Shown piece after piece: positions 1 through 64,000 of a stretch of 64,000 bases of DNA. The position numbers were made by a program, and so were the translations under genes. The first letter of the stretch is position 1, and each line of letters starts with the position of its first letter. Origin of the DNA: Desulforamulus reducens MI-1 (GTDB lineage Bacteria > Bacillota > Desulfotomaculia > Desulfotomaculales > Desulfotomaculaceae); assembly GCF_000016165.1 (NCBI RefSeq), contig NC_009253.1, forward strand, positions 2,452,332-2,516,331, written 5' to 3'. The notes under the pieces were generated by a model. That model worked only from the letters and a program-made list of their open reading frames with translations. It made no database searches and was not told the origin of the DNA.

Positions 1-285
1 GGCAGGATAATACAAAAACCTCTAGCAATTAACCTAAATCAACCACAGAATACATATCTATCCAGACCCTTAATCCAATTAGTCCAGTTATTCGAACTTT
101 CCTTTCTATCCTCTTCTGCTACTGTGAACATTTCCACCATAGCATCTAGCATATCGAGCTGATGGAGTATTGCTGCTTCTAAGAATTTAGGCCTCTTTGG
201 CGATTGCCATTCGTACTCCCCATGATGTATTTTATGTCCCTATCCCATAGGTACCAACTGGCCCCGACAACAGTATGTCAGTCCA
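1..285. other. No gene recognised at left edge
   Basis: No open frame here has a convincing ribosome binding site or a recognisable protein family. The stretch is AT-rich and lies downstream of the leftward DUF4352-like gene. I see nothing in it beyond the terminator that closes that gene. Confidence 0.4.
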
Positions 286-316
286 GAAAAAAATCACCTA
301 TAAAAGGTGATTTTCA
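286..316 (-). terminator. Intrinsic terminator of DUF4352-like gene
   Basis: AAAATCACCT and AGGTGATTTT form a perfect hairpin with a four-base loop just past the stop codon. On the minus strand it runs into a T tract. Confidence 0.75.
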
Positions 317-327
317 ACTAATCATTT

Positions 328-903
328 CTACACTCCTAAATCAATACGTGCATCCTGCCCCCCAGAAAAACCTAGCCCACTGCTGCATTGTAGGGTTAAT
401 CCTTGCATACCCTTAGGTATTTCAAATACGATAAAGCCACTACGGCTCATGCCTGGGTTAACTTGTTCCAGGAAGAAGTGGGAATCATTGTTAACATATA
501 GATCAGCCTCACCCATTGCGGAATACTCTTTTCCCTGAGTATCAAACAGCTTAAATAGGTTTGTGTCGATCGTTCTGGCCTCCTTATCATTATTGGTCAC
601 TTTAATCTTTACCAGCAAAAACTGCTCTTCGGTTTTCTTTTGTAAATAAGGGTTACTGCCAATTACTGTGGCAGTCTTGATATCACTGGCTACATAAGCT
701 AAGTTCCCTACCTTTGCTTCTTGGTTGACTTTAAAAGTTACTGGTTGTTTTTGCTTCTGTTCAGTGGCAGGTGCTACAGCAGTAGAGGAATTATTATCCG
801 TGTTATCACCGCCACCCGCTACTGCAATGATAATAAATACTGCAACAATCCAAAACCACCACCTCTTATAGATAGGCTTTTTAATCTTTTCCTTTTCAGA
901 CAT
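328..903 (-). CDS. Membrane-anchored DUF4352-like protein
   Basis: A 191-residue protein with a short basic N-terminus (about residues 1-14), one hydrophobic segment (about 15-30, WWFWIVAVFIIIAVAGG), a low-complexity Asn/Thr/Gln linker and a beta-rich C-terminal domain. That domain contains KVNQEAKVGNLAYVASDI and FLLVKIKVTNNDKEARTI, typical of the DUF4352/immunoglobulin-like extracellular family. The membrane segment puts the domain outside the cell. Its function is unknown; family members are commonly surface or lipoprotein-like. It is a single gene with its own terminator. The family call is from pattern recognition. Confidence 0.75.
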   Translation of the reverse strand: MSEKEKIKKPIYKRWWFWIVAVFIIIAVAGGGDNTDNNSSTAVAPATEQKQKQPVTFKVNQEAKVGNLAYVASDIKTATVIGSNPYLQKKTEEQFLLVKIKVTNNDKEARTIDTNLFKLFDTQGKEYSAMGEADLYVNNDSHFFLEQVNPGMSRSGFIVFEIPKGMQGLTLQCSSGLGFSGGQDARIDLGV

Positions 904-954
904 TCTTATTACCCCCTATTATTTTGATATGAAACGATTCCTAGCCTTTACTAT

Positions 955-2205
955 TTATTTTCTACCTCTCCCTTTCTTCCGTTGGTAAGCGTTAAAGGAC
1001 ATTTTCTTCCGTGAGGCCTTATCATAACTGCCCTCGGACATAAAGCAAAGGTTTTCCTGTAATTCGTTTACTTCCATATTAAGATCACTAGAATCTAAAC
1101 AAGCTCCCAAAGACTGTAGCTTATATAACTGATTTTCCAAGACAAGACGACTAGCCTGGAAGTCTCCCTGATCAGCTAACCGAATAGCTTCTTCCTTAGC
1201 CTGAGCACAGCGGAATAGTTCCACCTGCTTGATCACCTCTATGTTTTCAGCAGGTTCATCCCCTATTTCCGCACTAGCATTTATACTTAGCTCTGCCTTG
1301 AGATTCACCAGCGCCAGGCTTTTTCGAACGTCTGCATAATCCAACTCTACACTGATGAGCTTGTGATTACCTTCCGTCAGCGGCGAAATAAGCAACTCCA
1401 GTAGCAATAGCTTTGATTCACCACTATAAATATCCGGCAGGTTTACAGTAACCCCTTCCTCGGAGCTAAAGGGATAACCAAGCACTCCGGTTATAGACAC
1501 ACCTTGCCCCGGTTTCACTTTTACTGAGAGATTTTGGGCCACGATACTTAGCAACCCAGTTAATTCCTGTTCAAAAATACCAGGTATTTGATCCGGTTTT
1601 TCTATATAATAGAAGTTACCGCCCCCAGCCTCCACCATTGCCTGCAATAAATCTTCTTCAAAATCTTCCCCCAAACCAAAGGTAGAAAGATTAACCCCAC
1701 CGGCAGCCATTTCCCGGGACTTCTCCACCAGGGCACTGTGGTCTGTCACTCCCACATTGGCCATGCCATCTGTTAGCAGCAGCACCCGGTTGATTTGATT
1801 CTCTTTGTGGGCCAGCTTTACTTCCCTTACGCCCAGCAGCATGCCGCCGCTTAGGTTTGTGCTGCCACCGGGATAGATACTTTCCACCGCCATCTTAAGT
1901 GCATCTTTGTTTGCCACCTGGTGAGAGGAGGCCACCATCGTTACCATATCGTCAAAGGCTACTACCGAGCAGTAATCCTGTGGACTTAGATGACCAACCG
2001 CAAAGGCAACTGCCTTTTTGGTGTAGTCTAGCTTTTCCCCTGCCATACTGCCGCTGCGGTCAATAACAAAGGACAGATTCTGCACCGGCCTTTCCTTCTC
2101 CACTTGCTTAGGCGCAGTAAGCTTTACCATCAGATAGGCCACCTGCTTATTACCTGGTAGCAGATAGGTCTTATCTAGAGCAAGATCAATTTGAATTTGT
2201 TCCAT
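955..2205 (-). CDS. VWA (von Willebrand factor A) domain protein
   Basis: A 416-residue protein with no signal peptide, so probably cytoplasmic. After a short N-terminal strand region comes a VWA domain (about residues 40-220) with a complete metal-ion-dependent adhesion site: FVIDRSGSMAGEK supplies DxSxS, GGSTNL the Thr, and LLTDGMANVG the Asp. The remainder resembles the all-beta and helical tail of Ca-activated-channel/YfbK-like VWA proteins, and the last 15 residues are very basic. It probably binds partners through Mg2+. The ATG overlaps the 3' end of the upstream zinc-ribbon gene, and its AAGGAGGAGG ribosome binding site lies inside that gene, so the two are probably translationally coupled. 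The ligand is unknown. Confidence 0.85.
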   Translation of the reverse strand: MEQIQIDLALDKTYLLPGNKQVAYLMVKLTAPKQVEKERPVQNLSFVIDRSGSMAGEKLDYTKKAVAFAVGHLSPQDYCSVVAFDDMVTMVASSHQVANKDALKMAVESIYPGGSTNLSGGMLLGVREVKLAHKENQINRVLLLTDGMANVGVTDHSALVEKSREMAAGGVNLSTFGLGEDFEEDLLQAMVEAGGGNFYYIEKPDQIPGIFEQELTGLLSIVAQNLSVKVKPGQGVSITGVLGYPFSSEEGVTVNLPDIYSGESKLLLLELLISPLTEGNHKLISVELDYADVRKSLALVNLKAELSINASAEIGDEPAENIEVIKQVELFRCAQAKEEAIRLADQGDFQASRLVLENQLYKLQSLGACLDSSDLNMEVNELQENLCFMSEGSYDKASRKKMSFNAYQRKKGRGRK

Positions 2206-2344
2206 TAGGTTTTTCCTCCTCCTTCTTTTTAATCGATTGAATGGGCTGCTTTGTCAAATCACAACCACAATAGGGGCAAAACCACTGTTTTTCCGTTGCA
2301 CTGTAGGATTTATTGCTACAGGCGGGACAAGTTTTTTGATACAT
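2186..2344 (-). CDS. Small zinc-ribbon protein coupled to VWA gene
   Basis: A 52-residue frame beginning MYQKTCPACSNKSYSATEK. It carries two CxxC pairs (CPAC and CPYC, followed by GC), giving a rubredoxin-knuckle zinc ribbon over about residues 5-28, then a Lys/Glu-rich tail. A GTGAGG ribosome binding site precedes the ATG. The 3' end overlaps the start of the VWA gene by 20 bases in another frame. I infer an adaptor or partner for the VWA protein; nothing in the sequence proves a function. Confidence 0.65.
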   Translation of the reverse strand: MYQKTCPACSNKSYSATEKQWFCPYCGCDLTKQPIQSIKKKEEEKPNGTNSN

Positions 2345-2491
2345 GCGGCTACCTCACTTCCACAGCTAACTAAAAGTTTTAACCACATACTAAGGCTTTT
2401 TCTTAACCAGCTCCTTTTTTAAACTTCTAAGTCTATGTTAGCAATGGGGTTTGACAACTATATGTCAGTAGGTAAAAAATTTTTATCTACT

Positions 2492-2527
2492 AAAAAAGAA
2501 AAATCCCCACTTAAAACTTTAAGTGGG
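2492..2527 (-). terminator. Hairpin terminator, leftward
   Basis: CCCACTTAAA pairs with TTTAAGTGGG across a short loop. On the minus strand it is followed by a T-rich run. It would end transcripts arriving from the decayed region and the YdbC-like gene on its right. Confidence 0.65.
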
Positions 2528-3126
2528 AATAATTGTTATGGTTTATTAAATGACCGTTGAGCTGGAGGCCTTTGTACCGACCCAAAAAACAGACAACTAT
2601 GGATGGCACGAAGGCTTGACCCCGGGGAAAGGCAGGGTGCCGACAAAAAGACTCCATCTATCCTCATAGTAGCTTTTGAATACTGCGATTTCTTCTTTAG
2701 ATAGATTATTAAATTTAATTGGTTCTACTTCACTATTAAAGACTTCTCCCTCTTTTGTTAATTATATTTAGAGGGGCCAATCCGAACGATGCCGTGTGGA
2801 CCTAGTTCCTTAATTTTAGGAGCCAGACTAAGGATTTTTTCAATTGTATCTTCATAAGCCTCAAAGAAGAAACTTTATTCCTCTTGTAACTGGCATTTAA
2901 ACTCTTCCCATACATCCTTTAGCCCAGAGTCATCACCGCTGAGATACAATCGGGGCCAAGACGCCTAATCTCGCCAATAACCCGATCCGCATATTCCTGA
3001 TATTTTTCCTTTATAATTGCTTCTATTTCTTTTCATTGAGCCCCCCAAATGAATTCACCGTGGCCAATTTTGATATGACCACGGTGATAGACTTACATGT
3101 TTACGGTATATTTCAGTAATAATGAA
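2528..3126 (-). pseudogene. Decayed minus-strand coding remnant
   Basis: About 600 bases with no intact gene. Read on the minus strand between about 2760 and 3040, one frame gives KEKYQEYADRVIGEIRRLG. After a frameshift another gives GLKDVWEEFKCQLQEE, then a stop, then FFFEAYEDTIEKILSLAPKI. Coding-like peptides scattered over frames with stops between them indicate a decayed hypothetical gene. The stretch at 2560-2680 (around ccccggggaaaggcag) has no assignable function. The family is not recognised. Confidence 0.5.
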
Positions 3127-3342
3127 CTAGATTTCTGCTAACAGAGTTTTTAGTACATTTATTTCTTCTTCTGATAGCGTTACTCCCTTACCCATCTTCT
3201 GACGATCCGGTGACCACTCCCTTATATCATACTTGGGTGGCTTATCGTTCCAGCTAATCAGGTTTAATTCCTTTTGCCAGCCTTTGCTGCCCTCGGACAA
3301 TACACCGATGGTCTTAATAATTTCATATTTGAATTCAGCCAC
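3127..3342 (-). CDS. PC4/YdbC-like ssDNA-binding protein
   Basis: A 71-residue protein starting at GTG (MAEFKYEIIK); GGAGG lies seven bases upstream, which favours this start over the TTG six bases earlier. It contains GWQKELNLISWNDKPPKYDIREW and then MGKGVTLSEEE, the pattern of the bacterial YdbC/PC4 coactivator family. Known members are small dimers that bind single-stranded nucleic acid. It lies just downstream of the type III restriction gene in the same direction, so it may be the last gene of the defence operon. Homologues often occur on their own, so a link to defence is inference. Confidence 0.75.
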   Translation of the reverse strand: MAEFKYEIIKTIGVLSEGSKGWQKELNLISWNDKPPKYDIREWSPDRQKMGKGVTLSEEEINVLKTLLAEI

Positions 3343-3386
3343 AAGCAATCCTCCATCCGAATCTCTTTTATTAAATATTTCCCGGA

Positions 3387-6300
3387 TTACAGCTTACTCA
3401 TAATATCCAGCAGGCTCTGGTAACTGTCCACATCGTGGTACTTTACTTGACTTGTGGATATCTGGTTAAACAGTTTCTTGGCACAGTCTATTTTTGCCTT
3501 TTCAATTTCCCGTAACTTCATACTTTCCATTGAACCTTTGGTCTCGGCAATGAAATAAATGTGTTTTACGGTCCCTTCATAAAAGGCAATGGCCCAGTCT
3601 GGGGAGTAATTGCCCACGGGGGTGGGAATGGCAAAGTCCTTAGGCAGTTTGGCATAGACACAAACCTCATCCGCCAAATCCAGTTCCTCGGCAAACCTCC
3701 GCTCTACACTCTTTTCGGCGGTGCCGTCGGTAAATACGAAGTCTTGAATGTGTTTCTGGGCCCGGAAGGCTTTGGCAAAATCACCCTCGTCCTTTTGCAT
3801 GGTAAAGATGCTGCTGTCATACTGTTCTTCTATTTGATTATAGGTGATATGCTCCACGATCATGGTGGCCTTTTGTTCTTTGATTAACCGGATGGCTTTG
3901 CTAATAAACTCTTCAGGATTGTGTTTAAATTGGGCAAAGATATGGTTACCGATACCAGCCAGCATGGCCGCCACAGTGCGTCGGGTAAGGGTGGTACCCT
4001 CGGCAATTTTGCCAATTAAGTCGTATTTGATTTGACTGGCGGCGGCGTGTTGCAGGGTTTTGGTAGAGGTATGTTCCTGCTGAAAACTTTCCCCGCGGGC
4101 AATGGCCTCTTCATGCAAATTCAACGTTTGTTTACCAGTAACTATGGTGTATTGCAGCTGGGAAACAAACATATTGTCATTGATATGCTTAATGGCCTTT
4201 TCTATTAACTCCTGGCTATCGAACTCCACGGTATAGGCATACTGGTGGTTAATATAGCTCCAGAGTGTCTGGAATTCCTTCTTAAAGAAATTATCATTGA
4301 GGGCATTTTCTTTAAGTTTTGTCTTATTGCCATCTTCCACCATGTCATCCAGCACACTCTTATCAAAGACGCTTTGGATTAGGGTATGGACACCTGCGGC
4401 CAGGGGGGCCAGAGATTCCGGCAGAGACGCCAGGCGGTTGTTGGCTAAATCTGTCCGGTATTCCCTTGTTACGTTATCGTTGTCATCGATATAATCATTT
4501 TTCAGCAAGTAACGATAAATGTCCTTAGCCAGCTTGACATCCAGAATAACGGTCTGATCGCCCACCGTAATGGTTTTACCCATGAAGTATTCCATAGAGG
4601 CCTTAGCCGGACGCTCATAGAGGGCTTCTTTAATGCCGGTTTGCAAATCGGCCACGAAGGTCCGGTACCCCTCGCTGGCAATGACCGTCAGCATATTGAT
4701 ATGATGGACCGTCTCGCCGATGCGCTCGGCATCCATGCGCACCCCTTGCTGATTGACACAGAGGCGCAGACCGCGGCCCACTTCCTGGCGCTTTTGGGTG
4801 GGGCTGCTGCCGCCGTGCTTGAGGGTGCAAATTTGAAATACGTTGGGATTGTCCCAGCCCTCCCGCAGGGCGGAGTGGGAGAAGATAAAACGCACCGGTT
4901 CCTCAAAGCTTAGGAGCCGTTCTTTGTTTTTAAGAATCAGGTCGTAAGCACTGATGTCATCACTTTCATCTTTGCCCCGTTTAATGGCACTGTCCACCTT
5001 GCGCCCCTGTTTATCGATGCTGAAATAGCCGGTATGGGTGGCGCTGGGTCCAATGCCCTTAAGATAGCGAATGTAGGGGGTATCTTCCAGGGTGATGTAT
5101 TCATTTAAGATATTAATATACTCTTGCTCAAACATCTCACCATACTCGGAGTTGACCTCTTCCCCGGCCTCGTTGTAGGCCCGGTACTTAGCCACCTCAT
5201 CGATAAAGAACAGGGACAGGGTCTTGATGCCCAGTTCAAAGAGCCGCTTTTCCTTTTCAAAGTGGGAGATAATGGTCTCACGTATTTGGATACGGCGTAT
5301 ATCCTTTTCAGACACATCCCCCACCACTTCCCCCCGGGCCAAAACATGGCCGTTGGTAAAGGTGACCGTACCCCGAATGGGATCAATCTCACTGATATGA
5401 TAGCCCTTGTACTGTTCCAATTCTTTGGAAATGGCGTACAGATTATCATCTACCCCAACAAGGCGGGTGTCCCGCTTGATGCCGGATTTTTGTTTAATCT
5501 CCAATTCTATTTTGGCCATTGGCGGCTTTTTGGGGGAGATGAGAATATTCTCCAGATACAGGTATTGGGTTGTCCCACGCAAGTTCTTAACCTCAAAGCC
5601 TTTGACCTCGATCTTTTTGACCAGGCGCTTGTTGTAGGCATCCACCGCATCCAATACATAGACCAAGTTGTGATGCTGGGCGTGGGTGGCCGAGTAATTG
5701 AGGCAGAACAGAGGGTTGAAGTTGGCTAAAGCCTTTTGGGTCTTATCGCCACCCATCTTTTGGGGCTCGTCCAGAATGAGGATGGGTCGGTTGGCCTTAA
5801 TCACCTCAATGGGCCGACGGCTGCCGAAGTCATCTAGCTCTTCATAGATACGGCGGGCTTCTTTACTTCTGGCATTTTCCTTTAAGGAAGTATTGAAGGC
5901 CTGGATGTTGATAATCATCACGTTGATGCCAGCACTGGAGCTGAAGTTGTCCAACTCTGCCAGGTTTTTGCTGTTGTAAACAAAGTGACGGGCCTTCTTG
6001 CCATAGTGCTCCATGAAGTGTTCCTGGGTGATGGCAAAGGTTTTCTTAACCCCTTCCCGGATGGCAATGGAGGGAACCACCACGATAAATTTGCTCCAGC
6101 CGTAGCGCTTATTTAGTTCAAAGATGGTTTTGATGTAAACGTAGGTTTTGCCTGTCCCGGTTTCCATTTCTACATCTAAGCTACATTTGCCTAAATGGTT
6201 CACTAAGCTGTCGGACTGTTTAATGTTGTTGCGGACTTGCATGTTGCGAATGTTGAGCAGCAGTTGGTCACTGGGCAGGGCAATGTCTGCGTTCTTAAAG

Positions 6301-6488
6301 CCCGCTGCAACCTCATCCTCCGGCGGGGCCTGTTCTATAAATATACGGGTTTGTTCTTGCTTAGCTTTTTTTATACCTAAATCCCGCACATAGCTGACAC
6401 GGTCTATATAAGGCTGTCCGGCAAATATATTGACCACGCTGTTGACGGCGTCGGTTTGATATTGCTGTATTTTAAATTGAAACTTCAT
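3387..6488 (-). CDS. Type III restriction enzyme, Res subunit
   Basis: A 1033-residue SF2 helicase-nuclease. Walker A is METGTGKT (residues 108-115). Motif II is LILDEPQKM, the DEPQ variant typical of type III Res proteins, followed by SATHA (motif III). Later motifs include FIFSHSALREGWDNPNVF and QEVGRGLRL. A C-terminal PD-(D/E)xK nuclease is suggested by PDWAIAFYEG followed by FIAETKGS. The protein translocates on DNA with its Mod partner and cuts unmodified sites. It sits at the end of the operon behind the interrupted mod gene. It appears intact although its methyltransferase partner is broken, and such Res subunits normally need Mod for site recognition. Confidence 0.93.
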   Translation of the reverse strand: MKFQFKIQQYQTDAVNSVVNIFAGQPYIDRVSYVRDLGIKKAKQEQTRIFIEQAPPEDEVAAGFKNADIALPSDQLLLNIRNMQVRNNIKQSDSLVNHLGKCSLDVEMETGTGKTYVYIKTIFELNKRYGWSKFIVVVPSIAIREGVKKTFAITQEHFMEHYGKKARHFVYNSKNLAELDNFSSSAGINVMIINIQAFNTSLKENARSKEARRIYEELDDFGSRRPIEVIKANRPILILDEPQKMGGDKTQKALANFNPLFCLNYSATHAQHHNLVYVLDAVDAYNKRLVKKIEVKGFEVKNLRGTTQYLYLENILISPKKPPMAKIELEIKQKSGIKRDTRLVGVDDNLYAISKELEQYKGYHISEIDPIRGTVTFTNGHVLARGEVVGDVSEKDIRRIQIRETIISHFEKEKRLFELGIKTLSLFFIDEVAKYRAYNEAGEEVNSEYGEMFEQEYINILNEYITLEDTPYIRYLKGIGPSATHTGYFSIDKQGRKVDSAIKRGKDESDDISAYDLILKNKERLLSFEEPVRFIFSHSALREGWDNPNVFQICTLKHGGSSPTQKRQEVGRGLRLCVNQQGVRMDAERIGETVHHINMLTVIASEGYRTFVADLQTGIKEALYERPAKASMEYFMGKTITVGDQTVILDVKLAKDIYRYLLKNDYIDDNDNVTREYRTDLANNRLASLPESLAPLAAGVHTLIQSVFDKSVLDDMVEDGNKTKLKENALNDNFFKKEFQTLWSYINHQYAYTVEFDSQELIEKAIKHINDNMFVSQLQYTIVTGKQTLNLHEEAIARGESFQQEHTSTKTLQHAAASQIKYDLIGKIAEGTTLTRRTVAAMLAGIGNHIFAQFKHNPEEFISKAIRLIKEQKATMIVEHITYNQIEEQYDSSIFTMQKDEGDFAKAFRAQKHIQDFVFTDGTAEKSVERRFAEELDLADEVCVYAKLPKDFAIPTPVGNYSPDWAIAFYEGTVKHIYFIAETKGSMESMKLREIEKAKIDCAKKLFNQISTSQVKYHDVDSYQSLLDIMSKL

Positions 6489-6515
6489 GATTTTTTCTCC
6501 TGTACAACTAATTTG

Positions 6516-6587
6516 CTACCATTTCCATTTGGATTGAACCATTAGGAATTCCCTAATAGTTGCCTTATCCAGCTCACCCTCCGACAT
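6516..6587 (-). CDS. Possible 23-residue ORF between mod and res
   Basis: The ATG immediately follows the mod stop (TAAATG) and the frame encodes MSEGELDKATIREFLMVQSK and three more residues before a TAG. It may be a truncated remnant of a gene once present between mod and res, a short translational spacer, or meaningless. No family is assigned. Confidence 0.25.
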   Translation of the reverse strand: MSEGELDKATIREFLMVQSKWKW

Positions 6588-7840
6588 TTACAGCACCTTT
6601 CTTTCAGTGGAGGGGCTGTAGGTTGCAAAGATTTGCTCAAAGTTGGCCGCTACACTGTCGCTGGCCAGGGAGCTATCCCGGAACACGGCATAATAGGGCT
6701 GTTGCTTGGCAATTTCCGTAATGACCTCGCCGGTGACATTGCTATCAAAGCAGGCCAGCAGATAGCCCTCGGCCACATTAAAGACCCTTTTGCCGCCGAT
6801 GGTGGTTTCTTCAATTTTACTGGAGAGCAGTATGCCTAAATCCAGCATCACCTGGAACAACAGATCTTCCGGAGTACGGTCCGGCTTGATGTTGTCGGCC
6901 AGGGTAAAGAGTTCCGTTTGGGTAATCTCTGCTGGTTGGTAGTAAACGTCCTGCATGTTGGTGGAATCCACCTTGAGGACCCGGAAACCGATGTCCAGTT
7001 TTCCTGCCAGTTCGGGATGCTCCTCCAGAATCCTTTTGCCCGCCCGGCGGATACGTTCTTTGCCGATTTCGCAGATGTTTTTGTAGCCTGCTTTGAAGGC
7101 TTCAGATTTTTCATCAGTTTCTTCGGGTAGTTGAACCATAATGAATTTGCGGTTGCCTTTATTTTCTTCGGCGCTCAGGCTTAACAATGCATCTGCTGTA
7201 CTTGCAGATCCTGAGAAAAAATCTAGTACTATGTCATTTTTCTTTGTTGCAATTAACATAAGTTTCTGCAGTAATTTAATTGGTTTTGTATATTCAAATA
7301 TACCTTTATGCTCCAATATGTCATCGATTCTTTTTTTCGCACTTGAAGTATCTCCTGCAAACTCTCGTGAAAATAGGGTTATAGGAACAAGACCATCTTG
7401 TACGTCGCATAGATATCGCTTGACCATTGGCATACTTGAACCTGCTCCCCAAATCACCGCCTTCTCTTTTACAAGACGATTCCATGTTTCTTCACTGAAT
7501 GCCCAATATCGATCCTGTGGGCGTTCGATAATAGTTCCATCTGGCTTTTGAATGCTATAATCAGCACTGTAGTAATTATGGGCTGTAATAGGATCTGGCT
7601 TCCAGGGCCCCTTCGGGTCATTATCCGGATTTGTATATGCTGAAGTATCTTCACGTGGCAATAAATTTCTTATAAATCCTTCTTTGTCTTGATTACTGGT
7701 TCTCTTATGTTTTGCATAACATAATACATATTCATGGGAACCAGAAAAATAAATTGCAGAATTTTTTCGAGTATGCACTTTTTCCCATACAATTTGTGCA
7801 ATAAAGTTGTGGTTTCCAAAAACCTCATCACAGATTTTTT
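6588..7840 (-). pseudogene. Type III methyltransferase mod, 3' part
   Basis: C-terminal part of a type III N6-adenine methyltransferase separated from its 5' part by an IS1380 element. Immediately left of the element the frame reads KKICDEVFGNHNFIAQIVWE, continues through the variable target-recognition region, and reaches the S-adenosylmethionine motif DIVLDFFSGSASTADALL (motif I after motif IV, the beta-class order). It ends STERKVL. Removing the element and one TTAA copy rejoins the frame as EVENLKKICDEVFG, so the two parts were one gene of roughly 630 residues. It cannot now be translated as one protein. Confidence 0.9.
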
Positions 7841-7844
7841 TTAA

Positions 7845-9679
7845 CTTGGATTCGGAAAGTAACTTTTAGAAATCCTCTAACGTCAAGGCTTCAAAGTCAT
7901 TTTTACGTGTAAAAATTTTAGCAAAAAAAAGGGTACACCACTCCTTAGCTGGAAATGTTTTAGTGACCAAACCAAATCATTCCAAAGGATGGTGACCCTC
8001 TAAAATGATGGTATCACAACTTATTACCACAAATCAACTTGAAACTATGTCCCGTCAACAACGACGTAACTTGGAACGCAAATACCAAAAGAAATTAAAT
8101 TCCCTACAACACCAGACTAGCAAAAGCGATCTTCCGCTTAGGTTTGACAATTCGTCTGTAACCGCTTATGGAAGTTTTGGTATACTAGAGGCTTTTAAGA
8201 AGGCTGTTGATTTACCCGGTATGCTTAAACGGGTCTCTCTTAAGCGGCATCATAACTGTAAATACTCTGATACAGAGTTGTTGGATACGATCATTGATGC
8301 CCTCTCATTGGGATTATTGCGGTTTTCTCATATGAATGCTCTACAAACTGATCCTGGGTACCAGAAAATTAAGGAAGTAACACAAGTGCCTGACGAGAGC
8401 ACCTTGCGAAACTTTGTATCTCTTATATGTGAGCAGGAGGCATTAGACCAATTGTCTCTGGTGAATCAGGAACTGTTATCCTTAAAGGCCAAATGCGACC
8501 AATCCCGCGAAGTCTGGCTGGATATTGACGACAGTGTCCTCACTGTTTTCGGTAAACAGGAGGGATCAAAAGTCGGTTACAATCCCCGGTATCACGGGCG
8601 ACCTTCCTACAAAGTAAAAGTAGCGTTTATCTCCGGAACTTGCGAACTGGTCAATGCTGGCTTATATAGTGGGAATGTCGCCAGTAACGGCCAATTTATG
8701 GAGTTTCTTAAAGAGACACTAGAGATCTTAGCCAACCAGAATATCCTCGTAAAAGGCATACGCATGGATAAAGGTTTTTTTGATGAAGATAACTTCGCCT
8801 ACCTGGAAGAACAGGGCATTGAGTATATTTGTAAGGCTAAGCTCACCAGTAATATGAAAAAAGTCATTAAATACCTTGATGATCAGGAACGATGGCAGCC
8901 TTTGAGCAACCACTACGCTGCAGCAGAAATTACTCTTCCATTGCCTAAATGGTCCAAAGCCCGCAGGTTTGTATTTATCCGTGAAACTCAAGAACCAAAG
9001 GTATCTGGTGAGCAACTTAACTTTGACCTAAAGACATTTGATTACCAAGTGATAATTACTTCTAGCGACGAGTACAACCCAGAGGAGGTATGGCACCAAT
9101 ACAATAAGCGTTGCAATATTGAAAACAAAATTGATGAACTCAAGGTTGGTCTAGGCTTTGAAAAAATGAGTCAGGCAGAGTTGGATCGAAATATAGCCTT
9201 TATGTGGCTCAAAGTATTATCGTATAACATTCTCAACTGGTTTCGCTTGGTCTTATTGGATGGCAAAGACAGTCGTGCTGAAGTGCCAACTATCCGCCGC
9301 AAAATACTGAATGTACCTGGGAACATTGTAGGCAACGACCGTTACCGCCATATAAAGTTAGCCCCTAATCCCTGGCTACAAAAGGTTTTGAAAAATGCCA
9401 AGGAAAAACTACAAGAATTTCTCTGCACACAGGCATGGGTTGCAGTAAGTTCCGGTTAAACAAACATCGGACGACCTAAATATCTGGTGTCACTGATCCC
9501 CCAAAAGGGGTCTTATTAACTGTACCCTAAAACCTAGCCTTTATTGGGGTACTTAGGAGTAATACCATATTCCAGACGCCAAGAATTTCAGAGACCATAA
9601 AAACAGTGGTTTAATGCCCTAAAATTTGGTTATTTGAGGGATTAAGTCAAGCTCGGGAAGCTACTTTCCGATTTCAAGT
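7845..9679 (+). mobile_element. IS1380-family element, copy 1 (inside mod)
   Basis: A 1835-bp element with imperfect inverted ends: CTTGGATTCGGAAAGTAAC at the left and, reading inward on the other strand, ACTTGAAATCGGAAAGTAGC at the right. Both sides carry TTAA (7841-7844 and 9680-9683), a four-base target duplication whose removal restores the mod reading frame. One transposase gene fills it. A second copy in reverse orientation is at 49532-51366. The clean duplication indicates a fairly recent insertion. Confidence 0.9.
8005..9459 (+). CDS. IS1380-family transposase
   Basis: A 484-residue DDE transposase. IS1380-type signatures are visible: WLDIDDSVLTVFGKQEGSK (first Asp region), GYNPRYHGRPSYKVKVAF, GIRMDKGFFDEDN (second Asp), and the C-terminal YNKRCNIENKIDELKVGLGF with the catalytic Glu. 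It starts at tandem ATG codons about 160 bases inside the left end. It differs from copy 2 at one visible residue (EITLPLP here, EITPPLP there). Cut-and-paste transposition into TTAA fits the flanks. Confidence 0.92.
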   Translation: MMVSQLITTNQLETMSRQQRRNLERKYQKKLNSLQHQTSKSDLPLRFDNSSVTAYGSFGILEAFKKAVDLPGMLKRVSLKRHHNCKYSDTELLDTIIDALSLGLLRFSHMNALQTDPGYQKIKEVTQVPDESTLRNFVSLICEQEALDQLSLVNQELLSLKAKCDQSREVWLDIDDSVLTVFGKQEGSKVGYNPRYHGRPSYKVKVAFISGTCELVNAGLYSGNVASNGQFMEFLKETLEILANQNILVKGIRMDKGFFDEDNFAYLEEQGIEYICKAKLTSNMKKVIKYLDDQERWQPLSNHYAAAEITLPLPKWSKARRFVFIRETQEPKVSGEQLNFDLKTFDYQVIITSSDEYNPEEVWHQYNKRCNIENKIDELKVGLGFEKMSQAELDRNIAFMWLKVLSYNILNWFRLVLLDGKDSRAEVPTIRRKILNVPGNIVGNDRYRHIKLAPNPWLQKVLKNAKEKLQEFLCTQAWVAVSSG

Positions 9680-10325
9680 TTAAATTTTCTACTTCGTTAT
9701 CATCTATACTAATAAAAATTGCACCGTCTTCAGTTAAAAGATCTTTTGCTAACTTCAGTCTGGGATAAATCATATTCAACCAATCAGTATGAAACCGCCC
9801 ATTACTTTCGGTGTTCTGCACAAGGCGGTTACCGTTTTCATCATACTGCCCGCTATTAGCTAGGTATTCATCTGCATCCTGAGCAAAATCATCCTCATAA
9901 ATAAAATCATTCCCCGTATTATACGGCGGGTCAATATAAATCATCTTCACCTTGCCCAAATAAGTCTCCTGTAGCAGCTTAAGGGCATCCAGATTATCCC
10001 CCTCTATATACAGGTTTTCGGTGTTATCAAAATCCACACTTTCCTCCCTATAAGGGCGGAGGGTTTTGGCAATGGGGGCGTTGGCCAGTAAAATGGACTT
10101 TCTCTTATCCGGCCAGGTAAATTGGTAGCGTTCTGCCGGGCCTTCCACCAGGACGCTGGAGAGTTCCTGACGCAATACGTCAAAGTCAATGGCTTGTTCA
10201 ATGATGGGAGAACCATCTTCCCTATATCCTTTAATCACTTCAGTGATGGCATTGGGGAATAACTCCCCGATTTTTTTGATATTGTCTTCCACTTTATTGA
10301 TTGAGTGCATTTTCAGCTTGTCCAC
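9680..10325 (-). pseudogene. Type III methyltransferase mod, 5' part
   Basis: N-terminal part of the mod gene. GTG start with GGAGG 8 bases upstream; the protein begins MDKLKMHSINKVEDNIKKIG. It includes the catalytic motif IV MIYIDPPYNTGNDFIYEDDF and then DWLNMIYPRLKLAKDLL and DGAIFISIDDNEVENL, all typical of Mod subunits. The native frame ends at the TTAA duplicate; a further 14 or so residues come from the insertion sequence (up to FPSLT). The catalytic motif is here and the cofactor motif is in the other part, so neither half should be active alone. Confidence 0.92.
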
Positions 10326-10348
10326 TTATAAAACCTCCGGGTTTTTTA

Positions 10349-10432
10349 AATGCAAAATTTAGAATGCAGAATTCAGAATGGGGAAACGAAAATCAAACTA
10401 ATTCTGCATTCAGCATTTTGCATTCTACATTT
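10349..10432. repeat. Inverted AATGCAGAATT-type mini-repeat
   Basis: Two arms, AAATGCAAAATTTAGAATGC (left) and the complement of GCATTCAGCATTTTGCATTC (right), face each other across about 30 bases between mod and the four-helix-bundle gene. A third arm lies inside the DUF4391 gene at 10935-10975. Such TGCAGAATT/TGCAAAATG repeats commonly flank 23S intervening-sequence-type genes (established knowledge) and look like a small mobile unit here. Confidence 0.6.
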
Positions 10433-10775
10433 TTTTAAACGTTGACTTGCAGATTGAAACTAATAATCGTTTCAGCTCTTCCGCATCCTTTTGAATACTT
10501 TCATATTGCGATTTAGTTATATACTCGGTTGCATGAAGTAAATTGATCCAATACAACGTCTCATTGGCTTCTTTTAAAGCAATATTCATTTTCGACCCAA
10601 AATCCGCTTTGCTTTGTCCGTTTTGCGCTTCATTTACGTTTGCACCAATGCTTGTACCGCAACGCAATAGCTGTTTTGACAGAACAAATTCCTTCTTTTC
10701 TTTACAAAGATATTGATACAATCTGACAATACGAACTGCAAATTCAAAACTCTTATCAACAATTATATTAGGCAT
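10425..10775 (-). CDS. Four-helix-bundle (23S rRNA IVS-type) protein
   Basis: A 116-residue all-helical protein. AVRIVRLYQYL, LSKQLLRCGTSIGANVNEAQ and DFGSKMNIALKEANETLYWI match the TIGR02436/S23 four-helix-bundle family, which is encoded in 23S rRNA intervening sequences and also scattered in genomes. Its molecular role is unknown. It begins four bases after the DUF4391 stop, so it is transcribed with the defence operon, but the mini-repeats on both sides suggest it arrived as cargo. Confidence 0.85.
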   Translation of the reverse strand: MPNIIVDKSFEFAVRIVRLYQYLCKEKKEFVLSKQLLRCGTSIGANVNEAQNGQSKADFGSKMNIALKEANETLYWINLLHATEYITKSQYESIQKDAEELKRLLVSICKSTFKKM

Positions 10776-10778
10776 TCA

Positions 10779-11405
10779 TCAATTCTCCATTTGGATAAGC
10801 TTTTTCTTCAAATCTTGCAACCGGGTAAATAATTCAAATCGTTTTTTAGGCTGCTTCTCATTCCGAGAATGCCTTTCCAATTTATCGATTTCTTTCTGGA
10901 GTTTTAAGATTGATTCCTGCTTTTTCAGCCGCTCGTCAATTGACAATTCTGCATTTTGCATTTTGCATTCAACATTATTAAAGGCAATCTGCTCAATAAA
11001 CCCTTCCCAGATGCTGGTGATACTGAGCCCTTTGGCAGACAGGGTAAGGTCTACCAGGGGCTGCCAGGGGGTTTTGTAGAGCTTGCCATAGTAAAGGGCC
11101 AGTTGGCCCTGGTCCTGGAACTTTAGGAGAAAGAGCAGTTTATGGGCATTTTGCCGGGCGATGTTTTCCACGATACGGTAATCCAGTTCCTGTTTTTTCA
11201 GCTCCAGGGAGAGTACGAGAATCTCTGCTACCTCCCCGCCCTGGTCCACATTTAGGGTGTCCGCTGCCAGCTTGTACTCCAGGACAATGCGTTTAACATC
11301 CGAAACAAATTTCTCTCGGACTTCACTGATTAGCGTCAGCCGCTTGTAAAAGGCTTCCTTCGGCATGGGGCGCCCCACCGCTGCGGTGCTGGGAAAGGAC
11401 AGCAT
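10779..11405 (-). CDS. DUF4391 protein of the defence operon
   Basis: A 208-residue protein. The N-terminal 140 residues (FPSTAAVGRPMPKEAFYKRL, VLSLELKKQELDYRIVENI, HKLLFLLKFQDQGQLALYYG) fit DUF4391, a family found beside type III-like methyltransferases and helicases. A Lys/Glu-rich coiled coil follows. Between the two, residues VECKMQNAELSID are encoded by an in-frame copy of the TGCAGAATT repeat. The start abuts the helicase stop. The function is not established; the context says it belongs to the restriction module. Confidence 0.75.
   Translation of the reverse strand: MLSFPSTAAVGRPMPKEAFYKRLTLISEVREKFVSDVKRIVLEYKLAADTLNVDQGGEVAEILVLSLELKKQELDYRIVENIARQNAHKLLFLLKFQDQGQLALYYGKLYKTPWQPLVDLTLSAKGLSITSIWEGFIEQIAFNNVECKMQNAELSIDERLKKQESILKLQKEIDKLERHSRNEKQPKKRFELFTRLQDLKKKLIQMEN
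10935..10976 (-). repeat. TGCAGAATT repeat inside DUF4391 gene
   Basis: ACAATTCTGCATTTTGCATT and the following bases match the arms at 10349-10432. Read on the minus strand it adds an in-frame peptide, VECKMQNAELSI, between the globular domain and the coiled coil. Confidence 0.6.
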
Positions 11406-11406
11406 G

Positions 11407-14400
11407 CTAAATCACCACCATAAAGCAAATCAGTTCAAAGTCATCCAGGCCGGAGATGTTACCGGTGAGGAAGGTGGTTTGGCCGGTGCCAAAAAAGCTG
11501 TCTAGATCGCTTTCTTCCTTCACGGTAATAATAGAAGCAATGGCCTGCTGGAGCAGGCTGGATACCCGGTCCATCTTTTTGCCATCGCTCGTGGCTCGAT
11601 TGAAGATCTGGCAGGCCTCCATGTCGGGCTTTATTTTACCCCGGGAGAGATGCCGTAGCATATCCAGGGTGGCTTTGGGTTCCAGATGGTTGCAAATAAC
11701 CTCCCCATCATCGCCAATGTAGACCATATAAAAGGGGTGCAGGCGGTTTTGATTTTCAACATTAATCATTTTATTGACGTTTTTCAGCACAAAAATGACG
11801 CCGGGCTTTTCACCCCGCACCACGGCATGGATGCCGTTTGGTGTACGTTCTAACTGGGGATTGGCTTTCAGATAGGCCAGCAGGTCCATGCGGAATTCGT
11901 TGAGACCCAAATCCATAATGGAGATGCCGCTGGTCATGTCCTCTAGGTCCACCACTTCATTTTGTAGTTTTTCTAATTGTTTCCTGCGGTAAATCAAGTC
12001 ACCCTTTTCTTCGGGGTTCAGGTAATCATCATCGCCGGTGGCCGTCATAACAGAAATGCGCATTCTGGCTTCCACCCGGCTTTTCAGGTTGATATAATCA
12101 TCCAGGGTGATATCCGGCCAGAAGTTGACCAACTGGATGACGGCATTTTTACTACCAATACGGTCTATCCGTCCAAAACGCTGAATGATGCGCACCGGAT
12201 TCCAGTGAATATCGTAATTGATGCAGTAATCGCAATCTTGCAGGTTCTGTCCCTCTGAAATACAGTCGGTGGCTATGAGTATATCAATCTCGTTCCTATC
12301 CTGCGGCATCACCAGGGCCTTTTCTTTGGAGATGGGCGAAAAGCAGGTCAAAATGTCATTCATGACGTTGCGGAATCTGGGAATGGTGGTTCTTCCCTCA
12401 ATGTCCCCGGTGATTAAGGCGCTGTTTAAGCCGAACTTGGTTTTGACATACGCACTGACATTTTCGTAGAGGTACTCCGCTGTATCAGAGAAAGCCGTGA
12501 ATATGAGAATCTTTTTGTTATCCCGGTTAATGGGGTTCTGAATTTTCCTCTCGATCACTTGTAGTAGTTCATTGAGCTTTGAATCATATTGGGGGGTGAT
12601 ATCGCCCACCATCAGGATGAGTAACTCCAATATCTCTAAATCGGCGGCTAATTCCCGCTGCCAGGATAGGTAGTCCATATCCCGTAGGTCAATTTTAAAT
12701 TTCTTACCCACATTAAACATATCGATATTTTGATCATCCAGGTCCAGCTCCCCGAAATCACCCATATCCCGTACCGTTACTTCTAAACCGGGCTGATAGT
12801 TTTCAATGATTTTTAAGGTATCATAGATTTGCTCATAGATACGACGTACGGTTAGTTTAAAGGAATTCACAGAGCTTTCCATCCTTTTGAGTAAATTAAT
12901 ACTCATCAAACGGCGAATGCCTTCTTCACGTCCACTCTGGGACAGCCGTCTGCTGTGTTCGGAATCCAGGTCTATGTATTTGCTGAGCTTGCTGGCCAGG
13001 ATATAGTTAGTTGGCGTATAAATGGACAGGTTGAGCTGCGATAGTTGTTCATAGACCTGTTCATAGTTAATGGCATTGTTTAAGGTGGTCAGTTTGGTAC
13101 GCAGGGAAATGGGTTTGTTGCGTTCTGGGAAATTACCAATTTCCGTGGTGTCGTAGTAACGCTTTATGTGCTTGCGTGAGCGGGCAATTGTCACACTGTC
13201 CAGCACCTCGAAGAAGTCAAAGTCCAACTGTTTCAATAGAGAAGCGGTGGTGCGAAGTTCTGGGGGTTCCTTGCACCAGGCGTTATAGACCTTTTGGGCC
13301 ATGCGAAAAATGGTATCGATATCGGTCTTGGTATCCAGCTTTTCATTGATGATTTCCGCTTTCCCTTCATAGGCCAATGCCAATTGGTTGCGCAGATCAT
13401 AGAAACGGTTATTCACCGGGGTGGCAGAAAGCATTAGGACCTTTGTTTTGACACCGGGACGGATCACTTTATTAAGTAGTTTCAGGTAGCGATTTTCCTT
13501 TTCGCCATCCTCACCGGAGATGGCACCGCCGTTGCGGAAGTTATGGGATTCATCAATGACCACCAGATCGTAGTTGCCCCAGTTGATACGGTCCAGGGGC
13601 AGGCCGATGACAGAATCCCCCCGCTCCCGGGATAAATCGGTATGGAAAAGTACGTCATACCGCAGGCGGTCTTTGGCCAGGGGGTTATTGATAAGGTTGC
13701 CCCGGTAGGTCAGCCAGTTGTCCTTTAGTTTTTTAGGGCACAGCACCAGTACGCTTTTGTTGCGGTTTTCGTAGTATTTGATCACTGCCAGGGCGGTAAA
13801 GGTCTTTCCTAAACCAACGCTATCGGCTAAGATACAACCATTGTACTGCTCCAGTTTATTAATGATGGCCAGGGCCGCATCCTTTTGAAAGTTGTAGAGC
13901 TTATTCCAAATGATACTTTCCTTAAAGCCGGTGGCTTCGTTGGGCAGGACATCTTCGGAAATGTTCTCCAGAAACTCATTAAAAATGTTATACAGGGTTA
14001 GGAAATAAATGAGTTCGGCGGAATTTTCCTGGTAAACAGCAGAAATGTATTCGATCACTTCTTCGGTTACATCCTGCAGCCGATTTTCGTCATTCCAGAC
14101 GCTATCGAACAGGTGCACGAATTCATTGCTGAAGGGGGCCTCCATTTTGGTGACCATGTTGTGAATATTGTTACCCCGCTCGCAGCCGATATCAACGGTG
14201 GTAAAGCCATTTATGGGCATATAGGTCAGTTGCTGAGCACCGGTATGTATGTTGAGGAACCCGCCCATCCCTTCCTGGGTGGAGTTGGATTTAAAGCGGA
14301 CCTTCTTACGAATCCATTCGGCACATTCTTTAGCAATCGCCTTTTGGGTCAATTCATTGCGGAGCTTTACCTCAAATTCAGTGCCGTAGAGGCTTCTTTC

Positions 14401-14634
14401 TCTGTGTAAGCGGGGAATGTAGAATTCACGTTTTTCCTTTGGTGATTTTTCGGTAACAAAGGTGGGGGACGTAAAGATAAAATGTAGGGAATCGATATTA
14501 CTTAGTTGTTTTTTTAGTTCTTGGTAGGCGTAAATGGAAAAACAGGCAGCGGCAATGGAGATGCGGCTCCCTGGTGTAATGGCCTGTACTAAGTCGTCCT
14601 TTACTATTTTGTTAATATTATTGAAAACTTCCAT
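11407..14634 (-). CDS. PLD-like/SNF2-type helicase of defence operon
   Basis: A 1075-residue protein starting at ATG (MEVFNNINKIV) with GGGGGAG seven bases upstream. The first 200 residues resemble a phospholipase-D-like fold (ITPGSRISIAAACFSIYAY), though no clear HKD motif is visible. Then come SF2/SNF2 helicase motifs: ILADSVGLGKTFTALAVIKYY (I), LVVIDESHNFRN (II, DESH), LMLSATPVNNR (III), and C-terminally ILIFTAFSDTAEYL and IQRFGRIDRIGSK (VI). It probably translocates on DNA. It is the first gene of the operon with DUF4391, mod and res. The assignment as an accessory helicase of a type III-like system is inference from gene order. Confidence 0.85.
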   Translation of the reverse strand: MEVFNNINKIVKDDLVQAITPGSRISIAAACFSIYAYQELKKQLSNIDSLHFIFTSPTFVTEKSPKEKREFYIPRLHRERSLYGTEFEVKLRNELTQKAIAKECAEWIRKKVRFKSNSTQEGMGGFLNIHTGAQQLTYMPINGFTTVDIGCERGNNIHNMVTKMEAPFSNEFVHLFDSVWNDENRLQDVTEEVIEYISAVYQENSAELIYFLTLYNIFNEFLENISEDVLPNEATGFKESIIWNKLYNFQKDAALAIINKLEQYNGCILADSVGLGKTFTALAVIKYYENRNKSVLVLCPKKLKDNWLTYRGNLINNPLAKDRLRYDVLFHTDLSRERGDSVIGLPLDRINWGNYDLVVIDESHNFRNGGAISGEDGEKENRYLKLLNKVIRPGVKTKVLMLSATPVNNRFYDLRNQLALAYEGKAEIINEKLDTKTDIDTIFRMAQKVYNAWCKEPPELRTTASLLKQLDFDFFEVLDSVTIARSRKHIKRYYDTTEIGNFPERNKPISLRTKLTTLNNAINYEQVYEQLSQLNLSIYTPTNYILASKLSKYIDLDSEHSRRLSQSGREEGIRRLMSINLLKRMESSVNSFKLTVRRIYEQIYDTLKIIENYQPGLEVTVRDMGDFGELDLDDQNIDMFNVGKKFKIDLRDMDYLSWQRELAADLEILELLILMVGDITPQYDSKLNELLQVIERKIQNPINRDNKKILIFTAFSDTAEYLYENVSAYVKTKFGLNSALITGDIEGRTTIPRFRNVMNDILTCFSPISKEKALVMPQDRNEIDILIATDCISEGQNLQDCDYCINYDIHWNPVRIIQRFGRIDRIGSKNAVIQLVNFWPDITLDDYINLKSRVEARMRISVMTATGDDDYLNPEEKGDLIYRRKQLEKLQNEVVDLEDMTSGISIMDLGLNEFRMDLLAYLKANPQLERTPNGIHAVVRGEKPGVIFVLKNVNKMINVENQNRLHPFYMVYIGDDGEVICNHLEPKATLDMLRHLSRGKIKPDMEACQIFNRATSDGKKMDRVSSLLQQAIASIITVKEESDLDSFFGTGQTTFLTGNISGLDDFELICFMVVI

Positions 14635-14954
14635 AAAGGCTCCCCCCAACCTGATTCATTTATAAATGGTACTAGTTATCCATTTCAAAAATGCGCACCA
14701 TGAATGTCAATGGATGTTTGCAAACCTTGCAACAGTAACACTATATTTATTCAAGCAATATTATGTAATTCCCTTTTGCTAGGGCAATAATAATCTCTAC
14801 CATTTTAGCTTTATCTTTTAGATTCTATAGGAAGTTATGGTTATTTATTAACCGTGCATAAAAAACTGCCTAACACACAATGTATTGGCAGACTGGAATC
14901 ATTTTATTTTATTAATCGTTTTTACCTACAGCAATTCTGTTTCTTTTTAGCAAA
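14635..14954. other. Promoter region of defence operon
   Basis: An AT-rich 320-base gap. It holds the terminator of the zinc-finger gene on the right and presumably the promoter for the leftward helicase operon. I could not fix -35/-10 boxes with confidence. Confidence 0.4.
14860..14893 (-). terminator. Terminator of zinc-finger gene
   Basis: CTGCC and GGCAG enclose a 16-base loop on the minus strand and are followed by TTTTTTATG. Confidence 0.6.
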
Positions 14955-15515
14955 TTACCACCCAAAGTCTACCGGGTCCTTTCGACTAAATTGGGAGCAT
15001 TGATACCCGCCCCGTTCGTAACTACCACGAGTTTTGTTTGGCCCCGTACAGGAGGACTGGTTAAAATGTTTACATTTTATGCAGAGGCTTATTACTGTAG
15101 GGTCTGGTATATCCTGGGCAACAACGGAGTTAATTTTCTTATTTTGACTAACTGGTGAGGGTGAATAGCCATTTGTATACACTTTAATTTCCTGCACAAT
15201 ATCTGCCAGTTGCACTGCCGTCTTACAACTCCTACATACAAATCCGTAGTTTCCGTTTATTCTTAACTTCTTGGGCTCCATCCGTTTTTTACATTGGGGA
15301 CAATACACTTCCAGTTTAATTTGGAGAAAATCATTATAACTTAGTTTCCAGGTATTCTGGCAACTAACACAGAGATGTTTAATATATCCCCCACTGGAGT
15401 ACTTTACAACAACAGTAGGCCGCCCACAGCATACTATTGAGGGATGATGAACTGGTTGATTATAGCTTTCCCAATAGCTTTTTGTTCTTTCGCTCTTGTA
15501 ATATAATCTTTCCAT
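14955..15515 (-). CDS. Cysteine-rich zinc-ribbon protein, unknown role
   Basis: A 186-residue protein with many paired cysteines: CCGRP, CVSC, then CPQC, then CRSC, and C-terminally CIKCKHFNQSSC and a final Cys in GGYQCSQF. The spacing suggests two tandem zinc ribbons plus a small C-terminal Cys cluster. No catalytic motif, signal peptide or membrane segment is visible. I do not recognise the family. It is monocistronic, with a terminator to its left. DNA or RNA binding is possible but not shown. Confidence 0.65.
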   Translation of the reverse strand: MERLYYKSERTKSYWESYNQPVHHPSIVCCGRPTVVVKYSSGGYIKHLCVSCQNTWKLSYNDFLQIKLEVYCPQCKKRMEPKKLRINGNYGFVCRSCKTAVQLADIVQEIKVYTNGYSPSPVSQNKKINSVVAQDIPDPTVISLCIKCKHFNQSSCTGPNKTRGSYERGGYQCSQFSRKDPVDFGW

Positions 15516-15653
15516 TTTCTCTCACCCTAATCTCTATCTTTATTACTCTACGGCTAAATTACCTCCAAAAACAGAATACCACAGGTTTCTTTGCTACTAT
15601 TTTCAATTCCTTCGGGAATTTTGGCTAATGCAGTCGATTATTCTCCTTTTCTC

Positions 15654-15684
15654 AAACTAAAAGCACCTGCCTTTCGGCAGATGC
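15654..15684 (-). terminator. Terminator of M15 peptidase gene
   Basis: GCATCTGCC-GAAA-GGCAGGTGC on the minus strand, followed by TTTTAGTTTG, just past the stop of the peptidase gene. Confidence 0.75.
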
Positions 15685-15703
15685 CCTGTAGTATCCCATA
15701 TGG

Positions 15704-15946
15704 TTATCCTTCCCACCTAGCACAATAGCCCCTGACATCCACATGCACAAAGCACTGGCTAGGGTAAAGCCCGATTCCATCGAACCCTGCTTTCTCTGCT
15801 AAGTGGGTTATTTCCTTTGCTGTCATTTCCAGCACTCGAATATCTGCGGCCATTCCCTTTAAGTGTAAGGAATTCACCGCCCCACCTACGGCTCGGTTAT
15901 GGGGCGGGCAGCGGTAGTTCGAGGCTAGTTTAAAGAGTTCCTCCAT
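15704..15946 (-). CDS. Short M15-type D,D-peptidase, probably truncated
   Basis: An 80-residue protein matching the core of peptidase M15A (D-alanyl-D-alanine carboxypeptidase/phage endolysin type). YRCPPHNRAVGGAVNSLHLKG and MAADI give the His and Asp zinc ligands, and CFVHVDVRGY gives the terminal HxDxR. Typical members have 40-60 more N-terminal residues before SGYRCP, so this is a shortened copy. A GGAGG-type site precedes the ATG (MEELFKLASN). The neighbouring DUF2922/DUF1659 genes often sit next to such hydrolases. Confidence 0.75.
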   Translation of the reverse strand: MEELFKLASNYRCPPHNRAVGGAVNSLHLKGMAADIRVLEMTAKEITHLAEKAGFDGIGLYPSQCFVHVDVRGYCARWEG

Positions 15947-15972
15947 TGCTTTCCCTCCTTCGATATATGACC

Positions 15973-15997
15973 AAAAAAAGGGAGGCAGCCGCCTCCC
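15973..15997 (-). terminator. Hairpin after DUF2922-like gene
   Basis: GGGAGGC-GGCT-GCCTCCC on the minus strand, followed by TTTTTTTGG. Confidence 0.8.
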
Positions 15998-16010
15998 TCC
16001 CTGGTTACTA

Positions 16011-16097
16011 CTAAAGAATGTTCAATTCTGCCACATCTCGGGTGACCAGTCTAGCACCAGCTACGTTGACGAAGATTAGCTCCAATGTTTTGGTCAT
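16011..16097 (-). CDS. DUF2922-like short protein, probably truncated
   Basis: A 28-residue frame starting MTKTLELIFVNVAGARLVTR with AGGAGG eight bases upstream. DUF2922 proteins begin MTKTLEMIF-NEAG and are about 70 residues, so this looks like a C-terminally truncated member. It follows the DUF1659 gene, as is usual for this pair in spore-forming Firmicutes, and a terminator closes it. Confidence 0.55.
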   Translation of the reverse strand: MTKTLELIFVNVAGARLVTRDVAELNIL

Positions 16098-16152
16098 GGT
16101 GCATACCTCCTATTCTTTTTAAATCATCCAAATTAACTCAGTAGCTTACCCC

Positions 16153-16377
16153 TTATTGGTTAATTAACTCGCTGTCATCTGCCCGATATACACCAAGCAG
16201 GACGTTGTTCTGCAAACTGTTGATAGCAGTAGCCACATCATAGAGGTCTTGGTCGGTGGCTGTTACCTTCGCTTTGGAATAGGTAGTGTTGACAAAGATA
16301 GGATCTCCGCTGGCATTAACGCCTTTTTGGTATCTTAGCTTAATGCTGCAGGAATAGGGTTGTTTTACCACTGCCAT
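16153..16377 (-). CDS. DUF1659 family protein
   Basis: A 74-residue protein, MAVVKQPYSCSIKLRYQKGV followed by ATDQDLYDVATAINSLQ and ending RADDSELINQ. This matches the DUF1659 pattern (SRLVLKFQTGVDENGNPIYK-type opening and ATDEDLYEVA motif). The function is unknown. The family is usually encoded just upstream of DUF2922, as here. AGGAGG precedes the ATG. Confidence 0.75.
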   Translation of the reverse strand: MAVVKQPYSCSIKLRYQKGVNASGDPIFVNTTYSKAKVTATDQDLYDVATAINSLQNNVLLGVYRADDSELINQ

Positions 16378-16423
16378 TGTCCATTCCTCCTTTTGGTTTT
16401 ATCGGTAGCAGGCCCGCTCCGTA

Positions 16424-16733
16424 CAAATGAAAAAAGCCGACAGGAACAAATGTCCGGTCGACTTGGTATTATTTTACTGCTGGGAGGGCTTAGGTGTCAA
16501 GGGGTAGCCTCTGGGGGCGCCGATCTGCGGCAAAGTGCTCGTATTTCTCTGGGGTCCTGGTGCCGCTGCAGCGAACTACTGTAGTACCAAGAAGCGGTTG
16601 CCCAACCTGGCGGCAGCTGCCGCAGTCAACCCCCACCCTCCAAACCTCCCCCCCAGGCTTGGGGCCGGGAGGTTTCCGCCTTTGGTGCACAACTGAAGCT
16701 ACTCCTCCCATATCTCTCCATTGTACTCTGCGC
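16424..16733 (-). other. GC-rich palindromic region, candidate structured RNA
   Basis: No convincing gene. It is GC-rich compared with its flanks and full of dyads: AACCTCCC with GGGAGGTT enclosing CCCCAG/CTTGGGG (16642-16675), the palindrome GCGGCAGCTGCCGC (about 16610-16624), and ACTACTGTAGT. On the minus strand it ends in a G-U-rich hairpin followed by GGCTTTTTTC (16424-16462), which looks like a terminator. A leftward structured RNA is possible; I could not match it to a known class. Confidence 0.35.
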
Positions 16734-16885
16734 TGTAGATTAGCAATTTAATCTAGCTATATAGGCTCAATAATTATCAGATTAACTAATCTGCGAATAG
16801 CTTAAGCACTAAATTAATTTGAGTATTTTTTCTCATATAATTTTAGTCCTAATTGGGTATTTTGAGTTGCGAGGTGATTATCATC

Positions 16886-17587
16886 ATGCAACTTATTTTT
16901 GATTCTAAGACCACACCAAAACAATACTATCAATGTGGTTATGAATATTCCTTTCCGAAGCCACATACTTGCTTACATCCAGATTGCAAAATCCCTGTAC
17001 CTCCCAGGCCTCACGGATACTACATTCGCAATGTAATAACCCTTGGTTTTAATGGTCGCATCTTAATTCGTCGATATTATTGTAAGTATTGTGGCCATAC
17101 TTTTTCCTATCTGCCGTCATTTTGCTTACCATACTTTCAGTATTCCTTGGTAACGATCTTCTTGGCTCTACTGTGGCATTATTTAAACCTAATTCCTCTT
17201 TTAAAAGTATTAACATCAAGGTTACAGTGGCAAAGACAACATCTGCAATTTTACCGCCGTAGATTTAAAGCTAACCTTAAATTTATCAAAGCAGTACTAC
17301 GTCAAATGATGCCTCAGGTAATTCTTCCAAAGGAAGATGACATAAAAAAAGAAGCCCGAAAGGTGTTAATTATTGTGAAAACTGGATTCGGTCAAATCCA
17401 GGCCTTCTCCACAAGGTTTTTCACACAATCCAATAACACTTTTATGGCTTCTCGCAAATTAGCTTAACCTACTGAAAGTAGTTTTAAACTTAAATTTTGG
17501 TGGAGAAGGCAAAAACACAACTTTTGCGTAGGAAAGGCTATTGCTCGGTGGTATTATGCAGTTTGTGGGAGAAGTTTAACCGGTTAG
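16886..17587 (+). pseudogene. DUF6431-like protein with in-frame stop
   Basis: The ATG at 16886 (MQLIFDSKTTPKQYYQCGYE) follows GAGGTGAT. Cys pairs CLHPDC and CKYCGHTF suggest a zinc finger, then a helical basic domain. The frame stops at TAA (17465-17467) after ASRKLA but continues open in the same frame for 39 codons (PTESSFKLKFWWRRQKHNF onward) to TAG at 17585. The tail looks like native protein, so a CAA-to-TAA nonsense change is likely. Related proteins accompany this transposase/ATPase pair. Their role is unknown; DNA binding is plausible. Confidence 0.6.
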
Positions 17588-17630
17588 ACCTCCTCTGACA
17601 GTTAACACACAGGTGGAGGTGTATTTTGTT

Positions 17631-19010
17631 ATGCTCACAGCCAAAGATAGGGAAAGTATTGCTCTTAAGAAATTTTCTTTGATTAGTCCAGTACTAAATG
17701 GCCAGGTTAAAAACCAAAAGGATTATTTCGAAACTATATGTGTTAAGCCCATTGATATGCCCTATTATGGATTCAGGATGTATTCCCCAAAAACTCTTAT
17801 GTGTTGGTTAAGTGATTATCGTCGTGGGGGATTAGACTCATTAAAGCCAGGTTACCGATCGGATAAGGGTAAAAGCCGAAAGGTAAGCCTAGAGATTGCT
17901 GATGAAATTCGTAAGAAAAGAAGCCAAATGCCACGGATTACTAGCGCACTGCTCTATGAAGAGTTAGTTAAAGATAAAGTTATTCTTCCGGAAAAGTTGT
18001 CACGAGCGACTTTTTACCGTTTTCTGGTCGCTAATCCTGAACTGGCTGCAGGTAAAGATCCAGAAAACCCTGGTGAGAAGGAACTTAAACGTTTTTCTCA
18101 CCAAAGAATTAATGAATTATGGCAAACTGATATTATGTTTGGTCCATATATTAGTATAGGTAAATCAAAGAAACAAGCCTACCTAATCGCATTTATCGAT
18201 GATGCCTCCAGGTTGATAACACATGCACAATTCTTCTTTTTTCAAAACTTCGTAGCTCTTCGAGTAGCTTTGAAAGAGGCTGTTCTAAAACGAGGAATTC
18301 CCAAAATGATCTATACAGATAACGGAAAAGTTTATCGTAGTGATCAACTAAATATGCTTTGTGCTGGATTAGGTTGCTCGTTAATTCATACAGAACCTTT
18401 CACCCCTACGTCTAAGGGTAAAATTGAAAGGTTTTTTCATACTGTGAGGCAACGCTTTTTATCTAGATTAGACCCCACTAAATTAAAAAGTTTAGACCAA
18501 CTAAATTTATATTTTTGGCAATGGCTGGAGGAAGATTATCAGCGCAAGACCCATAGTGCTTTAAATATGAGTCCATTAGATTTTTTTATGGCTCAAGTCC
18601 ATAATATTAATTTTTTAGCCAACCCCCAATTATTAGAGGAGCATTTTTTATTGCTCGTTACCAGAAAAGTTAATCATGATGCGACCCTGTCTGTTGAATC
18701 TATTCTTTATGAAACGGAGCAAAGCTTAGCCAATTCACGACTAGAGGTACGGTACGACCCAGATTGGTTAGCTAATTCAAACCAACCAATTTTATTATAC
18801 CGGGATGGTATGAAAGTTGGTGAGGCCAGACAAGTAAATTTTTTTGACAATGCTAGGGCTAAAAGAAAGGGTCGAGGTCGGCAATCTCAGTCATCACAGG
18901 AGTTACTGGAATCGGTTGAAACGTCGGAACAGAAAGCAACTCCTAGTATTTCTTATGCTCAAATTGATGACCAACTTAAACAATCGTCAAGAGAAGTAGG
19001 TGATCGCTAA
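17631..19010 (+). CDS. DDE transposase/integrase (rve type)
   Basis: A 459-residue protein starting at ATG 17631, eight bases after GGAGGTG. An N-terminal helix-turn-helix region (KTLMCWLSDYRRGGLDSLKP) precedes an integrase core: ELWQTDIMFGPY (first Asp), PKMIYTDNGKVYRSD (second Asp), and TSKGKIERFFHTVRQRF (Glu). A Mu-transposase-like C-terminal beta domain follows (RLEVRYDPDWLANSNQPILL). Its stop overlaps the ATG of the ATPase gene (TAATG), indicating coupled expression. The pair resembles TniA/TniB or IS481-plus-ATPase systems. Confidence 0.88.
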   Translation: MLTAKDRESIALKKFSLISPVLNGQVKNQKDYFETICVKPIDMPYYGFRMYSPKTLMCWLSDYRRGGLDSLKPGYRSDKGKSRKVSLEIADEIRKKRSQMPRITSALLYEELVKDKVILPEKLSRATFYRFLVANPELAAGKDPENPGEKELKRFSHQRINELWQTDIMFGPYISIGKSKKQAYLIAFIDDASRLITHAQFFFFQNFVALRVALKEAVLKRGIPKMIYTDNGKVYRSDQLNMLCAGLGCSLIHTEPFTPTSKGKIERFFHTVRQRFLSRLDPTKLKSLDQLNLYFWQWLEEDYQRKTHSALNMSPLDFFMAQVHNINFLANPQLLEEHFLLLVTRKVNHDATLSVESILYETEQSLANSRLEVRYDPDWLANSNQPILLYRDGMKVGEARQVNFFDNARAKRKGRGRQSQSSQELLESVETSEQKATPSISYAQIDDQLKQSSREVGDR

Positions 19011-19810
19011 TGTTTACACAATTCTTTGGACTTAAGTTTAACCCTTTTTCTAAAGAAGTACCGGCGGACAAATTATTTATTAGCCAAGACTTATTGGAAC
19101 TAGAATCGAGGTTAAAATATTTGCAAAGTACCCGTGGAATCGGGTTAGTTGCAGGTGAACCAGGTGCTGGCAAATCAACAGCTTTGAGAAAATTTGTTAA
19201 TGAGTTAAACCCAGCTCTCTACAAGCATTGTTATTTTTCTTTGGCGACTGTTACTGTGTTGGAATTTTATCAGGGACTTGCCTTAGAACTTGGTGAGCAA
19301 CCTAAACACAAAAAGGTAGCTATTTTCCGTCAAATTCAGGGCGCTATCAATTCTATGTACTATGAACGCCGGATTACGCCGGTAATTATCTTAGATGAAA
19401 TACATTTAGCTTCAAACAAGTTGTTAGAGGATTTAAGGCTCATTTTTAACTTTAAAATGGACTCGCAAAATCCCTTTATTCTTGTCTTAGCAGGACAACC
19501 TTTAATTCGATCTAAGTTATCACTCAACATCAATAACCCACTAAGGCAACGTTTGGTAGTGAAACATATTATGCAGGGGTTAAAACCTGAAGAAATTAGA
19601 GATTATTGCACCAGCCGATTAAAGCAAGCAGGGTTAATCGAAGAGATTTTCACCGATTCAGCAATTGACGCTATCTATGCCACAACAAAAGGCTTACCAC
19701 GGTTAATTAACAATTTAGTTACTAATTGTCTGCTTTACGCTTATTACAAAAAGTTAAGGCAAATTGATGAAGAGGTAGTTTACCAGGCCCAAAATGAACT
19801 TAATATTTGA
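19010..19810 (+). CDS. AAA ATPase, ExeA/TniB-like transposition partner
   Basis: A 266-residue protein: FFGLKFNPFSKEVPADKLF at the start is typical of ExeA/GspA-type ATPases. Walker A is GEPGAGKST (about residues 47-55) and Walker B is PVIILDEIHLAS. Sensor-type residues follow (LVLAGQPLIRSKL, RQRLVVKHIM), then a helical lid (GLPRLINNLVTNCLLYAYY). It probably regulates target choice by the adjacent transposase. It overlaps that gene by one base. Confidence 0.87.
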   Translation: MFTQFFGLKFNPFSKEVPADKLFISQDLLELESRLKYLQSTRGIGLVAGEPGAGKSTALRKFVNELNPALYKHCYFSLATVTVLEFYQGLALELGEQPKHKKVAIFRQIQGAINSMYYERRITPVIILDEIHLASNKLLEDLRLIFNFKMDSQNPFILVLAGQPLIRSKLSLNINNPLRQRLVVKHIMQGLKPEEIRDYCTSRLKQAGLIEEIFTDSAIDAIYATTKGLPRLINNLVTNCLLYAYYKKLRQIDEEVVYQAQNELNI

Positions 19811-20005
19811 ACAGACTCAATCTTTGGAGACGCTGTGGTGGTTTTATCATCCCGGCGTTTTTTATATTCCTAGAGGAACGAATCTATTTTAATTTGATAA
19901 ACAGACTGATTATTGCCATTACAATTTAATAATTTTTGATAGGACTATATAAAACAGAGAGTTTTTAATTTAAGAATCCTGGATGATTTAATTTGAGAAT
20001 TGACA

Positions 20006-20166
20006 GGATATTTCTCCATTGTGTGCCGCATTCGATTTTGAAATTCGCTAATTGATGGAACATCATATTCAAATGTGATGGCCGTATTCATCACGTAATA
20101 GGCATAAATTTTTAAAAGCCTTTCTGCATCATTGATATCAGCTTTTCTTATTTTGATCTCACTCAT
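20006..20166 (-). pseudogene. GNAT acetyltransferase, 5' fragment
   Basis: MSEIKIRKADINDAERLLKI, then YAYYVMNTAITFEYDVPS, then FQNRMRHTMEKYP, match the N-terminus of phosphinothricin-acetyltransferase-like GNAT proteins (normally about 160-180 residues). Homology stops after EKYP, where the right end of the transposon-like element begins; the remaining codons to 19945 come from the element. The 3' part was not found left of the element. The ATG has GGGGGGATT upstream. Not functional. Confidence 0.7.
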
Positions 20167-20195
20167 AAACAATCCCCCCATAAGATTAAAATTTC

Positions 20196-21084
20196 TTACT
20201 TCTTCTTCGAACTATATTTCTTACTGCTGCGATGCCTGCCGTCATCATCTGTTACGATATTGCTTCGCTTTTTCTTTTCTTCCTGAACAGCCCTGAACTC
20301 GCTCTCTGTTATAATCGGCGGATGGCATTCTTTCATTTGATACTTATATTCCTGCGTGGCAGAATCCAAAAGCGTAACCGTACCTGTGTACTTCTCATTT
20401 TCAAGCATCTTCTCTATAGAACGCTTGCTCCACGTTCCTTTGCCGCCAGGAGAAGGAATACCTGCGTCCGATAGTTTCTTTATGATACCAAGCACACTGG
20501 CTCCATCAAGGTACCAGCGGAATATATCCCGCACCACCTTAGCCTGTTCATCGTCAATTACAAGTTCTCCATCTTTATTTTTTGTGTAGCCATACAGCTT
20601 TCTTTTGTAAAGTCCGGATGTACCGTTTGCCGCTCCGGCTCTCATTTTCAGCCTGAGCCAAGGATTCCATTACCGAAATCATAAGGTTGCTATCAACTTC
20701 ATCGGTATCCAGATTATCTTGTTCAAATATTATTCTGATCCCTGCCGCCTTCAATCGATTGATTGCTGACAAGGTTTCAACCGTATCCCTGCCAAATCGA
20801 CTGATGCTTTTAGTCAGGACAACGGATATATTGTGAGCTTCACATTCTCGAAGCAATCGCTCGAATTCACGACGAGGAATTTCTCCTTTCGCTGATGCGA
20901 TATCTATAAAAACATCTGCCAGCCTCCATTGGCTGACATTTGCAACTGCTCTCGTCAAAGCAGAAATCTGTGCTGCAAGGCTATAAAGCTGTTCCTTTTC
21001 ATTTGTACTGACCCTGCAATAGATTCCGACTTTCTTTTCCAAGCGGTCATTTCTTGCCGGAATATACCAGATTTTCGAATCCAT
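20196..21084 (-). pseudogene. Serine recombinase with frameshift/deletion
   Basis: The 5' part (20575-21084) carries a resolvase domain: VGIYCRVSTNEKEQLYSLAAQ with the catalytic Ser, VVLTKSISRFGRD and SLAQAENESRS. The 3' part (20196-20645) is in another frame and carries the recombinase domain GTSGLYKRKLYGYTKNKDGE and IIKKLSDAGIPSPGGKGTWS. About ten residues normally found after ESRS (ENIRWG-like) are missing at the joint, so a small deletion shifted the frame. It would have been a large serine integrase or resolvase. No attachment site was located. Confidence 0.8.
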
Positions 21085-21209
21085 CCGCCCACCTCCTTGT
21101 CCTGTTTTAACCTATTTTCATTCCATTTTAGCGTTAATGATAAGTAGGCTATATTCACGTTTCAAATACGCCAAAACACAATATATTGTAAGGTCGTAGT
21201 TATATAACG

Positions 21210-22583
21210 CTATATATTGCTTGACATCAACACTACACACTCAACATGATAGGTCCAGGGGAACATATCCACTGGCTGTACCTGCAGGGTTTGATAGCCT
21301 AACTTATCTAATACTCCCAAGTCCCGGGCCAAGGTTGCCGGGTCACAGGAAACATAAACAATCCTGGGCACCTTTGATTCACTGATAGCCGTTAAGACTT
21401 CCTTTTCACAACCTTTCCTAGGGGGATCTAAAACAACTACGTCTGGTTTTAGATCCTTGGCCATTCGGGGCAATAGTTTCTCCACGGCGCCCTGGAAGAA
21501 TTTTGTATTGGTGATTCCGTTTAGGCGAGCATTTTCTTTGGCATCTGCCACCGCTGGTGGCACAATTTCCATGCCAACAACTTCAACGGTTGAGCGGGCT
21601 AAATATAGAGCGATGGTACCAATACCACAATAAGCATCTATTACCCTCTCATGTCCTTGCAATTGAGCAAACTCCTTTGCCTTTTGATATAGCTCTTCGG
21701 TCTGTAGGGTATTGACCTGGTAGAAGGAATTGGCAGATATGTTAAAATTCAAGCCGTTTAACTCGTCAACAATATATTCTTTGCCATACATTACCCGATT
21801 TTCCTCACCCAACACTATTCTTCCTGGGTTTCTGTTGATGTTGCGAATCACTGAGACAATCTTTGGCTGTCGGGCTACCAAAGCCCGAGAAAATGCATTT
21901 TCTGCCTGCCATTCTTCCGGTGAGGTTACCAGCACAACCATACACTGCCCGCTATGAAATCCCTGACGAATCATAACATGGCGCAACAGACCCCTTTTTT
22001 CCCCCCAGTGATAAGGTGTTAATTTATAACTATTAATCAATTCTTCTAATATCGCAATAACCTGATTGATCTCTTTCTGTACCAGCAGGCAAGACTGCCC
22101 TGCTAATCCAGCAGCCAGCTCATAGCTGCCCTCTGCATAGAAGCCAAGCTTGATCCTTCCTTTTGCTTCTTTCACCTGCAGATGAATTTTGTTTCGGTAG
22201 TGCCACGGATTTCTCATACCAAGAGTAGGTAAAACCTCAACCCCTTTTAAACCACCAATTTTGAATAGGGCACTTTCAACTACAGATCTTTTATATGTCA
22301 ATTGTTCTTGATAATCCAAATGTTGCAGTTGGCAGCCGCCGCAGACCTGGTAAGATTCACAATTTGGCACTATACGAGCAGTTGTTTGCTTTAAAATTTC
22401 CACCAGTTGCCCTCTGGCAAAGGACTTTTTCACTTGATTTATTCGAACTCGCACCCTTTCACCAATCAGAGCGCCCGGCACGAATACAGCCAATTTTTGA
22501 TATCTGCCGACCCCTTCTCCTGAATGACCCAATCCATGTATCTCAAGATCAACAATATCGCCTACGGTTGCATTATTTCCCAA
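21210..22583 (-). CDS. rlmD: 23S rRNA (uracil-C5)-methyltransferase, RlmD-like
   Basis: A 457-residue protein of the RumA/TrmA family. An N-terminal TRAM domain (VGDIVDLEIHGLGHSGEGVG) is followed by a 4Fe-4S cluster motif (CESYQVCGGC, then LQHLDY). The SAM-binding domain has VIDAYCGIGTIALYLA and VVLDPPRKGCEKEV, and the catalytic Cys is in RIVYVSCDPATLARDL. It methylates a uridine in 23S rRNA (U1939 in E. coli). The start is TTG with AGAGGTG upstream. Firmicutes often carry several paralogues, so the exact target base is inferred. Confidence 0.9.
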   Translation of the reverse strand: MGNNATVGDIVDLEIHGLGHSGEGVGRYQKLAVFVPGALIGERVRVRINQVKKSFARGQLVEILKQTTARIVPNCESYQVCGGCQLQHLDYQEQLTYKRSVVESALFKIGGLKGVEVLPTLGMRNPWHYRNKIHLQVKEAKGRIKLGFYAEGSYELAAGLAGQSCLLVQKEINQVIAILEELINSYKLTPYHWGEKRGLLRHVMIRQGFHSGQCMVVLVTSPEEWQAENAFSRALVARQPKIVSVIRNINRNPGRIVLGEENRVMYGKEYIVDELNGLNFNISANSFYQVNTLQTEELYQKAKEFAQLQGHERVIDAYCGIGTIALYLARSTVEVVGMEIVPPAVADAKENARLNGITNTKFFQGAVEKLLPRMAKDLKPDVVVLDPPRKGCEKEVLTAISESKVPRIVYVSCDPATLARDLGVLDKLGYQTLQVQPVDMFPWTYHVECVVLMSSNI

Positions 22584-22677
22584 AACTTTTTACACCTCTT
22601 ATTAGTGTTGTGTAACTTTTTTCTACCAAGTCACATATATATGAGTAAAGGAATAATTTCCCTTTGGAGTGGCTACT

Positions 22678-23289
22678 ATGGCTCAGTATAAGTTGATTAG
22701 AAAAAAACGTCAACTACAGGTATCCGCCCCCTGCAATTGTTATCAGAATGACCATGTGGATTTGGTTGTCGAAGGGGCCGGGATTCGCTTATGTCGTCTT
22801 TCCAGTCTTAGTGTTCCCGCAGAAGTCTCTGCTTATATTCCCCGGGTGGAAATTCGGCACCGCACCTATCAAAATGGTGAATTGGTAAGCGAAGATGAAC
22901 GGATTTATAACAGTATTACGGTAGTGCATGCGCCTAGGCATCCACTCGAAAATCCTACAAGCACCTTCCCTCATAAAGGATCCTTTCCAGCTTGGCCAGG
23001 TGGTAACAACAACACTTTAGGACCCCAGCAGGGTCCCCCAAATCCTCCAGCGTTGGAGCCACCTCCCCCGGGGAAACAACCACCTCCACCAGAGGTCCCA
23101 GTTGCCCCGGGTACTGATCAGCCGGGAGCAGCTGAACCACCTGACATTCCCTCACAACCGGAGCCCCATCCCCCTCCGGTATCTCCCCAGGGAAGGAAGC
23201 AGCCTCCCCTTCCTTCCTTACCCCGGAGATTACCGTCGGGGGGCAGTGGGCCGCTCATAACCATTAATAGGCGCCCCTTTAATAAATAG
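22678..23289 (+). CDS. Proline-rich protein, unknown function
   Basis: A 203-residue protein from ATG 22678 (MAQYKLIRKKRQLQ), with GGAG nine bases upstream; a GTG nine bases earlier sits too close to it. The first 90 residues form a beta-rich domain with a CNCYQND motif. Residues from about 100 onward are a disordered Pro/Gly-rich tail (EPPPPGKQPPPPEVPVAPG) ending NRRPFNK. No signal peptide or membrane segment. I do not recognise the domain. It is divergent from rlmD. A spore-coat or surface-associated role is conceivable but unproven. Confidence 0.6.
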   Translation: MAQYKLIRKKRQLQVSAPCNCYQNDHVDLVVEGAGIRLCRLSSLSVPAEVSAYIPRVEIRHRTYQNGELVSEDERIYNSITVVHAPRHPLENPTSTFPHKGSFPAWPGGNNNTLGPQQGPPNPPALEPPPPGKQPPPPEVPVAPGTDQPGAAEPPDIPSQPEPHPPPVSPQGRKQPPLPSLPRRLPSGGSGPLITINRRPFNK

Positions 23290-23460
23290 AAATATATGGG
23301 TTTACGTTATGGATTACATTTCATAAAACGTATAGATAACAAAGGACAATCAACTAACAAATCAGTTCGATTTTTCTTTGTTGATTTTTTATTTGTCGTC
23401 CTTGCGACATTGGACCAGCTATGTTACCCTTATAGTAGTAGTTATATGGGGGGTGGTAAT

Positions 23461-23637
23461 ATGCTAGGGAAAGTGAAAAAAAGCACGAGCCTATTTAGGC
23501 TTAATGACCTGGTTTTTTTACAAAAGATTCGTGATTGCAAACTTATTAAAGAAAAGTCGGAAAAGCCTAACGGTGCTGAGACGGAAATTTGCCAAGATAA
23601 TGTTGATCAAACCATGTATAGGCATACAATAAAGTAG
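23461..23637 (+). CDS. Small hypothetical protein
   Basis: A 58-residue frame, MLGKVKKSTSLFRLNDLVFL and then QKIRDCKLIKEKSEKPNGAE, with GGGGGGTGG upstream of the ATG. It is basic and polar and no family is recognised. An upstream extension to 23296 is open but has no ribosome binding site. It may not be a gene. Confidence 0.35.
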   Translation: MLGKVKKSTSLFRLNDLVFLQKIRDCKLIKEKSEKPNGAETEICQDNVDQTMYRHTIK

Positions 23638-23695
23638 ATTTCATTCCTGGGTATAAAACCTAGGGATTATTATTTTATATTCATGTCAAAATTAA

Positions 23696-23722
23696 ACCCC
23701 AAGTTTTTAAAAAACCTGGGGT
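23696..23722 (-). terminator. Terminator of chemoreceptor gene
   Basis: On the minus strand AAACCCCAGG and CTTGGGGTTT form a hairpin just past the stop codon. Confidence 0.7.
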
Positions 23723-23728
23723 TTGCAT

Positions 23729-25306
23729 TTATATTTTAAATTGTTTTACCAAATTCTTAAGCTGATCGGATAATTCATTTAAGGACTCAGCAGTACTAGT
23801 AACCTCCTCCATGGCAGCGGTTTGTTCTTCGGTGGAAGCAGCAACATTTTGAACCCCAGCGGAGGTTTGTTGGGCTGCTGATGCCATGTGATGAATTTGT
23901 AAAGTTAATCCCTGTACTGAAGTTATAATTTCTTCGAAAATATTCCCCACTTCTTGAATAACCACGCTACCAGTGGACACTTCTTGATTACCTTGTTCGA
24001 TTTTTTCAACGGCTAGATGTGTTTCGGTCTGAATGGCATTGATTAGGCTGGATATATCTTTGGTGGCTGAGGCAGACTGCTCCGCCAGCTTTCTTACCTC
24101 TTCTGCCACCACGGCAAATCCCCGTCCTTGCTCGCCAGCTCTGGCTGCCTCAATGGCAGCGTTGAGGGCCAGTAGATTGGTCTGATCGGCGATACCGGTA
24201 ATCATGTTGACAATTTTACTGATTTCCATAGACTTTTGGTTTAGTTGATGAATAACTTCGGATACTTCACCGGTTGAATGGGTGATGGCTTGGATTTGGG
24301 AAGTTACTTTATTCAGCCCTTCCTTTCCTGCATTGGCCCGATTAGCAGTGGTTTCTGAAACTGTGGATACCTCCTGAACATTGCTGTTCATCTGTTCTAC
24401 CGTGGCTGCTATCTCATTCATGGTGGTGGCCGTTTCCGTAGCACCGGCAGCAGTCTGCTGGGCTTGTTCATTGAGGCCTTCAGCAACATCGGCTAGTTGG
24501 TTAGCTGTCTCGATAAGTTGGTTCAGCATGTTCTTAATATTATTTTTCATCGTGTTAAAGGCCTCTGCTAAATGTCCTATCTCATCTTGACTGCGAACCT
24601 TTATATCCTCAATGTTGATATCTCCCTGGGCTAACTTGTTAGCCCTTTCTTCGATCTCCTTGAGTGGTCCATTAATACTGCGGGTAATGTATAAGGCTGC
24701 AGCAATGCCTAGACCCACTGCCAATAAAATTACCAGTGACAGCATTAAAATAGATTGGTGATGGAGGCTGTCCCCTTCCTGACTGGCCATGGCACTGTTT
24801 TCCTGATTGTATTTGGCCATTTCCTTGGCGGCAACAGCGGCAGCATTATAAAGGGTTAAGGATTCTCCCTTCATGACTTTTAGCGCTTCTTCCTTCTGTC
24901 CACTATCACTTAATGCCAAAACTTTTTCATTTGAGCTTAAGTAGTTTTTCCATTCGGACATTAAAACAGTATACAAATTTCGATCCTGATCACTGGCAAT
25001 GGATTTTTCATAGGCAGTAAAATTTGCATTAATTTTCTTTTTGTTTTCAGCAATACTCTCTTCCATTGCTTTCATTTCAGCGGTTTCTGTAGCAAGGATA
25101 TGCCTATATTCACTGGTACGAATGTCCGCTATTAAGGTGTTAATTTCTTCTGCGTGTTGAACTCCCGCCAACCAGTAGTCGGCAATTTCCGTTGACTTAT
25201 CGTTGATCCTGCTCATGGTAAAACTTGCATAGAATCCCAGAGAAATAATGAGACCAATTAATAGACCATAGGAAAGAAACAGTCTCTTTCTTACTGTCAT
25301 ATTCAT
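23729..25306 (-). CDS. Methyl-accepting chemotaxis protein
   Basis: A 525-residue transmembrane receptor. TM1 is about residues 8-30 ([19 protein letters not shown]), then a four-helix-bundle (4HB_MCP-like) sensor domain, TM2 at about 185-208 ([21 protein letters not shown]) and a HAMP domain ([20 protein letters not shown]). The cytoplasmic methyl-accepting coiled coil contains the hairpin tip [20 protein letters not shown] followed by [20 protein letters not shown]. It signals to CheA/CheW. The ligand cannot be told from sequence. Monocistronic. Confidence 0.95.
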
Positions 25307-25421
25307 TTTACCCTACCCCCTATAATTAGCTCCAATGTATTTTAATGCTGTATTTCGACAAATTAACTCATTTTCCTCCACGAAATTCCTTTAAATAAAA
25401 AACCTGGCATATTATCCAGGT

Positions 25422-26732
25422 TTAACATATGGGTTTCTCACCATAATCCCTTTTTAGATGGCCACAATCTGGGCATTGGGCATCCTTTTTCACTTCCACA
25501 TCTGCAAAGGACATGGATCGTGCATCCATGGTTAGCAGGCGTCCGATTAAAAGCTCCCCTTGACCAAGTAGATATTTAATGACCTCCGTGGCCTGGATGG
25601 AACCAATTGTTCCGGCCACCGATCCCAGAATCCCCACTTCATCTGTGCCCTTTGGCCTTCGTTTACCGGGTAACTCCCTAAAAATACAGCGGAAACAAGG
25701 TCCCTTTCCAGGAACAATGGTCATAACCTGACCAACCATAGAAAGAACACCTCCATAGATAAATGGCTTCTTTTGATTGATGCAGGCTTTATTCAGGATA
25801 TAGCGACTTTCCAAGTTGTCGGTAGCATCCACTACGATATGGTATTGCTCCACCAGTTCTTCTGCATTATCCTCCGTCATACGATGGGGGTAGGTTCTAA
25901 TATCAATGTCCGGATTAATTTGCAGTAATTTCTCACGGGCGGATTCTACCTTGAAACGACCTATATCTGGCGTGCCGTGTACAATTTGTCTTTGTAGGTT
26001 GGAGCAATCCACCACATCTGCATCGATCAAACCCAGTCGTCCAATACCGGCAGCTGCCAGATAATAGGCCACCGGAGATCCTAAGCCGCCGGTTCCCACC
26101 ACTAATACCGACGAATGAAGTAGTTTAAGCTGGCCTTCTTCTCCTACACCAGACAACATAATATTTCGGTGATAGCGTTTCTTCTGCTCAATGGACAAAG
26201 TCTTCGGTGCTGACTTTTCACTAGGTTGCAGAAAACAGTTCTCGATGAGGTTGGCCACACCAACAATATCATTCAGATCAAATAGCGGTATCCCCACTTC
26301 AAAGGGTAGGTCACTAACCAGGGCCACCAGTTCATCTGCCGGTAATACCGGCGAAGTGGAAACCGCTGCCCGTACCAATTCTATCTTTGGTTGAGGGCCC
26401 TTTTTAAAGCCCTCCACAATCACCAGATCCAGCCCAGAAAAATAGGGTAAAATATCTGCCAGGGGCATTTCTTGCTGTAGTTTCTTTACCAATCCAAAAC
26501 CACTGGGCGTAGCCAGGGCTACCATAGCTGCACCAGCCTGTCCATGACGCCAGGTATCCTTCCCCTCAATATCAAACTCAAAGTTCCCCCTGTGATGCTT
26601 AACAGTGCCTACCCGGTAACCCCTGCCCGTTAACTCCTTCAGTAATTTCTCCAGAAAGGTGGTCTTACCAGAGTTTGAACAACCAATTAAAGATATTACA
26701 GGGGGTATTTCTTTATACCGATTGAATTTCAA
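25422..26732 (-). CDS. MobB-MoeB fusion protein
   Basis: A 436-residue two-domain protein. Residues 1-165 are MobB-like: VISLIGCSNSGKTTFLEKLL (P-loop), YRVGTVKHHRGNFEFDIEGK and DLVIVEGFKKGPQPKIEL. Residues 180-436 are an E1-like MoeB/HesA/ThiF adenylyltransferase: VLVVGTGGLGSPVAYYLAAA, IDADVVDCSNLQRQIVH, DATDNLESRY, zinc Cys pairs CFRCIF and CPDCGHL. MoeB adenylates the MoaD C-terminal Gly before sulfur transfer; MobB helps nucleotide addition to the pterin. It overlaps the MOSC gene by 20 bases (TTG start, AGGGG upstream). It is the last gene of the W/Mo cofactor cluster. Confidence 0.9.
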   Translation of the reverse strand: MKFNRYKEIPPVISLIGCSNSGKTTFLEKLLKELTGRGYRVGTVKHHRGNFEFDIEGKDTWRHGQAGAAMVALATPSGFGLVKKLQQEMPLADILPYFSGLDLVIVEGFKKGPQPKIELVRAAVSTSPVLPADELVALVSDLPFEVGIPLFDLNDIVGVANLIENCFLQPSEKSAPKTLSIEQKKRYHRNIMLSGVGEEGQLKLLHSSVLVVGTGGLGSPVAYYLAAAGIGRLGLIDADVVDCSNLQRQIVHGTPDIGRFKVESAREKLLQINPDIDIRTYPHRMTEDNAEELVEQYHIVVDATDNLESRYILNKACINQKKPFIYGGVLSMVGQVMTIVPGKGPCFRCIFRELPGKRRPKGTDEVGILGSVAGTIGSIQATEVIKYLLGQGELLIGRLLTMDARSMSFADVEVKKDAQCPDCGHLKRDYGEKPIC

Positions 26733-27150
26733 TGGTGTCCCCTACCTTCACCGTTCCTCCTTGTAGCACCCGAATGAAGATACCTTCCTTAGGCATAACA
26801 CAGTCACCTGCCTGATGGTAAATGGCACAACGGGTATGGCATTCCTTACCAATTTGTGTAACCTCACCCAAGGCTCCTTCACCAATCTTTAGTTTGGTTC
26901 CGATGGGTAAGGAAACCAAGTCAATTCCTTCCGTGGTTAAGTTTTCGGCAAAGTCACCCGGGCCCACCTTTAAGCCCATCTGGCGCATTTTTTCGATACT
27001 TTCCAGGGCCAATAAACTAACCTGACGGTGCCAATCACCTACGTGGGCATCCCCTTCAATACCATGTTCAATCACCAATAAGCCTTCGCCAACATTTTTC
27101 TTTCTCATGCCCTTCTTAGGGCTGGTGCAAACAGCTACTATTTTTCCCAT
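26713..27150 (-). CDS. MOSC-domain protein of molybdopterin cluster
   Basis: A 145-residue single MOSC domain. [20 protein letters not shown] and [20 protein letters not shown] are hallmark stretches, and [17 protein letters not shown] carries the conserved cysteine region expected for sulfur or metal-sulfur handling. Stand-alone MOSC proteins in moaA-moaC operons are thought to work in Mo/W cofactor maturation; the exact reaction is unknown. It overlaps the moaC end by 13 bases and the MobB-MoeB start by 20. Confidence 0.88.
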
Positions 27151-27632
27151 TGACTTTCTCCCTCCCGCATAAAGTCACCACTTTTGCCTCCACTTTTGCT
27201 AACTAAGCGGATGTTTTGAATCATCATTCCCTTGTCAACTGCTTTGCACATATCATAAATGGTTAGTGCTGCCACGCTAACAGCCGTAAGAGCTTCCATT
27301 TCTACCCCTGTTTTACCGCCTGTCTTGACCAAGCCACGGATTTCCACCCGATCCGGTGGTAGTATCTGAAAGTCGATATTCACACCAGTAATCATTATGG
27401 GGTGAGCCATGGGAATTAAGTTGGGCGTACTTTTGGCCGCCATAATTCCGGCAACCCTTGCAACCCCCAGTACATCCCCTTTGGCCATACCGCCCTGTTG
27501 AATTAATTCCAGTGTGGCCGGTGCCATGACAACCTCTCCCCTGACCTCGGCCACACGATGGGTTTCTTCTTTTTCTGTTATATCCACCATCCAGGCATTA
27601 CCCTTGGCATCGAAATGTGTTAACTCGGACAA
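27138..27632 (-). CDS. moaC: Cyclic pyranopterin monophosphate synthase MoaC
   Basis: A 164-residue protein of usual MoaC length. Signatures are [40 protein letters not shown] and AHPI, and [20 protein letters not shown] and DMCKA. It converts the MoaA product, 3',8-cyclo-GTP, to cyclic pyranopterin monophosphate, the first step of pterin cofactor synthesis for molybdenum and tungsten enzymes. TTG start with AGGGGG upstream. It lies 3 bases after moaA. Confidence 0.96.
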
Positions 27633-27635
27633 TAT

Positions 27636-28613
27636 TTATCCCCCTATCTGACTCATAACACGACGATCCCTCCAGCCATCTTCCATATGGTGTTGACTGG
27701 GTTTATGTCGAATTGCTTTGGTAATGATTTTGGCTAATTCTTGCCTACTAGCACCCTCTCTTAAAGGAGTTTTTAAGTCAAACTCCTGCTTGCCATAAAG
27801 GCAAGGACGTAACTGACCATTGGCAGTGAGACGCAGTCGGTTACAACCGGCACAGAAGTGTTCGCTGATGGCAGTAATAAACCCAATGGTCCCTTTGGAA
27901 TTCGGCAAGCAGTAGTATTTGGCAGGACCACTGCCAGTCACCTTCACCTGTGTATCCAATAGGCCAAATTTCTGTTGCAAGCCATGCAAGATTTCCTCCG
28001 CAGCTATAAAATTCCCCACTGCCCAAGGATTGCATTCCCCAATAGGCATTAATTCAATAAACCTTACGTGGATAGGTATTTCTTTAGTTAACCGGGCAAA
28101 GTCCGCAAATTCATGGTCATTAATTCCCCGTACCGCCACCACGTTTAATTTGACCGGGTGGAGTTCCAGTTCCAGGGCCTTCTGAATACTGCGCCAAACA
28201 TCATTAAACTTACCCATCCGGGTTATATCCCGAAAGGTATCCGGGTTCAGGCTATCTAAACTAAAATTTACCCGGTTCAGCCCGGCTTTTTTTAAATCTG
28301 ACGCCATTTCTGCAAAGAGTACGCCATTGGTAGTCAAAGAAATATCATCAATGGCTGAGTTAGTGGAAATCTTTTCGAATAAGTTGACAATATTTTTTCT
28401 CACCAGTGGCTCCCCACCGGTGATACGGATTTTGCGAATACCAATATCAGACGCGGCATCCACCACCCGGGCAAATTCCTCCAGACTTAGTATTTCAGAG
28501 TGGGGGGTTTGTTTAACACCTTCCGGGGGCATACAGTAAACACAGCGCAGGTTGCACCGATCTGTCACTGATATGCGCAGATAGTTGATGTTTCGATTAT
28601 AATTATCAATCAT
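27636..28613 (-). CDS. moaA: GTP 3',8-cyclase MoaA
   Basis: A 325-residue radical SAM enzyme. The N-terminal cluster motif is LRISVTDRCNLRCVYCMPPE (CxxxCxxC), the SAM region KIRITGGEPLVRKN. The C-terminal second 4Fe-4S cluster is HFCAGCNRLRLTANGQLRPC followed by LYGKQEFDLK, with the terminal GG (MSQIGG) that inserts into the active site. It makes 3',8-cyclo-GTP. It follows tupC by about 90 bases and overlaps nothing; moaC is next. Confidence 0.97.
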   Translation of the reverse strand: MIDNYNRNINYLRISVTDRCNLRCVYCMPPEGVKQTPHSEILSLEEFARVVDAASDIGIRKIRITGGEPLVRKNIVNLFEKISTNSAIDDISLTTNGVLFAEMASDLKKAGLNRVNFSLDSLNPDTFRDITRMGKFNDVWRSIQKALELELHPVKLNVVAVRGINDHEFADFARLTKEIPIHVRFIELMPIGECNPWAVGNFIAAEEILHGLQQKFGLLDTQVKVTGSGPAKYYCLPNSKGTIGFITAISEHFCAGCNRLRLTANGQLRPCLYGKQEFDLKTPLREGASRQELAKIITKAIRHKPSQHHMEDGWRDRRVMSQIGG

Positions 28614-28704
28614 TGTCCAGCCCCCTTATAAGGTTAAGATAGAAGTTATATCTGTTAAATTATTAATTTCTCCTTGGGGTAAACAACTGTTTTTTATAGT
28701 TTTT

Positions 28705-29475
28705 TTAAGCAGAACCACCTTCACACTTCATTAGCTTTCGTTCGTTTTTAATATCAATGGGTAACCATTGGAGCAACTGGACTACGGTTTGATTCTTAGG
28801 TGTATCATAAACTTCCCGGGGCATACCGGTTTGGACAATCCTTCCTTGGTCCATTACTGATAAACGATGTGCCAGATGTGGAATTTCTGCATAATCATGG
28901 GTAACAAATAATGTCGCAATTTTAGTGCCATGTAGCAGTTTAACCAAATCAAAAAGCAGTTGTCCACGGGTGGGGCTATCTAGACCGGTAAATGGTTCAT
29001 CCAAAAATAGAATTTCTGGTTCCAAGGCAAGGGCCCGGGCAATGCTTACCCGCTGGGCTTCGCCCCCAGAAAGAAACCTTACAGGTCCATTAGCCAGATG
29101 GTTAATACCAAGCTTTTCCAGCCATATATTAACCCTCTGGTGTATATACTTCTTGGGAACCTTCCTGATACGCAGCCCGGTTTCAATATTCTGTCGCACA
29201 GTCATATCCAAAAGAAGCGGTTGCTGAAATACAAAGGCCATTCTGTGACGTAAGGTAAATAAATTTTTCTTTGTGATTAGCTCTCCTTTAAAATACAACT
29301 CCCCGGAGGTAGGTTCTTGGAGCAACGCCAAAATTTGCATGAAAGAGGTTTTGCCTGCCCCGTTAACCCCTATCAGGGCGTTAACTTCCCCTTCCTCCAG
29401 GGAAAAAGCATCAATATCTAAAATTGTCCTACCTCTTTTTACATAGCGAATACCTTTTACTTCTAAAAGAGCCAT
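28705..29475 (-). CDS. tupC: Tungstate ABC transporter ATPase TupC
   Basis: A 256-residue ATPase starting at ATG (MALLEVKGIRYVKRG), with GGGAGGTG eight bases upstream; a GTG twelve bases earlier is less suitable. Walker A is GVNGAGKTS, the signature LSGGEAQRVSIARALAL, Walker B EILFLDEPFTGLD, and the switch His is in LFVTHDYAEIPH. It follows the permease by 2 bases. Tungstate rather than molybdate is inferred from the AOR context and the Tup-type permease. Confidence 0.85.
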   Translation of the reverse strand: MALLEVKGIRYVKRGRTILDIDAFSLEEGEVNALIGVNGAGKTSFMQILALLQEPTSGELYFKGELITKKNLFTLRHRMAFVFQQPLLLDMTVRQNIETGLRIRKVPKKYIHQRVNIWLEKLGINHLANGPVRFLSGGEAQRVSIARALALEPEILFLDEPFTGLDSPTRGQLLFDLVKLLHGTKIATLFVTHDYAEIPHLAHRLSVMDQGRIVQTGMPREVYDTPKNQTVVQLLQWLPIDIKNERKLMKCEGGSA

Positions 29476-29477
29476 CT

Positions 29478-30176
29478 TTACGGACACCTCCCCCGCTGCT
29501 GGGCCGTGGTTAAAACAACGGTAATCGCAAAGGAAATAATTAGTAGAATCAGGCTTAGGGCCATGCCAAACTCCTGCTGTCCCTTATTCACTGCCAAAAC
29601 CGTTGCGGTGGTTAGGGTCCGGGTGTAGCCCACCAAATTACCCCCCACCATCATGGAAGCTCCCACTTCGGAAACAGCACCCCCAAAGCCAGCTATTACC
29701 GCAGCCAGCAAGCCCATGCGAGCTTCCCTAGCCATTAGCCACAGTAATTGTAGTTTGGAGGCCCCTAGGGAAAGAATTTGCAATTTTAGTTTGGGATGTA
29801 GTTGTTGAAAGGCAGCCAGGGTAAAACCCGCCACAATTGGAAAGGCAATAATGCCCTGAGCTACAATCATGGCTCCAGGCGTATATAACATACCAAGAAG
29901 CCCCAGAGGTCCGTAACGACTTAACAGTAGCCAAACCACCAAACCCACCACCACCGGCGGTAAACCCATGCCGTAATTTATCAAACTGACTAGCAGGTTT
30001 CGACCAGGGAAGGAAGTTAGGGCTAAGAAAAAGCCCATCGGTACACCTATGAAAACAGCAATTAGGGTGGCTGTGCTGGAAACCTTCAAGGTTAATAAAG
30101 CGATTTCTATAATTTCTTTATCTCCGGCTAACAACAGTTGAATAGCTATCTTTAAACCCTGCCAAAACACATCCAC
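29478..30176 (-). CDS. tupB: Tungstate ABC transporter permease TupB
   Basis: A 232-residue membrane protein with about five helices. TALTLKVSSTATLIAVFIGV-type opening is followed by the permease EAA region (ILSLGASKLQLLWLMAREAR) and AVIAGFGGAVSEVGASMMVG with NLVGYTRTLTTATVLAVNKG, which is characteristic of TupB. It forms the channel with TupC. The binding protein TupA is not beside it but at 63174 in this window. Confidence 0.87.
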   Translation of the reverse strand: MDVFWQGLKIAIQLLLAGDKEIIEIALLTLKVSSTATLIAVFIGVPMGFFLALTSFPGRNLLVSLINYGMGLPPVVVGLVVWLLLSRYGPLGLLGMLYTPGAMIVAQGIIAFPIVAGFTLAAFQQLHPKLKLQILSLGASKLQLLWLMAREARMGLLAAVIAGFGGAVSEVGASMMVGGNLVGYTRTLTTATVLAVNKGQQEFGMALSLILLIISFAITVVLTTAQQRGRCP

Positions 30177-30227
30177 CTATGATCCACCACCATTATGTTT
30201 TGTTAAGCATAACGAAACCCATAGAAA

Positions 30228-30252
30228 GGTAGGGGTTTTACTCCTACCCTAA
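30228..30252 (-). terminator. Weak hairpin after MoaD-like gene
   Basis: GGTAGGAGTAAAACCCCTACC on the minus strand followed by only a short T-rich stretch. It probably reduces rather than blocks read-through into tupB. Confidence 0.4.
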
Positions 30253-30267
30253 ATTTTAAGCAAAAAT

Positions 30268-30504
30268 TTAACCGCCCCCCACCGGTGGGAAAAGGGCCAC
30301 CCGGTCACCTTCCTGCAAAACAGTTTCAAAGGACTTATGCAATCCGTTGACTAGGGTGCTAAAAACTTCTTCTTCAGGAATATTAAAATGTTTAATAATA
30401 TCCAGAATGGTACTATTCTCCGGCAAACTAAGATTAATCAGTTCACCATAACGTGTGCCTGTGTATCTCTCCAAGCCAGTATAAACTCTTAATTCTATCT
30501 GCAT
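30268..30504 (-). CDS. MoaD/ThiS-family sulfur carrier
   Basis: A 78-residue ubiquitin-like protein: IELRVYTGLERYTGTRYGEL, then ILDIIKHFNIPEEEVFSTLV and EGDRVALFPPVGGG. The C-terminal GGG provides the Gly that MoeB would adenylate and that becomes a thiocarboxylate for molybdopterin synthase. It lies in the tungsten cofactor cluster next to a second family member that lacks the tail. Confidence 0.88.
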   Translation of the reverse strand: MQIELRVYTGLERYTGTRYGELINLSLPENSTILDIIKHFNIPEEEVFSTLVNGLHKSFETVLQEGDRVALFPPVGGG

Positions 30505-30612
30505 GCCCAGTCACCTCGTTTTTGATTATAACATATGGTTCGCAATATTAATAATTATTAATTATAATCAAAATAGCTATTGGGATTTCTTATTCTTCTT
30601 TACCTGAGGTTT

Positions 30613-30897
30613 TTAGGACTCTTTTTTTTGAATGATTCCTAGAAATACCCGGTAGGGACCCGGGGTTCCCGGCGGTAACAGTGCCACTCGATCACCCGGA
30701 GATATGGGATGGGATAAGCCCTCTACAATACCATTAATAAAGACGGCCTCAACCTGGTTTTTACTGATATCCAGCCTTTCTAATAAAGCATAACCAGTAA
30801 GATTTTCTTCAATCTCAACAGTTGCTGGAAATGAATAACCTTTTTCTAATAATTTTTTTTGCAGAGGTCCAAATCCCCTTAATTCTATTGTTCCCAT
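30613..30897 (-). CDS. MoaD-like protein without terminal Gly-Gly
   Basis: A 94-residue member of the ThiS/MoaD fold: MGTIELRGFGPLQKKLLEKG, then ERLDISKNQVEAVFINGIVE, then PGDRVALLPPGTPGPYRVFL. After the position where sulfur carriers end in GG the chain continues GIIQKKES, so it cannot be thiocarboxylated directly unless processed. Such proteins commonly sit next to aldehyde ferredoxin oxidoreductase genes, where their role is unknown. It follows the AOR gene and its terminator. Confidence 0.8.
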   Translation of the reverse strand: MGTIELRGFGPLQKKLLEKGYSFPATVEIEENLTGYALLERLDISKNQVEAVFINGIVEGLSHPISPGDRVALLPPGTPGPYRVFLGIIQKKES

Positions 30898-30968
30898 GTT
30901 ACTCCCCCCTTGACCATTAGGATGTACACAGAATTACAGACGCATAATCCCAAAATATTCTTTAGGCT

Positions 30969-31000
30969 AAAAGAAGCCAGGTCTTAACCCGGCTTCTTTT
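30969..31000 (-). terminator. Terminator after AOR gene
   Basis: AAAAGAAGCC-GGGTTAAGACC-TGGCTTCTTTT on the minus strand. It ends the AOR message, so the downstream cofactor genes depend on read-through or another promoter. Confidence 0.8.
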
Positions 31001-31016
31001 ATTATATTGAAATCCA

Positions 31017-32744
31017 CTAGAAGTTAAATACTTCGTCCACTTCTTCTTCAGTGAAGTCCCAGGTGGTGTTGTGAGGAGGACATTCTTCTTTGAAGAATTC
31101 TGGTAACCGATCATCGGCTTTGGTGAAACCAGCCAACTCATTAAACTTACGTTCTGCCCGTAGAACGGTTTTACCTAGTTCAGTAACATCGTCAGCAGTT
31201 AAAGCTAGACTGTATTGAGCGTTGAGCATATCGATAATAGCCTGGAAGGCATCTGCGTTATCCAGGATACAGAAGGCTACAAAGAGGCAGAGACCAGTAC
31301 TGTCAACTGCTGCAGTGGCTATCTGTAAGTTGCGGGAAAGTTCTACCTGACCACCTTTTTCCAACGGATCAACAAAACCACCCACTTTAAGAATGTTGGT
31401 AGCCACAGCATAACCTGCAGTGTGGTCGGCGCCCATGGGAGTGGTGGCATAGGTTAAGCCAACGCCCTTTACAGCACGGGGATCATAAGCAGGAATGGCT
31501 TGTTTCTTAACAACGGGAACTCTGGTTACACCAAAGGCTTGACCGGTAAAGGCAGCACCACTACCGATGATACGGCCTAGAGGGGTTCCTTGACCGATTT
31601 GTTTAACCAAATCGACTGCAGCAGTTGCATCGCCCCAAGGAATGATGCCAGCTTCCATAGCTACACCAATAGTTACGGAAGTTTCAATGCTGTCTACACC
31701 GATATCATCCATCAGGCGATCGCATTCGGCAATGACATCCAGATCGTTAATGCAAGCATTGGCGCCCAGGGCCCAGATGGTTTCATATTCAAAGCCACTG
31801 GTGAGATATTTACCTTCTTTATCATGGTAGTGCTGAGAACAGCGAATGACACAACCAGCATGGCAACCGTGGGAAACTTTACCGCCACGGGCTTCAATGG
31901 TAGCACTCATGGTTTCGCCACTGATGTTGTTAGCCCATTCATTGCGACCAGCACGGAAGTTTTTGGTGGGTAGACCACCGGCTTCGTTCAGGATGTTAAC
32001 CAGCACGTTAGTACCAAAACCAGGCAGACCTTGGCCAGTTACAGGGTGCTCAATTAAGCCTTTAGCAAAACGTTTGGCAGCAGCCTTAAAGGCTTCAGGA
32101 TTGGCAATGGGCACTCCCTTGGCTCCAGTATCATCGATAACGATGGCCTTAACTTTCTTGGAGCCCATAACAGCACCTAAGCCACCACGACCAGCACTAC
32201 GGATATTGCCTTCGGGATCTTTTACCGAAATGTTAGCAGATGTCAGTTTCATTTCACCGGCAGGGCCAATGATCATGATACCGACTTTAGCACCATATTT
32301 TTCACTCAGAACCCGGATGGCCTCATAGTTGCCTTTCCCCATAATTTCCGCTGGCGCTTCTTCAAGAACCGCACCATCTACGGTTACTTTAATTACATAA
32401 AACTTATCATCGGCAGGCATTCCTTCAACTATGACACCTGCAATGCCCATTTTTGCTAACTTCTGAGCAGCGGTTCCACCGGAGTTACTTTCTTTAATAC
32501 CACCGGTTAAAGGACTCTTACTTCCTACGGAAAGACGTCCGGAGTTAGCACAATTGGTACCTCCCAGCAGACCAGGCGCAAAAATTAGTTTGTTGTTGGG
32601 TCCCAGGGGATGGCATTTAGGTTCTACCTCATCAAGTACAAAGCTTGAGGTCAAGGCACGGCCAGCGAGCCCAACATACTTCTGGGGAAGCTCTTCAATC
32701 TTGGCTTCTTTGGTTGTCATGTTCACACGAAAAAGTTTTGTCAT
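31017..32744 (-). CDS. aor: Aldehyde ferredoxin oxidoreductase (tungsten)
   Basis: A 575-residue protein of the AOR family. The N-terminal pterin-binding domain includes LFRVNMTTKEAKIEELPQKY, APGLLGGTNCANSGRLSVGS and KSPLTGGIKESNSGG. The cluster-binding cysteines are HGCHAGCVIRC and a late Cys in DSTGLCLFVAF. The enzyme interconverts aldehydes and carboxylic acids with ferredoxin, using tungsten-bispterin and one 4Fe-4S cluster in the cytoplasm. Its neighbours supply tungstate import, pterin synthesis and alcohol dehydrogenases. A hairpin-bearing leader precedes it. The substrate is not evident. Confidence 0.93.
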   Translation of the reverse strand: MTKLFRVNMTTKEAKIEELPQKYVGLAGRALTSSFVLDEVEPKCHPLGPNNKLIFAPGLLGGTNCANSGRLSVGSKSPLTGGIKESNSGGTAAQKLAKMGIAGVIVEGMPADDKFYVIKVTVDGAVLEEAPAEIMGKGNYEAIRVLSEKYGAKVGIMIIGPAGEMKLTSANISVKDPEGNIRSAGRGGLGAVMGSKKVKAIVIDDTGAKGVPIANPEAFKAAAKRFAKGLIEHPVTGQGLPGFGTNVLVNILNEAGGLPTKNFRAGRNEWANNISGETMSATIEARGGKVSHGCHAGCVIRCSQHYHDKEGKYLTSGFEYETIWALGANACINDLDVIAECDRLMDDIGVDSIETSVTIGVAMEAGIIPWGDATAAVDLVKQIGQGTPLGRIIGSGAAFTGQAFGVTRVPVVKKQAIPAYDPRAVKGVGLTYATTPMGADHTAGYAVATNILKVGGFVDPLEKGGQVELSRNLQIATAAVDSTGLCLFVAFCILDNADAFQAIIDMLNAQYSLALTADDVTELGKTVLRAERKFNELAGFTKADDRLPEFFKEECPPHNTTWDFTEEEVDEVFNF

Positions 32745-32792
32745 ATTTAATACCCCCTCAATACTTTCTTGCTATTTTAGGCAATATAAAAA

Positions 32793-32875
32793 GGGTACCA
32801 GTTCATCACTAGTACCCTTCCTTTGCGCAGTGGCAGGCACGACAATTGCTCATCGCACCCCGTTTACTAATTCCC
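32793..32875 (-). promoter_or_regulatory. Attenuator-like leader of AOR gene
   Basis: From the predicted start the RNA can form a stem with GGTGCGA paired to TCGTGCC, followed by GCCTGCCACTGCGCAAAGGA and then a terminator GGGTACTAGTGATGAACTGG and TACCCTTTTTATA, still about 50 bases before the AUG. This is the layout of a transcription attenuator. The block GCCT-CC-TGCG-AAAGGA recalls the Moco-family aptamers elsewhere in the window, but the leader is shorter, so the ligand is uncertain. Confidence 0.55.
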
Positions 32876-32881
32876 AGTAGG

Positions 32882-32911
32882 AATATAGTAAATCGGAAGT
32901 GTAAATATCAA
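32882..32911 (-). promoter_or_regulatory. Predicted sigma-A promoter of AOR gene
   Basis: On the minus strand TTGATA and TATATT are separated by 18 bases, ending about 7 bases before the structured leader. Confidence 0.55.
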
Positions 32912-33204
32912 TATCCTTTTTCTTTTGTCTATTAAACGATAAACAAAAATCTGAATCTTACTTTAAATTAGATAATTCGACAAAAAAAAATAATATCCTG
33001 CACCCAAAGAAAGAATGTTTCAAACACACTACACTTGTCTAATTATTCTCACATTATTCTCTTAAAGCAATTTTTATGCCATCTAATTTTTCTTAATTTA
33101 ATTAAAAATGAACCAATATAGCACAACTTATTGTTTCAAATGCGAACATTCGTATCATAAAGAAACATGCGACAACGAGAACCTTCCCCCTTGTCGCATT
33201 TGTC

Positions 33205-34743
33205 TTAACCGGAAATATTTATGTTATATTCCTTGGCCTTACGGTATAATGTGTTCCGTCCAATACCCAAGGCCCGGGCACTCATACTGACATTACCATT
33301 GAAAAATTCTAAGGTTTCTTCAATGGCCCTAGCTTCCAGTTCCTGTATCGTTAAGGGAAAAACCGTAGTAATTCCCTTCTTTCCCATGGTTCGGTGAATC
33401 GCCCGGTAAAGACCGTCCACCTTATGATAGAGGTCCAGTAATGCTTGTTGATCAAGTTGATCTAAATCCTCCGGCTTAACATTTAAAACACTGGTTGCAT
33501 CACTCAGCCCTGGATGATAACTCAAAGCTTTTTTATCGGTTCGCTCATCATTTAAAAACTGCCCATTAATTTTCCCGGATAAATGCTCTGGCAGTACGGC
33601 ATTTCCATCACATAGGGCCAGTGCTTGTTCCACAGAGTTGGCCAATTCCCGAATATTTCCCGGCCAATGATAGTTTAACATGGCTTCTATGCAGGATGGC
33701 GCAAAAGCGGGCACAGGACCATCATTTCTTTCCCAAAAGCGATTGACAAAGTGTTCTACAAACTGTGGGATATCTTCTAATCTTTCCTTCAGGGGCGGTA
33801 GAACCAGGCGGATTACATCCAAGCGATAGAACAAGTCCTCCCGAAATTGTTTTTGTTTTACTGCCTCTTCCAAATCCACGTTGGTAGCAGCAATTATACG
33901 AACGTTTGTTTTAACAGGTTTTTCTCCACCTACCCTGAGAAACTCTCCTGTTTCCAAAACCCTTAATAGTTTTACTTGAATGGCCAAACTGGCTTCCCCA
34001 ATTTCATCCAGAAAAAGTGTACCATTGTTAGCTAATTCAAAAATTCCTTTGCGCTGGACACTGGCTCCAGTAAAGGAACCCCTTTCATGTCCAAAAAGTT
34101 CACTTTCCAACAGGTTTTCCGGCAATGCACCGCAGTTTATGGCCAGAAAAGGCTTATCACTTCGCTGGCTGGCTGCGTGAACAAAGCGGGCCAGTACTTC
34201 TTTACCTGTACCAGTTTCACCTTGAATTAAGACGTTTATATCCTTTGCTGCAATCCGTTCTGCTATGGAAACCAGTTTAATCATTTGAGGGGTTCTGCCC
34301 ACTTGAAAACCGATCTTTTCGGCTACCTTGCTCCAACTGAAAGTTTCTTTATCCATTTGCCCATCTGTCATACCAAAGTTTAGAGCCTTTTCAATTAACT
34401 TTTCAATTAATAAGATATCATCAAAGGGCTTTTCAATATAGTCGAAGGCCCCATATTGAATGGCCTTAACTGCGGTTCGAGTTGTACTGTAGCCTGTCAT
34501 AATAATAACTTCGCACTGGGGTTGTACATTTTTGATATGCTGTAACAAACTTAAACCATCGGCATCTGGCAGTTTTAAATCCACCATTGCCACATCGTAA
34601 TGATCCTTTGCCACCAGTTCGTGGGCCTGGACCCCTGAACAGGCTACACCAACTCGATAACCCTTAGGTTTTAACAGGCGGCTAAAGAAAGTTCCAACGG
34701 ATTGCTCATCATCAATAATTAAAACACCTGGTGCATTTACCAC
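33205..34743 (-). CDS. NtrC-type sigma-54 response regulator
   Basis: A 512-residue regulator. The receiver domain (residues 5-120) has the DDE acidic pair and MVDLKLPDADG phospho-acceptor region; the AAA+ domain has GETGTGKEVLARFVH, GSFTGA (the sigma-54 contact loop, GAFTGA variant) and GTLFLDEIGEASL; the C-terminus is a Fis-type helix-turn-helix (NVSMSARALGIGRNTLYRKA). It activates sigma-54 promoters after phosphorylation by the kinase encoded immediately upstream (stop and GTG start overlap by one base). The likely target is the sigma-54 promoter of the ADH-2 gene. Confidence 0.93.
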   Translation of the reverse strand: MVNAPGVLIIDDEQSVGTFFSRLLKPKGYRVGVACSGVQAHELVAKDHYDVAMVDLKLPDADGLSLLQHIKNVQPQCEVIIMTGYSTTRTAVKAIQYGAFDYIEKPFDDILLIEKLIEKALNFGMTDGQMDKETFSWSKVAEKIGFQVGRTPQMIKLVSIAERIAAKDINVLIQGETGTGKEVLARFVHAASQRSDKPFLAINCGALPENLLESELFGHERGSFTGASVQRKGIFELANNGTLFLDEIGEASLAIQVKLLRVLETGEFLRVGGEKPVKTNVRIIAATNVDLEEAVKQKQFREDLFYRLDVIRLVLPPLKERLEDIPQFVEHFVNRFWERNDGPVPAFAPSCIEAMLNYHWPGNIRELANSVEQALALCDGNAVLPEHLSGKINGQFLNDERTDKKALSYHPGLSDATSVLNVKPEDLDQLDQQALLDLYHKVDGLYRAIHRTMGKKGITTVFPLTIQELEARAIEETLEFFNGNVSMSARALGIGRNTLYRKAKEYNINISG

Positions 34744-36416
34744 TAGGCCTCACCCCCTGTTTGCTTTAATGGCAGCATAAAATGAAAAGAACTGCCGAAT
34801 CCTTGCTGACTTTCGACCTTAATGGTTCCACCGTGGGACTGGGCAATTCCCAAACTTACTGAAAGCCCCAGTCCTGTTCCTTTGCTTGCTTCTTTACTGG
34901 TGTAGAAGGGGTTAAATATCTTATTTAACCCCTCTGGATGAATACCACAGCCATTATCCCGAACTGTTAACACCACCCATTGGGTTTCCTGATCACTTTC
35001 AACGGTGGTTGAAATCCAAATACTCTTTTCACCCTCTATTTCCTCCAGGGCATCCCTGGCATTTAACAGTAAATTAATTAATACTTGTTGTATCTGGTGA
35101 CCGTTAGCCATAATATAAGGAACATTCAGGTCCAAATTTTTAATAATATTAATATTGTTCCGGTTTATTTGATAATGGATCAAGCTTAATACTTTTTCAA
35201 CCTGCTGATTAATATCAGTTTCGTTAAGGGCAAACTGACCTTGTCTGGAGAAAGATAATAAGTTTTGAATAATCTTTTTGCATCGCATACCGCACCCAAT
35301 AATATCGTCCAGCCATTCAGACCGAGGGTCTTCCGGCCCCATATCCCTCTGCATCATCTGAGCAGTACCAATAATTACGGTCATAGGGCTGTTTAGTTCA
35401 TGGGCAACCCCGGCAGCCATCTCTCCTATGGCAACCAACTTTGCCGAGTGCATTAACTGTGCTTCCATCTTTACCTTTTCGGTTACATCTTTCATATGCA
35501 ATATCACTGCATATATTTCTCCATTTGTATCCACCATGGGATAATAAAAGGAATCAAAAATAGTCCCTTCATTTTGGACTTGCAGGTAAACACCCCTGCC
35601 CGTTTGATACACTTTAGCCAGTGGACAATGTTCACAGGGAATTTCTCTTTGCCAGAGAGCCTGGTAACATTGGGGGTTGACTCCATCCCCTAGGTTCATA
35701 GTAAGGGATTGAGCCTCTCGCAGATTATGCCTTAAAACTTTGTAGTTCTTATCAATAAGGATAATGGGATCTGGCACAGCCTTAAAGGTATCTTCCCACT
35801 GCTGCTTCCCCTTTGAGACCTCTTTATATAAGCGGGCATTCTCAATGCAGATGGCCAACTGGTCAGCCATCTGTTCAATAAATGTTACTTCTGAATTACC
35901 ATAGGCCGAAATATGATTATCTCCCACTATGAGAACCCCAATCACTTGGCTGCGAACCAATAAAGGAACAATGGCCGTCGATTTCAGGCCCAAACTTTCT
36001 ACCGGGTCCTTCCCATTCATCAAGGGACACAGTTGTTTCGATTGACTGCCTAGGTCATACAAAATTCGCTTGCACTGACTGTAGGATTGCCAAATAACCG
36101 ATAGCGATGGAACCGGTTGTCCCACACAATCACTGACAGGTGTTGCAGCGGTCATAATTAACTTATCATTTTCCGCCAGTGCCAATCCTAAAAAACAGCA
36201 AGGTATAGCCTTGGGAAGTTTATTGTAAACCCGTCCTACTATATCAGCCAAAGACATATCAATATTAATATCTTTAATGATCTGGTGTAAAATTTCCATG
36301 CGATTCATTTGAATCTTAATTTGTTCATTGGACCGTTGGGCTGCCAAGTAATAATTTAATTTTGAAGAGTTAACACCAGTTAAATTTTGTATGATGGTTA
36401 GTTTATCGTCAAACAT
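34743..36416 (-). CDS. GAF/PAS sensor histidine kinase
   Basis: A 557-residue soluble kinase with no membrane helices, so it senses a cytoplasmic signal. A GAF domain (about residues 45-205; VIGVLIVGDNHISAYG) is followed by a PAS domain (about 210-320; VPDPILIDKNYKVLRHNLR) containing CEHCPLAK, a Cys pair with redox or metal potential. The HisKA box is GEMAAGVAHELNSPMTVIIG, and HATPase motifs are NLLLNARDAL, VRDNGCGI and GTGLGLSVSLGI. It pairs with the NtrC-type regulator in one operon behind ADH-1. Confidence 0.92.
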   Translation of the reverse strand: MFDDKLTIIQNLTGVNSSKLNYYLAAQRSNEQIKIQMNRMEILHQIIKDINIDMSLADIVGRVYNKLPKAIPCCFLGLALAENDKLIMTAATPVSDCVGQPVPSLSVIWQSYSQCKRILYDLGSQSKQLCPLMNGKDPVESLGLKSTAIVPLLVRSQVIGVLIVGDNHISAYGNSEVTFIEQMADQLAICIENARLYKEVSKGKQQWEDTFKAVPDPIILIDKNYKVLRHNLREAQSLTMNLGDGVNPQCYQALWQREIPCEHCPLAKVYQTGRGVYLQVQNEGTIFDSFYYPMVDTNGEIYAVILHMKDVTEKVKMEAQLMHSAKLVAIGEMAAGVAHELNSPMTVIIGTAQMMQRDMGPEDPRSEWLDDIIGCGMRCKKIIQNLLSFSRQGQFALNETDINQQVEKVLSLIHYQINRNNINIIKNLDLNVPYIMANGHQIQQVLINLLLNARDALEEIEGEKSIWISTTVESDQETQWVVLTVRDNGCGIHPEGLNKIFNPFYTSKEASKGTGLGLSVSLGIAQSHGGTIKVESQQGFGSSFHFMLPLKQTGGEA

Positions 36417-36427
36417 AGGTATCCCTC

Positions 36428-37594
36428 CTAGAGGGCTTTTCGATAAAGTGCTTCAATTTGCTCGACACTGCAATCCCGGGGATTTGTTACCAGACAGGCA
36501 TCTTTAACAGCGTTGGCACTTAGTTTTTGAATATATTCTTCTTTCATCCCCACCTGTGCCAAATGCTCCGGTATCTCTATATCTCGCAGCAATTTACGCA
36601 CAGCACATATTCCTTTTTCCGCTGATTTCCATTTACCTAAACCAGTTATCTGCACGCCCATTGCCTCAGCGATATTAATAAATTTCTCACCGCAAGAGAT
36701 CATATTAAACTCCATTACATGGGGTAGAAGAATACCATTTGTTTCTCCATGGTGTAAATCTAACAAACCATCTACCTGATGGGTCATGGCATGGGTGGCC
36801 CCTAAAATGGCATTGGAGAAAGCCAAGCCCGCCTGAAGACTAGCCATGGCCATGGCTGCCTTCGCTTTCAGGTTTGTTTTACAGGCAACCGATTCCCTTA
36901 AGTTTGAAGCTATCAAACGGATGGCCGCTAGGGCATGTACATCCGTAAGAGGCGTAGCTGCCAATGAAACATAGGCCTCCACAGCATGGCATAATGCATC
37001 CACCCCTGTGGCAGCCGTTAACCTGGCGCTTTTAGTTTGCAGCAAATGAGGGTCCACAATGGCGATATCTGGAACTAAGGACTTAGAAATGATGGCCATT
37101 TTAACCTGCCGTTCTTTCTCCACAATCATTGAGAATTGGGAAACCTCCGCACCAGAACCCCCGGTTGTGGATACAACAACCATTGGTGGTAAGGGACAGG
37201 TAATCTTATTAACCCCTTCATAATCCTTAATTTGACCACCATTCGTGGCAATAATGGCAATGGCTTTGGCCACATCAATGGGACTGCCCCCACCCACAGC
37301 AACAATCCCATCACAGTTACTTTCTAGATAAGACTCAACCGCAGCGGCTACTTCAAGATCCTTCGGGTTGGTAGTTACATCATACCAGACCTTAGCGTCA
37401 ATCCCAACCTCTTTCAAAAAGTCAAGGACTTTATCGCACCAACCGGCCTCCAAGACTCCCAGGTCGCTAACTAAAAGGGCCTTTTTAATCCCTAAACGGG
37501 CAGCACTTTCGCCCACTTGACTTAAGGCTCCCAGGCCAAATATAATTTCCGGGGCCACAAATTTACTTATATGAAGCAAACTATTCATTGGCAT
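36428..37594 (-). CDS. Iron-containing alcohol dehydrogenase (ADH-1)
   Basis: A 388-residue group III alcohol dehydrogenase starting at MPMNSLLHIS; GGAGG lies eight bases upstream of this ATG. NAD-binding and family motifs are IVAVGGGSPIDVAKAIAI, STTGGSGAEVSQFSMI and LQAGLAFSNAILGATHAMTH followed by QVDGLLDLHHGETNGILLPH with metal-binding His residues. It interconverts primary alcohols and aldehydes with NAD(H). The kinase and regulator genes follow 11 bases later, indicating one operon. It is close to ADH-2 in sequence, suggesting local duplication. Confidence 0.92.
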   Translation of the reverse strand: MPMNSLLHISKFVAPEIIFGLGALSQVGESAARLGIKKALLVSDLGVLEAGWCDKVLDFLKEVGIDAKVWYDVTTNPKDLEVAAAVESYLESNCDGIVAVGGGSPIDVAKAIAIIATNGGQIKDYEGVNKITCPLPPMVVVSTTGGSGAEVSQFSMIVEKERQVKMAIISKSLVPDIAIVDPHLLQTKSARLTAATGVDALCHAVEAYVSLAATPLTDVHALAAIRLIASNLRESVACKTNLKAKAAMAMASLQAGLAFSNAILGATHAMTHQVDGLLDLHHGETNGILLPHVMEFNMISCGEKFINIAEAMGVQITGLGKWKSAEKGICAVRKLLRDIEIPEHLAQVGMKEEYIQKLSANAVKDACLVTNPRDCSVEQIEALYRKAL

Positions 37595-37812
37595 GGGCAA
37601 GTACCTCCGGGTAAATCTTTAAAAACAACTCTCTATCTGTGTGATTATTTATAAAATATTCTCCATAAACATAAACATCCCTGCCCTATCTAAAAGAAAA
37701 CTACCTCTGGGGCGCTACCATTACTAGTTTGATTTGCCACTTTCTGTTCTTTAGGGCTATGTAAGGTAAAGATTTATTAAACATTGTACTATTCAAAAGA
37801 CAAAACTTATAG

Positions 37813-37841
37813 AAAAAAAATAGGTGGACACTTGGTCCACC
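37813..37841 (-). terminator. Terminator of ADH-2 gene
   Basis: GGTGGACCAAGTGTCCACC on the minus strand followed by TATTTTTTTT. Confidence 0.85.
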
Positions 37842-37887
37842 TTACAAAAAATATATATGAATGGGGTTTAGATGGAATTGACTTCCC

Positions 37888-39054
37888 TTATAGGGCAGTC
37901 TTGTAGATTCCAACAATATCATTCAGAGTAGCTTTTCTCGGGTTGGTTAAGGCGCAAGCATCCTTCATAGCGTTTTCTGCCATGGTCTTCAGGTCTTCTT
38001 CCTTAACACCCAGTTCAGTTAAACCTGCAGGAATTCCAACATCGGCCGATAGCTTTCTAATGGCAGATAGCGCCTTGTCCGCAGCATCACGAACAGACAA
38101 TCCTTCCACGTTCTCACCCATTGCGACAGCAATATCAACAAAACGCTCGGGGCAGGCAATCAAGTTGAAGGCTTCCACATGGGGTAGCAGAATAGCGTTG
38201 CAAACACCGTGAGGCAGATTGTAAAATCCACCCAACTGGTGAGCCATTGCGTGTACGTAACCCAAAGAAGCATTATTAAAGGCCATACCACCTAAAAACT
38301 CAGCATAAGCCATCTTGTCACGGGCTTCCATATTCTCTCCGTTGGCAACTGCAGCCCGCAGATATTGTGAAATTAACTTAATAGCCATTAGGGCCGCAGA
38401 ATCGGTGACTGGAGTTGCAGCGACGGATACGTAAGCTTCAATGGCGTGGGTCAGAGCATCCATACCTGTGGCAGCAGTTAATGCTGGAGGCATCCCAGCC
38501 ATTAACAAAGGGTCATTAATGGCAATGTTGGGGGTGCAACGCCAATCAACAATCGCCATTTTAACATGGTTGCTGGTATTGGTAATAATGCAGAAACGGG
38601 TCATTTCAGAAGCGGTACCAGCGGTGGTGTTTACAGCAATAAAGGGAGGCATCGCCTTGCTGCTCTTGTTAATGCCTTCATAGTCGCGAATGTTACCACC
38701 ATTGGTAGCAACTATGCCAATGCCCTTGGCACAGTCGTGGGAACTACCGCCGCCCAAGGAAAGGATCATGTCAGCACCGCACTCCTGATAAACTTTCAGG
38801 CCATCATGAACGTTAACATCTGTGGGATTAGGTTCTGCACCGGCATAAATGGTCACTTTAATATTCTCAGCTTCCAACATCCCTTTAATGTCATCCGCCA
38901 TACCGCCAGGACGTCCAAGGAAAGCATCAGTTACAATTAAAACATTGGAACCTCCTAATACTTTAACTTGATCGGGAATCTCCTTGTGTGCACCTACACC
39001 CATCAGGTTTACTGTAGGAATAAAATAGCCAAATACTTGTTCTCCAACTGTCAT
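37888..39054 (-). CDS. Iron-containing alcohol dehydrogenase (ADH-2)
   Basis: A 388-residue group III (Fe-type) alcohol dehydrogenase. ILSLGGGSSHDCAKGIGIVA is the NAD-binding GGGSxxD region, NTTAGTASEMTRFCII follows, and NASLGYVHAMAHQLGGFYNL with PHGVCNAILLPH supplies the metal-binding His residues. AGGAGG precedes the ATG. A near-perfect sigma-54 promoter lies 75-90 bases upstream, so expression probably depends on the NtrC-type regulator encoded nearby. With AOR it could link alcohols, aldehydes and acids. Confidence 0.93.
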   Translation of the reverse strand: MTVGEQVFGYFIPTVNLMGVGAHKEIPDQVKVLGGSNVLIVTDAFLGRPGGMADDIKGMLEAENIKVTIYAGAEPNPTDVNVHDGLKVYQECGADMILSLGGGSSHDCAKGIGIVATNGGNIRDYEGINKSSKAMPPFIAVNTTAGTASEMTRFCIITNTSNHVKMAIVDWRCTPNIAINDPLLMAGMPPALTAATGMDALTHAIEAYVSVAATPVTDSAALMAIKLISQYLRAAVANGENMEARDKMAYAEFLGGMAFNNASLGYVHAMAHQLGGFYNLPHGVCNAILLPHVEAFNLIACPERFVDIAVAMGENVEGLSVRDAADKALSAIRKLSADVGIPAGLTELGVKEEDLKTMAENAMKDACALTNPRKATLNDIVGIYKTAL

Positions 39055-39127
39055 GGTGAATTCCTCCTTAAGTTGTATATTTATGGCTTTAGGGATATTT
39101 CCCTTTGTCTAACTGACTAACTATATA

Positions 39128-39145
39128 AGCAAAGAGCATGCCAAA
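39128..39145 (-). promoter_or_regulatory. Sigma-54 promoter of ADH-2
   Basis: The minus strand reads TTGGCATGCTCTTTGCTT: GG (-24) and GC (-12) are separated by exactly 10 bases, close to the consensus TGGCACG-N4-TTGCW. It lies about 80 bases upstream of the start codon. Confidence 0.85.
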
Positions 39146-39261
39146 CCTTTCAGTATTATGTGAATTTTCTAACAATATAGTAAATTTGGTTTTTTTGCAC
39201 TTTTGCAACAGACTGAGCAATATTTTCTCCCGTTCTTTACCACCTTGCTGGTCAGAAAAGG

Positions 39262-39276
39262 AACATTGCGAATGTT
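39262..39276. promoter_or_regulatory. Palindromic upstream activator site
   Basis: AACATT-GCG-AATGTT is a perfect six-base dyad about 120 bases upstream of the sigma-54 promoter, the distance usual for NtrC-type enhancer sites. Confidence 0.6.
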
Positions 39277-39387
39277 TCGTTTTCTAACAGTGTGCTAACC
39301 TCGAACATTTCATAATCTGAACAATTTGTTTTTAGAAAGGAATTTCAGTTAATTTAGCGAATAGGCTTTTAAAAATATAAGGATGCG

Positions 39388-40578
39388 ATGAGGATGAACA
39401 ATAAATTTCTATTATTTGCCCTATCTTTGGGGTTAATAATCGTTGTGTTGGGTTGTGGTCCAGAAAAAATTTCATCTCCTCCCACTACTCCTCCCGAGCC
39501 CCCTCCTGCTGAAAGTATTACTATTAGTGCGGCGGGTGATTTTCTAATGCACATGCCGATTATTCACGCCGCCCAATTACCCGGTGGAAACTATGATTTT
39601 AAACCTATTTTTTCTGAGGTTAGATCTTTTCTAAGCACTGCCGAACTGACCCTGGTAAATTTAGAAACGCGATTAGCCGGAAAAGAGCAAGGTTATTCAG
39701 GCTATCCTGTCTTTAACTGCCCTGAAGAACTGGCTCAGAATATGAAAGAATTAGGCATTGACGTGGTTACTACAGCCAACAATCACAGTCTGGATCGGGG
39801 CTGGACTGGTATCGTCAAAACACTGGACCACTTGGAAGCAGCGGGTCTCCAGTCACTGGGCACCTACCGTAGTGCCGAGGATGCCCAAAGGGTGTTTTGC
39901 ACCGAAATCAAAGGGATTAAAATTGGCATCCTCAATTATACCGAGAGCACCAACGGTATTCCCCTACCAAAGGGAAAAGATTATGCAGTAGATATGATTC
40001 AATCGGGTAAAATTTATCAAGACATAGAAAAGTTAAAGGCCGCCAAGACAGATGTCATTATTGCATACATTCACTTTGGAACAGAATACCAACGTCATCC
40101 CAACGAATCCCAAAGGACTTTGGTGGAGAATTTATTCAAACAAGGAGTTACGATTGTTTTCGGTGACCACGTTCATGTAATTCAGCCAATGGACTTAAAG
40201 GTCAGTTCCACCAATAATGAGAAAAAATGTTTTGTTGCTTATTCTCTAGGTAACTTTATCTCCAACCAAAGCTGGCGTTATTCAAACTGTGGTTTAATTA
40301 CCAATGTTAAGCTAACCAAGGAAGCCAATAGAGTAACCATTACTAATGTTGATTATGTGCCAGTTTGGGTTGATACCTATTTTAAAAACGGACAAAAGAA
40401 ATACCGGGTATTGCCAGTACAAAAGGCCATAGAAGATTTCGAAACTGGTCGGGACCCCTTGCTCACCCAGAAGGATTACCAAATCTTACAGCAGGTCTGG
40501 CAGGATACCACTGCTCTTATCACAGAGGCCTGCCCAGTTATTTCTCCGCGAAACGTTTCGGACAGTAGCCAAATATAA
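39388..40578 (+). CDS. CapA-family lipoprotein (PgsA-like metallophosphatase fold)
   Basis: A 396-residue protein with a lipoprotein signal (FALSLGLIIVVLGCG; lipobox VLGC) and a Pro-rich linker. The CapA/PGA_cap domain follows: ITISAAGDFLMHMPIIH, LTLVNLETRLAG, TTANNHSLDRGWTGI, FGDHVHVIQPM and VAYSLGNFISNQ. These correspond to calcineurin-like metal-binding motifs. CapA is needed for poly-gamma-glutamate capsule, but stand-alone lipoprotein copies without capBC are common and their substrate is unknown. No capsule genes are nearby. Two in-frame ATGs (39388, 39394) are possible starts. Confidence 0.88.
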   Translation: MRMNNKFLLFALSLGLIIVVLGCGPEKISSPPTTPPEPPPAESITISAAGDFLMHMPIIHAAQLPGGNYDFKPIFSEVRSFLSTAELTLVNLETRLAGKEQGYSGYPVFNCPEELAQNMKELGIDVVTTANNHSLDRGWTGIVKTLDHLEAAGLQSLGTYRSAEDAQRVFCTEIKGIKIGILNYTESTNGIPLPKGKDYAVDMIQSGKIYQDIEKLKAAKTDVIIAYIHFGTEYQRHPNESQRTLVENLFKQGVTIVFGDHVHVIQPMDLKVSSTNNEKKCFVAYSLGNFISNQSWRYSNCGLITNVKLTKEANRVTITNVDYVPVWVDTYFKNGQKKYRVLPVQKAIEDFETGRDPLLTQKDYQILQQVWQDTTALITEACPVISPRNVSDSSQI

Positions 40579-40672
40579 AGTCATTTTGAGTAATCAGCAA
40601 CTTCTTTTTCCATGCTGTAACATCCCTCTTTATTTTACATAATATGGAATAAAGAATGGGGAGGGGTGAAGT

Positions 40673-42076
40673 ATGGGATTATCAGATCATACATTGAAAA
40701 AATTGCGCATGGCTAATTTACGTCTGAAGCTAATTATAATCTCCCTTATCTGCCTTGCACTTTACATGGGGGTAACCTTGCTTGGCTTCAATCACAGTTA
40801 CTCATCGGCTATGTTCCTTACTATTCACACCAATATTGAATTTTTCTGTGTATTTGTCGCTTTAGGTACTTTTACAGTAACCTGGTACTCTTACTTAAAT
40901 AACTGTTCTTTTTATAGTTATTTTATTGGTCTAGGACTTTTAGCTGTGGGATTTATTGATTTATTTCATTTTTACTCCTATGAAGGGATGCCACATATTT
41001 TTGCCAATGCCTGTGCAAATCATGCAACCCAGTACCATGTCATCGGCAGGATCTTAATGGCACTAACATTCTTGACCAGTATATTCTTTTATAAAAAAGA
41101 AATTTGCTTCGTTAAACGTCACTGCCGCTTTTATTTACTGATGGCAACCATGTCATTGGTGATATTTGTGCTGGTTACTGTATCTTTTAATTCCTCCCTC
41201 TACCCGGTGATGTATGTAAAGGATGTAGGGCTTACACAGGCCAAGGTATTTATTGAATATGCTATCATTGCACTCTTGGTGGCTGCTGTACTGGGCTATC
41301 TCCGTTTATACCGTCAGCACATGGACACTTATCTGCAGCTTATTATTAGCACACTTACCATCTCTATCTTTAGTGAATTGTGCTTTATTTCCTACGGGGA
41401 TGTCTATGACACATTAAATTTATTGGGTCATTTATTCCGCTTTGCTTCTTATGTTCTAATTTACGTGGCCATCTTTTTAAATAATGTCAAGAAACCCTAT
41501 CTGCAATTGGTGGCTACCAGATCTGCATTGGAAAATGCTAACAACGCTCTGGAGGAGAAGGTCCAAGAAAGAACCAGGGAATTACAAGAGGCCAATGATC
41601 GGTTAGTCCAAGCTGTTACTCATGATTTTCTAACCGGCGCCATTAACCGACTGGAATTTACCAACCGCTTTAACCAATTGAAAGATATGGCTACTGAAGG
41701 TACAGTGCATTCTGTTATTGCCCTTGATTTTGATTCCTTTAAAAATATTAATGATACCTACGGCCATGGCGTGGGGGATGAATGTTTGAAAACCTTTGTT
41801 CAAGTAACGCAGGAAGTGATTCGTCCCACCGATTCTGTGGCTCGTTTCGGGGGTGATGAGTTTATGTTGTTGCTGCCAGATACCCCCAGAGAAGGAGCCA
41901 GGATAGTTGGCGAAAAAATCAGAAACCACCTGGCAAAAATAGCAAACCCACCCTTTACCGTCTCAATGGGCATAGCCCAGTGGCCCAACGATGGACGCAA
42001 GGAAAAAGATCTACTGGCCCACGCCGACGAAGCCCTTTATGTGGCGAAAGAAAAGGGGAAAAATCAGACTGTATAA
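40673..42076 (+). CDS. Membrane diguanylate cyclase (MASE3-GGDEF)
   Basis: A 467-residue protein. About seven membrane helices (residues 20-275) with GFIDLFHFYSYEGMP fit the MASE3 sensory domain. A coiled coil (ALENANNALEEKVQERTREL) leads to a GGDEF domain: HDFLTGAINRLEF, DFDSFKNINDTYGHGVGDEC, and the active site RFGGDEFMLLLP. It should make cyclic di-GMP in response to an unknown signal. The RxxD inhibitory site is not evident. GAGGGGTG precedes the ATG. Confidence 0.92.
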   Translation: MGLSDHTLKKLRMANLRLKLIIISLICLALYMGVTLLGFNHSYSSAMFLTIHTNIEFFCVFVALGTFTVTWYSYLNNCSFYSYFIGLGLLAVGFIDLFHFYSYEGMPHIFANACANHATQYHVIGRILMALTFLTSIFFYKKEICFVKRHCRFYLLMATMSLVIFVLVTVSFNSSLYPVMYVKDVGLTQAKVFIEYAIIALLVAAVLGYLRLYRQHMDTYLQLIISTLTISIFSELCFISYGDVYDTLNLLGHLFRFASYVLIYVAIFLNNVKKPYLQLVATRSALENANNALEEKVQERTRELQEANDRLVQAVTHDFLTGAINRLEFTNRFNQLKDMATEGTVHSVIALDFDSFKNINDTYGHGVGDECLKTFVQVTQEVIRPTDSVARFGGDEFMLLLPDTPREGARIVGEKIRNHLAKIANPPFTVSMGIAQWPNDGRKEKDLLAHADEALYVAKEKGKNQTV

Positions 42077-42090
42077 TGAATAACTATATA

Positions 42091-42133
42091 AAGGCCGGTA
42101 CTGACCTTCCAGGTCAGCCGGCCTTTGTTTTAA
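42091..42133 (+). terminator. Terminator of diguanylate cyclase gene
   Basis: AAGGCCGG-TACTGACCT-TCC-AGGTCAG-CCGGCCTT followed by TGTTTT. Confidence 0.9.
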
Positions 42134-42217
42134 ATAAAAAAACATTCTATATATGAGTATAACTTGTATAAAATATTAAGGAAGTATCAAAAATCAACTT
42201 AGATTGGGGGTAATACA

Positions 42218-43045
42218 ATGCCATCATCATTCCGTTTAGGCCTTTGCCAAATAACAGTAGAACCCAGCAAAGATATAAATTTATTATCTGCCAAGGAAGC
42301 CGTAAAAAACGCTGTTTCTCTGGGGTGTAGCCTGGTATGTTTACCTGAGATGTTTAACTGCCCCTACGGAAACAATTTTTTCCCCCTTTATGCGGAAGAA
42401 TTCCCCTCCGGTGAAACCATCAAAACTCTGGCATCTTTAGCCAGGGAACATTCCATTTACCTGGTGGGTGGTTCTATCCCAGAGAGAGATCAAACCAATT
42501 TGTACAACAGCTCCTTTATTTTTGGTCCGAATGGCGACTTGCTAGCCCAACACAGGAAAGTACACCTTTTCGATATAGACATAGAAGGAGGCATTACCTT
42601 TAAAGAATCTGACACCCTTTCCCCCGGCAATCAAATAACCTTTTTCGATACCCCCTTTTGCCGGGTTGGTGTAGCCATATGCTATGACATACGTTTCCCT
42701 GAATTCCTTCGCTTAATGGCCCTAAAGGGAATCCAGTTGTTAATATTACCTGCCGCCTTTAATATGACCACCGGACCGGCCCATTGGGAATTAACTATGC
42801 GAGCCCGGGCCCTGGATAACCAAATCTATGTGGCAGCAATCTCACCGGCGAGAAACCCACAGGCCGACTATATTGCTTATGGCCATTCACTGGTAACAAC
42901 TCCTTGGGGGGAAGTCCTGGTACAGGCTGACGAAAAACCTAGAATTATTACTGCTGATATTGATTTAGATTATCTCACTAAGGTTCGTCAACAACTTCCC
43001 TTGTTAAAACACCGTCGGGAGCAAGTTTACTGTGATAAAAAATAA
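42218..43045 (+). CDS. Carbon-nitrogen hydrolase (omega-amidase/nitrilase family)
   Basis: A 275-residue enzyme with the Glu-Lys-Cys triad of the nitrilase superfamily: LVCLPEMFNCPYG (Glu), HRKVHLFDID (Lys) and VGVAICYDIRFPEFLRLMAL (Cys). The sequence around the triad is closest to omega-amidase/Nit2-type members, which hydrolyse alpha-ketoglutaramate or similar amides. Cytoplasmic. GGGGGT lies upstream of the ATG. The substrate is inferred only from family resemblance. Confidence 0.88.
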   Translation: MPSSFRLGLCQITVEPSKDINLLSAKEAVKNAVSLGCSLVCLPEMFNCPYGNNFFPLYAEEFPSGETIKTLASLAREHSIYLVGGSIPERDQTNLYNSSFIFGPNGDLLAQHRKVHLFDIDIEGGITFKESDTLSPGNQITFFDTPFCRVGVAICYDIRFPEFLRLMALKGIQLLILPAAFNMTTGPAHWELTMRARALDNQIYVAAISPARNPQADYIAYGHSLVTTPWGEVLVQADEKPRIITADIDLDYLTKVRQQLPLLKHRREQVYCDKK

Positions 43046-43078
43046 GATATGAAAATATCTTCAAGAGAGGTGTACTGG

Positions 43079-43840
43079 ATGACAAGAAAAATAATTTGTT
43101 TGGACCCGGGCCATGGCGGACAAGATCCCGGTGCCCTGGGAAATGGCTTACAGGAAAAGGATATTACACTGGAGATTGCTAAGAAGATTATCCAAAGACT
43201 TGCTGCCTATGATGTCACCGTGAAATCAACCCGGGACAGTGACACCTTTGTTTCCTTAAGCCAACGGGCGGCCTATGCCAATAATGTAAATGCTGATTAT
43301 TTTGTATCCATTCATATCAACGCTGGAGGCGGCACTGGTTTTGAAAGCTTTATTTATAACGGAGAAGTAAGCTCCACCACCATAAAAACCCGTCAGGTCT
43401 TACACGATACTATCATGGCCGATATGCAGAAGTACTATATGATAGATCGGGGTAAAAAAGCAGCAAATTTTGCCGTTATTCGAGAAACCAATATGCCAGC
43501 TATATTAACTGAAAATCTTTTTATTGATAATCCGAAGGATGCATCCCTACTAAAAAACACTGATTTCATTAATGATCTAAGCACTGCTATCACCCATGGG
43601 TTGGTAAAGGGACTCAATTTAACCCCTCTAACAATTATTCCAAATCCAACCCCAGCCCCTTTGCCCACCAAACCACCTGTCACACCTCAGCCGCCCGTCT
43701 GGAACCCCCAGGCAGAGATACAGCAGTTAATTGATACAGGATTACTGGCCAATAACCATCCAGCTGACGAACATATAACTTGGGGGGAGTTTGCAACTGT
43801 TATTAATCGGTTGTTATACATTATTAAAAATAAATCATAA
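43079..43840 (+). CDS. N-acetylmuramoyl-L-alanine amidase (Amidase_3)
   Basis: A 253-residue protein starting at ATG 43079 (MTRKIICLDPGHGGQDPGAL), eight bases after GAGAGGTG. The zinc amidase motifs are LDPGHGG (His), EKDITLEIAKKI (Glu), YFVSIHINAGG (His) and ILTENLFIDNPKD (catalytic Glu). It has no signal peptide. A Pro-rich linker leads to a C-terminal tail (WGEFATVINRLLYIIKN) like an SLH-type or phage amidase tail. It cleaves the bond between muramic acid and L-Ala in peptidoglycan. It may be a phage-type or spore-related lysin. Confidence 0.9.
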   Translation: MTRKIICLDPGHGGQDPGALGNGLQEKDITLEIAKKIIQRLAAYDVTVKSTRDSDTFVSLSQRAAYANNVNADYFVSIHINAGGGTGFESFIYNGEVSSTTIKTRQVLHDTIMADMQKYYMIDRGKKAANFAVIRETNMPAILTENLFIDNPKDASLLKNTDFINDLSTAITHGLVKGLNLTPLTIIPNPTPAPLPTKPPVTPQPPVWNPQAEIQQLIDTGLLANNHPADEHITWGEFATVINRLLYIIKNKS

Positions 43841-43928
43841 ATCACAGTAGCTGATAAATATAATTTTTATTTATAATTACAAGTCATCTTCTAAAATAAA
43901 TGATATAATATCTCTGGTGATCAAAAAG

Positions 43929-44828
43929 ATGAACTTATCTACATTGCAAACATTTATTGTTGTCGCCGAAAAAAAGAATTTATCTTTGGCTGCCCAGGAA
44001 ATCCACATAACTCAACCAGCCATTAGTAAACAGCTCAGTGTACTGGAAGCTTACTTTGGTACTGCCTTGGTGGAGCGGAAAGGAAGAGGTGTCAGCCTAA
44101 CCCCTGCTGGAGAGTTGTTCTACCGTCATGCAAGGGAAATGTTGGAACAGTTGAATAAGGCTGAACGGGAAATTCGACAGATGTCTGGAGAAATTCGCGG
44201 CCGCATGATACTATGGGCCAGTACCATACCTGGACATTATATTTTACCCCCCATCATTGGGACCTTTAAAAAGGAATATCCTGATGTGCAAACCGTACTG
44301 CAGATTGGTGATTCAAAGGAAGCCATCCGCAAATTGTTGGAGGAATCCGCTCATCTGGCAGCTGTGGGTATATTGCCTAATAACAAACGTATTGAGGGAA
44401 TAAAATTCTTTTCTGATGAACTGGTGGTCATTGCACCCACTGACCATCCCTTTGCAGAGTTAAATGAGGTACCCATTGAAAAGCTGGCCAAAGAACCACT
44501 AGTATGGCGAGAATTAGGGTCTGGAACCCGATCGGTGGTGGAAACCTTTTTAACTAAGGGTGGCCTTAGCACAGACAAATTAAACATCGCCCTGGAACTC
44601 GGCAGCACTGGTGCCATTGTAACGGCTGTTGAAGCTGGTGCAGGTGTCTCAGTGGTTTCCCGTTGGGCCACACTAAAGGAACAGGCTTTAAATAAAATCG
44701 CTACCTTAAAAATTAAGGATTTACCCATGCAACGTGACCTGTTTTTAGTTTACCCACGACGCAAAAATAGAAGCCCAATGATTGATGCTTTTATTAAATA
44801 TGCATTAAAACAAAATCCCCCTATCTAA
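43929..44828 (+). CDS. LysR-family transcriptional regulator
   Basis: A 299-residue protein from ATG 43929 (MNLSTLQTFIVVAEKKNLSL), with GGTGA eight bases upstream. The winged helix-turn-helix is AAQEIHITQPAISKQLSVLE. The effector domain (about 90-299) has IRGRMILWASTIPGHYILPP and AVEAGAGVSVVSRWA. It resembles CysB/CysL-type LysR proteins found beside sulfur or selenium genes. Its target is unknown. It converges on the UGA-containing NifU-like gene, with 14 bases between the stop codons. Confidence 0.88.
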   Translation: MNLSTLQTFIVVAEKKNLSLAAQEIHITQPAISKQLSVLEAYFGTALVERKGRGVSLTPAGELFYRHAREMLEQLNKAEREIRQMSGEIRGRMILWASTIPGHYILPPIIGTFKKEYPDVQTVLQIGDSKEAIRKLLEESAHLAAVGILPNNKRIEGIKFFSDELVVIAPTDHPFAELNEVPIEKLAKEPLVWRELGSGTRSVVETFLTKGGLSTDKLNIALELGSTGAIVTAVEAGAGVSVVSRWATLKEQALNKIATLKIKDLPMQRDLFLVYPRRKNRSPMIDAFIKYALKQNPPI

Positions 44829-44842
44829 GGGGGATTTATGTA

Positions 44843-45067
44843 TTATACAGATACAACTTCCTTTACTTCTGGAACCACTTGCTTGAGCGACCGCTCAATC
44901 CCATTTTTCAGGGTATATGTTGCACCGGGTCAACCACCACAGGCACCTTTTAGCTTAACCTTAACAATACCAGATGTCTCATCAACACCTACTAATTCTA
45001 CGTCCCCACCATCTCTTTGCAGGAAAGGACGAACTTTTTCAAGCGCTTCTTGAACCCTTTCACGCAT
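44843..45067 (-). CDS. NifU-like Fe-S scaffold with in-frame UGA (probable Sec)
   Basis: [20 protein letters not shown] begins a NifU C-terminal-type domain with GGGGGTG upstream. The cluster motif reads [18 protein letters not shown]: the UGA (44930-44932, codon 46) stands where the paralogue at 45285 has the second Cys of GACGSCPG. Beyond it the frame stays open for 28 codons and keeps full family similarity, giving 74 residues, the same length as the paralogue. A hairpin with a GGUC loop lies 31 bases downstream. I infer selenocysteine insertion; a nonsense mutation or UGA read as Cys are the alternatives. Confidence 0.75.
44883..44898 (-). promoter_or_regulatory. Candidate bacterial SECIS hairpin
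   Basis: On the mRNA, UUGAGC-GGUC-GCUCAA: six base pairs and a GGUC loop, the loop bases used by SelB in the E. coli fdhF element. The loop begins 38 bases after the UGA, at the far end of the usual range. The paralogue has no such dyad at the same place. Confidence 0.6.
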
Positions 45068-45242
45068 GGTTGTTTCACCCCCTTGTTACCCGACATAATT
45101 TAAATATCTCCATTTGGGCTAATCATTATGTCCCAAAAGATTTTTTCTAATTTCAACCTATCTTAAAAATGATTATTTTTTTCTTTTCAGGTGCCCCGAA
45201 CAAGACATGACATTATAGCTCCCCCAAGTTTATGTTGAAAGT

Positions 45243-45275
45243 AAAAATAATCCACAGGCAACTGCTACCTGTGGT
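45243..45275 (-). terminator. Terminator of NifU-like gene
   Basis: CCACAGG and CCTGTGG with a nine-base loop, followed on the minus strand by ATTATTTTTAC. Confidence 0.75.
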
Positions 45276-45284
45276 TTTGGTAAA

Positions 45285-45509
45285 CTAGTCTACCCTTACA
45301 ACTTCGGTTACACCAGGAACTTGTTGCTTAAGGACACGCTCTATACCGTTTTTCAGTGTATATAAAGCCCCGGGGCAACTGCCGCATGCGCCTCTTAATT
45401 TAACCTTTACAACACCCTTTTCGTCGCAATCTACAAATTCAACATCGCCACCGTCTCTTTGCAGAAAAGGACGTACTTGTTCTAATGCTTCTTTAACCTG
45501 CTCCTTCAT
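45285..45509 (-). CDS. NifU-like Fe-S scaffold protein
   Basis: A 74-residue protein starting [20 protein letters not shown] (ATG at 45509, with GGGGGG eight bases upstream; an upstream extension lacks a good site). It is the NifU C-terminal domain with the cluster motif [16 protein letters not shown]; the CxxC pair binds a bridging Fe-S cluster between two subunits. It delivers clusters to target proteins. A paralogue with UGA in place of the second Cys is encoded 218 bases away in the same direction. Confidence 0.92.
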
Positions 45510-45637
45510 TTTTCTGCCCCCCCTTAATTTACTGTTTGTTACTTTCATGATGATTTCATACAGAAATATTGTAAACTATTTCTATACAATTTTACAAGAA
45601 ATATTTACTTTAGTTACCATCTCCTTCTCATTAATGC

Positions 45638-45672
45638 AAAAAACCAGGAAACAATACGTTCCTGGTTTTTAG
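45638..45672 (-). terminator. Terminator after anti-sigma gene
   Basis: AAAAACCAGGAACG and its complement TTTCCTGGTTTTTT; symmetric, so it could act in both directions. Confidence 0.8.
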
Positions 45673-45735
45673 GCATTAATAAAAAGTATAAAACTTTTCG
45701 TAGGTATAAGGGGCACAATCCAAATTTATCTAATT

Positions 45736-46818
45736 TTATATAAGAGTTACTGTAATGAGACAATAGGTACTCCGTTCTTCTATTTGCTTAATCACATTAA
45801 CTTGTTCGGCTAAGGACGCATTGACCTGTGCCAACTGTTGTTGCAACTGGTCATCTGCAACTTCTGTCACCCTTTGTTCCAACTCAGCTTGCCTTTGTTT
45901 TAATGTTGTTAATATTTCTGTGGCTTGCTTATGCTGAACACTCAAATCCTTTTCCACAGGTAAATAATTTACCACTGCCCCCAGTTTTTGTAGGGAACTG
46001 CTAACTATGCCATAGGAATTCCTCGTCACTTTTATTTCCAGGGTACCACCTTCATTGGTTCCATAATAAGGTACAGTAATCGAAGCTCCATTAACTTGGA
46101 CAATCTGGTTAATGGCCTTTAAAGACTCTTCAACTTGATTAACGTCCAACTTCATAGTCATACTGTTTTCAACCAAACCCTCATTGGGGCTGGGTACAAA
46201 GCTTTCTACCTGCTTAGCAGAACTCGCAATTCCCGTTTTAGCTGAAGTTTTGGGAGAATTCTTAACAGCAGAACCATTCTCTGGTTCACCGGAGTTTCCT
46301 GGGGCCATGGGAGAAACGCTGGCATTAGGTTCCTGGCCCTTTGGTGGTTCTGATTTATTGGTTTTGTTTGGTTTTGGTTCAGTTGATTGTGGTTCTTGCC
46401 CTGGGATTGGGATTGTTATACCCTGCTTAGCGGGAGTAACGGGCAACAGAGGGTGTACTTCCTTTTGCCATAAAGAAGTAACCCCCAGTGTCATAACCAT
46501 TACAGCTGCCACAGCAACAGTACGGTACCAAGCACTCCTGGTAATATCTGTAATCCGGGCTAACCAACCCTTTTGTGCTATATTTGGCTCATGTGTCGAT
46601 AAGTGATCAATTCTCTCCATTAGCTTTTCCCGAAAATCAACCGGGGGAGTCAGTTCAGGAAGTTCCTGCAACAAAAGCACGGTTGCTTGGAGTTCTTCAA
46701 ACTCCGCCCTACATCTAAGGCAACTGGCCAAGTGTACCCGTACTTCATTGCACTCTTCTGAATTAAGTACCCCGTCCAGATAAGGGGACAGCATACCTAA
46801 AATATCGTGGCATTGCAC
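45736..46818 (-). CDS. Membrane anti-sigma factor with zinc finger (RsiW-like)
   Basis: A 360-residue protein. The N-terminal anti-sigma zinc finger is MQCHDILGMLSPYLDGVLNS followed by VRVHLASCLRCRAEF (HxxxCxxC). One membrane helix (about 105-122, WYRTVAVAAVMVMTLGVTSLW) separates it from a Pro/Ser/Asn-rich stalk and an extracytoplasmic DUF4349-like domain with a long coiled coil (LKQRQAELEQRVTEVADDQL). It should hold the ECF sigma factor encoded just upstream and release it on envelope stress, probably by proteolysis. Confidence 0.88.
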   Translation of the reverse strand: MQCHDILGMLSPYLDGVLNSEECNEVRVHLASCLRCRAEFEELQATVLLLQELPELTPPVDFREKLMERIDHLSTHEPNIAQKGWLARITDITRSAWYRTVAVAAVMVMTLGVTSLWQKEVHPLLPVTPAKQGITIPIPGQEPQSTEPKPNKTNKSEPPKGQEPNASVSPMAPGNSGEPENGSAVKNSPKTSAKTGIASSAKQVESFVPSPNEGLVENSMTMKLDVNQVEESLKAINQIVQVNGASITVPYYGTNEGGTLEIKVTRNSYGIVSSSLQKLGAVVNYLPVEKDLSVQHKQATEILTTLKQRQAELEQRVTEVADDQLQQQLAQVNASLAEQVNVIKQIEERSTYCLITVTLI

Positions 46819-46832
46819 GGAACATCCCTCCT

Positions 46833-47435
46833 TTACTTAGCTAGACGTTTGGCAGGAGTTATAAGTTCCATTTGCTTACTGATTTTCTCTTTTAAGGCCT
46901 GCCGAGCACGACTTAGCCGGGATTTAACTGTTCCCAAGGAACACCCTAAAATCTCTGCTATTTCCTCATAGGCCAATTCTTGAATCTCGCGCATAACAAT
47001 TATTTCTCGATAGTCATCTGAGAGAGTATTCAAACACGCCTGAATCATAGCCTGGGTCTCACTACGATCCAACATTTCTTCAGGTCCTGGGTCGTTGCTG
47101 CGAATTTCATATGTATTGCTGTTATTACTGTCGCTGGAGTTATCATCCAACGAAACAGTTGGCCTACGTTGCCGTTTCCGCAGTTCATCACGACAAACAT
47201 TCACAGTAATATGATAAATCCAGGTACTAAAACTGGAATCACCTCGAAAATTGGGAAGTGCCTGGTATATCTTGATAAAAGCATCCTGAGCCAGATCCGA
47301 GGCATCTGCATGATTCCCCATTAATCTGTAAGCAATTGTATAAACCTTATTCTCATATAAGCGAACTAGATGTTCAAAAGCTTCTCTATCACCTTTTTTG
47401 CTACGTTCAACAAGCAACTGATCTTCCAGGGGCAA
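46833..47435 (-). CDS. ECF sigma factor, SigW-like
   Basis: A 200-residue sigma-70-family ECF factor. Region 2: YTIAYRLMGNHADASDLAQD and FIKIYQALPNFRGDSSFSTW; region 4: YREIIVMREIQELAYEEIAE followed by ILGCSLGTVKSRLSRARQAL. The zinc-finger anti-sigma gene follows 14 bases later, the normal arrangement. It probably directs a cell-envelope stress regulon. No clear ECF promoter was found upstream, so autoregulation cannot be judged. Confidence 0.93.
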   Translation of the reverse strand: MPLEDQLLVERSKKGDREAFEHLVRLYENKVYTIAYRLMGNHADASDLAQDAFIKIYQALPNFRGDSSFSTWIYHITVNVCRDELRKRQRRPTVSLDDNSSDSNNSNTYEIRSNDPGPEEMLDRSETQAMIQACLNTLSDDYREIIVMREIQELAYEEIAEILGCSLGTVKSRLSRARQALKEKISKQMELITPAKRLAK

Positions 47436-47800
47436 GGGTCCCCCTCCTCTTTTGAAAGGTTTATTAATCTCTTCCAGAATATTTCAAAGTTAGCAAAAGG
47501 TTTCCAATCAACTAACCAGATAACTTAAAAATACTTTTCCAAAGTTAATCTTTCTACGCTGAGTCCTGTAATCCTTTAGCTAAAATAAGCCATCATTGGT
47601 ACTACTTGCCTAGAATAAGAAAAGAGTCTGTTTAAAAAGAAAATAGTTTTCCCTTATAATAAGACGCACTTATAACACCTTTTGTAACAAAACAAATTAT
47701 TTATTTTTTTATTTTTCTTGTCATAATACCAAAAAAAAATAATTTTTGCACTTGAAAATTTTTATCTATTCTCGTATAATAAATAAGCGGTCGATTTTAT
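47436..47800. other. AT-rich intergenic region before tRNA-Leu
   Basis: A 365-base gap with long A/T runs. It contains the tRNA promoter at its right end and presumably the leftward ECF sigma promoter. No gene is visible. Confidence 0.5.
47752..47780 (+). promoter_or_regulatory. Promoter of tRNA-Leu
   Basis: TTGAAA and TATAAT separated by exactly 17 bases, with the tRNA starting 20 bases after the -10 box. Confidence 0.85.
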
Positions 47801-47887
47801 GCCGAAGTGGCGGAACTGGCAGACGCACTGGACTCAAAATCCAGCGGTGTAACAACCGTGCGGGTTCGACTCCCGCCTTCGGCACCA
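47801..47887 (+). tRNA. tRNA-Leu (CAA)
   Basis: Acceptor GCCGAAG pairs with CTTCGGC and is followed by an encoded ACCA. The anticodon stem CTGGA/TCCAG holds the loop CTCAAAA, giving anticodon CAA (reads UUG). A long variable arm (CGGTGTAACAACCGTG) is as expected for Leu, and the T arm carries GGTTCGACTCC. Confidence 0.97.
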
Positions 47888-47905
47888 ATAAAATCTAGTT
47901 TTAAA

Positions 47906-47936
47906 ACACCAACCAATTGAGGTTGGTGTTTTTTTA
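47906..47936 (+). terminator. Terminator of tRNA-Leu
   Basis: AACACCAACC-AATTGA-GGTTGGTGTT followed by TTTTTTA. Confidence 0.9.
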
Positions 47937-48035
47937 TTCTAACACTGCTGTCCGCAAAAATAGGAGATGACCGTCGGTCATCCCCTTGTCCAAACCGAAT
48001 AATGGCAGAAAGATTAACTTATAACCTCCGGCCAA

Positions 48036-48308
48036 TTGATCAGGGGGTTTTTTATTTTACTGATTGGTGTTGGTACAGAAGCCATTTATGAAATACTCGA
48101 ATTTCTACTAGACATTGGTTTGGAACCGGTTATTAAAAACCAAGTTAATCTATTGGATACTGATTTGGATATGGTCTCTGATCTTATAGGTTCTTTTACC
48201 GCAGCATATCATGAGAGTTTTATAAGGCCGTCAATAAAGGATAGGGTATGTACCATTTTTACTAACTGGATTCTCTTAGTTTTAATACCTCCGCCTCTAG
48301 CCACTTAA
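48036..48308 (+). pseudogene. Fragment of membrane protein (YjdF/DUF2238-like)
   Basis: A frame without an ATG encodes FFILLIGVGTEAIYEILEFL and then DTDLDMVSDLIGSFTAAYH, resembling the C-terminal half of small integral membrane proteins of the DUF2238/YjdF type (E-x-x-E-F then D-x-x-D-L). There is no ribosome binding site and no N-terminal half, so it is probably a decayed remnant. The end overlaps the next gene, which is on the other strand. Confidence 0.4.
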
Positions 48309-48711
48309 CGTAATTAAGGTCAGTTTTACTTTCTATGTATTCTTTGTATAACTCATTGCCTTGCCCAACTTCAAAGGGAAGTTCATTTTTAGCTTCTACA
48401 AAAAACTCTACAATTCTGTTCTCAGGGTAGAAGAATGACTCACTCCACTTTACAAATTTTCCATTCTCCCCCTCAAATACGGGTTGTTCAAATATTTTGT
48501 TGTGTGCCTCAAAATTTGTCAAATCACAAACAATATGTACCATATCTTGCTTTTCAGCAACATGTGTCAGACTTGCCATCATACCAGTTTCAAGCCCTGT
48601 GGAGTATTCCCTTATGTCCTGAGTAAAGGTTATCGTTGGTTGTTTTTCTGTAAAAGCTATAAAAGGCTTGTCATCCCTATTAATTATGTCCCAAAATTCT
48701 CTTGCCTGCAA
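48262..48711 (-). CDS. Hypothetical protein
   Basis: A 149-residue acidic, soluble protein: MQAREFWDIINRDDKPFIAF at the start, HIVCDLTNFEAHNKIFEQPV in the middle, and a helical C-terminus (YVKWLEAEVLKLRESS). No motif or family is recognised. It starts at TTG with AAGGGG rather far upstream, so the exact start is uncertain. Confidence 0.55.
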   Translation of the reverse strand: MQAREFWDIINRDDKPFIAFTEKQPTITFTQDIREYSTGLETGMMASLTHVAEKQDMVHIVCDLTNFEAHNKIFEQPVFEGENGKFVKWSESFFYPENRIVEFFVEAKNELPFEVGQGNELYKEYIESKTDLNYVKWLEAEVLKLRESS

Positions 48712-48882
48712 AAAGAATCATCCCCTTCTTAATATAATTTTGCCCTATTTTACATAAATCTACCTTATGAATTATACGGAAAGTGTGACTTATTTTAAAC
48801 AACTATATAGAAAAATCTGTGTTCGAAATAAGCAGGAATTGTTGTTGAAATTACTTAACAAAAAATCCTTATTATGATTTTG

Positions 48883-48914
48883 ACAAAAAACAAAACCACT
48901 GCCAAGGGCAGCGG
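48883..48914 (-). terminator. Terminator of histidine phosphatase gene
   Basis: CCGCTGCC-CTT-GGCAGTGG on the minus strand, then TTTTGTTTTTT. Confidence 0.85.
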
Positions 48915-48937
48915 TATCAAAGATGCTTACTCATCCT

Positions 48938-49531
48938 TTAAAGGGTGACGATCCTGAATTGCCTGTTCAAAAGCTTAATTCTATATTTACCCTTCTCATA
49001 ACCAATGATGTTGAGACAACCATAGTCTTGACTAATACGAAAAAGGTTTTCCAGTGGCATACCCAGCATATGACAAAGAAGCACACGGTTTACCCCTGCA
49101 TGACCGGCAATTAAAATATTGCCGGTGGTTCTTTGCATTAATTCATCTAACTTAGCCAATACCCTTTGGCTGCACTGACTAAAACTTTCTCCGCCGGGTG
49201 GACAGAAGTTAGCTATGTCTTTTCCCCTTTGCATAAAATCCTGGGGAAATTTGCGGCGGATTTCTTCAAAGTATCGCCCTTCCCACTCCCCCAGGTAAAT
49301 TTCCCTTAGGCTCAGGCTGACAGTTGGCCTTAGATTATGCTTTTCTGCAATTATTTCAGCCATTTGTCGTGAACGCTGTAAATCACTGCAAAAAATAGAG
49401 TTCAAGCGAACACAGCTAAGCTCCTCCTTTAGACGATTGGCTTGATTGATACCTAATTCACTGAGAGGCAGATCAAGCTGACCGATAAATCTTTTTCCAC
49501 CCTTTGTTTTAATTGCTCCGTGCCTAATTAA
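48938..49531 (-). pseudogene. Histidine phosphatase (PGM-like), 5' end lost at IS
   Basis: Up to the IS end the frame reads LIRHGAIKTKGGKRFIGQLD and then LPLSELGINQANRLKEEL, NSIFCSDLQRSRQMAE and ILIAGHAGVNRVLLCHMLGM. This is the histidine phosphatase (phosphoglycerate mutase-like) fold with catalytic RHG and the second His in GHAG. Only the first few residues and the start codon are missing, cut by IS1380 copy 2. An internal ATG (49405) would lose the catalytic RHG. Relatives of this subgroup include alpha-ribazole phosphatase; the substrate is unknown. Confidence 0.8.
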
Positions 49532-51366
49532 ACTTGAAATCGGAAAGTAGCTTCCCGAGCTTGACTTAATCCCTCAAATAACCAAATTTTAGGGCATTAA
49601 ACCACTGTTTTTATGGTCTCTGAAATTCTTGGCGTCTGGAATATGGTATTACTCCTAAGTACCCCAATAAAGGCTAGGTTTTAGGGTACAGTTAATAAGA
49701 CCCCTTTTGGGGGATCAGTGACACCAGATATTTAGGTCGTCCGATGTTTGTTTAACCGGAACTTACTGCAACCCATGCCTGTGTGCAGAGAAATTCTTGT
49801 AGTTTTTCCTTGGCATTTTTCAAAACCTTTTGTAGCCAGGGATTAGGGGCTAACTTTATATGGCGGTAACGGTCGTTGCCTACAATGTTCCCAGGTACAT
49901 TCAGTATTTTGCGGCGGATAGTTGGCACTTCAGCACGACTGTCTTTGCCATCCAATAAGACCAAGCGAAACCAGTTGAGAATGTTATACGATAATACTTT
50001 GAGCCACATAAAGGCTATATTTCGATCCAACTCTGCCTGACTCATTTTTTCAAAGCCTAGACCAACCTTGAGTTCATCAATTTTGTTTTCAATATTGCAA
50101 CGCTTATTGTATTGGTGCCATACCTCCTCTGGGTTGTACTCGTCGCTAGAAGTAATTATCACTTGGTAATCAAATGTCTTTAGGTCAAAGTTAAGTTGCT
50201 CACCAGATACCTTTGGTTCTTGAGTTTCACGGATAAATACAAACCTGCGGGCTTTGGACCATTTAGGCAATGGAGGAGTAATTTCTGCTGCAGCGTAGTG
50301 GTTGCTCAAAGGCTGCCATCGTTCCTGATCATCAAGGTATTTAATGACTTTTTTCATATTACTGGTGAGCTTAGCCTTACAAATATACTCAATGCCCTGT
50401 TCTTCCAGGTAGGCGAAGTTATCTTCATCAAAAAAACCTTTATCCATGCGTATGCCTTTTACGAGGATATTCTGGTTGGCTAAGATCTCTAGTGTCTCTT
50501 TAAGAAACTCCATAAATTGGCCGTTACTGGCGACATTCCCACTATATAAGCCAGCATTGACCAGTTCGCAAGTTCCGGAGATAAACGCTACTTTTACTTT
50601 GTAGGAAGGTCGCCCGTGATACCGGGGATTGTAACCGACTTTTGATCCCTCCTGTTTACCGAAAACAGTGAGGACACTGTCGTCAATATCCAGCCAGACT
50701 TCGCGGGATTGGTCGCATTTGGCCTTTAAGGATAACAGTTCCTGATTCACCAGAGACAATTGGTCTAATGCCTCCTGCTCACATATAAGAGATACAAAGT
50801 TTCGCAAGGTGCTCTCGTCAGGCACTTGTGTTACTTCCTTAATTTTCTGGTACCCAGGATCAGTTTGTAGAGCATTCATATGAGAAAACCGCAATAATCC
50901 CAATGAGAGGGCATCAATGATCGTATCCAACAACTCTGTATCAGAGTATTTACAGTTATGATGCCGCTTAAGAGAGACCCGTTTAAGCATACCGGGTAAA
51001 TCAACAGCCTTCTTAAAAGCCTCTAGTATACCAAAACTTCCATAAGCGGTTACAGACGAATTGTCAAACCTAAGCGGAAGATCGCTTTTGCTAGTCTGGT
51101 GTTGTAGGGAATTTAATTTCTTTTGGTATTTGCGTTCCAAGTTACGTCGTTGTTGACGGGACATAGTTTCAAGTTGATTTGTGGTAATAAGTTGTGATAC
51201 CATCATTTTAGAGGGTCACCATCCTTTGGAATGATTTGGTTTGGTCACTAAAACATTTCCAGCTAAGGAGTGGTGTACCCTTTTTTTTGCTAAAATTTTT
51301 ACACGTAAAAATGACTTTGAAGCCTTGACGTTAGAGGATTTCTAAAAGTTACTTTCCGAATCCAAG
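49532..51366 (-). mobile_element. IS1380-family element, copy 2
   Basis: 1835 bp, almost identical to copy 1 and in reverse orientation, with the same imperfect inverted ends. The flanks are TTAA on the left (49528-49531) and TTAT on the right (51367-51370), so the target duplication matches at only three of four bases. It separates the truncated histidine phosphatase from the 97-residue gene on the right. Confidence 0.9.
49752..51206 (-). CDS. IS1380-family transposase, copy 2
   Basis: 484 residues, the same as the transposase at 8005 except for Leu to Pro in AEITPPLPKW. All motifs (WLDIDDSVLTVFGK, GIRMDKGFFDEDN, RCNIENKIDELKVG) are intact, so both copies may be active. The two inverted copies 40 kb apart could support inversion of the DNA between them. 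Confidence 0.92.
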   Translation of the reverse strand: MMVSQLITTNQLETMSRQQRRNLERKYQKKLNSLQHQTSKSDLPLRFDNSSVTAYGSFGILEAFKKAVDLPGMLKRVSLKRHHNCKYSDTELLDTIIDALSLGLLRFSHMNALQTDPGYQKIKEVTQVPDESTLRNFVSLICEQEALDQLSLVNQELLSLKAKCDQSREVWLDIDDSVLTVFGKQEGSKVGYNPRYHGRPSYKVKVAFISGTCELVNAGLYSGNVASNGQFMEFLKETLEILANQNILVKGIRMDKGFFDEDNFAYLEEQGIEYICKAKLTSNMKKVIKYLDDQERWQPLSNHYAAAEITPPLPKWSKARRFVFIRETQEPKVSGEQLNFDLKTFDYQVIITSSDEYNPEEVWHQYNKRCNIENKIDELKVGLGFEKMSQAELDRNIAFMWLKVLSYNILNWFRLVLLDGKDSRAEVPTIRRKILNVPGNIVGNDRYRHIKLAPNPWLQKVLKNAKEKLQEFLCTQAWVAVSSG

Positions 51367-51635
51367 TTATAAATAACTAGCATATTTTCCTCAACTTCTA
51401 TTTTCATTTTTACATAATCATTTTTAACAGAATCAAAACCCATATAGTAAAGCAAATTATTATAGTTACTTCTTGTTGTCCTCACTATTAAGTCCCCATC
51501 GGAACTAAGTCCATAGTCAAAGAAGTAAAGCTTGCAATTATAATTGTTTTTAAAGAGAACTTTTTGTTCCTCAGTGAATTTTTGCAATTCTACTCCTTCC
51601 AGTTGTTTTTTAACCCTTTCTATTAGTTCTTGCAT
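51342..51635 (-). CDS. Hypothetical protein, 3' end altered by IS
   Basis: A 97-residue protein, MQELIERVKKQLEGVELQKF and then CKLYFFDYGLSSDGDLIVRT, with GGAGGTACC upstream. The last codons (LDSESNF) come from the IS end. Without the element and one target copy the frame would read MLVIYN and stop, so the insertion probably hit the stop codon and added about six residues. The family is not recognised. It follows the riboswitch-controlled gene by 66 bases in the same direction and may share its transcript. Confidence 0.5.
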   Translation of the reverse strand: MQELIERVKKQLEGVELQKFTEEQKVLFKNNYNCKLYFFDYGLSSDGDLIVRTTRSNYNNLLYYMGFDSVKNDYVKMKIEVEENMLVIYNLDSESNF

Positions 51636-51701
51636 GATTCGGTACCTCCTTAAGTGCTAGGATAACTACTTACTGTATGACATAGTACAAATTATCCTTC
51701 A

Positions 51702-52103
51702 CTAAGAATGATGGCTTTGACAACTGCTTTGTCCATAAATGCTCTGCAAGCGAACAGCTGCCAGCATACCAGGTTTTAGCATGTACCGCTTACTCCCATG
51801 TCCAATAAAATAATATTCATCCTTTGTATGGTCAAACATAAGTCGGCCGATTTGCCAACCTGTTACCCCATTATCTTCTATGAGAACTTCTAGGGGGTAA
51901 CCTTCCTTTAACAAAATATCCTCACCTTCCAGGCGAAACTGTCCGCCATGGACTTGAGATAACTTTCCTTCGCTACGTTGCTGTAATAGATAGTCAACAG
52001 CTTGAGACAGAATATTTATATCATCAAGATAACTTTCACACACATCGGTTAACCTGTCCAATTCCACTTGTTTATTATTAACCAATTCTTTTACCTTAGT
52101 CAT
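51702..52103 (-). CDS. Unknown protein behind a Moco-family riboswitch (DUF5348-like)
   Basis: A 133-residue protein starting MTKVKELVNNKQVELDRLTD (ATG at 52103, six bases after GAGGAGG). A helical N-terminus (about 1-50) is followed by a small beta domain with GGQFRLEGEDILLKEGYPLE, TGWQIGRLMFDHTKDEYYFI and GHGSKRYMLKPGMLAAVRL, a pattern like DUF5348. No metal or cofactor motif is evident and the tail is His/Ser-rich. It lies directly behind an aptamer plus terminator. The function is unknown; the control suggests a link to Mo/W cofactor status. Confidence 0.6.
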   Translation of the reverse strand: MTKVKELVNNKQVELDRLTDVCESYLDDINILSQAVDYLLQQRSEGKLSQVHGGQFRLEGEDILLKEGYPLEVLIEDNGVTGWQIGRLMFDHTKDEYYFIGHGSKRYMLKPGMLAAVRLQSIYGQSSCQSHHS

Positions 52104-52118
52104 GACTGCCTCCTCATA

Positions 52119-52167
52119 AAAAATTAAAAACCAGGATCTCTGCAAGAAGCAGGCAGACCCCGGCCAA
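52119..52167 (-). terminator. Riboswitch expression-platform terminator
   Basis: GGCCGGGGTCTGC pairs (with G-U pairs) with GCAGAGATCCTGGTT around CTGCTTCTT, followed by TTTTTAATTTTTT, 15 bases before the start codon. Confidence 0.7.
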
Positions 52168-52286
52168 AAAAACACGACCAAGCATATACCGGCTCCTTTC
52201 CACACGGGAGGCCTACCAATTTCTCAGTAAACCCTAACGGCCGGGAGATCATAGCAAGTGCCTTAGACCAAGCGGCTCGGAGACAA
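52168..52286 (-). promoter_or_regulatory. Moco-family riboswitch aptamer (copy A)
   Basis: On the minus strand CTCCGAGC, GGCCGTTAGGGTTT, GAGAAA and AGGCCTCCCGTGTGGAAAGG appear in the same order and spacing as in the tupA leader. These blocks fit the molybdenum/tungsten cofactor (Moco) RNA motif. It is followed by an intrinsic terminator and then the DUF5348-like gene. Confidence 0.7.
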
Positions 52287-52544
52287 GTTATTACACAATA
52301 TAGCAAAAATCGTACCAATACGAAATGTTCCTATTTAAAACAAATTGGGGATATTCCGCACATCAAATGTTCCATTTTGGAAATAACTGTTCCAAAAACA
52401 AACGAAAAATTAGTTTCTAAAATTACATTCTATAGCAGTTTCATTATCCCTCTATCATTGTTAAATTTGCTGATAAATTATAGCAGATAGCCCCACCATT
52501 TGGTGAGGCTACGTTAAAGATCATTTGGATTCTCATAAAACTAT
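52287..52544. other. Upstream region of riboswitch and helicase 3' flank
   Basis: AT-rich. On the minus strand TATATT at about 52295-52300 could be the -10 box of the riboswitch transcript. CGAAATGTTCC (52321) and AAATGTTCCATTTTGGAA (about 52364) resemble the AACATT operator-like repeats near ADH-2. A hairpin TAGCCTCACC/GGTGGGGCTA (52488-52511) follows the helicase gene but lacks a clear T run. Confidence 0.4.
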
Positions 52545-53993
52545 CTATATAGAAGGTCTTTTCTTACCGCGCCGATGACCCTTAAACTCCCCTCTTTTTT
52601 TTCCCTCTATTTTACCACGGTTATCCTTGTACGGTTTCCTCATCCGGGGCTGAAAGGACTCTGCCTTCTTTGAACGAAGGGGTCTTTCTTCTGTTAATTG
52701 AACAGGTGTTCGATCCGGTTCCTTGGTTATCATCCTCAGGGCCGCCGCCACAAGGGTCGCAGCATCCTGTTCAATTAATAAATCCTCTGCCAGTCTACGA
52801 TAATGTTCGAAGCCACCCTCTTCCACAACTTTTAATAATTTTTCCACAGCCAGTCGTTGTTGCCCTTCTATGACTTCTTTGATGGTGGGTATGGGTCGAC
52901 GACTGATCTTGTGTTTGGTTATTCTTTCGATAAGCCTTAGATGATTCATTTCTCTGGGGGTAACAAAGGTTATGGCTTCACCTTTTTTGCCGGCTCGGCC
53001 GGTACGACCTATGCGGTGGACATAGCTTTCCGGGTCCTGGGGGATATCAAAGTTATACACATGGGTTACACCACTGATATCTAACCCCCTGGCTGCTACA
53101 TCCGTTGCCACCAAAACCTCAATTATACCCTCCTTAAACTGACGCAAAACACTTTCTCGCTTGGACTGGGTAAGATCACCGTGAATACCTTCAGCAGAAT
53201 AGCCCCGCTTGCTTAAGGCCTCGTAAAGTTCATCAACCCTCCGTTTGGTCCGTCCAAAAACAATGGCCAGATCCGGAGATTGAATATCCAAAAATGTAGA
53301 GAGAACTTCAAATTTTTGCTTTTCCTGTACCTCTACGTAACTTTGATCAATACTGGGTACAGTAACTTCTTTGGCCTTAATAGCAATAAACTCGGGGTTT
53401 TTTAGGAATCGTCGGGCTAATTCTTGAATGGGTTTTGATATTGTAGCAGAGAAAAGTAGGGTCTGACGTTCCTCAGGAACCTGTTGTAATATCTCCTCAA
53501 TATCTTCAATAAATCCCATATTGAGCATCTCATCAGCTTCATCTAAAACCACCATGGTAAGCTCATTTAGACGAATGGTTTTTCTTTTCATATGGTCCAT
53601 TAGCCTTCCCGGAGTACCGACTATGATGTGGGGTTTTTTCTTTAGGGCTCTAATTTGACGATTAATGTCTTGTCCGCCGTAAACAGGCAGGGTATGGATT
53701 CCTTTAACTTGCCCAATCCTGTTCATTTCCTCTGCCACCTGAACGGCCAGTTCCCGAGTTGGTGTTATAATGAGTCCCTGGATTGTATCTTGTTGCCGTG
53801 AAAATCTTTCTACCATAGGTATTCCAAAGGCAGCAGTCTTTCCTGTTCCTGTGTGGGCCTGTCCGATTAAGTCTCCCCCAGACAAAGCAATGGGAATAGC
53901 TTTTTCTTGAATTGGCGTAGCTTCTTCAAAGCCCATGAGCTTTATTGATTCGCTCACAGACTTACTAAGACCAAGCTCATAAAAACTGGACAT
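52545..53993 (-). CDS. cshA: DEAD-box ATP-dependent RNA helicase, CshA-like
   Basis: A 482-residue protein starting [20 protein letters not shown] (ATG at 53993 with AAGGAGTG upstream; longer upstream reading lacks a site). DEAD-box motifs are all present: Q motif [77 protein letters not shown] and [13 protein letters not shown]. The basic C-terminal tail ([20 protein letters not shown]) binds RNA. It unwinds RNA in decay, ribosome assembly or cold adaptation. Confidence 0.94.
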
Positions 53994-54193
53994 AAATACA
54001 CTCCTTTTTTCTTTAAGAGACTTTATTCTATAAAATGACCAGATCAAAAACGTTATATTCCTTAATTCTGGGCACCAGCATTTAATTGTACCAAAGGAGT
54101 TAACCATTTACAAATTTAAGATTACTTTTTCTCAATACCTTAGGCAAGCTTTCCCAAAACACTAAAAAGGAGGCATTGCCCCCTTCTTTAAAG

Positions 54194-56575
54194 TCAAACA
54201 GCATATTCATTGTCAACACCTTTAAACTGTTTAAATTTAATATAGAATGTTGTTCCCTTGGGACTTGTATCAATTTCTATGGATGCATGATGTCGCCTAA
54301 CAATTCCATAGCAAACTGCCAGCCCTAAACCAGTGCCATTCTCTTTGGTTGTAAAGAACGGTGTTCCCAATTTATCCAATATTTCGGTTTCAATTCCTTT
54401 ACCCGTATCGGCCATTGACAAAATAATCTCCTCTCCAACCATAAAAGTCTTGATTGTAAGGGTTCCACCAGGTGTCATGGCCTCTAAACTGTTGTGGGCA
54501 AGATTTAAAATAAGCTGTCGTATTTCCTTTTGGTTCAGTAAAATTGGAGAAATATTTGTCAACTCCCTCACCACATTGCAATCAGAATTCATGGCGTCAG
54601 CTGCGATTAAGGGGAACAAGGTGTCAATAATTGTGTTAAGGTCTTCTAGCTCCAGCTTATCCGGTTTGTTTCGGGCAGTGGATAAAAACTCTGAGATAAT
54701 TGTGTTTGCCCGGTCAAGCTCCTCAATCATTAATGCATAATATTCTTGAAGCTTACCATTGTCATTTTTCTTCCCGAGCATTTGCAGGAAGCCCCTTACC
54801 GTAGTTAAGGGATTCCTTACCTCGTGGGCAATGCCTGCAGCCATCTCGCCTACCATATTCAAGCGATCCAGTCGTATCATTTCTTTTTCTAACTGTTTAC
54901 GTTTGGTAATATCATTCACCACCGAAAGAAGGCAAGACTCCCCAGACAATTTAATTAATTCGGCAGAATATAACCCAACCATCCTGTTCCCTTCTCTTCC
55001 ATAAAAAGTTACCTCAAGATTGTGCACGGGTTTTCCTTGTTTAATGCTATTAATAACTTCCTTTCTTTTTGACTTTATACCAATATCAATTTCCTGGGAC
55101 GTATGTCCAATGACATCCTCACGTTCGTAGCCCAGGGTTTGTAAAAAACTTTTGTTGACATCAATAAAACGACCTTCATCAAGGGTGGTGATAGATACCA
55201 TGCAGGGATTGGTGTTAAATGCTTTGGCAAAGCGGTCCTCCGACATACGTAAAGCTTCTTCCCTGTGCTCCCGATGAATTAAAATAACTAAAAGACGTGC
55301 AAATCTTTCTACCAACACCAGATCCCCCGGGGTATAATCCCTTTTGGCATTAGCTAAAGCAATTTGACCAACTAATTGATCGTCAATAATGGCAGGTACA
55401 GCAATAAATCTGGTTATTTTAACATGACCTGGAAGAGTAACCTGGGCTCTGTAATCTTGTTCCGGATTATTTGAAAGGAGAGATTTTTTATTCTTTAGCA
55501 CCCATCCCCATAGACCTTTATATTTTATAAATACCTCTTTTCCACTATGTATGTCCCCGCCTATTCCTTTAGGCAGACATGAGATAGTTAAACACCCTGT
55601 CATAGGGTCAAGGCACCCTACATAGCCCAGTTTGCTGTCGGTAAATTTCCTGGCCTGGTCTAATATATGTTCTGTGACTTCATTGAAGGAAGCCGTTGAA
55701 ATAACCTTACTGGATAACTCTGCAATGGAAGAACTGATTTCCAGTTCTCTTTTTAGTTCATTTTCTCTTTTATAAATTAGTTCCACCAGGGGGTTTAATT
55801 CCGGTAAAGAATCACTGGAAATCCTCAAGTTATTTGTGCCGATGGCATTGGCAAAATGGTTTAAATCTCTTTTGAATCTAGTAAAAAATATCCAGGATAA
55901 GAATATGCTGCCAAAAAGCATGATAAAACCGGCCAGAAGAGTGTTTTTCCTTCTGGCTAAGGCTTCTTGATAGAAACTATCCATATCTCGACTGGCCCAC
56001 ACATGACCAATCAGCTTGCCTTGCCGATGAAGGGGATAGACCAGGCTAAGGGTTTCATGGCTGTTTTTATGAAAAAAATCTTGATCATAGAAGTATTGCG
56101 GGTTGCCAGTTTTATAAATATCAAAATAGGGTAGCGTGTGGGGTAGTGGATAAAGCTTGCCGGTGGGGTAATCTAGATTTGAGGCCACAATACTATCCAA
56201 TTCGCTGGAATAATAACCTATTATAAGATTCGTGTGACAGAAGGCAATTTGATTAATTATTGGCTGTAAAACAGAGTTGAGAATTAACAACTTTGCTTGG
56301 GGAGAAGGTTCTATATTGTATTGTTTAAGTATATCATCATAAGAACCTTGCAAAGAGCGGTTTAAATGACAAACAACGGCAAAAAGCTCCTTCTCTTTGA
56401 TTATTTTTCTTTCTTCCATAAAGCTAATTTGATCGAGAATTTCCATAACTAAAATGGGTACAATGATCAAAAAAGCCATACCAAGATAAAAGCGTTTCGT
56501 TATTTGTAATGGAAATAACCTATCCCTTAGCTTTCGATACAATTCCCTACACCATCCGATAGTCAGAATTTTCAT
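54194..56575 (-). CDS. Membrane sensor histidine kinase (dCACHE-GAF-PAS)
   Basis: A 793-residue kinase. TM1 at about 30-50 (YLGMAFLIIVPILVMEILDQ), an extracytoplasmic sensor domain (about 55-205), TM2 at about 213-232 (LLAGFIMLFGSIFLSWIFF), then a GAF domain (about 285-435), a PAS domain (about 445-560; CMVSITTLDEGRFIDVNKSF), HisKA GEMAAGIAHEVRNPLTTVRG and HATPase NLAHNSLEAM, MADTGKGIE, GTGLGLAVCYGI. The layout resembles sporulation-type orphan kinases (KinA-E). No response regulator is adjacent. The signal is unknown. Confidence 0.92.
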   Translation of the reverse strand: MKILTIGWCRELYRKLRDRLFPLQITKRFYLGMAFLIIVPILVMEILDQISFMEERKIIKEKELFAVVCHLNRSLQGSYDDILKQYNIEPSPQAKLLILNSVLQPIINQIAFCHTNLIIGYYSSELDSIVASNLDYPTGKLYPLPHTLPYFDIYKTGNPQYFYDQDFFHKNSHETLSLVYPLHRQGKLIGHVWASRDMDSFYQEALARRKNTLLAGFIMLFGSIFLSWIFFTRFKRDLNHFANAIGTNNLRISSDSLPELNPLVELIYKRENELKRELEISSSIAELSSKVISTASFNEVTEHILDQARKFTDSKLGYVGCLDPMTGCLTISCLPKGIGGDIHSGKEVFIKYKGLWGWVLKNKKSLLSNNPEQDYRAQVTLPGHVKITRFIAVPAIIDDQLVGQIALANAKRDYTPGDLVLVERFARLLVILIHREHREEALRMSEDRFAKAFNTNPCMVSITTLDEGRFIDVNKSFLQTLGYEREDVIGHTSQEIDIGIKSKRKEVINSIKQGKPVHNLEVTFYGREGNRMVGLYSAELIKLSGESCLLSVVNDITKRKQLEKEMIRLDRLNMVGEMAAGIAHEVRNPLTTVRGFLQMLGKKNDNGKLQEYYALMIEELDRANTIISEFLSTARNKPDKLELEDLNTIIDTLFPLIAADAMNSDCNVVRELTNISPILLNQKEIRQLILNLAHNSLEAMTPGGTLTIKTFMVGEEIILSMADTGKGIETEILDKLGTPFFTTKENGTGLGLAVCYGIVRRHHASIEIDTSPKGTTFYIKFKQFKGVDNEYAV

Positions 56576-56720
56576 GATTATTTCGATGACTTTTATTAAA
56601 TCACCTTGGTAAAATTTAATATTTTTTGTCGCAATTTATTTTTTTATATTTTAATTATTATTTTAATTTGTATTTAATGTAACACATTAGATTAATTACC
56701 ATTAAACCTTTATAGCCAAA

Positions 56721-56745
56721 CAAAAGGACTTGAAAATCAAGTCCA
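56721..56745 (-). terminator. Terminator of Mn-catalase-like gene
   Basis: GGACTTGA-TT-TTCAAGTCC on the minus strand followed by TTTTGTTT. Confidence 0.85.
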
Positions 56746-56770
56746 GATACTTTTAAAATATTATATTTTA

Positions 56771-57175
56771 CTAATGTCCTCCTCCATTGGGATTTGATAC
56801 ACTAAAGGAGTTATTCCCAGGATTTGATAGATTAAAATATAATCTGGCATCTTGGTCCACACCCCAATCCCTGTTAGAACCACTTTGCTGAACTTTATTT
56901 AGGGCCTGTCTAAAGAGGGTGTTATGGGCTTCCTCGCGATTAAGTAAAAAGTCAATCATTTCTCTAACATACCTATCCCCAATTTGTCGGTGCAGGTATT
57001 CATACACAACCTTTGCCCGTTGTTCAGCAGCAATATTTGATAATAGGTCCGCTGCTAAATCGCCAGTGGCATTAACATAGGCAGCTCCCAACTGTTCAGA
57101 TAACATAGCAGCATAGGTAGGATTTGGCCTTTCAACTCTAACCATTTCTAATAACCTTTTATCATGCATAAACAC
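56771..57175 (-). CDS. Short manganese-catalase/CotJC-like ferritin protein
   Basis: A 134-residue protein, MFMHDKRLLEMVRVERPNPT, then NIAAEQRAKVVYEYL (E-x-x-R/A-x-x-x-Y) and DFLLNREEAHNTLFRQAL (REEAHNxxF). These match the second helix pair of Mn-catalase/CotJC ferritin-like proteins, which are normally 190-300 residues with two more metal-binding helices. Only half of the four-helix metal site is encoded, so it may be a shortened spore-coat-type protein or act as a dimer. A Gly/Asn-rich tail ends NPNGGGH. Confidence 0.7.
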   Translation of the reverse strand: MFMHDKRLLEMVRVERPNPTYAAMLSEQLGAAYVNATGDLAADLLSNIAAEQRAKVVYEYLHRQIGDRYVREMIDFLLNREEAHNTLFRQALNKVQQSGSNRDWGVDQDARLYFNLSNPGNNSFSVSNPNGGGH

Positions 57176-57437
57176 TTGTCATCGCTCCTTTTCAAAAATT
57201 TAAGTTCCGCCAGTTAAACCTATTGTTGCCCAAAAAAAAGATGATGTAATTAAAATGCTGTTAGAATTCATATTGACTACCATCGGCTTTTTAGTTCCGT
57301 TTAACCATACGTTATATTTTTATTTGTATCTATAACTTATTTTCATTTCTAATACAACTTCTATTATGATATGTTAAAAATATGCTAAAAAATGCTACGT
57401 CCTTCTATTTGAAGGGACAAGTTTGAGGAGGTTACCC

Positions 57438-58352
57438 ATGCGAAAAAGCAAGTTATTTCAAGTACTACTGGGGCTTATGGTCCTGCTTATGCTGGCTGGC
57501 TGTGGTCAAAGTGAGCCAGCGAAATCAGAACCGGCCAGACAAGAAAGCACAGCTCAATCCATTAAAATTGGTGGTTCCAGTACCTTAGCACCGGTTATTG
57601 CTAAATGTGCCGATGATTTTACAGAAGAATATAAGACCTGGAACAAAGTTGATCCCAAGTTACCCGAAGAACCCATTGTCATCTTTGTGTCCACAGGTGG
57701 TTCTGGCTTTGGTGTTAAATCAGCCATTGATGGAACCGTTGATATAGGTTTAGTTTCCAGGGAAGTGAAAGATACTGAAAAAGGAAAAATGCCCAACGGT
57801 AAGATTATTAAAATGGGCTCTGATGCTTTAACCATTGCAGTTAATCCCAAAAACCCAGTTATCCAAGTGAAGCCTGATTTAACTAATGACGAGGTAAAAC
57901 GCATCTTTGCCGGCGAGATTAAAACCTGGCAAGAACTAGATGCTAAGTTGCCAGCTCGCCCCGTCGTATTGGCCATTCGTGATTTGGGTGGCGGAGCCAG
58001 TCAGGTCTTTGACGAGTTGGTTATGAAAAAAACACCTATAGCTAAAGAAGCCCTCCAACTCCCCTCCATGGGTGCTCTGGCCGGAAAAGTGGCAGAAAAT
58101 GCTGATGCCATTGGTTATGTATCCTTTGGCTTGGTCAAACAAAACCAAGGTAAAATCTCTGTTCTAAGTGTGGACGGTGTTACTCCTACTACAGAGTCCA
58201 TTGCCAGTGGTCAATATAAAATTGCCCGTCCCCTGTTGCTGGTAACCAAGGAGCAGCCCAACGAAAGGCAACAGCTGTTTATTGATTACCTGTTATCCAA
58301 AAAGGGGTTAAAAGTTGTTGAAGACATGGGCTTTATTCCCCCTGCAAAATAA
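57438..58352 (+). CDS. pstS: Phosphate-binding lipoprotein PstS
   Basis: A 304-residue protein starting MRKSKLFQVLLGLMVLLMLA with GAGGAGG six bases upstream and a lipobox LAGC. Phosphate-binding motifs are GSSTLAPVIAK, STGGSGFGVKSAIDG (the second phosphate loop) and LGGGASQVFDE. It binds phosphate outside the membrane and passes it to PstCA. It heads pstSCAB. Confidence 0.94.
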   Translation: MRKSKLFQVLLGLMVLLMLAGCGQSEPAKSEPARQESTAQSIKIGGSSTLAPVIAKCADDFTEEYKTWNKVDPKLPEEPIVIFVSTGGSGFGVKSAIDGTVDIGLVSREVKDTEKGKMPNGKIIKMGSDALTIAVNPKNPVIQVKPDLTNDEVKRIFAGEIKTWQELDAKLPARPVVLAIRDLGGGASQVFDELVMKKTPIAKEALQLPSMGALAGKVAENADAIGYVSFGLVKQNQGKISVLSVDGVTPTTESIASGQYKIARPLLLVTKEQPNERQQLFIDYLLSKKGLKVVEDMGFIPPAK

Positions 58353-58404
58353 GAAATTTTCTATGGGTAGTTGAATTGTTCAACTACCCTAGATTTTTTA
58401 ATAG

Positions 58405-59307
58405 GTGAGTGATTATGCAGTGCTTAATAAAAAAAGTTTTCACCTTTCCACCGGTACTTTCTGTTTAGTGATTGCTTGCTGTGCCACCCTGCTTTTATTG
58501 TCTTTGCTAGTCTATATGACCCTGGTCAGTTGGCCTGTGTGGTTCTCCCCGGGTCCCTGGGGGTTTTTAACTGGTACGGATTGGAACCCATTGGCTGCCC
58601 CTCCCCAATTGGGCATCGGCACCATGATCCTAAGCACTCTGTGGACTGCACTGGGAGCAGTAATTCTGGCGACCCCCATTGGTCTATGTTGTGCTATTTT
58701 CCTGGCAGAGTATGCCCCATCCTGGTTGGCTCAACTATTACGACCGGTTTTAAACGTATTAACTGGCATTCCTTCCGTGGTCTATGGCTTTTTAGGGGCC
58801 GCTGTTCTGGTAAAATACTTTGAGATTACCTTTAATATGGCCAGTGGTGAATCCTTATTTTGTGCCTCCCTGGTCCTTACTGTAATGGTACTCCCCTACA
58901 TTGTTAGTGCATCGGAGTCTGCTCTGCGTGCTATCCCCCTTAAATATCGACAAACTTCTCTAGCCCTAGGAGTATCAAAACCCTACTTTACCCTTCGGGT
59001 ACTGATTCCCCTGGCCAGAAATGGGTTACTAGGTGCCCTGATTCTGGCCTTTGGCCGCGCCTCCGGAGAAACAATGGCGGTATTAATGCTGGCGGGCAAT
59101 ACGATGGTTTTGCCTAGTTCCTGGTTTAGTAAGGGAGAGCCATTATCGGCTCTCATCGCCCTTGAGCTTGGTACTTCCGAAGTAGGAAGCCTCCACTATC
59201 AAAGCCTCTTTGCTGCGGGTCTTGTGTTGCTGCTATTTGTTCTCAGTATTAACCTTTTCTTTACCTGGTTTCGACGTGACCGCAGAAATGAGGTGGGTAA
59301 ACCTTGA
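58405..59307 (+). CDS. pstC: Phosphate ABC permease PstC
   Basis: A 300-residue membrane protein with about six helices. LNVLTGIPSVVYGFLGAAVL and YRQTSLALGVSKPYFTLRVL (the EAA loop region) followed by FGRASGETMAVLMLAGNT are PstC signatures. The start is GTG at 58405, or possibly GTG at 58420, which is better spaced from GGTGAG. The stop overlaps the TTG start of pstA by four bases. Confidence 0.94.
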   Translation: MSDYAVLNKKSFHLSTGTFCLVIACCATLLLLSLLVYMTLVSWPVWFSPGPWGFLTGTDWNPLAAPPQLGIGTMILSTLWTALGAVILATPIGLCCAIFLAEYAPSWLAQLLRPVLNVLTGIPSVVYGFLGAAVLVKYFEITFNMASGESLFCASLVLTVMVLPYIVSASESALRAIPLKYRQTSLALGVSKPYFTLRVLIPLARNGLLGALILAFGRASGETMAVLMLAGNTMVLPSSWFSKGEPLSALIALELGTSEVGSLHYQSLFAAGLVLLLFVLSINLFFTWFRRDRRNEVGKP

Positions 59308-60143
59308 AACTTAGACTTATGCTGGACTTTTTTTGGTTGGCAATTTTCTGGGCAGCAGGCTTACTCCTTCTGGTGGTTCTATTTGGCATTTTAGGTTATT
59401 TGTTTTACCAAGGGCACACCTCTTTAACCCAGGATTTCTTTTTTTCCTCACCCAGAGGCTTACCCCTTGGTGCCGAAGGCGGTATCTTCCCGGCTATTCA
59501 AGGGACCCTTTTTCTTGTGGTCATTGCTGTTTTCACTGCGGTACTGCCGGGCCTTGCCACAGCCATTTACCTTGCGGAATACGCAGGAAAGAGCAAAGTT
59601 AATACAGTGATAAATTTAACAATACAGTGCATGGCAGGTATCCCTTCCATTGTTACGGGATTGTTTGGCTATGCTTTGTTTGTTGTGAAGATGGGTTTTG
59701 GCATTTCCTTACTGGCAGGGGGCCTTTCCCTAGCCATTATGATCTTTCCAGTCATTGTGGTAACCGCAAGGGATGCCCTACAGGCAGTTAATCGGGATTA
59801 TAGATGGGTAGGTATCAGTCTTGGTGTTTCCCGTCGTTATCTGCTGTCCAGGGTTATTTTGCCCCAGGCAGCACCGAGTATTCTGGGAGGTCTCCTGCTG
59901 GCCATGGGGTATGCCGCCGGGGCCACCGCCCCCATAATGGTTACAGCCGCCGTCATTGCTACTCCTTCCGCCGGTAACCTTTTTGAACCAGTGATGGCTT
60001 TACCCTATCACCTTTATATACTGTTCAGCCAACAAATATCACTGGAGAAAGCCTATGGCACAGCCCTGGTACTGGTGCTTCTTCTTTTAACCTTAAATGT
60101 GATAGCCCTATGGTTTAAAAATTTAAAGAGTAAAGGGGCATAA
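59304..60143 (+). CDS. pstA: Phosphate ABC permease PstA
   Basis: A 279-residue membrane protein with about six helices: QCMAGIPSIVTGLFGYALFV and WVGISLGVSRRYLLSRVILP (EAA loop), then LLAMGYAAGATAPIMVTAAV. It forms the channel with PstC. TTG start with GAGGTGGG nine bases upstream, overlapping pstC; pstB follows 3 bases later. Confidence 0.94.
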   Translation: MKLRLMLDFFWLAIFWAAGLLLLVVLFGILGYLFYQGHTSLTQDFFFSSPRGLPLGAEGGIFPAIQGTLFLVVIAVFTAVLPGLATAIYLAEYAGKSKVNTVINLTIQCMAGIPSIVTGLFGYALFVVKMGFGISLLAGGLSLAIMIFPVIVVTARDALQAVNRDYRWVGISLGVSRRYLLSRVILPQAAPSILGGLLLAMGYAAGATAPIMVTAAVIATPSAGNLFEPVMALPYHLYILFSQQISLEKAYGTALVLVLLLLTLNVIALWFKNLKSKGA

Positions 60144-60146
60144 GGA

Positions 60147-60893
60147 ATGTCTTTAAAAACTGAAAACCTTCAGGTTTGGTTTGGCAACCAGTCTATTCTA
60201 AATTGTATCAACCTGGAATTCCCTAACAAAAATATTTCTGCTATTATGGGTCCGTCAGGCTGTGGAAAAACAACCCTTTTAAAAACCCTAAACCGTACTC
60301 TAGAATTGGAGCCAGGCTATCGATATACAGGCAGAGTGATGCTATCCGGTAAGAATATCTATGCAGAAAAAAATGTAGCAACTGTTCGCCGTAGGATCGG
60401 CCTTATCTTTCAAACTCCGGTGGCCCTGCCTTTAAGCATAAAGGAGAACGTACTTTTTGGGGTACGTTATTATGGCGAAAGGAATAAGGCTAAACTAGAA
60501 GAAATTAATGAGCAATGTCTGAAGCAGGCTGGACTCTGGAAAGAGGTAAAGGATAGGTTGGCCCAACCGGCCCGGGAACTATCCGGTGGTCAAATCCAGC
60601 GTCTTTCCATTGCTCGGGTACTGGCGGTGAACCCGGAAATCCTATTGTTGGATGAGCCCTGTTCCAACTTAGACCCCTCTTCCACCAAAATGATAGAGGA
60701 TTTACTGCATGCATTAGCGAATCAATTGACTATCATTCTGGTTACCCATAACCTGTTCCAGGCCAAACGGGTAGCCCACAATACCATTTTTATGATGGAT
60801 GGTCAAATTATTGAAAGTGGAGAAACAAAAAGGTTATTTAACCATCCGGAAAAACAGCAAACCTATGACTTTATTTCCGGATTAACCTGGTAA
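60147..60893 (+). CDS. pstB: Phosphate ABC ATPase PstB
   Basis: A 248-residue ATPase. Walker A MGPSGCGKTTLLKTLNR, with the PstB-type LNR; signature LSGGQIQRLSIARVLAV; Walker B EILLLDEPCSNLDP; switch His in ILVTHNLFQAKRV. It powers phosphate import. It is followed 12 bases later by a HAD-family gene in the same operon. Confidence 0.93.
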   Translation: MSLKTENLQVWFGNQSILNCINLEFPNKNISAIMGPSGCGKTTLLKTLNRTLELEPGYRYTGRVMLSGKNIYAEKNVATVRRRIGLIFQTPVALPLSIKENVLFGVRYYGERNKAKLEEINEQCLKQAGLWKEVKDRLAQPARELSGGQIQRLSIARVLAVNPEILLLDEPCSNLDPSSTKMIEDLLHALANQLTIILVTHNLFQAKRVAHNTIFMMDGQIIESGETKRLFNHPEKQQTYDFISGLTW

Positions 60894-60905
60894 AGGAGGA
60901 ATCCT

Positions 60906-61376
60906 ATGATTTCCGTAGACATTCCCGGTTTGGGAAACATGCATATTGGTGCGCTGGTTTTGGATTATAACGGGACCATTGCCTTTGACGGTGAATTGCT
61001 GGACGGGGTATGGGAAAATCTTAATGCACTGGCCAATCAGATAAAGGTATATGTTATTACGGCGGATACCTTTGGTGAAGCAAAAATCCAATGCAAAGAT
61101 TTAAAGGGTGAAATTATTATTTTAAAAAACTACCTGGGAGCGGAAGAAAAGGCAGCCTTTGTGGCATCCCTGGGTGCGGAACAGGTAGTGGCAATGGGAA
61201 ATGGAGTTAATGATTGTCTGATGCTGAAAAAAGCGGCCATCGGCATAGCCATTATAGGGCATGAAGGTGCTTCAGTAAAGGCTGTTAATTCTGCTGATAT
61301 TGTGGTGAAAGACATTAACGAAGGGCTGGGACTTCTGCGTAACACGAAAAGATTAAAAGCAACCCTCCGGGGATAA
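60906..61376 (+). CDS. HAD-family phosphatase in pst operon
   Basis: A 156-residue HAD protein with AGGAGG upstream. Motif I is VLDYNGTIAFDG (D-Y-N-G-T, with Asn where most phosphatases have Asp), motif II VYVITADT, motif III around GAEEKAAFV, and motif IV AMGNGVNDCLMLKKA. This pattern and the lack of a cap match the small soluble P-type-ATPase-like HAD proteins (MJ0968 type). The substrate is unknown. Co-transcription with pstSCAB suggests phosphate release or metabolism. Its stop codon is the first three bases of a 118-bp repeat. Confidence 0.85.
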   Translation: MISVDIPGLGNMHIGALVLDYNGTIAFDGELLDGVWENLNALANQIKVYVITADTFGEAKIQCKDLKGEIIILKNYLGAEEKAAFVASLGAEQVVAMGNGVNDCLMLKKAAIGIAIIGHEGASVKAVNSADIVVKDINEGLGLLRNTKRLKATLRG

Positions 61377-61491
61377 AGAAAACTTGGCTTACGCCATACC
61401 CCATAGAGCACGAGAGCCTTTAGGCGACGGCGTAAGCCTTAGTTGCCCTTATGCGAGTCGGAAAGTTTTATACTTTCTTATTTGCTAAAAA
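61374..61491 (+). repeat. 118-bp repeat, copy R1
   Basis: It matches 61882-61999 at nearly every position (differences include GCCATACCCCATAGAGCACG versus GCTATACCCTATAGGGCACA). Internally GGCTTACGCC faces GGCGTAAGCC, and the end has GAAAGTTTTATACTTTC, so it can fold into a long cruciform. It overlaps the stop codon of the HAD gene. Confidence 0.85.
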
Positions 61492-61518
61492 GCGGGCGGC
61501 CATGCCGCTCGTTTTTAT
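61491..61518 (+). terminator. Terminator of pst operon
   Basis: AGCGGGCGGC-CAT-GCCGCTCGT followed by TTTTATTATA; some pairs are G-U. Confidence 0.65.
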
Positions 61519-61698
61519 TATACTATATATGAATTATTTTTATATATCCAGATACAACAAAATTAAAAGTTATTTAGCCTGTCTATACGAAAGCTTGGCA
61601 TCATCGTAGCAAATTCTTATTTATACTAAGACCTGACTGCTTTCATCTATAAATAATTTTTATATATAATATTAGAGTATATGTAGTAAAATATGGTT

Positions 61699-61795
61699 GG
61701 GGAGAACGGGGGTGGTCCCCCCTATGGGCTGCAAACCCATGAGCCAGTCTGCGATCCAGGTTGGAGTCCGGTTCAATTCCGACTTCTCCCCTCCA
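61699..61795 (+). tRNA. Minor tRNA-Cys (GCA) with 8-bp acceptor stem
   Basis: A 97-base cloverleaf. The acceptor GGGGAGAA pairs with TTCTCCCC (8 bp, not 7), followed by T (discriminator) and an encoded CCA. D arm GGGGG-TGGT-CCCCC. Anticodon stem ATGGG/CCCAT with loop CTGCAAA, anticodon GCA. A long variable arm of about 25 bases. T arm GTCCGG-TTCAATT-CCGAC with one bulged base. U73 and GCA are cysteine identity elements, while the long acceptor, tight D loop and large variable arm imitate tRNA-Sec. This fits the reported minor Cys tRNAs of the 8/4 type with a bulge. Confidence 0.75.
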
Positions 61796-61881
61796 TCTAA
61801 AAGGAGGTCGTCCCAATGGAGGATGTTGGTACAGAAATCCATTGAGGAGTTTTCTAAGGACTCTTACAAAATAGCATACAG

Positions 61882-61999
61882 TAAAGAAAACTTGGCTTAC
61901 GCTATACCCTATAGGGCACAAGAGCCTTTAGGCGACGGCGTAAGCCTTAGTTGCCCTTATGCAAGTCGGAAAGTTTTATACTTTCTGATTTGCTAAAAA
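61882..61999 (+). repeat. 118-bp repeat, copy R2
   Basis: Second copy of the repeat at 61374-61491, 508 bases downstream in the same orientation. The pair brackets the minor tRNA-Cys. It has the same internal dyads. Confidence 0.85.
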
Positions 62000-62036
62000 A
62001 ACCTTTGTAGTATTTTAACTACAGAGGTTTTTATTT
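61998..62036 (+). terminator. Terminator after repeat R2
   Basis: AAACCTTTGTAG-TATTTTAA-CTACAGAGGTTT followed by TTATTTT. It may close the tRNA transcript. Confidence 0.8.
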
Positions 62037-62077
62037 TAACAAAGGAACAAAAGTGAAAACTTTCCGCCCATGGTTTT

Positions 62078-62641
62078 CTAAGGGGCTTTTGTTGTAAATT
62101 TTTTTACTAGCCAAATCAAGGCGACAATTACAAAACAAATGCCAACTGTAATAACCTCAAAATAACCTTCTAGTAATGCCTTCGCTTTTTCCCCAACGGC
62201 GATTATTAACAATACCTCCAGGTAAAACCTTGCCCCTCTGCTTAGGGCAGAAGCAATCATAAAGGTCACTTTGTTTATTCGGAATACCCCGGCCGAAATG
62301 GTAAATAATTTATAGGGGATCGGTGTAAAGCCTGCTATGGCCACAGCCCAACCACCATAGCGGTCAAACAGGTTTTGAATTTTTCCCAGGCGATCCAGGG
62401 AAACCCATCTTTCAAGTAAAGGTCTACCAGCGTACATGCCTATTAAATAACCAAAGAGACCACCAATAATTGAGGCGACCGCGGTAACCGTGGCAAACCA
62501 GAGCCCTTGTTCAGGTTGAGCAATGGCCATACCAATCAACAAAATATCCGGTGGAATTGGAAAAAAAGACGATTCAATAAAAGATAACAGGGCCAGCCCG
62601 ATGCTTCCATACTCTGCAAAAAAGTCCAATAGTAGTTCCAT
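62078..62641 (-). CDS. DedA-family membrane protein
   Basis: A 187-residue protein with about five hydrophobic segments. LLSFIESSFFPIPPDILLIG and GYLIGMYAGRPLLERW, then GWAVAIAGFTPIPYKLFTIS and AGVFRINKVTFMIASALSRG, are the DedA/VTT (SNARE-associated) signatures (FxPGPD-like and G-FxPIPYK). DedA proteins act as lipid flippases or scramblases affecting membrane homeostasis. This YqaA-like branch is not assigned a substrate. A promoter and terminator-like hairpin precede it. Confidence 0.9.
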   Translation of the reverse strand: MELLLDFFAEYGSIGLALLSFIESSFFPIPPDILLIGMAIAQPEQGLWFATVTAVASIIGGLFGYLIGMYAGRPLLERWVSLDRLGKIQNLFDRYGGWAVAIAGFTPIPYKLFTISAGVFRINKVTFMIASALSRGARFYLEVLLIIAVGEKAKALLEGYFEVITVGICFVIVALIWLVKKFTTKAP

Positions 62642-62673
62642 CTATTCACCTTTACTTAACTTTTAATATTCTA

Positions 62674-62732
62674 AAAAATAATAAAACCTTTAACACAACC
62701 TTTTCTGTCTATTGAAAGGACTGTGTTAAAGG
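62674..62732 (-). terminator. Strong hairpin just after dedA promoter
   Basis: CCTTTAACACA and TGTGTTAAAGG pair over 11 bases and enclose a further CCTTTC/GAAAAGG stem. On the minus strand TTTTATTATTTTTT follows, still 33 bases before the dedA start. It looks like an attenuator or the end of a small RNA. Confidence 0.65.
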
Positions 62733-62744
62733 TAACTAAACATT

Positions 62745-62773
62745 ATCTTACTGAAAGGTATATCTGGTGTCAA
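62745..62773 (-). promoter_or_regulatory. Promoter upstream of dedA
   Basis: TTGACA and TAAGAT separated by exactly 17 bases on the minus strand. Transcription would start within about 10 bases of the strong hairpin. Confidence 0.7.
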
Positions 62774-62929
62774 TAGTGTCCTTGAACAACCTTTCATTTC
62801 TTAACAATTTAACATCTTTTCCTAGATCATTTGCAACTTAGCCCTTCTCTGTACACAAGTGATACAATTATTTCTGCTTAGGAAGGATTTTATAGAAATC
62901 CCTAGAAAGTAAATAATTAAAAATTAATA

Positions 62930-63058
62930 GTACTCCGAGCTTAGGCACCTAAGATAGTAATTATGGTTCTTAAGCCGTTAGGGTTTGTCTGGAAACGGGC
63001 AGGCCTCCCAATGCGGAAAGGAGAAACACATTATGCCAAATGGCGAGTCCGTGTACTG
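62930..63058 (+). promoter_or_regulatory. Moco-family riboswitch aptamer upstream of tupA (copy B)
   Basis: CTCCGAGC, AAGCCGTTAGGGTTT, TGGAAACGGGCAGG and CCTCCCAATGCGGAAAGGAG occur in the order of the Moco RNA motif, sharing four blocks with copy A at 52168-52286. In known cases it binds molybdenum or tungsten cofactor. Control of a tungstate-binding protein fits the tungsten form. A terminator follows directly, so ligand probably stops transcription. Confidence 0.75.
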
Positions 63059-63095
63059 TTTTTTCTTTCTTACAGTACACGGTTTTATTTTTTGT
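63049..63095 (+). terminator. Riboswitch terminator upstream of tupA
   Basis: CCGTGTACTG and CAGTACACGG pair perfectly (10 bp) and are followed by TTTTATTTTTTG, 78 bases before the tupA start. Confidence 0.9.
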
Positions 63096-63173
63096 TTTGG
63101 GGGGTGAAATACTAGCACAGCAAAAAATGTTACAAATTCAACACCGTATATTAAATACATAGGAGGTTTTATC

Positions 63174-64000
63174 ATGAAGAATCGGTCATTAAAATATCTT
63201 GCCTTGCTGTTAACAATGCTTATGCTGGTAGTTGTCGGCTGTGCTCAGCAACAAACCCCTAAGGAAGAAGTGAAGAAGGAAGCCGCAGAACCTGCAATAA
63301 AAGATGTTATTCTAGCCACAACCACCAGTACCCAAGACAGCGGTTTACTGGATGTACTGAAACCTGAGTTTGAAAAGAAAACCGGTTATAACTTAAAAAT
63401 TATTGCTGTAGGCACTGGTGCTGCCTTAAAGATGGGTGAAAAGGGTGAGGCCGATGTGCTGCTAACCCACGCTGCCAAATCTGAAAAACCCCTAGTTGAT
63501 AACGGCATAGCCATAAATTATAACCAGGTGATGCATAATGACTTTATCATTGTAGGACCAGAAAACGACCCCGCAGGTATCAAAAATGCTAAAGCCACTG
63601 CAGAAGCAATGAAAATGATTGCCGATAAAGGTGCTGTCTTTGTATCCCGTGGGGATGATTCCGGTACCCATAAAAAGGAGCTGGGTCTCTGGAAAGAAGC
63701 ACAGATCGAACCTAAAGGTCAAAAATGGTATCAAGAATCCGGTACTGGTATGGGTGCAACTCTCAATATCTCCTCTGAAAAACAAGGTTATACTTTGACC
63801 GACCGGGCAACTTATCTAGCTCAAAAGGACAAGGTGAAGCTTGCTATCCTCTTAGAGGGCGACAAGTCTTTATTAAATATCTACCACGTTATGAACGTAA
63901 ACCCCAAGAAATTTGATAAAGTAAATGCTGAGGGTGGCAAAGCCTTTGTGGACTTTATGTTAGCCAAAGATACCCAAGAAATTATTGCTAAGTTTGGTGT
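63174..64000 (+). CDS. tupA: Tungstate-binding lipoprotein TupA (partial)
   Basis: The start ATG follows AGGAGGTTTTATC. A lipoprotein signal (ALLLTMLMLVVVGC) leads to the mature binding protein: DVILATTTSTQDSGLLDVLK (the TTTSTxxSGL anion loop of TupA/WtpA), GTGAALKMGEKGEADVLLTH, VSRGDDSGTHKKELGLW and YQESGTGMGATLNISSEKQG. It captures tungstate outside the cell for TupBC, whose genes are about 33 kb away at 28.7-30.2 kb. 275 codons are in the window and the gene continues beyond it. A Moco-family riboswitch precedes it. Confidence 0.93.
   Translation, partial: MKNRSLKYLALLLTMLMLVVVGCAQQQTPKEEVKKEAAEPAIKDVILATTTSTQDSGLLDVLKPEFEKKTGYNLKIIAVGTGAALKMGEKGEADVLLTHAAKSEKPLVDNGIAINYNQVMHNDFIIVGPENDPAGIKNAKATAEAMKMIADKGAVFVSRGDDSGTHKKELGLWKEAQIEPKGQKWYQESGTGMGATLNISSEKQGYTLTDRATYLAQKDKVKLAILLEGDKSLLNIYHVMNVNPKKFDKVNAEGGKAFVDFMLAKDTQEIIAKFG

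Follow-up and report, generated by a model that had tools for sequence, protein, structure and literature searches.

In the window analysed here, a stretch of 64,000 nucleotides from the genome of Desulforamulus reducens MI-1, two neighbouring genes of the minus strand encode small Nfu-like proteins. One of them (44843..45067, −) is a stand-alone Nfu domain of 74 codons that ends in TAA and matches Pfam PF01106 over residues 5-72 (E=3.9e-29; score 101 bits, cut-off 27). It contains an in-frame UGA at codon 46 (44930..44932, −), at the second Cys position of the Nfu CxxC motif, where the paralogue and 65 distinct homologous copies have Cys. The codon of the first Cys, C43, lies at 44939..44941 (−), and this residue is Cys in 84/84 UGA copies and 65/65 Cys copies. 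The paralogue (45285..45509, −), 218 nt away, reads GACGSCPG at the UGA site; both proteins are 74 residues long, they are 77% identical and their similarity extends beyond the UGA. An initial annotation made from the letters alone had described just such a UGA in a NifU-like frame, and the description proved accurate. All-Cys Nfu Fe-S carriers have CxxC and the UGA gene has a predicted CxGU, and we class it within the Nfu-domain family as a variant with Sec, not as an all-Cys carrier. TGA also serves as an ordinary stop in the window, where it ends 4 of the 37 open reading frames of at least 200 aa; on this ground reassignment of UGA was rejected. Pattern matching places terminator-like hairpins 3' of the UGA gene (44813..44837, −; 10-bp stem) and 3' of the Cys paralogue (45252..45274, −), the latter of which suggests that the two genes are transcribed separately.

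Downstream of the UGA and inside the coding sequence lies a candidate SECIS element. Its apical hairpin, UUGAGC-GGUC-GCUCAA (44883..44898, −), starts 31 nt after the UGA, with the loop GG at +38/+39. The 6-bp stem is perfect (TTGAGC-GGTC-GCTCAA in the DNA) and uses CGG TCG CTC where the paralogue, which lacks the hairpin, has CGT GTC CTT, confirming a second observation of the initial annotation. Immediately before the apical hairpin, a conserved small hairpin that we call P1 (CCC...GGG; 44900..44913, −) is probably part of the element. Across a comparison set of 84 distinct UGA copies from two classes and 65 distinct Cys copies, TTGAGCGGNNGCTCAA is found at one fixed distance, 31 nt after the UGA, in 83 of the UGA copies; the sole exception, L106, is a scaffold with an N-gap just past the UGA. 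The same motif is present in 3 of the 65 Cys copies and absent from the other 62. With L106, L019 and L177 left out of the stem and P1 comparison, P1 is found as CCC/GGG in 81/83 UGA copies (CCT takes the place of CCC in the remaining two) and in 16/63 Cys copies. Bacterial SECIS elements are described (PMC1088965) as stem-loops shortly downstream of the UGA with a small apical loop and a conserved G, and the Nfu loop, GGNN with its GG kept in 83/84 UGA copies, is of this kind. Rfam gave no match at gathering score within 44000-46000 of the window.

By folding energy the element does not stand out (z = −0.94; of 200 shuffles, 39 fold equally well or better), so that the evidence for the hairpin is its conservation and not its stability. 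Codons 52, 57, 58, 59 and 61 are ACC, ATT, GAG, CGG and CTC in 81/81 UGA copies, and the Cys copies use many synonyms there. Taken as raw proportions over sampled pairs with kinship ignored, synonymous divergence in the hairpin codons 57-61 is 0.00 among 81 UGA copies and 0.868 among 26 Cys copies, a set that leaves out L106 (N-gap) and the Cys copy of genome G002; in the adjoining codons 62-70 the values are 0.774 and 0.860. UGA copies differ at residue 60 (S, V, M or L) and agree on the third base of its codon, a stem-paired G in 83/83. The stem is identical in 77/77 distinct sequence segments and shows no covariation, for which the fixed I-E-R-x-L-K protein sequence leaves little room. Under the codon choice of the Cys copies, the hairpin codons would be expected in about 1.2% of sequences (an estimate that leaves out L019 and L177).

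The SECIS of E. coli fdhF has a small GGUC apical loop about 19 nt downstream of its UGA; the Nfu element shares the GGUC loop and places it at 38 nt. The bSECISearch model has a spacing limit of about 37 nt, which would make the spacing of the Nfu hairpin borderline. The selD gene of the same genome offers a comparison, as it too has a UGA, followed by GUCGCAGGUUCUGCGAC, with a mini-hairpin first and then a stem. Among the SelD genes of the order, the loop of the best stem, small and mostly GUN, begins at +34 in 15 of the 19 genes scored, and a long distance between UGA and loop therefore seems usual in this clade. The 19 genes come from 31 loci, of which 12 fell outside the regular expression used; two further matches proved spurious, and for 4 of the genes scored an upstream hairpin was preferred. 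SelD is an unrelated protein, and its stems (L131-L160) differ among genera by paired changes visible by eye, such as GUCGCAG/CUGCGAC against GGCACAG/CUGUGCC; the Nfu hairpin, by contrast, hardly varies.

The UGA form is widespread. All nine genomes of the genus have a UGA copy, and one further genome of the family, from another genus and 70% complete, gave no Nfu match. In the order, which comprises the same 113 genomes as the class, we counted 75 UGA copies in 73 genomes, so that the UGA and, as described above, its hairpin are conserved in related species, a point on which the initial annotation had made its proposal depend. The UGA form occurs alone in 50 of the 113 genomes, together with the Cys form in 23, and the Cys form alone in 36, with no match in 4; 'alone' here is defined by the absence of further matches at E<=0.001 when this protein is the query, so distant Nfu paralogues could escape, and some of the genomes are incomplete. 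These counts leave out a weak match in G097 (1.2e-7) and take the two pieces of a broken Cys copy in G002 as one. That copy (L008/L018/L019) is frame-broken, and since selA of that assembly, which is 72% complete, is fragmented as well, a sequencing error is likely. Outside the order, in a sample of 398 genomes of the phylum that are at least 85% complete, the UGA copies among the matches listed all belong to family f44; matches were listed down to about E=3e-23 and weaker UGA copies could escape. The class to which f44 belongs has an Nfu match in 18 of 20 genomes and the UGA form in 12. The G+C content of the fetched loci ranges from 37 to 62%. Genomes G051 (at L038) and G048 (at L062) each have two Nfu genes with UGA close together.

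The two forms seem to have interconverted repeatedly. A tree of 83 UGA and 29 Cys copies (the Cys copies of an earlier set; L107 and L168 left out as too short) is poorly resolved over its 74 columns and requires no fewer than 12 switches between UGA and Cys, 4 of them forced by strongly supported branches. Several Cys copies (L026, L176, L033, L039 and L167) are placed among UGA copies and have the hairpin intact or nearly so, and we read them as Sec-to-Cys reversions with a relic SECIS. The presence of the hairpin in more of the Cys copies (3/65) than codon choice predicts fits such relics, and relic SECIS elements after loss of Sec have been proposed for other families (PMC1794560). Ala follows position 46 in the Cys copies L167, L173 and L176, a residue that is rare there among Cys copies (4/65) and common among UGA copies (25/84), and we give these copies the same reading. 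One Cys copy not in the tree, L203 (G043), has an intact hairpin with exactly the sequence found in L094, the UGA copy of its genome, suggesting a recent duplication, a conversion or a Sec-to-Cys change.

A selenocysteine reading needs a dedicated machinery, which the initial annotation had left to be looked for and which is present in full. The D. reducens MI-1 genome (a single contig of 3,608,104 bases) has selA (E=1.5e-187), selB over cut-off, a selD that itself carries one in-frame TGA and, according to ARAGORN, a tRNA-Sec with anticodon TCA (UCA). The window itself contains a tRNA-Leu (CAA, 47801-47887) and a tRNA-Cys (GCA, 61699-61795), the latter of which scores just above the Rfam tRNA-Sec cut-off and is a false positive. 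In the other genomes the machinery search covered selA, plus selD for the order. SelA is over cut-off in 72 of the 73 genomes of the order with the UGA form, the exception being G038, 84% complete. It is also over cut-off in 107 of all 113 and is thus a poor discriminator (Fisher p=0.02, ignoring kinship). Likewise, all 14 f44 genomes tested have selA, as do most genomes that lack the UGA form.

Around the 148 Nfu copies, the most frequent neighbour is an anti-sigma-like protein (67 loci), ahead of an ECF sigma factor (45) and a nitrilase (43); a YchF-like GTPase is found at 30 loci, a LysR regulator at 24 and an acyl-CoA-synthetase-like protein at 23. The names were assigned from sequence, YedF alone having been tested, and adjacent Nfu copies were counted apart. 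No Fe-S or redox gene appears among these commonest neighbours, and none of them points to a client. The anti-sigma-like and ECF-sigma-like genes recur upstream of Nfu, and in the window they lie upstream of the Nfu pair at 45736-47435 (−). Beyond them, at 49752-51206 (−), is a 484-aa protein that by eye resembles an IS transposase. In nine genomes (G035-G042 and G069; L082, L209-L215 and L029) Nfu and selD are convergent and no more than about 2 kb apart. A YedF-like gene adjoins Nfu at nine loci, and one of these proteins (from L082) was confirmed as TIGR03527. The Nfu loci beside yedF or selD mostly have the Cys form (UGA in 2/9 and 2/8, respectively).

Together, these observations make a strong computational case that the gene encodes an Nfu protein with selenocysteine (CxGU) and carries its own SECIS. 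The UGA would be read as selenocysteine by SelA, SelB, SelD and tRNA-Sec under the direction of an element inside the coding sequence, in which a CCC/GGG mini-hairpin would be followed by UUGAGC-GGNN-GCUCAA with its loop from 38 nt after the UGA. We consider it nearly certain that Sec is inserted at codon 46, and very likely that the gene as a whole is a selenoprotein form of the Nfu Fe-S cluster carrier whose UGA is decoded through its own SECIS. The protein may well have remained a carrier, which we judge somewhat the better bet. NFU proteins hold their cluster at a homodimer interface via CxxC (PMC7939391), and because of this a CxGU homodimer would supply a [4Fe-4S] cluster at that interface with ligands from two Cys and two Sec. 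Handover of the cluster from the Sec-Nfu to client enzymes is predicted to follow. The UGA form is often the sole Nfu-like gene found and swaps with the Cys form, which favours a carrier over a new enzyme. An AlphaFold model (C for U, from a two-sequence alignment; mean pLDDT 81.9) has the order alpha-beta-beta-alpha-beta and places residue 46 directly ahead of the second long helix; its best Foldseek matches, the nearest solved structures, are the Nfu domains 2z51 (E=8.5e-8) and 2m5o.

Sec might instead be inserted into a redox enzyme, in which the CxxU would form a selenenylsulfide and reduce thiols or peroxides, or handle selenium or sulfur, without carrying a cluster. As Table 1 of PMC13188914 shows, CxxU is common among redox selenoproteins, and thioredoxin can reduce in vitro the disulfide that plant NFU4/5 form on oxidation (PMC6210436). 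The Nfu gene is, moreover, convergent to yedF and selD in some genomes, although the predominance of the Cys form at such loci speaks against a redox role. The modelled fold is that of Nfu and not of thioredoxin, and in the 50 genomes in which the UGA form is the sole Nfu-like gene detected, a protein without a carrier role would leave no such carrier detected at all. A redox enzyme is therefore unlikely in our view, while deserving to be weighed.

Other readings dispense with Sec. The UGA could be read through as Cys or another residue, by a Cys-charged tRNA-Sec or by near-cognate suppression, and Cys would suit a site at which the homologues have Cys. The full Sec machinery, including selD, is present nevertheless, and near-cognate decoding needs no conserved hairpin, so that we consider such readthrough very unlikely. 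That the UGA is a true stop in a truncated or decaying gene is more improbable still. Long open reading frames of the window do use UGA as a stop, its normal role, but after the UGA (codons 62-70) pN/pS is 0.181 in the 81 UGA copies and 0.184 in the 26 Cys copies, so that selection acts there as in the Cys copies; truncation or decay was rejected on this basis, and the frame decay that could have undone the initial proposal is not seen. Before the UGA (codons 36-45) the values are 0.157 and 0.183. The UGA is also kept across two classes, and a stop at this codon would delete the second long helix of the model. The hairpin, for its part, might have nothing to do with the UGA and be a terminator or another signal, serving for instance a convergent gene, and on the plus strand it is indeed followed by a T-run and was called terminator-like, yet a T-run is found in 10/83 UGA copies in antisense and in 0/83 in sense, downstream genes vary in family and orientation while the hairpin tracks the UGA, and a terminator function, itself equally improbable, was rejected.

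A selenoprotein form of an Nfu carrier would be closest to the known Nfu/NifU C-terminal domains (PF01106), such as human NFU1, plant CnfU/NFU2 and Staphylococcus epidermidis SE0630, with which the UGA gene shares the domain, the fold and the first Cys of CxxC. It differs from them in the replacement of the second Cys by UGA, predicted to be Sec, in its form as a stand-alone 74-residue domain and in the invariant Gly before the Sec position, found in 84/84 UGA copies and in 40/65 Cys copies. HesB-like proteins form a family related to Fe-S carriers. A HesB-like selenoprotein (TIGR01911, motif UxGP) is already a listed family (PMC13188914 Table 1); it differs from UGA-Nfu in family and motif, and may by analogy serve as a precedent for Sec in an Fe-S pathway.

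The suggestion that the protein was possibly undescribed holds for the searchable literature. Table 1 of a May 2026 review (PMC13188914), which gives 119 families and subfamilies, has no Nfu/NifU or PF01106 entry, the HesB-like family being the nearest, and the word 'NifU' does not occur in the main texts of PMC13188914, PMC9312934, PMC12013277, PMC1794560 and PMC1242214. Eight selenoproteins are given for D. reducens in PMC1794560, and Nfu is not among them in the passages covered. We found no report of an Nfu or NifU selenoprotein in the titles or abstract openings of the papers listed in searches of the open-access literature, and no NCBIfam family was over cut-off for the protein of the UGA gene.

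If true, the finding would add to the prokaryotic selenoproteome a family that is absent from the 2026 inventory of 119 and that belongs to Fe-S cluster trafficking. In the 50 of 113 genomes in which the UGA form is the sole Nfu-like gene found, gene callers are likely to give a stub or nothing at this place. The nearly invariant element would be a good subject for the study of SelB-SECIS recognition at long distances between UGA and loop. We give an even chance to the wider idea that the main, and often the only, Nfu carrier of many anaerobic Firmicutes holds a bridging [4Fe-4S] cluster by two thiolates and two selenolates, with selenium tuning the stability or the transfer of the cluster and Fe-S trafficking depending on selenium supply. 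Whether selenolates can be biological ligands of a transferable [4Fe-4S] cluster would become a testable question, for which Sec/Cys pairs found in nature, like the two genes of this window, would provide the controls.
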